A stretch of 20,621 nucleotides of DNA from a virus, in IMG/VR virus record IMGVR_UViG_3300031857_001703, positions 1 to 20,621 of that record. The stretch is one strand, 5' to 3'. The notes beneath the pieces are model-generated. The model was given only the letters and a program-made list of their open reading frames with translations. It was not told where the DNA came from and ran no database searches. The translations under genes and the position numbers were made by a program. Of the stretch, positions 1 to 20,621 are shown piece by piece. Positions within the stretch are counted from its first letter, which is position 1. Each line of letters begins with the position of its first letter.

Positions 1-107
1 ACGTCAAGCATGAGTCGTGGGTAAGGTGCGGTGACAGCAAGACTTGATTTACCAACCTTGCTCTCTCCGTACACCATTACAGTAAGAGAGCGTTGAATTT
101 CGCTCAT
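1..107 (-). CDS. P-loop ATPase, Sak4/RecA-like, N-terminal part only (cut by window edge)
   Basis: The minus strand opens at an ATG (107-105) and stays open to the window edge, giving 35 codons. The protein begins MSEIQRSLTVMVYGESKV and carries a Walker A P-loop, GESKVGKS, at about residues 14-21, followed by a Leu-Ala-rich helix and a Pro-Tyr-Pro turn. That order (short beta strand, P-loop, helix, 'P.P..MLD' second strand) is typical of phage AAA_24/Sak4-type RecA-like ATPases, which in other phages are single-strand annealing or recombination proteins. The start lies 2 nt beyond the TGA of the upstream nuclease gene, with an AAAAGGAAG Shine-Dalgarno inside that gene's 3' end. The Sak4 assignment is inference from the P-loop context and from the recombination neighbours; the rest of the gene is not visible. 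Confidence 0.72.
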   Translation of the reverse strand, partial: MSEIQRSLTVMVYGESKVGKSSLAVTAPYPRLMLD

Positions 108-109
108 CG

Positions 110-1039
110 TCACTCGCTTCCTTTTTTCTCGGTTGTTTCGTAGTACGCATATGGGTCTGCGACCTCATATGAATCGCTAAGTGCCTGTTCAGCGGCGCTT
201 CCGTCGTCGAACATTGGGCATATAGCGAAGAATTGGCACTTCCACTTGCAGTCACGAGTTGGTCGTGGGTACGCAAGATAGGCAGGTTCTCCGCCTTCAT
301 CTAATCCTTTTCTAACTCTCATTAAATCTGCAATAGTTCCATGAATGCGATTCCAAAAAGAACGCATTGTAAAAATATTATGTCGAACTTCAATTTGATC
401 ATAGAAGGGAGGGCGAGCAGCAGCTGTGCGCTTTACCTTTTTTAGCATTGTAAAAATGCCACCTTCAGCTCGGTCAGCCTCATCTCGCTTGGTAGATTCC
501 AAAAGCATGTAGGTAAGAACCTGCTCGTTCATATTTGCTAAGTTAGCAAAGTCGCTTAATGATCCACCAACAGTCTTGAAGTCACGAAACATACGAACTC
601 CGTCAGCTTTGCGACGAACACGCATGTCAAGCTTTCCTTGTAGCTCAACTTCTCCATTGAATAGCGGAGCAATTATTGTTTCTTCGGTAGAGATAACTTC
701 TAGCTCTGCATCAATTCCATTTTCTTCTACCCATTGCTCATAACCCTCAAGCATGATGCGACCCATCTCAGCTTCTTGTTCTAGCTGAAAGGTATCTTGA
801 AAGTCTGCCAAAAGCGCTTGACGATCTACATCAACAAGATCAGCGTGAGCTTTTAGTAGAGGAGTTCCTTGTGCGTAATGTGCGTCTAGCGCTGCGTGAA
901 TACGGCTACCAAAAGCTAAAGCACCAGTTGTGTCTTTATATTTAGGTTGCAATCTACGATAGTAAGTAAGCCACCACTTGCGACGGCAATCTTTGAATGT
1001 TTGTAACTCTGAGTTAGAGAGTCTTATTGGTTCTGTCAT
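110..1039 (-). CDS. Cas4/AddB-like PD-(D/E)XK nuclease with predicted Fe-S cluster
   Basis: This 309-residue protein has the arrangement of the Cas4/AddB C-terminal nuclease family. An N-terminal 'FKDCRRKWW' motif supplies Cys18. His48 lies in a 'SRIHAALD' helix. The nuclease core shows Asp138 (GKLDMRV), Asp153-x-Lys155 (RDFKT) and Gln173...Tyr177 (NEQVLTY). A C-terminal cluster supplies Cys264, Cys268 and Cys274. The four cysteines match the pattern that binds a 4Fe-4S cluster in this family, and the core residues match the metal-dependent DNA exonuclease site. The ATG start overlaps the TGA of the SNF2 gene by 4 nt (ATGA), with an AGGTT-type ribosome site. Next to a polymerase, a RuvC-like nuclease and a Sak4-like ATPase, a role in end resection for phage recombination or replication is likely. 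There is no CRISPR array in the window, so an adaptation role is not supported. Confidence 0.85.
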   Translation of the reverse strand: MTEPIRLSNSELQTFKDCRRKWWLTYYRRLQPKYKDTTGALAFGSRIHAALDAHYAQGTPLLKAHADLVDVDRQALLADFQDTFQLEQEAEMGRIMLEGYEQWVEENGIDAELEVISTEETIIAPLFNGEVELQGKLDMRVRRKADGVRMFRDFKTVGGSLSDFANLANMNEQVLTYMLLESTKRDEADRAEGGIFTMLKKVKRTAAARPPFYDQIEVRHNIFTMRSFWNRIHGTIADLMRVRKGLDEGGEPAYLAYPRPTRDCKWKCQFFAICPMFDDGSAAEQALSDSYEVADPYAYYETTEKKGSE

Positions 1040-2835
1040 AGTGAACCTGCCTTGTCATCTTTTAATAGTTTCATCAACTGATCCCTATCTCGAACAATCT
1101 GTTCGAAGTTGTCAGACTTTGTTTCTAGAACTTGAAGAACTCGTTCTTCGATAGTTCCTTCTGTTACATAGTCCATAATCAAGATGGAGTCGTGAATCTC
1201 GCTACCAATGCGATGAACACGGTCTAGAGCTTGTTTGTGATCAACTAATGACCACGGTCTTTGAAGCATAACTAAACGGCGAGCTGCAGTCAAGGTTATG
1301 CCCACTCCTCCAGCCTGTGCCGTGAATAGAATCCATTTGATACGACCTTCTTGGAAATCATCTACTGCCTTTTGTCTTTCATCTTCGCTTTGTGCGCCAG
1401 TTATTAGACCATGAGGAATCTTTGCTTTGGTCATAGCAGCGCTAAGAAGATCTATTAGCTGACGAGATACAGCACAGACGGCAACCGAGTCATCGCCAAA
1501 ATCTCCATTATCAATATCGTCCATAAGAGCATCGACTTTGCAGGAAGGCTCTGTAAGAATTGCCTTCATTTCACCAGTTGCCTCATCTACTGCCATATCA
1601 GCATAAGAGCTAGCAAACTGAAGCAAACGAGTTGTTTGAGTTAGAATACTTGGAGCAGTAAGAGCATCTCCAGACTCAAGTTCTGCAATCATCGTATCTC
1701 GCATCTGCTCGTAGGCTTTCTTCTGCTTTGTAGACATCTCAACATCTCTGCGTTCTGTCATAACTGGTGGTAGATGTGGAAGCACAACTTTTTTGAGCAT
1801 ACGACGCATTACTGGGTTTACTGATTTGTAAAACTCATCTTGCATGGTTGGTTTAACGCCAATAACCATCATTCCGCCAAAAGCGTTGAGCATGACATCG
1901 ATCATTCGATCAATCCACTTGGTCTTGCTAGGCCAATCTTTTGGAGATAACCAGTGGAGGATTGCCCATAAGTCAACTACATTGTTAGCAATTGGAGTTC
2001 CTGTTAGCGCAAAACGAATCTCAGCGTCTCCAGTAGCAGACCAAAGGGCACGACTCTGCTTTGACTTAGGGTCTTTAGAACGATGGATTTCATCAGCCAC
2101 TACAGCCTTAAAATCAATATTATTAAGTTCACGAGGATGAACTTCGCAACGGGTCTCTGAGACACTTTCATTCTCGCCACCACAAGCCTTGCAGTGAACT
2201 AGGGCTATAGATCCATAGCCTGACAGTCTTGAGTGAGAACGCAGCGACTCCCAATTGATGATGTAGACATCTGCTGGAGTATCGAACTGCTTCTTGCGCT
2301 GGGCTGCAGTTCCTTTAATTACTTGGGTAGTAACTCCCGGCCACCACTTCTGAAACTCTCTAGCCCAGTTCTTTTTTAGGGTGTTAGGGCAGACAATAAG
2401 GGCTGGAAATACCTGCTCTCCAGAGTCTTGTAGAGCCTTTAAAGCACGAATCGCTTGAGCAGTTTTACCTAAGCCGGGCTCATCAGCCAATAAAGCCTTA
2501 CGAGCCGTTTTAAGGAACTGTACGCCAGCTCTTTGATGCGGGAATAAGTCTTCATCCCCATCTGCGCTCTCAAGCTCTCTGAGGGCGTTTGAAGGGGTAA
2601 TACGGGTGTTTAATTCATTAGTTGCCCACTCGGATAGGGCAGGACCTATGGTTAATCCGTCTCTAAAGGTCGATCTAAGAGCCAAACAGGTGGTCCAGCT
2701 AAGAGGAGCTCTCCATACTTGATCTTTGGCTGACCATGAGGCTCCAGGAAGGCTTTTACATAGCTCTTTGTAGCGCCAGTCAGTAGTCAATAAGATGTGT
2801 TTCTTATCGGCATCTACTTCGGCTATTACGGACAA
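1036..2835 (-). CDS. SNF2-family DEAD/DEAH-like helicase/translocase
   Basis: This 599-residue superfamily 2 ATPase of the SNF2 type has motif I DEPGLGKT (residues 118-125), motif II DEIH (248-251), motif III LTGTP (277-281), motif V TAQAGGVGITLT (505-516) and motif VI QALDRVHRIG (535-544). Residues 1-75 form a small N-terminal region with 'W.A....W.AP' spacing, similar to the substrate-binding part of HARP/SMARCAL1-like and phage SNF2 proteins. Cys215, Cys218, Cys230 and His233 form a possible zinc-binding insertion between motifs Ia and II. The start is TTG at 2835: an in-frame TGA lies 18 nt upstream, no ATG or GTG lies between, AGAGGA sits 5 nt before the TTG, and the first internal Met is near residue 311. 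Phage SNF2 proteins are thought to remodel or translocate on duplex DNA during replication or recombination; the substrate is unknown. Confidence 0.92.
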   Translation of the reverse strand: MSVIAEVDADKKHILLTTDWRYKELCKSLPGASWSAKDQVWRAPLSWTTCLALRSTFRDGLTIGPALSEWATNELNTRITPSNALRELESADGDEDLFPHQRAGVQFLKTARKALLADEPGLGKTAQAIRALKALQDSGEQVFPALIVCPNTLKKNWAREFQKWWPGVTTQVIKGTAAQRKKQFDTPADVYIINWESLRSHSRLSGYGSIALVHCKACGGENESVSETRCEVHPRELNNIDFKAVVADEIHRSKDPKSKQSRALWSATGDAEIRFALTGTPIANNVVDLWAILHWLSPKDWPSKTKWIDRMIDVMLNAFGGMMVIGVKPTMQDEFYKSVNPVMRRMLKKVVLPHLPPVMTERRDVEMSTKQKKAYEQMRDTMIAELESGDALTAPSILTQTTRLLQFASSYADMAVDEATGEMKAILTEPSCKVDALMDDIDNGDFGDDSVAVCAVSRQLIDLLSAAMTKAKIPHGLITGAQSEDERQKAVDDFQEGRIKWILFTAQAGGVGITLTAARRLVMLQRPWSLVDHKQALDRVHRIGSEIHDSILIMDYVTEGTIEERVLQVLETKSDNFEQIVRDRDQLMKLLKDDKAGSL

Positions 2836-2865
2836 CTTATCCTCTTTTCCCTGTCATTATGTCAT

Positions 2866-2908
2866 ATGCGGTTGTAAAACTTTTTTGAAGAAGTTTATCT
2901 TACCGCAT
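2866..2908 (-). repeat. Nested inverted repeats between RuvC-like gene and SNF2 gene
   Basis: The 74-nt gap after the RuvC-like stop contains a perfect 7-bp outer pair (ATGCGGT/ACCGCAT, arms 2866-2872 and 2902-2908) enclosing a perfect 6-bp inner pair (AAACTT/AAGTTT, arms 2877-2882 and 2891-2896) with an 8-nt loop. On the transcribed strand this gives one long bulged hairpin ending about 30 nt before the SNF2 TTG start. There is no U-run straight after the outer stem, so a classical intrinsic terminator is not clear. It could be an attenuator, an RNA-processing site or a protein-binding site. The pairing is seen directly; its role is inference. Confidence 0.45.
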
Positions 2909-2909
2909 C

Positions 2910-3368
2910 TTAGTCTAGCAGAACTCTTGGTTTCCATCCTGTTTTGACAAGTCTTAGTAGGGCGTGTCGCATAGCGTCATTTGCATGCCCTTCTCCTCCT
3001 ACATGCCATGCCCCAATCTTTTTTAGCGCTTCATTAGGAAACATTGCTTTGGCATCAGCGGGGGACTGAAATATAATACTTTCTGTGTCGTAATTTCTTA
3101 CACGGCATAGATGCTTTAATACCCCAATCTGCTCAAGACTATAGGGAGCTTGAGAGTTACGAACTGTCTGAGCATTAATAGTAAAGCGCTCGCAGACAAC
3201 TGTGAAATCGCCTCTCTGCTTCCATCCATCTAAAAACAAATCTATGTTCTGTGCAAACTCGTGTGGTTGAGCCTCTATGGAAGCAATTTTTTTCGGAGCA
3301 TCATCTTCCAAAGACATAAAAACAATACCGCTGGCTTTTCCTGGATCTACAGCTAGAACATATTTCAC
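2910..3368 (-). CDS. RuvC-like Holliday junction resolvase / RNase H-fold nuclease
   Basis: This 152-residue protein starts with the RuvC-type beta strand 'YVLAVDPG', with Asp8, has a second acidic strand 'VVCERF' with Glu60, and a C-terminal 'GHANDAMRHALL' helix with Asp131 and His128/His135. This Asp-Glu-Asp set in an RNase H fold of this length matches small RuvC-like resolvases of actinobacteriophages, which cut branched DNA before packaging or during recombination. The start is GTG at 3368, whose GTGA overlaps the polymerase stop by 4 nt. No good Shine-Dalgarno is visible, so translation is probably coupled to the polymerase. The next Met is at residue 18, inside the first strand-turn, which argues against a later start. 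RuvC-like family is firm; resolvase activity is inferred. Confidence 0.85.
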   Translation of the reverse strand: MKYVLAVDPGKASGIVFMSLEDDAPKKIASIEAQPHEFAQNIDLFLDGWKQRGDFTVVCERFTINAQTVRNSQAPYSLEQIGVLKHLCRVRNYDTESIIFQSPADAKAMFPNEALKKIGAWHVGGEGHANDAMRHALLRLVKTGWKPRVLLD

Positions 3369-5188
3369 TTGTACTTTTGACCCCAGTTCTCTAGAGGACC
3401 ATCAACATCTGCTGTCAACGGTACTGCCCAACCTTCAGTTGTAGTCATACATTGACGAACTAGTTGCTTAATCTCCTCGGCATCTTTGCGTGGAGCCTCT
3501 AATACAATTTCGTCGTGCACTGGAACGATAAGGTAGTCCGTAAGATCTGCTTGGTCAAGCTTTACAAGGTTTGATTTAAATACTTCTGCAGCTCCACCTT
3601 GAATCAGGTAATTCACCAGTGTGTAAGTGCGGTCTTCATCGCAGGGGATACGGCGACCTGTCCATGTATGAACATAGCCTTGACCTTCATTGCGAAGTCT
3701 TGTCTGACCTATATGGTCTACTTGCTTTTGAAATACAGCCATACCTGGATAGTTAGCATCAAATGAATCTGATACAGAACGCATCTGTGGTTCTGGAACT
3801 CCTGCAGTAAGGGCTTGCTTTGCTACACCTGCTCCGTAGAGTCGTCCGTAGACAACGCCTTTTATTAGGTTACGGCGTTTATCGGACTTTTGCATGTTTG
3901 GTTCCTGATAAACCTGACGACCAATTTCAGTAAACGGATCCGAGCCAGTTGCATCTGCATGATGAAATAGTTTGATCAAGTTTTCATCATCTGACAAAGA
4001 TGCAAACATTCGAAATTCAACCTGATCCAAGTCTGAAGTGATAATTACATGGTCATCTTCTCTTGGAATAAAGGCTGTGCGTACTGTGTCATCTCCCTTT
4101 GGAAGAGTCTGCAGCGCTGGGTCAGTAATAGACATACGAGATGTGCGAGCGCCAAGAGTCTTTACGGATGGATGAACTATGCCGTTAATTGACTTGCTCA
4201 TGAAGTTTGAGAAGTAGGTATTGGCAAGCTTATCTGCCTTGCGTTGTTTTAGAACTATGTCAGCAAGATTTTTTACCTCGTCATTGCCGTTAATCATTAA
4301 AAGTTTAAGCTGGTCTTTGGATGCAGACTTTGCTCCTGATGGAGTTGTCTCTGTAATATCTGCGCCAAGACCTTCAAACAAACGAACAAGTTGAATGTTG
4401 CTTGTAATGCTAAGTCCGCCGTAAGTATCTTTTGCCCATTTCTTTACAGAATCAGAGTAGTCGATAAGTTCTTCATACTTTTTCTTGGAGTAGTCAAGAT
4501 CAACTCGAGCACCATTAATTTCCATACGAGTAACAATTTTGCGTGTTGCCATCTCAAGTTCGTAAGCACGATTGTATGGGCCTTCAGGTCCACACTTCTT
4601 ATAGAAGATTTCCCATAAACGCATTGTTAGAACAGGATCAAGAGCACCATAAAGCCAGAATGGTTCAAAGTTAGTAGGAACAGTTCCCCAAGTCCAACCA
4701 TTATCAATCAAAGCAATATCTAAACCTTCTTGCATCGCTACAGCTTTTGAGTCTACATAGAGAGCAGATAAAGGCTTGAGAGCACCAGATCCAAGTGGAT
4801 CAATGATGTGAGCCATAATCATCGTGTCATGTGCACGCTCCCATGGAATACGCCAACGAGATTGAATTTCAAACCAACGAGCTTCGAAGGCTATGTTGTG
4901 ACAGACAATGGGTCCATCAAATTTATCCATTGCTTCGTAAAAGACACCAGACCACTCGTCCCACGGAATAGACCAGCCTTGCATTCCATCTCCAACTTGG
5001 ACAAGGCGTAATTTTCCATGCCAAGGAGATAAAGCATCTTCTCTTCTTCCGCCAGGCAATTCGCCAGTTTCAGTATCAATTGCAATAGCGTTATAAGGTC
5101 TGCGTTCTCCAAGCCAAGCAATAAACTCTCTAGCTTTATGCACGGAGTCAACTAGATGAAGTTGTACATCACCAAGTCCATTTGTCAC
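3365..5188 (-). CDS. Family A DNA polymerase with 3'-5' exonuclease domain
   Basis: The 607-residue polymerase has two domains and no 5' nuclease domain, like T7-type phage polymerases. The DEDDy proofreading domain (about residues 30-200) shows Exo I with Asp38 and Glu40 (IDTET), Exo II 'HNIAFEARWF' around Glu102/Asp121, and Exo III Tyr180...Asp184 (YGALDPVLT). The polymerase domain shows 'TSRMSITDPALQTLP' (349-363), motif A DLDQVEFR with Asp386, motif B RNLIKGVVYGRLYG with Arg439, Lys443, Tyr447 and Tyr451, and motif C VHDE (557-560). Tyr447 sits at the O-helix position that is Phe in E. coli Pol I and Tyr in T7. The start is GTG at 5188: an in-frame TGA ends 6 nt upstream and no earlier start exists between. 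The ribosome site is weak. It heads the replication block, which follows the fibre genes after 24 nt. Confidence 0.95.
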   Translation of the reverse strand: MTNGLGDVQLHLVDSVHKAREFIAWLGERRPYNAIAIDTETGELPGGRREDALSPWHGKLRLVQVGDGMQGWSIPWDEWSGVFYEAMDKFDGPIVCHNIAFEARWFEIQSRWRIPWERAHDTMIMAHIIDPLGSGALKPLSALYVDSKAVAMQEGLDIALIDNGWTWGTVPTNFEPFWLYGALDPVLTMRLWEIFYKKCGPEGPYNRAYELEMATRKIVTRMEINGARVDLDYSKKKYEELIDYSDSVKKWAKDTYGGLSITSNIQLVRLFEGLGADITETTPSGAKSASKDQLKLLMINGNDEVKNLADIVLKQRKADKLANTYFSNFMSKSINGIVHPSVKTLGARTSRMSITDPALQTLPKGDDTVRTAFIPREDDHVIITSDLDQVEFRMFASLSDDENLIKLFHHADATGSDPFTEIGRQVYQEPNMQKSDKRRNLIKGVVYGRLYGAGVAKQALTAGVPEPQMRSVSDSFDANYPGMAVFQKQVDHIGQTRLRNEGQGYVHTWTGRRIPCDEDRTYTLVNYLIQGGAAEVFKSNLVKLDQADLTDYLIVPVHDEIVLEAPRKDAEEIKQLVRQCMTTTEGWAVPLTADVDGPLENWGQKYK

Positions 5189-5212
5189 TACTCGTCACTT
5201 CTTTCTACTCTG

Positions 5213-5683
5213 TTAGGGGATTATCTCCACCTGATATATAGCTTCAATCCTAGGGTCATTAATAGATGCTCTTTCAAGCAGCCTTTGAGCCACATTAGTA
5301 AGATATCTTGCACCACCAGCATCATATTTGTAAAGGGCATCAAGCACCGCGTCGGGGTCTTCGCTTACTTGAGCCCAGTTTCTATCTGTTTCTGGAAAGA
5401 TTATGGGTAAATCATACGAAGGATTGCACTCTTCGCAAGGGAGAGAATTATCAGATAGCTCCTCTGTAGATCCCTCTTTAAGCCCGTATCTTTTTACTAA
5501 AGGACAAGTGGGGGTGTGAAAAACTATTGACACTCCTACTCTAGATAGGATATAAGAACCGTTTTCGGTTTTATATAGCTTAAATTCAATCCAACGAGTA
5601 GATCCTCTGCGCCATGAAGAAGACTCTCCTAAAAGTCGCCCGTTGAACTGAAGAGTTCTAGAGCCGTCTTTTACTTCATGCAT
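5213..5683 (-). CDS. Uncharacterised protein with His-x3-Cys ... Cys-x2-Cys motif
   Basis: I do not recognise a named family for this 156-residue protein. The N-terminal 60 residues look like a small beta sheet ('RWIEFKLYKTENGSYILSRV'). His56, Cys60, Cys83 and Cys86 form a possible zinc site (HTPTC...PCEEC). The C-terminal half is helical and charged ('DPDAVLDALYKYDAGGARYLTNVAQRLLERA'). No signal peptide or membrane segment is seen. It starts 3 nt after the stop of the preceding gene behind a very strong GGAGGAGGAG site. Its place between fibre-side proteins and the polymerase gives no clear clue: it could be an accessory protein acting on host or phage macromolecules as easily as a virion part. 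Confidence 0.75.
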   Translation of the reverse strand: MHEVKDGSRTLQFNGRLLGESSSWRRGSTRWIEFKLYKTENGSYILSRVGVSIVFHTPTCPLVKRYGLKEGSTEELSDNSLPCEECNPSYDLPIIFPETDRNWAQVSEDPDAVLDALYKYDAGGARYLTNVAQRLLERASINDPRIEAIYQVEIIP

Positions 5684-5686
5684 TTA

Positions 5687-6130
5687 CTATTCTCCTCCTC
5701 CAGCAGTTGGACCAGTAGGAGTGTTAGGTATTTCTTCGCCTGTTACTGGATCATGACTGTGGTCGTCTTCATGTTCTGTAATTGTTATTATTTGATTACT
5801 TGCTGGACTTTCTGGGTGAAAGTAAATGTAATTCCACCAAAAGTAAATCTCTCTTTGAGCCCACTCTATTTTTTCCCAGTTTTTTATAGAAAAAGCATTA
5901 CTTCCAATGGGTTCGTCTAAAGGAATCATAGACAGATTCTGAGATTCATCGCGGATGTATTGAAGTAGATTGTTCATATGCTGGTATATGAGTTCTGGAG
6001 AAAATTCTTCTCTTTCATTTTCATTTGAAAAATTAAGTGCAGTGTGAAGTTCTTCTCCATTAGAAGCTGTAAATACTTTACAAATATATGGCTTATTTCC
6101 TACTTCATAATTAGGTTCGTAAGATATCAT
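5687..6130 (-). CDS. Uncharacterised acidic protein downstream of the tail fibre
   Basis: The 147-residue product is acidic and soluble with no membrane segment or signal peptide. A central helical region rich in aromatic residues (about 75-110, 'NWEKIEWAQREIYFWWNYIYF') is followed by a low-complexity acidic and Pro/Thr/Gly tail with two histidines (EHEDDHSHD). The gene overlaps the fibre stop by 4 nt (ATGA), so it is probably translated with the fibre. Small proteins in this position are often fibre assembly factors or tip accessory proteins; that is inference from position only. The run of glycine codons at its 3' end doubles as the ribosome binding site of the next gene. Confidence 0.72.
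   Translation of the reverse strand: MISYEPNYEVGNKPYICKVFTASNGEELHTALNFSNENEREEFSPELIYQHMNNLLQYIRDESQNLSMIPLDEPIGSNAFSIKNWEKIEWAQREIYFWWNYIYFHPESPASNQIITITEHEDDHSHDPVTGEEIPNTPTGPTAGGGE
5692..5701 (-). promoter_or_regulatory. Strong ribosome binding site embedded in the previous gene
   Basis: GGAGGAGGAG lies 8 nt before the ATG at 5683. It is formed by the last Gly-Gly-Gly-Glu codons of the upstream 147-residue gene, whose TAG stop falls between site and start. This fixes the start of the 156-residue protein and suggests coupled translation. Confidence 0.75.
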
Positions 6131-7758
6131 ATCTTTTCCTTCAGTCTCTGAATCTCTTCTTTAAGAGAGTCTATCTCATCTTGCTGTACTTTGATAAGTT
6201 CAATTGCTAGTGTCGCAAGAATTCCGTATTGTAAAGAATTTACCTGACCTTCCGAGTCATATCCAAGTATCTCTTCTATCCCTAATTCTTGAACTTCTTC
6301 AGCAATATAGCCAAACATCCATTCTCTATGCATACTATCTTGAAGATGTCTAACTTCGTTTTTATATTTATATTTTTTAAGTTTTAAGTTAAGTAGTTTT
6401 TTAGGGTCAAAACTGTGATCTTGTATTTCTTTCTTTAACTTTAAAGTAGAGGTAATTGGCTGACCTGTTGAAAAGTTTGGAAGGCTTAATCCGTGACTGT
6501 GAGTGGTACTAGTAGTAGTCCCACCGTGGTTGTGGGAGCCGCTGTTATTAATAGCGTAACTTGCACCTGAAAGTACTGTGTGAGTGTGAGCAGGTACTCC
6601 TCCAGCTGTATGTGTATGGTTTCCAACAGCTAGCTGGTTAGAACCAGTTCCAGTACTAACCGTTAATGTATAACCTCTTCCGTTGGCGTTAGCAGTGTTG
6701 GAAAAAGAAACCCCTACACCAGATGAATTTATAGAAGTTACAATGCTTGCTCCGCCGCTAATTTTTCCAATGGTAATTGCTCCAGCAGCTATTTTTTCAT
6801 TTGTAATTGCAGCATTTGCAATTTTTGCATTTCCTACAGCTGAATCAGCTATTTTTCCAAGAGTTATAGCTGAGTCTGCAATTCTTATTCCAGTTACAGC
6901 ACCTGCAAATATTTTGTCAGTTGTGACACAACCTGTACTCAGCTGGTCGGCAAGAATAGTTCCATCGATAATATGGAGGTTTCCTCGAACAGAGTCTGCA
7001 GCCATTTTAAGCTCTGTAACTGCTGAAGCTCTTATTTTGTTTGTTGTAACAGCTCCATCTATAATTTTTGCTTCTAAAACAGCATTAGATGCTAATTCAC
7101 TATCTGATATAGCTCCAGCAGCAATTTTTGCTCCTGTAATAGTGTCGTCAGCTAATTTAGCATTTGTAACAGTTCCACTTACAATAAGAGCTCCGTCTAC
7201 GCCGCCAATAATCTTTGAACCAGATATTCCAGCTATTTTTGCGTCTGTTACTTGAGAGTCACCTATTTTATCTGTAGTAACAGCACTACTTGCTAATTTG
7301 TCAGTAGTAACTGCAAAATTTTGAATTTCATTTGTGCCAACAGCATTTGCTGCAACTTCATTATTTGTTACGGCATCTGTAGCAATTTTGTCTGTAGTAA
7401 CTGCATCTGTTGCTAGTTCTGGAGTTCCTACAGCTCCACTAGCTATTTCGTCACTAGTAATAGCATTAGGGGCAATAGAATCTGTATTAACTGCGTTTGT
7501 TGCAATAAGAGCATTAGTAATTGAGTCTTGCTCAATTTGACCAGTTCCAACCGCTCCAGATGCTATAGCTCTACGAACAATTGCATTATCTGCAACAGTA
7601 TCTTCTTCTACAGCTCTTAAAGCTAGATTTTTAGTTGCTACTACTTTAGAAGCTAGTCTTCCAGGCGCTGGTCTAGTTTCAAGATATCTAACACGCTTTT
7701 GAATATCAGTAAGATTTCCAGAGATACTTTTTCTACGAGACCTGCGTCTAGTTGCCAT
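6127..7758 (-). CDS. Tail fibre with decapeptide repeats, His-rich collar and S74-type chaperone domain
   Basis: The 543-residue protein has four parts. Residues 1-45 are very basic with a short coiled coil and probably anchor it to the tail tip. Residues 50-332 are about 26 decapeptide repeats with a consensus like 'DAVTTDKIAT', with Val/Ile every tenth residue and Ile/Leu five residues later, expected to form an elongated beta fibre. Residues 381-423 hold many His-x-His pairs (HTHT, HTHT, SHNH, HSHG), as in metal-binding trimeric fibre collars. Residues 436-543 match the peptidase S74 intramolecular chaperone: Ser437 and Lys442 are spaced as in the self-cleaving dyad, followed by 'FGYIAEEVQEL' and a terminal coiled coil. 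The residue after Ser437 is Thr instead of the usual Asp. The ATG follows the previous stop by 2 nt with AAGGAG upstream. The host receptor is unknown. Confidence 0.9.
   Translation of the reverse strand: MATRRRSRRKSISGNLTDIQKRVRYLETRPAPGRLASKVVATKNLALRAVEEDTVADNAIVRRAIASGAVGTGQIEQDSITNALIATNAVNTDSIAPNAITSDEIASGAVGTPELATDAVTTDKIATDAVTNNEVAANAVGTNEIQNFAVTTDKLASSAVTTDKIGDSQVTDAKIAGISGSKIIGGVDGALIVSGTVTNAKLADDTITGAKIAAGAISDSELASNAVLEAKIIDGAVTTNKIRASAVTELKMAADSVRGNLHIIDGTILADQLSTGCVTTDKIFAGAVTGIRIADSAITLGKIADSAVGNAKIANAAITNEKIAAGAITIGKISGGASIVTSINSSGVGVSFSNTANANGRGYTLTVSTGTGSNQLAVGNHTHTAGGVPAHTHTVLSGASYAINNSGSHNHGGTTTSTTHSHGLSLPNFSTGQPITSTLKLKKEIQDHSFDPKKLLNLKLKKYKYKNEVRHLQDSMHREWMFGYIAEEVQELGIEEILGYDSEGQVNSLQYGILATLAIELIKVQQDEIDSLKEEIQRLKEKI
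6763..7611 (-). repeat. Coding array of about 26 decapeptide (30-bp) repeats in the tail fibre gene
   Basis: The period is 30 bp on the coding strand. Val or Ile falls at residues 60, 70, 80 and so on to 170 in strict register, then 197 to 257, then after one extra residue 268 to 328. The break at 178-190 (Gly-rich, 'GISGSKIIGG') and the 11-residue step at 257-268 divide the fibre into three segments. Copies are diverged at DNA level, so they are old or under selection rather than recently duplicated. Confidence 0.85.
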
Positions 7759-7760
7759 TA

Positions 7761-9824
7761 TTAGTCTCCTTCAACATTTCTAGTTAGACCAGCTTCTTCT
7801 CCAGCTCTATCAACTTTCCAGTCTGTAATAAGTTCTAAGTCTACAGTTTCTGGAAATGATGGGTTGTCTGGAACACTTACTTTGTATGAAGCAATCTTTC
7901 TTACAATAATGTCATTTCTTGGCTCTTGATCACTTTCAAGACGAGCCAAAACAAAAGGATCATCGATAATAAGAGAACACCAATCTCCTGGAGCATAGCT
8001 ACCAATTACAGGTGTTAAAGATCCATTTACAGTTAAATTAAACTCTCCAATAGGAGGTTTTGATTCATATAAATACTCTTGAGCGTACTCATAAAGAACA
8101 TCTTCATCACCAGTGTTATTTACTACTTCTACCTGATCAAGTAAAGGCCAACTTCTACCAAACTGATTGTTGAGCAGAGAAGTATCTGCTGCAACTGCAT
8201 ATGGTTGGCTTGCTGCATCAGACAGGTCTGAAATATTTCCTTCTACAAAAAATCTAGTTGCTGAGTCTTCAGCGCTTTCTTGAACAGTAAATGTAGAGAT
8301 ACTACCTGGATATTCGAATACAACTTGGTTATACCCTAGACGCTCCGCATCATCTAATTGATATGTTGTATCGGCTAAAGGATTAGGGTTTTCAATATTA
8401 AGAAGTGTAAATGTTCTTGTAAAAGATGCGGTAGATAGATCGTAATCGCAGTCAATTCTGTATTCAAAACCATTTATATTGTTAGAGTAGTCTTCTAAAA
8501 TCTCTCCAACGCTCTTTAACTCAAATCCACGAAGAACTTGAGTGTCTTGGTATAAACCACTTGTTTCATTTGTTCCTACTTCAATATCTAAATCTGAATT
8601 AGAAGCATAGGGTCCATATGTTCCATAAACTATCTTACTTCCAACAGTAGCTGTACCGCCAGAAACTGCAGCAGCTGGAATATTTACAATACTTTCTTTT
8701 AAATAACTTATAGTATTGCTTGTTACTGCAGTTATTGTAAAAGTTCCGTCAAAATTTTGATCTAGTCTTTCGTTGAAGAAAGAGTCAACACCAGAAAGAG
8801 TAACTTTTTGACCAATACCAGCTCCGTGAGGAAGATGAGTTGTAATAGTTGCCACATTGTTTGTAAGAGATCTATTTGTTACATAGAAAGTTTTTATACC
8901 TGGCAAAGTAGTAAGTAGTAAGTTAGATCCTCTATCTTCAAAAACTACAGTGTTTTCATCTGGGACATCAGTAACTGTGTGGTATCCATTAAAGGTGGTA
9001 TCTACTTCTATTACTTCAAATTCTTGACCTGGAACAAGATCGTGAGGATTTAAAGTTTTTAAAGTTACTTTTCCTTCATCTCTTTTCTTAGATATAACAG
9101 CTACTTCTATAGTTTTTCCTGGCTCTATTACATCATTTGCAAATAAACCTGGTCTAGCGTCAGTTGTTACAGATATGTCTGTAGCTACCTGAAATACAAG
9201 ATCTCTTACAAAGTCATAAGTATCTATAAGTTTTCTTGCAGCTCCGCTAGTAATTACTGTAGTTCCTACATTAGGAGCAGCTACAACATAGCTAAATCTA
9301 ACTGCTGATGTAATAGCAGTTATTTGATGAGTTCCATCAACTGTGGGATTTGTAAAGGTAACTTTTACAAAGTCTCCAACTTTAAGATTATGAGCAACTT
9401 CTGTTTCTATAGTTGCCACACCATTAGTAACAGAAAATGAAGCAACTCCTAAATATTCTGATCCGTAAATTAAAGTTTGCCATATGTGTCTATGATAAAA
9501 ATAACTTGTAAATTCTGATGCATCTACGCTAAGAGTTTTATTTGATTCACTATATTCTCTTGCCCATATGATGCCGCCCCAAACGCAAACATCATTACGC
9601 ATTACATAAAGACCAGTTCTGCCAGGCATAGTTGCTTCATAAATATTTAGCTTTTCTGTTGCAGCAACTACTGGAATACTTCCAGAAAAATTTCCTGCTT
9701 TGCGAAGCTGTCTTTCGTAAGAAACTCCAGTAAAAGGAAGCTCAGCTATAACCTGATTAGAAACTAAATCGGTAAGAAAATACCGATAGGTTATGTTTGT
9801 AAGCGTCCCATTCATTGATGTCAT
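7761..9824 (-). CDS. Tail hub/baseplate protein (Tal-like minor tail protein) with three inserted beta modules
   Basis: The 687-residue protein begins with 'YRYFLTDLVSNQVIAELPFTGVSY', then 'RKAGNFSGSIPV', 'PGRTGLYVMRNDVCVWGGIIW' and 'FTSYFYHRH'. These blocks are familiar from the minor tail protein that follows the distal tail protein in many actinobacteriophages and corresponds to the gp27/Tal hub ring. The hub parts are residues 1-125, 199-240 and 397-687. Three copies of the beta module shared with Dit and the tail tube protein lie at residues 128-182, 243-296 and 315-375. No peptidoglycan hydrolase or cell-wall binding motif is visible in it. The ATG at 9824 has AAAAGGA upstream that overlaps the previous stop codon; Met4 is a possible alternative start. 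It should form the trimeric hub below the Dit ring and contact the fibre encoded next. Sure of a tail-tip role, less sure of the exact ring. Confidence 0.85.
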   Translation of the reverse strand: MTSMNGTLTNITYRYFLTDLVSNQVIAELPFTGVSYERQLRKAGNFSGSIPVVAATEKLNIYEATMPGRTGLYVMRNDVCVWGGIIWAREYSESNKTLSVDASEFTSYFYHRHIWQTLIYGSEYLGVASFSVTNGVATIETEVAHNLKVGDFVKVTFTNPTVDGTHQITAITSAVRFSYVVAAPNVGTTVITSGAARKLIDTYDFVRDLVFQVATDISVTTDARPGLFANDVIEPGKTIEVAVISKKRDEGKVTLKTLNPHDLVPGQEFEVIEVDTTFNGYHTVTDVPDENTVVFEDRGSNLLLTTLPGIKTFYVTNRSLTNNVATITTHLPHGAGIGQKVTLSGVDSFFNERLDQNFDGTFTITAVTSNTISYLKESIVNIPAAAVSGGTATVGSKIVYGTYGPYASNSDLDIEVGTNETSGLYQDTQVLRGFELKSVGEILEDYSNNINGFEYRIDCDYDLSTASFTRTFTLLNIENPNPLADTTYQLDDAERLGYNQVVFEYPGSISTFTVQESAEDSATRFFVEGNISDLSDAASQPYAVAADTSLLNNQFGRSWPLLDQVEVVNNTGDEDVLYEYAQEYLYESKPPIGEFNLTVNGSLTPVIGSYAPGDWCSLIIDDPFVLARLESDQEPRNDIIVRKIASYKVSVPDNPSFPETVDLELITDWKVDRAGEEAGLTRNVEGD
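8700..9098 (-). repeat. Two beta modules in the Tal-like gene (copies 2 and 3)
   Basis: Residues 243-296 and 315-375 each follow the pattern 'VATITT...PHG...G..V.L.GVD..F.G.(F/H)T(I/V)T.V'. The third copy has a roughly ten-residue loop insertion (NERLDQNFDG). They lie side by side, inserted between the hub segments ending near residue 240 and resuming near 397. Confidence 0.8.
9279..9443 (-). repeat. Beta module in the Tal-like gene (copy 1)
   Basis: Residues 128-182 carry 'NGVATIETEVAHNLKVGDFVKV' style sequence with 'DGTHQITAI' and a closing 'RFSYV' strand. It is flanked by hub sequence that appears to resume at 'DTYDFVRDLV' (residues 201-210), so it is an insertion at a second, separate site. 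Confidence 0.8.
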
Positions 9825-9836
9825 TATTGAGTCCTT

Positions 9837-12461
9837 TTAACCTATCCAGCCAGACCTATAAAATACCTTAAGTAGTCCAGTACTGACTGAGTTTTTATCG
9901 TCGGTAAATTCTATGACATTATTGCTGGGTTCTAAGAAAAAGAAGTCTGTTAGAACATCAAGTTTTGCTCTGGCATTTTCATATGAGCCGTTAAGGAATA
10001 CATCTCTGGTAAGAGTATTTATTTCTAATACATCTGGACCAAAATCTGCTACTGCACCAGTTAAACCTGGAGTAAAAGGTATATTAGCTTTTTTAACTAC
10101 AATACCAGCGGCTTCAACTTCGCTGCCATCTCCATTAACAATGTTTCCATTAATAGTTGCAGTTCCACCACTATATGCAGCAAAAGGAAGGCTTCCACCA
10201 ACTCTAGCTTCGCCAGCGTCGTTTGTACTTGCTACGGATCTAGATCTTGTAACAGAAGATCCAAGTATGTATGCAGTTCCTGAAGGAGCTCCAGATGCAA
10301 TAGTTCCTGAACTTGGAGTTGTGTAGGTAAATGTATTTGCTCCAGTAACAGTGGCAATCCAAGTTCCGTTAAGAGCTGCTTCTAAACCAACTACTCGTAC
10401 ATACTGGCCATTTGTAAGATTATGAGCAACAGATGTTGTAATAGTTACTGTACTTGCATTTCTTGCTCTTAAAGATATAGGAGGGGTAAGAATATTTGTG
10501 TCAATAGCTGGCTTACCAACTCCATTAAGACGAATAACATTAAATTGTGGAGTATCTAAAACTGTGTATGTTCCGTTATAGTTGGATCCAAGACCAGCTA
10601 CAGTAACGGACTCCCCTACAATAAAATTGTGAGTTCCACTAAAAATAAGATCAAAATTTCCACCAGCAACTACTCCAGAAAAAGGTCTTATAGAGACAAG
10701 GCTTACTTTTCCTGTAGCTACAGCTATTGGAGACTCATCTGTACCAGCTGAACTAAAAACATATGTTGTGCTGCTAAGAACTGCTTTTACAGTAAAAGTT
10801 CCATTATATGAAGTATTAGCTAGATCTTGTATAACTATTGTATCTCCAACGCTTGCTTGAATACTTTCTGCAACTGTTATAGAGGCTTCATTGGCTGATC
10901 TAGCTACTGTTGTGACTGTTGAACTATAAAGTCTTGGGACATCATATGTAAACGATGTAGTGCTAGGTAGACTTTTAATTATAAAAGTTCCATTAAATGG
11001 ATTGTCAAAGTCAAGTGCTAATTGATTAGCAGTTCTATCCATATTAGACACAGAAACAACTTCATTAACAACAAACCCGTGAGCTGCACTCATAGTAATA
11101 GTTGCAACATCGTTTGTCATAGATCTAGATGTGATAGATCTTGCATCTGTTCTTGTTTTTGAATAATTAAATGTGGTTAGAGATGGTATTGAAGATATTG
11201 CGTAGCTTCCATTGTAGTTTTGATCTAAACCAGCTATCGTTACAGTCTCACCCTCAACAAAGCCGTGAGCTTCACTAGTTGTAAGACTTGCAATGTTTGA
11301 TACAAGAGTAGCTCCAGTAACAGTTCTAGCCGTGCTTCTATCTTTAGCAAAGGTAAATGAAGTAGAATTTGGTACTGTTGTTATTGTATGTGTACCGCTA
11401 AATACGCTATCTATGTCTTTTAAGAATATAGAATTTCCAACAGAAAAACCATGAGCTTCTTTTGTAAAAATAGTAGCAACATTGCTTACAAGCTTTTTTG
11501 CAACAACTGTTTTTTGAATAGCTAGGTTAAGAGGAGCAAGACTGTATTTAAATGTTGTGCTGGTTGGCACGCTAGTAATAATAAAATCGCCGTTAAGCTC
11601 TGGCTCAGAAAGACCGCTTATTTCTACAGTATCTCCTTGTAAGAACCCATGAGCAGTTGTGGTTGTAAGAGTTACTATGTCTTCTAAAGTATTTTCATCA
11701 AAGTCAAGTTGTTTGTTAACAATACGACCAGTTAATCTTCCACGAAGAGAAGAAACAATATAAAGTAGTTTATCTGTTGTTTGGTTATAAATACGAGCTG
11801 GAGCTGTAAGAGGACCAGAAATTTCAAAATTAACAGGTACGCTAACATTGCCAATATTTACTATAGTTTCAATTCCAGTAGCTCCAGTAGTTCTGTTTGT
11901 TGCTGGGATTTCCACACGCTCATATCCATCTGGATCAGAGTCATTCCATGCATATTTGATTGGGTCTGCTGCTTTTAGTCCTATTGAGAAATTAGTGCGT
12001 CCTCTTGCGTTTGCTGTTGTTATTTGAGGAGCTCCACTAAGTCTTACAAATGAAGATCTTTTATTATCTGACTCGATTCCAGTCTTAAGCCAAGCTCCTC
12101 TGTAAACAAGGTTTGTTGCTGCAATAAGGCGGTCACGAGCTGCTTCAACTAGATCTGGAGTTGGAGTTAAAAAGGTACCAGTCAAATTAACTATTCGAGC
12201 GTTATAACGACCTTTGATGTCATACGAACCATCTCCAAAACCACGAGGAATATCAGGCATGATTGGTTCTGGGTGCTGCCACCAGCCTTCAATATCTGTG
12301 ATTACCCAAATTACGCCATACTCATCAATAGTATTAAAAAGAAAATCTCCCAAGGCAATATCGCCTTGCAACTTCATACCAGTTAGATGCGGGAAAGGAA
12401 GATTGGTAAGAGATTTATTTACAATAGCGTTCTCTTGAGAGCGATTATAAACTTCGGCCAT
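9837..12461 (-). CDS. Distal tail (Dit-like) protein with seven inserted beta modules
   Basis: The 874-residue protein has a normal actinophage-type Dit/minor tail core: residues 1-255 include 'VIWVITDIEGWW', 'RGFGDGSYDIKGRYNARIV' and 'RGAWLKTGIE', and the end is 'FFFLEPSNNVIEF ... VFYRSGWIG'. Between 'QLDFDENTLED' (about 251-261) and 'VLEINTLTRDVFLNGS' (811-826) lies an insertion of about 550 residues, most of it seven copies of a beta module at about 258-308, 323-372, 384-434, 446-506, 519-570, 586-646 and 664-714. After the seventh copy residues 715-810 are a different Gly/Ala/Ser-rich stretch. Without the insertion the protein would be about 320 residues, near the usual length. The start overlaps the tape measure stop by one nt (TAATG) with AAAGGAG 7 nt upstream. 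It should form the hexameric ring that joins tail tube and tip. Confidence 0.88.
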   Translation of the reverse strand: MAEVYNRSQENAIVNKSLTNLPFPHLTGMKLQGDIALGDFLFNTIDEYGVIWVITDIEGWWQHPEPIMPDIPRGFGDGSYDIKGRYNARIVNLTGTFLTPTPDLVEAARDRLIAATNLVYRGAWLKTGIESDNKRSSFVRLSGAPQITTANARGRTNFSIGLKAADPIKYAWNDSDPDGYERVEIPATNRTTGATGIETIVNIGNVSVPVNFEISGPLTAPARIYNQTTDKLLYIVSSLRGRLTGRIVNKQLDFDENTLEDIVTLTTTTAHGFLQGDTVEISGLSEPELNGDFIITSVPTSTTFKYSLAPLNLAIQKTVVAKKLVSNVATIFTKEAHGFSVGNSIFLKDIDSVFSGTHTITTVPNSTSFTFAKDRSTARTVTGATLVSNIASLTTSEAHGFVEGETVTIAGLDQNYNGSYAISSIPSLTTFNYSKTRTDARSITSRSMTNDVATITMSAAHGFVVNEVVSVSNMDRTANQLALDFDNPFNGTFIIKSLPSTTSFTYDVPRLYSSTVTTVARSANEASITVAESIQASVGDTIVIQDLANTSYNGTFTVKAVLSSTTYVFSSAGTDESPIAVATGKVSLVSIRPFSGVVAGGNFDLIFSGTHNFIVGESVTVAGLGSNYNGTYTVLDTPQFNVIRLNGVGKPAIDTNILTPPISLRARNASTVTITTSVAHNLTNGQYVRVVGLEAALNGTWIATVTGANTFTYTTPSSGTIASGAPSGTAYILGSSVTRSRSVASTNDAGEARVGGSLPFAAYSGGTATINGNIVNGDGSEVEAAGIVVKKANIPFTPGLTGAVADFGPDVLEINTLTRDVFLNGSYENARAKLDVLTDFFFLEPSNNVIEFTDDKNSVSTGLLKVFYRSGWIG
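10320..11690 (-). repeat. Seven-copy beta-module array in the Dit-like gene
   Basis: Each unit of 50-61 residues has a first strand 'VAT(I/L)TT', the signature 'AHGF..G..V.(I/V).G', then 'YNG(T/S)(Y/F).I' and a last strand '(S/T)TTF.Y'. Copies 1-4 and 7 are close to consensus. Copy 4 has about ten extra residues before 'FNGTF', copy 5 lacks the AHGF motif, and copy 6 is longer and more diverged. Units are separated by 10-20 residue linkers rich in Ser, Thr and Arg. Such small beta modules are common in phage tail proteins and resemble Ig-like or carbohydrate-binding add-ons; the fold is inferred. Confidence 0.88.
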
Positions 12462-15400
12462 TACGCGGCTCCTTTACGAAGTTGGAAAGCAAGTTGACGA
12501 GAAACTAGATTTGCAAGTTCACGCTCATCCATTCCAGCAGATGGGTTAATAGTTATTTGAATTCCTCTTGAATCTCCTGCAAGAAGTTCAATCATTGCTC
12601 TATCTCTAGCTGATAGTCCTTGAGAATCTAAAGGCTCTATACGCTCTGGACGCCCAGCTTCTGCTAAAAGAGCTAGAGTTCCTTTATCACTAGGCATAAC
12701 AATTCCACCTTCAGCAAGGCGAGGAATGTTTGGAGTTCCTATAGTAAATCCACTAAAAGCTGGAATAATAGTTATCTTACCTGCTTTTACTGCGTCCCAT
12801 CCGTCAAATTTAAATTCTAATTTATTCCAACCATCAATAACATAGTTAATTGCACTTTTAAAACTATTTTTTAGACCAGCAAAAATATCCCCAATACTTA
12901 AATCTCCTATTTTGCCGAATATTTCTTTAAGTTTATTGAATACAGTTTCTGCAGTTGATTTAAGTGTATTCCATTTATCTACTACATTCTGAATTACACT
13001 TATAAATCCTAAAATAGATTCTTTGATTATATTAATAGCTGCTATTAATGTAAACTTAAGTAAAGGAACTATAGTTACAGCAAGAATGTCTCCTAATATT
13101 CTAAAGATATTAGAAACTCCACCAAGAGGCTCTAGCAGCTGATCTATAGCTGTTTTTATTTCGGTCCAAGCTTTTTGTAGTTCTTTTAAAACTTCCGAAC
13201 CTAGTTGGCTGAGAGCTTTTCTTAACTTCTCGCTACTTGCATAAATTATAACAAGCAGAGCAATAACTCCTGTAACTATTCCGCCAACAAGTAAGAATCT
13301 CTTGCTTACAAAATCAAGGCCGTATGTTAAGAATACAAGTTCTTGTCTAAGTGCTAATACTGCTTTTGTAGCTGGACCAGACCAAATACCAATACCGCGA
13401 AGACCAACATCTATAAATTTAGTTATATTAAGCAAAGCTCCACCAACAGCATTTCCATAAAATGTAACAGCTTTAAAAGCTAAACCACCTGCAGCACTGA
13501 AGGCAAGTAAAGTTCCAGTAACAGTTAGAAGAGCTTTACCGAATGGGTTGTCTAATAAGAAAACTAGTCCTTCAATAAGAGTTGTTAGAGTTCTAAAGAA
13601 TATAACTATGGCTTCAGAGCTAGTGATTACTGCAGTTAATTTTGCAATAGCAACAATAAGCTCGCCTAAAGCACTTAAGGCTCCGCCTTCTTGAGAAAGA
13701 GTCAAACCTATTTCATTAAATATGATAACCGCTTCTTTTAAAGAAGTTAAAAATTCGCCAAAACCTGGTGCAGCAGCAATTTCTATTAAACCTAAAGCAA
13801 TAAGACCGATTACTTCTAAAAGAAGAGTAAAGTTTTGTGTAAGCTGTAGAAGGAACTTTTGAAGGTCTCCACTTTCGCTAAGAGCCTTAGTTGTGTCTTC
13901 CCAGCCTTTAGTTATATCTTTTAGCCAAGTTATAAAGTACTCTCCAGAGCTTCCTGGCCCTATTGAAGCTGCAATAATTGTGCCAAGAGCACTAAATGTG
14001 TTTCCAATGGCTTCGCCTAGACCTCTTACAATATCGGTAGAGTCTTTAAATATTGTAGCTAGCTCTCCAGTTTCTTTCTTTAGAGCTATAGTCTTTTCAA
14101 GTGCTTCAGCTTTTTTCTGAATAAACTGAGCAAACTCAATTGTGTAAGGTATAAATGCTGACTGTAAAGCAACAAATGCGGAAGACAAAGCAATGAAAGC
14201 TTTACCAAGAGCATCAACTATAGGAGTAAACGATTCAAATATTTCTTTTACTTCTTGAGCTTTACCTGGTTCGCTAAATGTATCTGCAAATAGCTTGGAT
14301 AGTTCTCCAAGTTTTGCAGCAAGTCTTATTAGAGCTTCTTCAAGATTAGCTGGAGCACCTGGTGCAAAGTATGTTTCATAAAGAAGTTTTATGGCTTCTG
14401 TAAACTTAGGGAAGAAAGCTTCTTGAAGTTTTTTACGAAGTTCTTCAAAAGCTTCTTTAAGACTAAGAATGTATTTAACAAAGTCTTGAGCGGCTGGAGA
14501 AAGTTTATCTAAAGCAGCTGCAAATTCATCTATACCTTGTGGTTTCTTTGCTTCAGCTAAGGCATCCTGAGCGTTTTTAAGTTCTCTATATGCAAGCTCT
14601 AATTCTCTTGCATTTTGCTTGTCAACTTCTCCGCCATCAATTGCTCTTTCTCTAGCCGCATTTAAATCTTCTATTGCTTCCTTATAAGATATAACAGACC
14701 TAGCTGCATCTATTTGAGCGTCAGATTCGTTTTGTTGAGCTTGGACAAGGCGTTCTTGGGCAGCTACAACTCTTTCATTACCATCTACGCCTTCACGATT
14801 AGCTTTTGCATTTGCTTTGCGAAGATCATTATTTCTATCAATTGCCTTACGAAGATTGAGGTCTGCTTCAGCAAATGCAAGCTCAGCTTCACGACGAGCA
14901 CGGGAGTTAGGTGGAAGATCTTGAACTCTTTGGAGAGAGTCACGGGCTTTTTCAAACTCAAGGCGAGCTTTCTTTTCAGAAATAACTCCACCTTCAAGCT
15001 CAAATCGAAGTTGTTGAATCGCTTCTTTAGCATCTTCACGAGCTTTTGTTACTTGTTCTAAAGCTTTTTCTGTATTTGATACAGCGTCTCTGTATGCTCT
15101 TTCAGCTCTTTCTGATGCAATAGCAGCATCTGCTACTGCTTGAGAAGCATCTGATTCTGCTTCTATAGCTTCTTTCTTTCGTTTTGCATTCTCTACTAAA
15201 GTTTGGTTGTAGTTATATAAAGCATCATTTGCTCTGTCTGTAGCTGCTTTAATTTGTGCAGCTTGAGCTGCAGCATTTTGTCCAACTTTTGCCCCAGCTT
15301 GTATAGCTTCTGTTACTCCACCGAATGCAGCTCTAAGAACTGCTGCCGATGCTGCTACTGCTAAAAATGCACCAGATAACCCTAATAAGGCAGGTGTAGC

Positions 15401-15745
15401 ACCAGCTGCTATAGCAGCTAAAGAACCAATACCTCCAACTACAGATCCAATAATTCCGCCAAGAGCAGTTAAGCTAGCAGCTAATGTGTAACCAACTCGA
15501 GCTAAAGATAAGAACTGCTGTCGTGCCGCTGTAAATCTATCTACATCTCCTTGAGATAAAGATTTACCAAAGAGAGAAGCAACATCTCCTCTGCTTCTAT
15601 TAAATCCTCTAGAAAATCCAGCTCCAGCATCTGTACCTGCTCTTTCGCCAATGCGATCAGCACCATCAAATGCTCTTTGAATATCATTTTTAACACCAGT
15701 GGTAATGGCACGAACAATTACCGATGCTTCACCTACAACTGCCAT
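12461..15745 (-). CDS. Tape measure protein
   Basis: At 1094 residues this is the longest gene, placed directly after the tail assembly chaperone pair, as expected for the protein that sets tail length. Residues 84-146 are a long hydrophobic Gly/Ala stretch. Residues about 155-402 are a charged heptad-like coiled coil, and further hydrophobic helices follow ('VIGLIALGLIEIAA', 'FLLVGGIVTGVIALLVII', 'ILAVTIVPLLKFTLIAAI'). The C-terminal part has 'LAEGGIVMPSDKGTLALLAEAG', a motif common near tape measure C-termini. No lysozyme or peptidase motif is seen. With the usual rule of about 0.15 nm per residue the tail would be about 160 nm (inference). The start has a near-perfect AGGAGGTG site, and the stop overlaps the Dit start. 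Confidence 0.95.
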   Translation of the reverse strand: MAVVGEASVIVRAITTGVKNDIQRAFDGADRIGERAGTDAGAGFSRGFNRSRGDVASLFGKSLSQGDVDRFTAARQQFLSLARVGYTLAASLTALGGIIGSVVGGIGSLAAIAAGATPALLGLSGAFLAVAASAAVLRAAFGGVTEAIQAGAKVGQNAAAQAAQIKAATDRANDALYNYNQTLVENAKRKKEAIEAESDASQAVADAAIASERAERAYRDAVSNTEKALEQVTKAREDAKEAIQQLRFELEGGVISEKKARLEFEKARDSLQRVQDLPPNSRARREAELAFAEADLNLRKAIDRNNDLRKANAKANREGVDGNERVVAAQERLVQAQQNESDAQIDAARSVISYKEAIEDLNAARERAIDGGEVDKQNARELELAYRELKNAQDALAEAKKPQGIDEFAAALDKLSPAAQDFVKYILSLKEAFEELRKKLQEAFFPKFTEAIKLLYETYFAPGAPANLEEALIRLAAKLGELSKLFADTFSEPGKAQEVKEIFESFTPIVDALGKAFIALSSAFVALQSAFIPYTIEFAQFIQKKAEALEKTIALKKETGELATIFKDSTDIVRGLGEAIGNTFSALGTIIAASIGPGSSGEYFITWLKDITKGWEDTTKALSESGDLQKFLLQLTQNFTLLLEVIGLIALGLIEIAAAPGFGEFLTSLKEAVIIFNEIGLTLSQEGGALSALGELIVAIAKLTAVITSSEAIVIFFRTLTTLIEGLVFLLDNPFGKALLTVTGTLLAFSAAGGLAFKAVTFYGNAVGGALLNITKFIDVGLRGIGIWSGPATKAVLALRQELVFLTYGLDFVSKRFLLVGGIVTGVIALLVIIYASSEKLRKALSQLGSEVLKELQKAWTEIKTAIDQLLEPLGGVSNIFRILGDILAVTIVPLLKFTLIAAINIIKESILGFISVIQNVVDKWNTLKSTAETVFNKLKEIFGKIGDLSIGDIFAGLKNSFKSAINYVIDGWNKLEFKFDGWDAVKAGKITIIPAFSGFTIGTPNIPRLAEGGIVMPSDKGTLALLAEAGRPERIEPLDSQGLSARDRAMIELLAGDSRGIQITINPSAGMDERELANLVSRQLAFQLRKGAA

Positions 15746-15750
15746 GCCAT

Positions 15751-15758
15751 CACCTCCT
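15751..15758 (-). promoter_or_regulatory. Near-perfect Shine-Dalgarno for the tape measure gene
   Basis: AGGAGGTG precedes the ATG at 15745 by 5 nt and overlaps the TAG stop of the upstream chaperone frame (TAGGAGGTG). Another ATG at 15750-15748 is out of frame and too close to the site, so 15745 is the start. Confidence 0.8.
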
Positions 15759-16188
15759 AGTGCTCAAGTGGAGAATCTAAATTTTCTCCGAATGGTTTGA
15801 TTAGATCTGGATTGAAGTCCGTTGGTGGGAAATAGGACTTTGTGGGCTCTTGTGTAGGGTCCACAGGAACAATAGGGTCATCTTCAAAACCAGAAGCTGT
15901 TGGTCTTGAGTAACTTTTTTGTCCAAACTTAAACTCTCTGTCATAGACGAGTTTATATAGAACAGCTCTAGATTTGTCACGAGCTTCTGCTTGTTCTGCA
16001 GAATCAACTCTAAAATCTTCTTCCATGTAATAATGCAAGACATCAAGCATGTCTGACATATCCATTTCAGTTAGTTTTAGTCCGCTCACTAGTGCTTTTC
16101 CATTCAGATACGGCCAGAGTTCTACTGCCCACTCAGCGATTGCTCTGGCCCCTGCGTAGGGCGGCCTGAATACTGTTCTACTAGCCAT
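15757..16188 (-). CDS. Tail assembly chaperone, second frame (lambda GT-like extension)
   Basis: This 143-codon frame overlaps the end of the first chaperone frame by 67 nt and lies in its -1 frame, directly before the tape measure gene. That is the place and geometry of the lambda G-T type extension. The frame stays open upstream of its first ATG (16188), as expected if it is entered by frameshifting. The part beyond the overlap is helical and acidic ('MDMSDMLDVLHYYMEED', 'AEARDKSRAVLYKLVYD') and ends in a Pro/Asp-rich tail. A -1 slip at the GGGG at 16149-16152 would give a fusion of 238 residues. AGGAG at 16199-16203 lies 10 nt before the ATG, so separate initiation is also possible. The chaperone pair helps load the tape measure into the growing tail. 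The role is firm by synteny; the expression mechanism is not proven. Confidence 0.85.
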   Translation of the reverse strand: MASRTVFRPPYAGARAIAEWAVELWPYLNGKALVSGLKLTEMDMSDMLDVLHYYMEEDFRVDSAEQAEARDKSRAVLYKLVYDREFKFGQKSYSRPTASGFEDDPIVPVDPTQEPTKSYFPPTDFNPDLIKPFGENLDSPLEH

Positions 16189-16472
16189 CCTGTAATTGCT
16201 CCTAGTGTTTCCACATTCACAATTTTTTCTGGGTCTTCGATCAGTGCAGAGAATCGCACATAGCTCTCTTTTGTAAGAGCTTTAGAAAATACATCTTTTA
16301 CAGTATCAACTGCATCTGCGCTGTTTCCACTTCCAGCTTTAGCTGCAATATCAAGAATTACGCTACCTTGAAGATTCTTTACACATTCGAAAGTTTCTCC
16401 ATGTAGTTTGAAAGAAATTGGCTCGGAATTTACTCCTTCGCCTGATCCAAAATCTTTGAATCGTGTTGTCAT
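16122..16472 (-). CDS. Tail assembly chaperone, first frame (lambda G-like)
   Basis: The 116-residue protein has the usual content of the actinophage first chaperone: 'FKLHGETFECVKNLQGSVILDIAA' (a small beta part with a conserved Gly), a helical middle 'VDTVKDVFSKALTKESYVRFSALIEDPEKI', then 'VETLGAITGWLVEQYSGRPT', the familiar end before the frameshift. The start has AAGGAA upstream and follows the gp10-like gene by 28 nt. In related phages this protein binds the tape measure and is made in excess over the frameshifted form. Confidence 0.88.
   Translation of the reverse strand: MTTRFKDFGSGEGVNSEPISFKLHGETFECVKNLQGSVILDIAAKAGSGNSADAVDTVKDVFSKALTKESYVRFSALIEDPEKIVNVETLGAITGWLVEQYSGRPTQGPEQSLSGQ
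16146..16154 (-). other. Candidate -1 ribosomal frameshift site
   Basis: In the first chaperone frame the codons are CAG GGG CCA, just after the conserved GRPT end. The tRNA on GGG can re-pair with GGG one base back because four G residues lie at 16149-16152. The following CCA to GCC pairing is poor, so this is not a canonical X-XXY-YYZ heptamer. A second candidate is GAA AAA ATT at 16221-16229, where six A residues let Lys-tRNA slip. The frame relation requires -1 (or +2) slippage. Confidence 0.45.
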
Positions 16473-16500
16473 CAGTTTTCCTTATCTGTCGTTGGTTTAA

Positions 16501-16884
16501 TTATATCTTGGCTCTTAAGGCGTTACTTAAATATTTATTTGCTTTAGTGCCTGGATGTTGCACCGAATGGGTGTAAACAATCCGACCACGAGAGGCAAAC
16601 CTAAGCATTTTTCCACTTTTTGGAACAATGGTTCTAGGTCCAGTACCTTCATGGTGCGCTAACGCATAATCTAAAGTAGAACCTACCCAGACATATTGAC
16701 CTCTTGAATCTCTCATATGTCTCATATGAAGAGATGCTCGAAGTTTTCCAGTTCTTACTCCGACTAAAGATCTAGCCATAGTAAGAATTTCTCTTCCTTT
16801 ATTTTTTAGAAATCTTCCAACATCACCATTAGGATTGTTTAGAAGATTGTCTAAAGTTGAATCGTAAATTACTACTCTAACCAT
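16501..16884 (-). CDS. HK97 gp10-like head-tail / tail completion protein
   Basis: The 127-residue form starting 'MVRVVIYDS' is basic. It shows 'ARSLVGVRTGKLRASLHM', 'YALAHHEGTGPRTI', 'GKMLRFASRGRIVYTHSVQHPGTKANKYL', the characteristic blocks of the HK97 gp10 family, which act at the head-tail joint. A longer reading to 16992 exists, but the start at 16884 overlaps the upstream stop by one nt (TAATG). The extra 36 residues of the longer form are the antisense-like reading of the upstream gene's conserved end, so I prefer the short form. It lies between the tail terminator-like gene and the chaperones. Confidence 0.87.
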   Translation of the reverse strand: MVRVVIYDSTLDNLLNNPNGDVGRFLKNKGREILTMARSLVGVRTGKLRASLHMRHMRDSRGQYVWVGSTLDYALAHHEGTGPRTIVPKSGKMLRFASRGRIVYTHSVQHPGTKANKYLSNALRAKI

Positions 16885-17390
16885 TACGGAACCGCCACGG
16901 TTATAGTCATAGTTACGGTTTGAAACCCGCCTTCTGGGGCATTGGTTTCTACTGTTGCAATAACGCCAAGACCAAAATTTGCTGGATCCCAACGATCCAA
17001 CTCTCTTGCGCTATCCAACAGAATCCATGCGTCATACGCTGATATTTCGGAAGCATCTTGAATTGCATCAGCTGACGGTGCTCTACCGTTCTGTCCTACA
17101 GTAGGAACCTCACGAGAAACTTGAACTAATAAAGTTGCAGATCTTGGGTCATTGCAGCGACGAGGAGTAGTTGCTTCATCTCCTGGACTACCAATATACA
17201 TTTGCAACATAGAAACTACAACTTGTTCGCAATCAACTGCAGGTGTTCCTAAAGTCCAATACCTGCGGCCAGGTAGAGGCATTGTGTATGAAGTGTATGA
17301 TGCTATGACTGCATCCAGTACACCTTGCATAAGATTAGCTAAATTTTTAGCATCTGCAGATACTGTTGCTGGATTTACTTCTAAGCCCAT
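16884..17390 (-). CDS. Tail terminator / head-tail connector protein
   Basis: The 168-residue protein contains 'MPLPGRRYWTLGTPAVDCEQVVVSM', 'TPRRCNDPRSATLLVQVSREVPT' and 'AYDAWILLDSARELD', blocks that recur in the small protein between head-tail adaptor and gp10-like protein in many actinobacteriophages. That protein is usually called tail terminator or head-to-tail connector. The C-terminal strand pair ('GFQTVTMTITVAV') fits the small beta-barrel fold of terminators. The start has AGAGGA 6 nt upstream, 27 nt after the adaptor stop. The structural role is secure; which ring it forms is inferred. Confidence 0.75.
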   Translation of the reverse strand: MGLEVNPATVSADAKNLANLMQGVLDAVIASYTSYTMPLPGRRYWTLGTPAVDCEQVVVSMLQMYIGSPGDEATTPRRCNDPRSATLLVQVSREVPTVGQNGRAPSADAIQDASEISAYDAWILLDSARELDRWDPANFGLGVIATVETNAPEGGFQTVTMTITVAVP

Positions 17391-17417
17391 TTGTCCTCTT
17401 GTCTCTTGGTTCTACAA

Positions 17418-18554
17418 TTACACAGTATATATTGGAATAGTTCTCTCACCGAGATGAGTGATGATATTGCTTGAAACTAAATGAACAACTTCTTCTACCG
17501 CTGGGTTTCCAAGGCTTGGTCTTACAGCATACATATCTAGAATACCTGGATCACGAGGACCTATTACATCTAAAGCTTGCTTGTATGTGCAGCTAAGTCT
17601 GATTGTATTTGCAACTCTATCTATTACAGCTGCGCTTGGTATCTCTACTGTTTTATTGTTGTTTATATCTGAAAAATCAATTTGTATAGTCCAAGCATTG
17701 CTTCCGTCAAGGAAGTCAGCATTGATTTCTGAGAAATAATAAAGATTAGATGCACCATCAGCTGTTACATAAATATCAAATGCGCTAAGTGGGTAAAGAG
17801 GAGATGCGCCAGTAATACGGCGTGCACGAGGTTGGTCTGGGCTAAAGACACGAGCACGAGCACGAGCTTTATCTGGATTAGCAGTCTTGAGGAAAAGATC
17901 TACTGCGTAAAGACCAGTTTTAAGTTCATCAATGAAATCTTGATTATCAAGGATTGTGTAAGAAACACCTTGGCGAGATACGGCAGTAACTCTTTGTGGC
18001 AAAGCACAGGTATCATCACCTTCATAGAGCTTTACTAGCTCAGAGGCAAGGAGTCTTGCTGCAGCACGACCAGCTGTTGGTGGCTCAGTTCCATAGGTGT
18101 AAGTAACTTCTACTTGAGAAGGAGACCAGCCAGCTCCTGGTACGCCAAGAATGGTTGAGTGGTCTGATAAATAATACTTACTTGGGTCAATAATATTTCC
18201 ATCAAGATCACGAAGAGTATGAACCCTGATTACTTTGCGACCACGAAGACGAACTCTAGAATTGGCAGATGTTCCATCACCCTGAAAGTCATCATCTGCA
18301 TAACGATTAAATCCACCAGAAGCAATATTTACAACATTGCCATCCACTAGAACTGGTGTGTAGGTAAGGCTAGATCCACCTGAACGAAGGTATGGATCAT
18401 AAGAAGAGACATAACGCTCTGTAACAGTTGTAATTCCACTGTATTTACGGCCAGACATGGCCCAGAGTAGATAAGAAGCTGTCTTACAAGCCTCATAAGC
18501 ATAATCAGACGAAGGGGTGCTTAACTCTTCTGGTGTTACCCATAGGTTACTCAT
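17418..18554 (-). CDS. Head-to-tail adaptor with extra C-terminal domain
   Basis: In this 378-residue protein residues 1-60 ('WVTPEELS...YAYEACKTASYLLWAMSGRKYSGITTVTERY') and 150-245 ('AARLLASELVKLYEGDDTCALPQRVTAVSRQGVSYTI...') match the head-tail adaptor/connector of actinobacteriophages, a mostly helical protein that docks on the portal. The middle strand 'VEVTYTYGTEPPTAG' is also typical. Residues about 250-378 form an added beta-rich domain ('AFDIYVTADGASNLYYFSEI') that I do not see in the shorter family members I know. The start has a clear GAGGTGA site 5 nt upstream. A triplet-like CGAGCA repeat at about 17848-17867 encodes Ala-Arg-Ala-Arg-Ala-Arg. It follows the hairpin that separates it from the tail tube gene. 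Confidence 0.82.
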   Translation of the reverse strand: MSNLWVTPEELSTPSSDYAYEACKTASYLLWAMSGRKYSGITTVTERYVSSYDPYLRSGGSSLTYTPVLVDGNVVNIASGGFNRYADDDFQGDGTSANSRVRLRGRKVIRVHTLRDLDGNIIDPSKYYLSDHSTILGVPGAGWSPSQVEVTYTYGTEPPTAGRAAARLLASELVKLYEGDDTCALPQRVTAVSRQGVSYTILDNQDFIDELKTGLYAVDLFLKTANPDKARARARVFSPDQPRARRITGASPLYPLSAFDIYVTADGASNLYYFSEINADFLDGSNAWTIQIDFSDINNNKTVEIPSAAVIDRVANTIRLSCTYKQALDVIGPRDPGILDMYAVRPSLGNPAVEEVVHLVSSNIITHLGERTIPIYTV

Positions 18555-18581
18555 GAAATCACCTCGTCTCTAAGTAAGTAA

Positions 18582-18624
18582 GGCGGGCACAAGACCGTAG
18601 TGTAAACATCGGCTCATGCCCGCC
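18582..18624 (-). terminator. GC-rich hairpin between tail tube and adaptor genes
   Basis: In the 82-nt gap, perfect 8-bp arms GGCGGGCA (minus strand 18624-18617) and TGCCCGCC (18589-18582) enclose a 27-nt loop that itself holds a CCG/CGG pair. AAG precedes and CTT-like bases follow, then TTACTTACTTAG. The tail after the stem is T-rich but interrupted, so it could be a partial intrinsic terminator or a 3'-end stabiliser after the two most highly expressed genes. It lies 12 nt after the tail tube stop. Confidence 0.55.
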
Positions 18625-18636
18625 CTTCTTATGGAA

Positions 18637-19686
18637 TTAAGCGGTTGGATCCTCAGTCGACGCAATGATGAAGTCAATTGCATTGTCTGCGTTGTAATCG
18701 GTATTACCTGGAACATTGTATGCAGATGTTGAGCCTTGTGAGGCGAAGTCTGATACTGCAAGGTATCCGCGATTACGAAGTACTGATCCAGCTGGGCTAA
18801 CAGCTGCAGATGTTACATCTCCAGTGTCTGGCTTTGCATAACGGAATGTTGTTGTAGTTGGTACAGCTGTGATTGTGTAAGTTCCGTTGAATGTTGAATC
18901 AACTCCGCTTACTGTCACGCTCTGACCTACCTCGAATCCGTGTGCTGAACCTGTTGTTAGGGTCGCAACATTTGATGTAAGAGCCTTGTTGGTAACGGTC
19001 TTTGTAGACTCGTCAAACCAGCGATAGAAGCCCTTTAGACCTGATGGTGCCCATGAAGCACGAGCATATGAGTATGAACGCTCAGTTGCTACTGGGAACT
19101 CCCAACGACCATCTAAACCAGCTCCGAAGCTAACATTGCCTAAGCCGTAGCCTTCGAATGTGGTTGCAAGCATTCCGTTTTCAATTACGCGGTCTCCGCT
19201 TTGGCGAAGCTTTGCGTATGGGAATACCCAGTGGAAGTAAGGGTTGGTTGCTGTACGGCGACCATCTGCTACAGCAAATGACCACACTTCTAGTGCTACG
19301 CCGTTACCTGTTGGGTCGTCGCCAACGGATGGTGCGGCCCAACCGATTGACTTGTTCTGTGGGGATGCAAAGCTTCCGAAGTTCTTTCGGAGTAGCAAGC
19401 CGCCAGAGAGTAGTTGTGAAAGTTCTGTATCTGGTTCGCAAATTGCGAGTTCCATTGTAATGCGCTTGAGGGTGTCAGGGGCTTTGTATGATACACATAC
19501 AGTACCGTCTGCTGACTTCTCAACAATTTCGTCACCCTCTTCATATTCAGGGGTGAAGGAAGCGCGGAGGAACGCCGAGGTTGTATAGCTGTCTCCCGCT
19601 CCATTGAGCAGATTTCCAGCGGCGTCCAGTCTGGTGACTCGGATCGCCACACCTTGGACGCTAGCCGCAAAGTCCTGAGTGGCCAT
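18637..19686 (-). CDS. Major tail tube protein with one C-terminal beta module
   Basis: This 349-residue protein opens with 'QDFAASVQGVAIRVTRLDAAGNLL', 'FLRASFTPEYEEGDEIVEKSADGTVCVSYKAPDTLKRI' and 'LELAIC'-like 'ELAICEPDTELSQLLSGG'. These are familiar blocks of actinophage major tail tube proteins, whose hexameric rings stack to form the tail. The tube domain covers residues about 1-225. Residues 231-288 are one copy of the beta module found in Dit and Tal ('SNVATLTTGSAHGFEVG ... FNGTYTI...TTFRYAK'), followed by a 60-residue C-terminal part. The ATG has AAAGGAGA upstream, 28 nt after the capsid gene stop. The position directly after the capsid gene, upstream of the adaptor genes, is unusual. 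GC content is higher than in later tail genes, fitting high expression. Confidence 0.85.
   Translation of the reverse strand: MATQDFAASVQGVAIRVTRLDAAGNLLNGAGDSYTTSAFLRASFTPEYEEGDEIVEKSADGTVCVSYKAPDTLKRITMELAICEPDTELSQLLSGGLLLRKNFGSFASPQNKSIGWAAPSVGDDPTGNGVALEVWSFAVADGRRTATNPYFHWVFPYAKLRQSGDRVIENGMLATTFEGYGLGNVSFGAGLDGRWEFPVATERSYSYARASWAPSGLKGFYRWFDESTKTVTNKALTSNVATLTTGSAHGFEVGQSVTVSGVDSTFNGTYTITAVPTTTTFRYAKPDTGDVTSAAVSPAGSVLRNRGYLAVSDFASQGSTSAYNVPGNTDYNADNAIDFIIASTEDPTA
18823..18996 (-). repeat. Beta module in the tail tube gene
   Basis: This is the copy at residues 231-288 of the tail tube protein and is the closest to consensus of all eleven: 'VATLTT', 'AHGFEVGQSVTVSGVD', 'FNGTYTITAVP', 'TTTFRYA'. 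It lies after the tube domain, as in other phages that carry an Ig-like domain on the outer tail surface. Confidence 0.85.
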
Positions 19687-19714
19687 TCCAGTGTTCTCCT
19701 TTGGTTATTTGTTA

Positions 19715-20596
19715 CTAGGTTGTAGGTAGTGCTAAACGAATTGTGTAGAAGATACTTGGATCAAAGTATACCGCTGCTGCACGAACAGCTTTGACTGTTA
19801 AGTCATTTGTGTTTGTGCTTACAGTTGCACCTTGACCAAGATTCTCATTTACGATTTCGATCTTGCTTAGGTGTACATCGACTGGTCCTGTTGCAAACAT
19901 CCACTTATTTGAAGCAGATGCTGTGGTGTTAGCGTCTGTTAGACGACCAGCACCTGTGTAACCAGAGCCAATTACGACTTCAGTTCCTAAACGAGTCATT
20001 GCCTTACCTGTTTTTCCTCCATCTGCTGGCAAATAGATGATGCGGGATCCGAGGATTGACGCAACATCGCGGGTCATATGAATGACTCCGTTGATACCTG
20101 CTGGTGATGAAGAAATCGCTTGTTCTAACAGCATAAGTGCTGTTGCTGGAGCTAATGCACCGCTGTTTACAACGGTTGCTACTCCTGTTTCCCTTAGAAA
20201 ATCATTTCCGTTTGTCTCTGCAGTTGCTGCTACGCCTTCCCAAAGCTCGAGCTCTACTGCTTTCTGTGTTGCTACTTCTAGCTGTGCTTTTGCAATTGCA
20301 AAACGATCTTCCCCATTGATGCCAAAATATGAACGAGTGTCTGTTACTTGAATAAAGAACGGATCGTACTCTTTAAACTGTGGAAGTGTAGATGTTCCAA
20401 CAGTTCCACCTGTCACAGCTGCATCATTAACTGTGAAAAGTTCTACCTCGGGTTGTGAATCAAACTCATAGCTAAAACCACGAACCCAACGCTCGTCGTA
20501 GTTTGCTGATGTATGTGTCATAACCCGAGCGACACTTAGAAGTCCGCAAGGTGCTTGAACCAAATCTGGTGCTGGATAGATTCCTCTAAACGCCAT
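19715..20596 (-). CDS. Major capsid protein
   Basis: The 293-residue protein has the features of a small HK97-fold capsid subunit: an N-terminal arm, a region 'EYDPFFIQVTDTRSYFGINGEDRFAIAKAQLEVATQKAVELELWEG' that fits the long spine helix, an A-domain-like 'GVIHMTRDVASILGSRIIYLPADGG' and a late beta strand 'LTVKAVRAAAVYFDPSIFYTIRL'. No large N-terminal scaffold segment is present, so scaffold and protease are probably separate upstream genes outside the window. The ATG has AGGAG 10 nt upstream. It is immediately followed by the tail tube gene and has higher GC than the tail genes, as expected for the most abundant virion protein. The assignment rests on order and fold-like pattern rather than a diagnostic motif. 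Confidence 0.75.
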   Translation of the reverse strand: MAFRGIYPAPDLVQAPCGLLSVARVMTHTSANYDERWVRGFSYEFDSQPEVELFTVNDAAVTGGTVGTSTLPQFKEYDPFFIQVTDTRSYFGINGEDRFAIAKAQLEVATQKAVELELWEGVAATAETNGNDFLRETGVATVVNSGALAPATALMLLEQAISSSPAGINGVIHMTRDVASILGSRIIYLPADGGKTGKAMTRLGTEVVIGSGYTGAGRLTDANTTASASNKWMFATGPVDVHLSKIEIVNENLGQGATVSTNTNDLTVKAVRAAAVYFDPSIFYTIRLALPTT

Positions 20597-20621
20597 TTCT
20601 AGTTTTCTCCTGTTTCTTTCT

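Follow-up and report, generated by a model that had tools for sequence, protein, structure and literature searches.

The locus and its eleven repeated modules

The window, by which we mean the whole stretch of DNA analysed here, is an entire virus record of 20621 bases, itself a fragment, on which the genes from head to tail are carried on the minus strand. The features of relevance are as follows.

19715..20596, minus strand: capsid-side protein (phrog_779, 3.4e-23), module site empty in the window
18637..19686, minus strand: major tail tube protein, 349 aa (phrog_792, 8e-22)
17418..18554, minus strand: head-tail adaptor (phrog_783, 5.6e-37), module site empty in the window
Between adaptor and tape measure in the listed gene order, minus strand: small neck and chaperone genes
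12461-15745, minus strand: tape measure
9837..12461, minus strand: Dit-like distal tail protein, 874 aa (phrog_5577; PF22768 at residues 810-872)
7761..9824, minus strand: Tal-like tail protein, 687 aa, with three modules (phrog_1885, 1.8e-31)
6127-7758, minus strand: fibre

The phrog_779 protein presumably belongs to the capsid side, as judged from the major capsid gene that adjoins it in relatives. The same gene order is found in Actinomycetia phage DSL-LC01 (129 kb) and in the Microbacterium phages Pumpernickel and Cece (~186 kb). Relatives of the tube protein numbered 521 in a scan of IMG/VR, 80 of which were retained (79-94% identical), and the Microbacterium phage homologues are 64-67% identical to it; a nucleotide search of phages with the whole window gave no match. 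Because DSL-LC01 came from lake water and the hosts of the other relatives are actinobacterial, the host of the window phage is probably a freshwater actinobacterium.

Eleven related modules are distributed over three of the tail proteins, with one in the tube protein, seven in Dit and three in Tal (scores in bits are from a leave-one-out analysis).

18766..19017, minus strand: tube module, full inserted barrel, aa 224-307 (87.5 bits)
18799-18996, minus strand: conserved part of the tube module, aa 231-296
11517..11726, minus strand: Dit module 1, aa 246-315 (58.2 bits)
11322..11516, minus strand: Dit module 2, aa 316-380 (64.0 bits)
11136..11321, minus strand: Dit module 3, aa 381-442 (70.6 bits)
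10920..11135, minus strand: Dit module 4, aa 443-514, with a longer loop (48.8 bits)
10710..10919, minus strand: Dit module 5, aa 515-584, AHGF absent (34.1 bits)
10491..10703, minus strand: Dit module 6, aa 587-657 (31.2 bits)
10272..10478, minus strand: Dit module 7, aa 662-730 (45.2 bits)
9231..9449, minus strand: Tal module 1, aa 126-198 (33.8 bits)
8895..9110, minus strand: Tal module 2, aa 239-310 (43.1 bits)
8655..8888, minus strand: Tal module 3, aa 313-390 (53.5 bits)

When each module was scored with an HMM built from the other ten, it reached 31.2-87.5 bits, against a best score of at most 13.6 bits among 1000 shuffled controls per module, and a six-frame scan of the window returned the same eleven modules and none further. 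The original prediction of eleven copies of one module family is borne out by these results, and the comparison with the shuffles rules out chance or low-complexity similarity among the modules. The conserved part of the module occupies ~62-78 residues and the folded unit, with its six strands, ~80, instead of the 50-60 residues first proposed, and the motifs vary strongly, AHGF being wholly gone from Dit module 5.

Fold and insertion of the module

The tube insert is modelled by AlphaFold2 with a pLDDT of ~96 and strands at residues 227-237, 240-245, 256-260, 268-277, 280-284 and 291-304. The model of the tube body is poor (pLDDT mostly <60), so that for the assembled tube we infer, rather than see, the exposure of the module. 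In the Dit model (mean pLDDT 84.6, pTM 0.48, with ~90 over the array) seven consecutive barrel units follow domain I and precede the C-terminal domain, and Foldseek matched this model to the Dit proteins of SPP1 (2x8k), p2, 80alpha, Douge (8zdo) and Bxb1 (9d93).

A PDB profile search with 41 diverse modules as query gave the phi92 endosialidase barrel as its first match (4hiz, residues 198-252, E 3.9e-6) and the K1F endosialidase barrel as a weak one (1v0e/3gvj, E 0.06). Scored with the module profile, residues 439-492 of K1F gp17 reached 15.6 bits compared with at most 5.3 in 300 shuffles, and a second profile gave 11.7 bits for gp17 compared with 5.9 in shuffles. Foldseek of the tube model found the endosialidases 3ju4/3gvj/4hiz together with UBA1 and UBA6 at a probability of ~1.0 and E ~1e-3 to 4e-2, the E1 entries being UBA6 7sol and UBA1 4ii3 (probability 1.0, E 2e-3 to 4e-2, given for the model as a whole without residue ranges); the module profile against the UBA1 entry 2lzj/2v31 gave E 0.87. 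The Pfam family PF16190 (E1_FCCH), which takes its name from ubiquitin E1, matched the whole Dit protein at 32.7 bits, above its cut-off of 29.5, but single modules only at 15.7-17.4 bits, below it, and the tube and Tal proteins gave no E1_FCCH match at E up to 1. PHROG 9998, which carries no functional label, matches the tube, Dit and Tal proteins of the window. As modelled, the module is an independently folding six-stranded small beta-barrel, probably of the E1-FCCH/endosialidase-barrel type; a beta-sandwich had been anticipated, and the matches in AlphaFold2, Foldseek and the PDB profile search are small beta-barrels instead. An Ig-like domain was rejected, as no Ig family matched in Pfam and the best matches of the six-stranded unit are barrels, and neither CBM nor BppA families matched the Dit insert in Pfam and PHROG profile searches. 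Matches to BsmI (E 0.009) were gone with a broader module profile, and a match to the Mystique tube had E 1e-4 with the Dit profile but 0.84 with the module profile.

The tube protein comprises a tube domain (residues 1-223), the inserted module (224-307) and a C-terminal tail (308-349). Its counterpart in DSL-LC01 is 75% identical over 1-223 and 67% identical over the tail 308-349, is without residues 224-307 and, read from this alignment, is a natural empty site for the window insert; in Gordonia phage Phendrix and Arthrobacter phage Mimi the tube protein stops shortly past the tube domain. The window Dit is built from domain I (1-240), the array of seven modules and a C-terminal domain (782-868), and that of DSL-LC01 from domain I, one module and a C-terminal domain, in 385 aa compared with 874. 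Domain I and residues 810-874 match the DSL-LC01 protein, whose single module corresponds to window Dit module 1 only. In the capsid-side proteins of relatives the module follows GSGY(T/S)G, with an empty counterpart aligned at residue ~217 of the window protein, and in relatives' adaptors it occupies a C-terminal extension past window residue ~310, where the aligned window site is empty. That the module is an add-on lying outside the core folds, as had been proposed, is supported by the DSL-LC01 empty site, by the alignments of filled and empty proteins and by the separate fold given by AlphaFold2.

Occurrence on the virion surface and candidate function

The distribution of the module was followed over a sample of ~180 related loci, in which proteins were assigned with module-free queries and complete proteins were counted. 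The loci were gathered by their likeness in the tube protein, a choice that favours modules of the tube, and within them 150 of 175 tube proteins (~86%) carry the module, with none in 25, one in 141 and two to four in nine. Dit proteins have from zero to eight (none in 11, six or seven in 28) and Tal proteins from two to nine. A single module is present in 24 of 176 head-tail adaptors, the module-bearing ORFs of 455-467 aa having been recognised as adaptors by reading and then with module-free queries, and in 13 of the 146 capsid-side homologues. Among the related loci no module was found in tape measure proteins (0/83), neck1 (0/169), the chaperones (0/161 and 0/135) or the phrog_810 protein (0/171). 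The capsid-side, adaptor, tube, Dit and Tal families, which from general knowledge of siphophage virions we take to be exterior, thus include 264 module-bearing proteins out of 585, versus 0 of 726 in the others (Fisher p 1e-111, a descriptive value only, as the sequences are related). In the phages sampled the module is restricted to structural proteins of the virion surface, and its assignment to exterior tail proteins is upheld across these loci. Its supposed exclusion from head genes holds within the window and fails across the clade; because clade members have capsid-side and adaptor modules, the missing head modules of the window are a local fact and not a rule.

The explanation that we favour, with a probability of roughly 0.65, is that the module is a mobile accessory domain, a small beta-barrel inserted into virion-surface proteins, which most likely binds host or environmental glycans weakly and with multicopy avidity. 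The ~80-aa barrel would enter exposed loops or termini of these proteins as a unit, each copy would bind glycans of the host surface, or other environmental glycans, with low strength, and the many copies per virion would supply the avidity by which the phage might be held at the cell while its tip searches for the true receptor. Siphophage tails measure ~0.15 nm per tape-measure residue and ~4 nm per hexameric ring, so a tape measure of 1094 aa would correspond to ~40 tube rings and hence to ~240 tube modules per virion, with an expected 42 in the Dit ring and 9 in Tal.

Sugar binding by the module may be expected because the homologous endosialidase barrel binds polysialic acid and because analogous arrangements in siphophages have been tested experimentally. 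The barrel of the K1F endosialidase forms one of three polysialic-acid sites and is a hotspot of host discrimination, with S460 and S468 located in the site (PMC12632334), and in an HMM alignment these two residues align with VSG and NG, both of them positions conserved in the module. Ig-like domains on the capsid and tube of Douge bind host cells (PMC13033339), host-binding CBMs sit on the neck, the tube and the Dit of 936 phages (PMC6669499), and the accessory domains of evolved Dits bind host cells (PMC10688798). The earlier suggestion of surface-polymer binding is strengthened by the endosialidase homology and these analogues to the extent of being plausible, and stands as a predicted function. 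The E1 FCCH barrels are not known to bind sugars.

A structural role alone, in which ligand-free modules would act as spacer beads that lengthen the arms of Dit and Tal or stiffen or widen the tube exterior, seems to us unlikely. The tandem array of Dit, with a length varying from zero to eight and with modules modelled as successive units, would suit such beads, as would the lack of an invariant aromatic sugar-binding signature, but scattered single insertions in capsid-side, adaptor and secreted bacterial proteins fit poorly with them, and the nearest solved relatives are the barrels of capsule-degrading tailspikes.

Surface accessory domains on siphophages are a known design, and weak glycan binding by the barrel would be one instance of it. 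The layout of the evolved Dit (evoDit) of lactococcal skunaviruses, a conserved core with added accessory domains, recurs in the window, where the accessory domains stand between the N- and C-terminal regions, and in the Corndog Dit the insert comes, as here, after domain I and before the C-terminal domain. What is inserted differs, being BppA-like CBMs in lactococcal Dits, a Rossmann-like domain in Corndog and three CTE-like domains in Bxb1, compared with up to eight tandem barrels here. The Bxb1-type domains were considered as relatives, since Bxb1 is the top Foldseek match of the Dit model, but the Bxb1 Dit is without the module by HMM, so the layout is similar and the domains are different. 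The Ig-like domains of Douge and the CBMs of 936 phages are alike in placing one kind of accessory domain on tube and tip as well as on head or neck; host-cell binding has been shown there, but their fold differs from the barrel. The phi92 and K1F endosialidase barrels (4hiz; 1v0e, 3ju4) share with the module a profile match, significant for phi92, a Foldseek match and their place as a virion-protein domain; endosialidases, however, have one barrel inside an enzyme, the tailspike, whereas here many copies decorate proteins of the tube, Dit, Tal, neck and capsid side that are not enzymes. Within the known design the present case is set apart by its barrel fold, by the length of its Dit arrays, by its extension from the capsid side through neck and tube to the tip, and by the occurrence of the same domain in bacterial surface proteins; a literature search, outside of which lay most subscription journals, found no paper describing a phage-borne occurrence of the barrel domain. 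If the barrel binds glycans, it would account for adsorption of abundant and poorly culturable phages of freshwater actinobacteria, would place a further fold beside Ig-like domains and CBMs among the decorations of virion surfaces, and would give a function to a domain named in databases after a ubiquitin enzyme. The pair formed by DSL-LC01 and the window, one without and one with the tube module, makes the role of the barrel directly testable.

Inheritance, selection and bacterial counterparts

On a tree of tube domains the presence and absence of the module require two changes, the simplest history being a single gain once the DSL-like lineages had branched off, together with a single loss. 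The two apparent losses (L134 and L142) have, where the module would be, a domain of about its size that looks like a diverged module. The length of the Dit array, unlike the presence of the tube module, is highly variable. Over 120 relatives the dN of the tube module is ~2.2 times that of the tube domain, and dN/dS in close pairs is ~0.10 for the module and 0.09 for the domain; the module evolves faster, yet under purifying selection, which fits a functional accessory domain and gives no support to strong diversifying selection or an arms race. A tolerated passenger, spreading through harmless insertion and conferring no selected benefit, might be read from how cleanly the module enters loops in proteins unrelated to one another and from the raised dN, but we regard it as very unlikely: the module is retained in most sampled tube proteins, the few changes on the tree and the low dN/dS indicate that it is maintained, and no sampled tape measure protein, large as these are, carries it, which argues for a role at the surface.

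Every window module shares 71-94% identity with its positional counterparts in other phages, but no more than 55% with the modules that a different protein of the window phage carries, and for a single module out of 585 does the best neighbour below 90% identity come from the same genome. In a 91-row tree, the deep forks of which lack resolution, nearly every window module pairs with its positional ortholog, mostly with strong support, and forcing the eleven modules of the window into one group lowers the log-likelihood by 781 units (AU p 7e-6), so that the single clade once predicted for them is rejected. By these comparisons each module has been inherited in place, and the identities, the tree and the AU test rule out recent intra-genome duplication or concerted evolution. 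The proposed spread of one module among neighbouring tail genes of the window phage draws on the proximity of the three carrier genes and on some cross-protein neighbours in the wider clade, such as the pairing of Tal module 3 with a module from a tube protein (support 100/85), but as a recent event it is extremely improbable given the identities, the single own-genome neighbour and the rejected clade.

Contig scans, run with a single module as query, extended the family to bacteria. A further possibility, tentative and on balance doubtful, is that a mobile small-barrel adhesion domain is common to the cell-surface proteins of freshwater actinobacteria and to the virions of phages of the same niche; were this true, one and the same part would let phages and cells adhere to shared polymers or to one another. 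Close copies occur in two metagenome bins labelled as other phyla, where binning errors are possible, and another actinobacterial genome encodes at least five modules in a subtilase-like secreted protein that is 2573 aa or longer. The cultured Ca. Planktophila LanE-43 encodes a 3452-aa Flg_new/fn3 surface protein with a module that sits within a Listeria-Bacteroides (Flg_new) repeat and shares 69% identity with the tube module of the window, more than any other module of the window phage does. A module match was present in 11 of 101 sampled genomes of the family to which LanE-43 belongs. The isolated phages E7 and F5 infect LanE-43 (PMC10202952), and E7 carries the module in a 732-aa protein.

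Module sites in phage tail proteins

In two phage loci related to the window, the tube protein carries a module-sized domain at the module site that was missed by the HMM:
L134:8206-9348, tube protein
L142:367-1506, tube protein
The unrecognised domain is probably a diverged module in both. The head-tail adaptor of the window (17418-18554) has a C-terminal extension of ~130 aa that is extra relative to the adaptors of phages Phendrix, Mimi and Cece, and it is in this extension that the module is located in the adaptors of relatives. A one-module Dit goes with a longer Tal (~805 aa, four to five modules) in the related loci L062, L063, L064 and L086, as if the two arrays compensated each other. 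Additional module-bearing minor tail proteins, with ~10 full or partial modules in each, occur in two Microbacterium phages:
L004:34535-38887, Pumpernickel
L006:33087-36812, Cece

Modules in bacterial surface and secreted proteins

Two bacterial proteins also carry modules:
L104:4323-14681, surface protein of Ca. Planktophila LanE-43, 3452 aa, with Flg_new, fn3 and glycine-rich domains
L220:3-7721 (G355:C9), secreted subtilase-like actinobacterial protein, at least 2573 aa
The single module of the former is inserted directly ahead of the final strand of a Flg_new repeat; the latter has at least five, several of them within fn3-like segments.

Probable chaperone genes and fibre gene of the window

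Ahead of the tape measure gene lie two overlapping ORFs in different frames (15757-16472), which are likely to encode the tail assembly chaperones, possibly with a programmed frameshift. The fibre gene (6127-7758) contains long short-unit repeats of the type A-V-T-T-D-K-I and encodes a C-terminal Peptidase_S74 chaperone domain.
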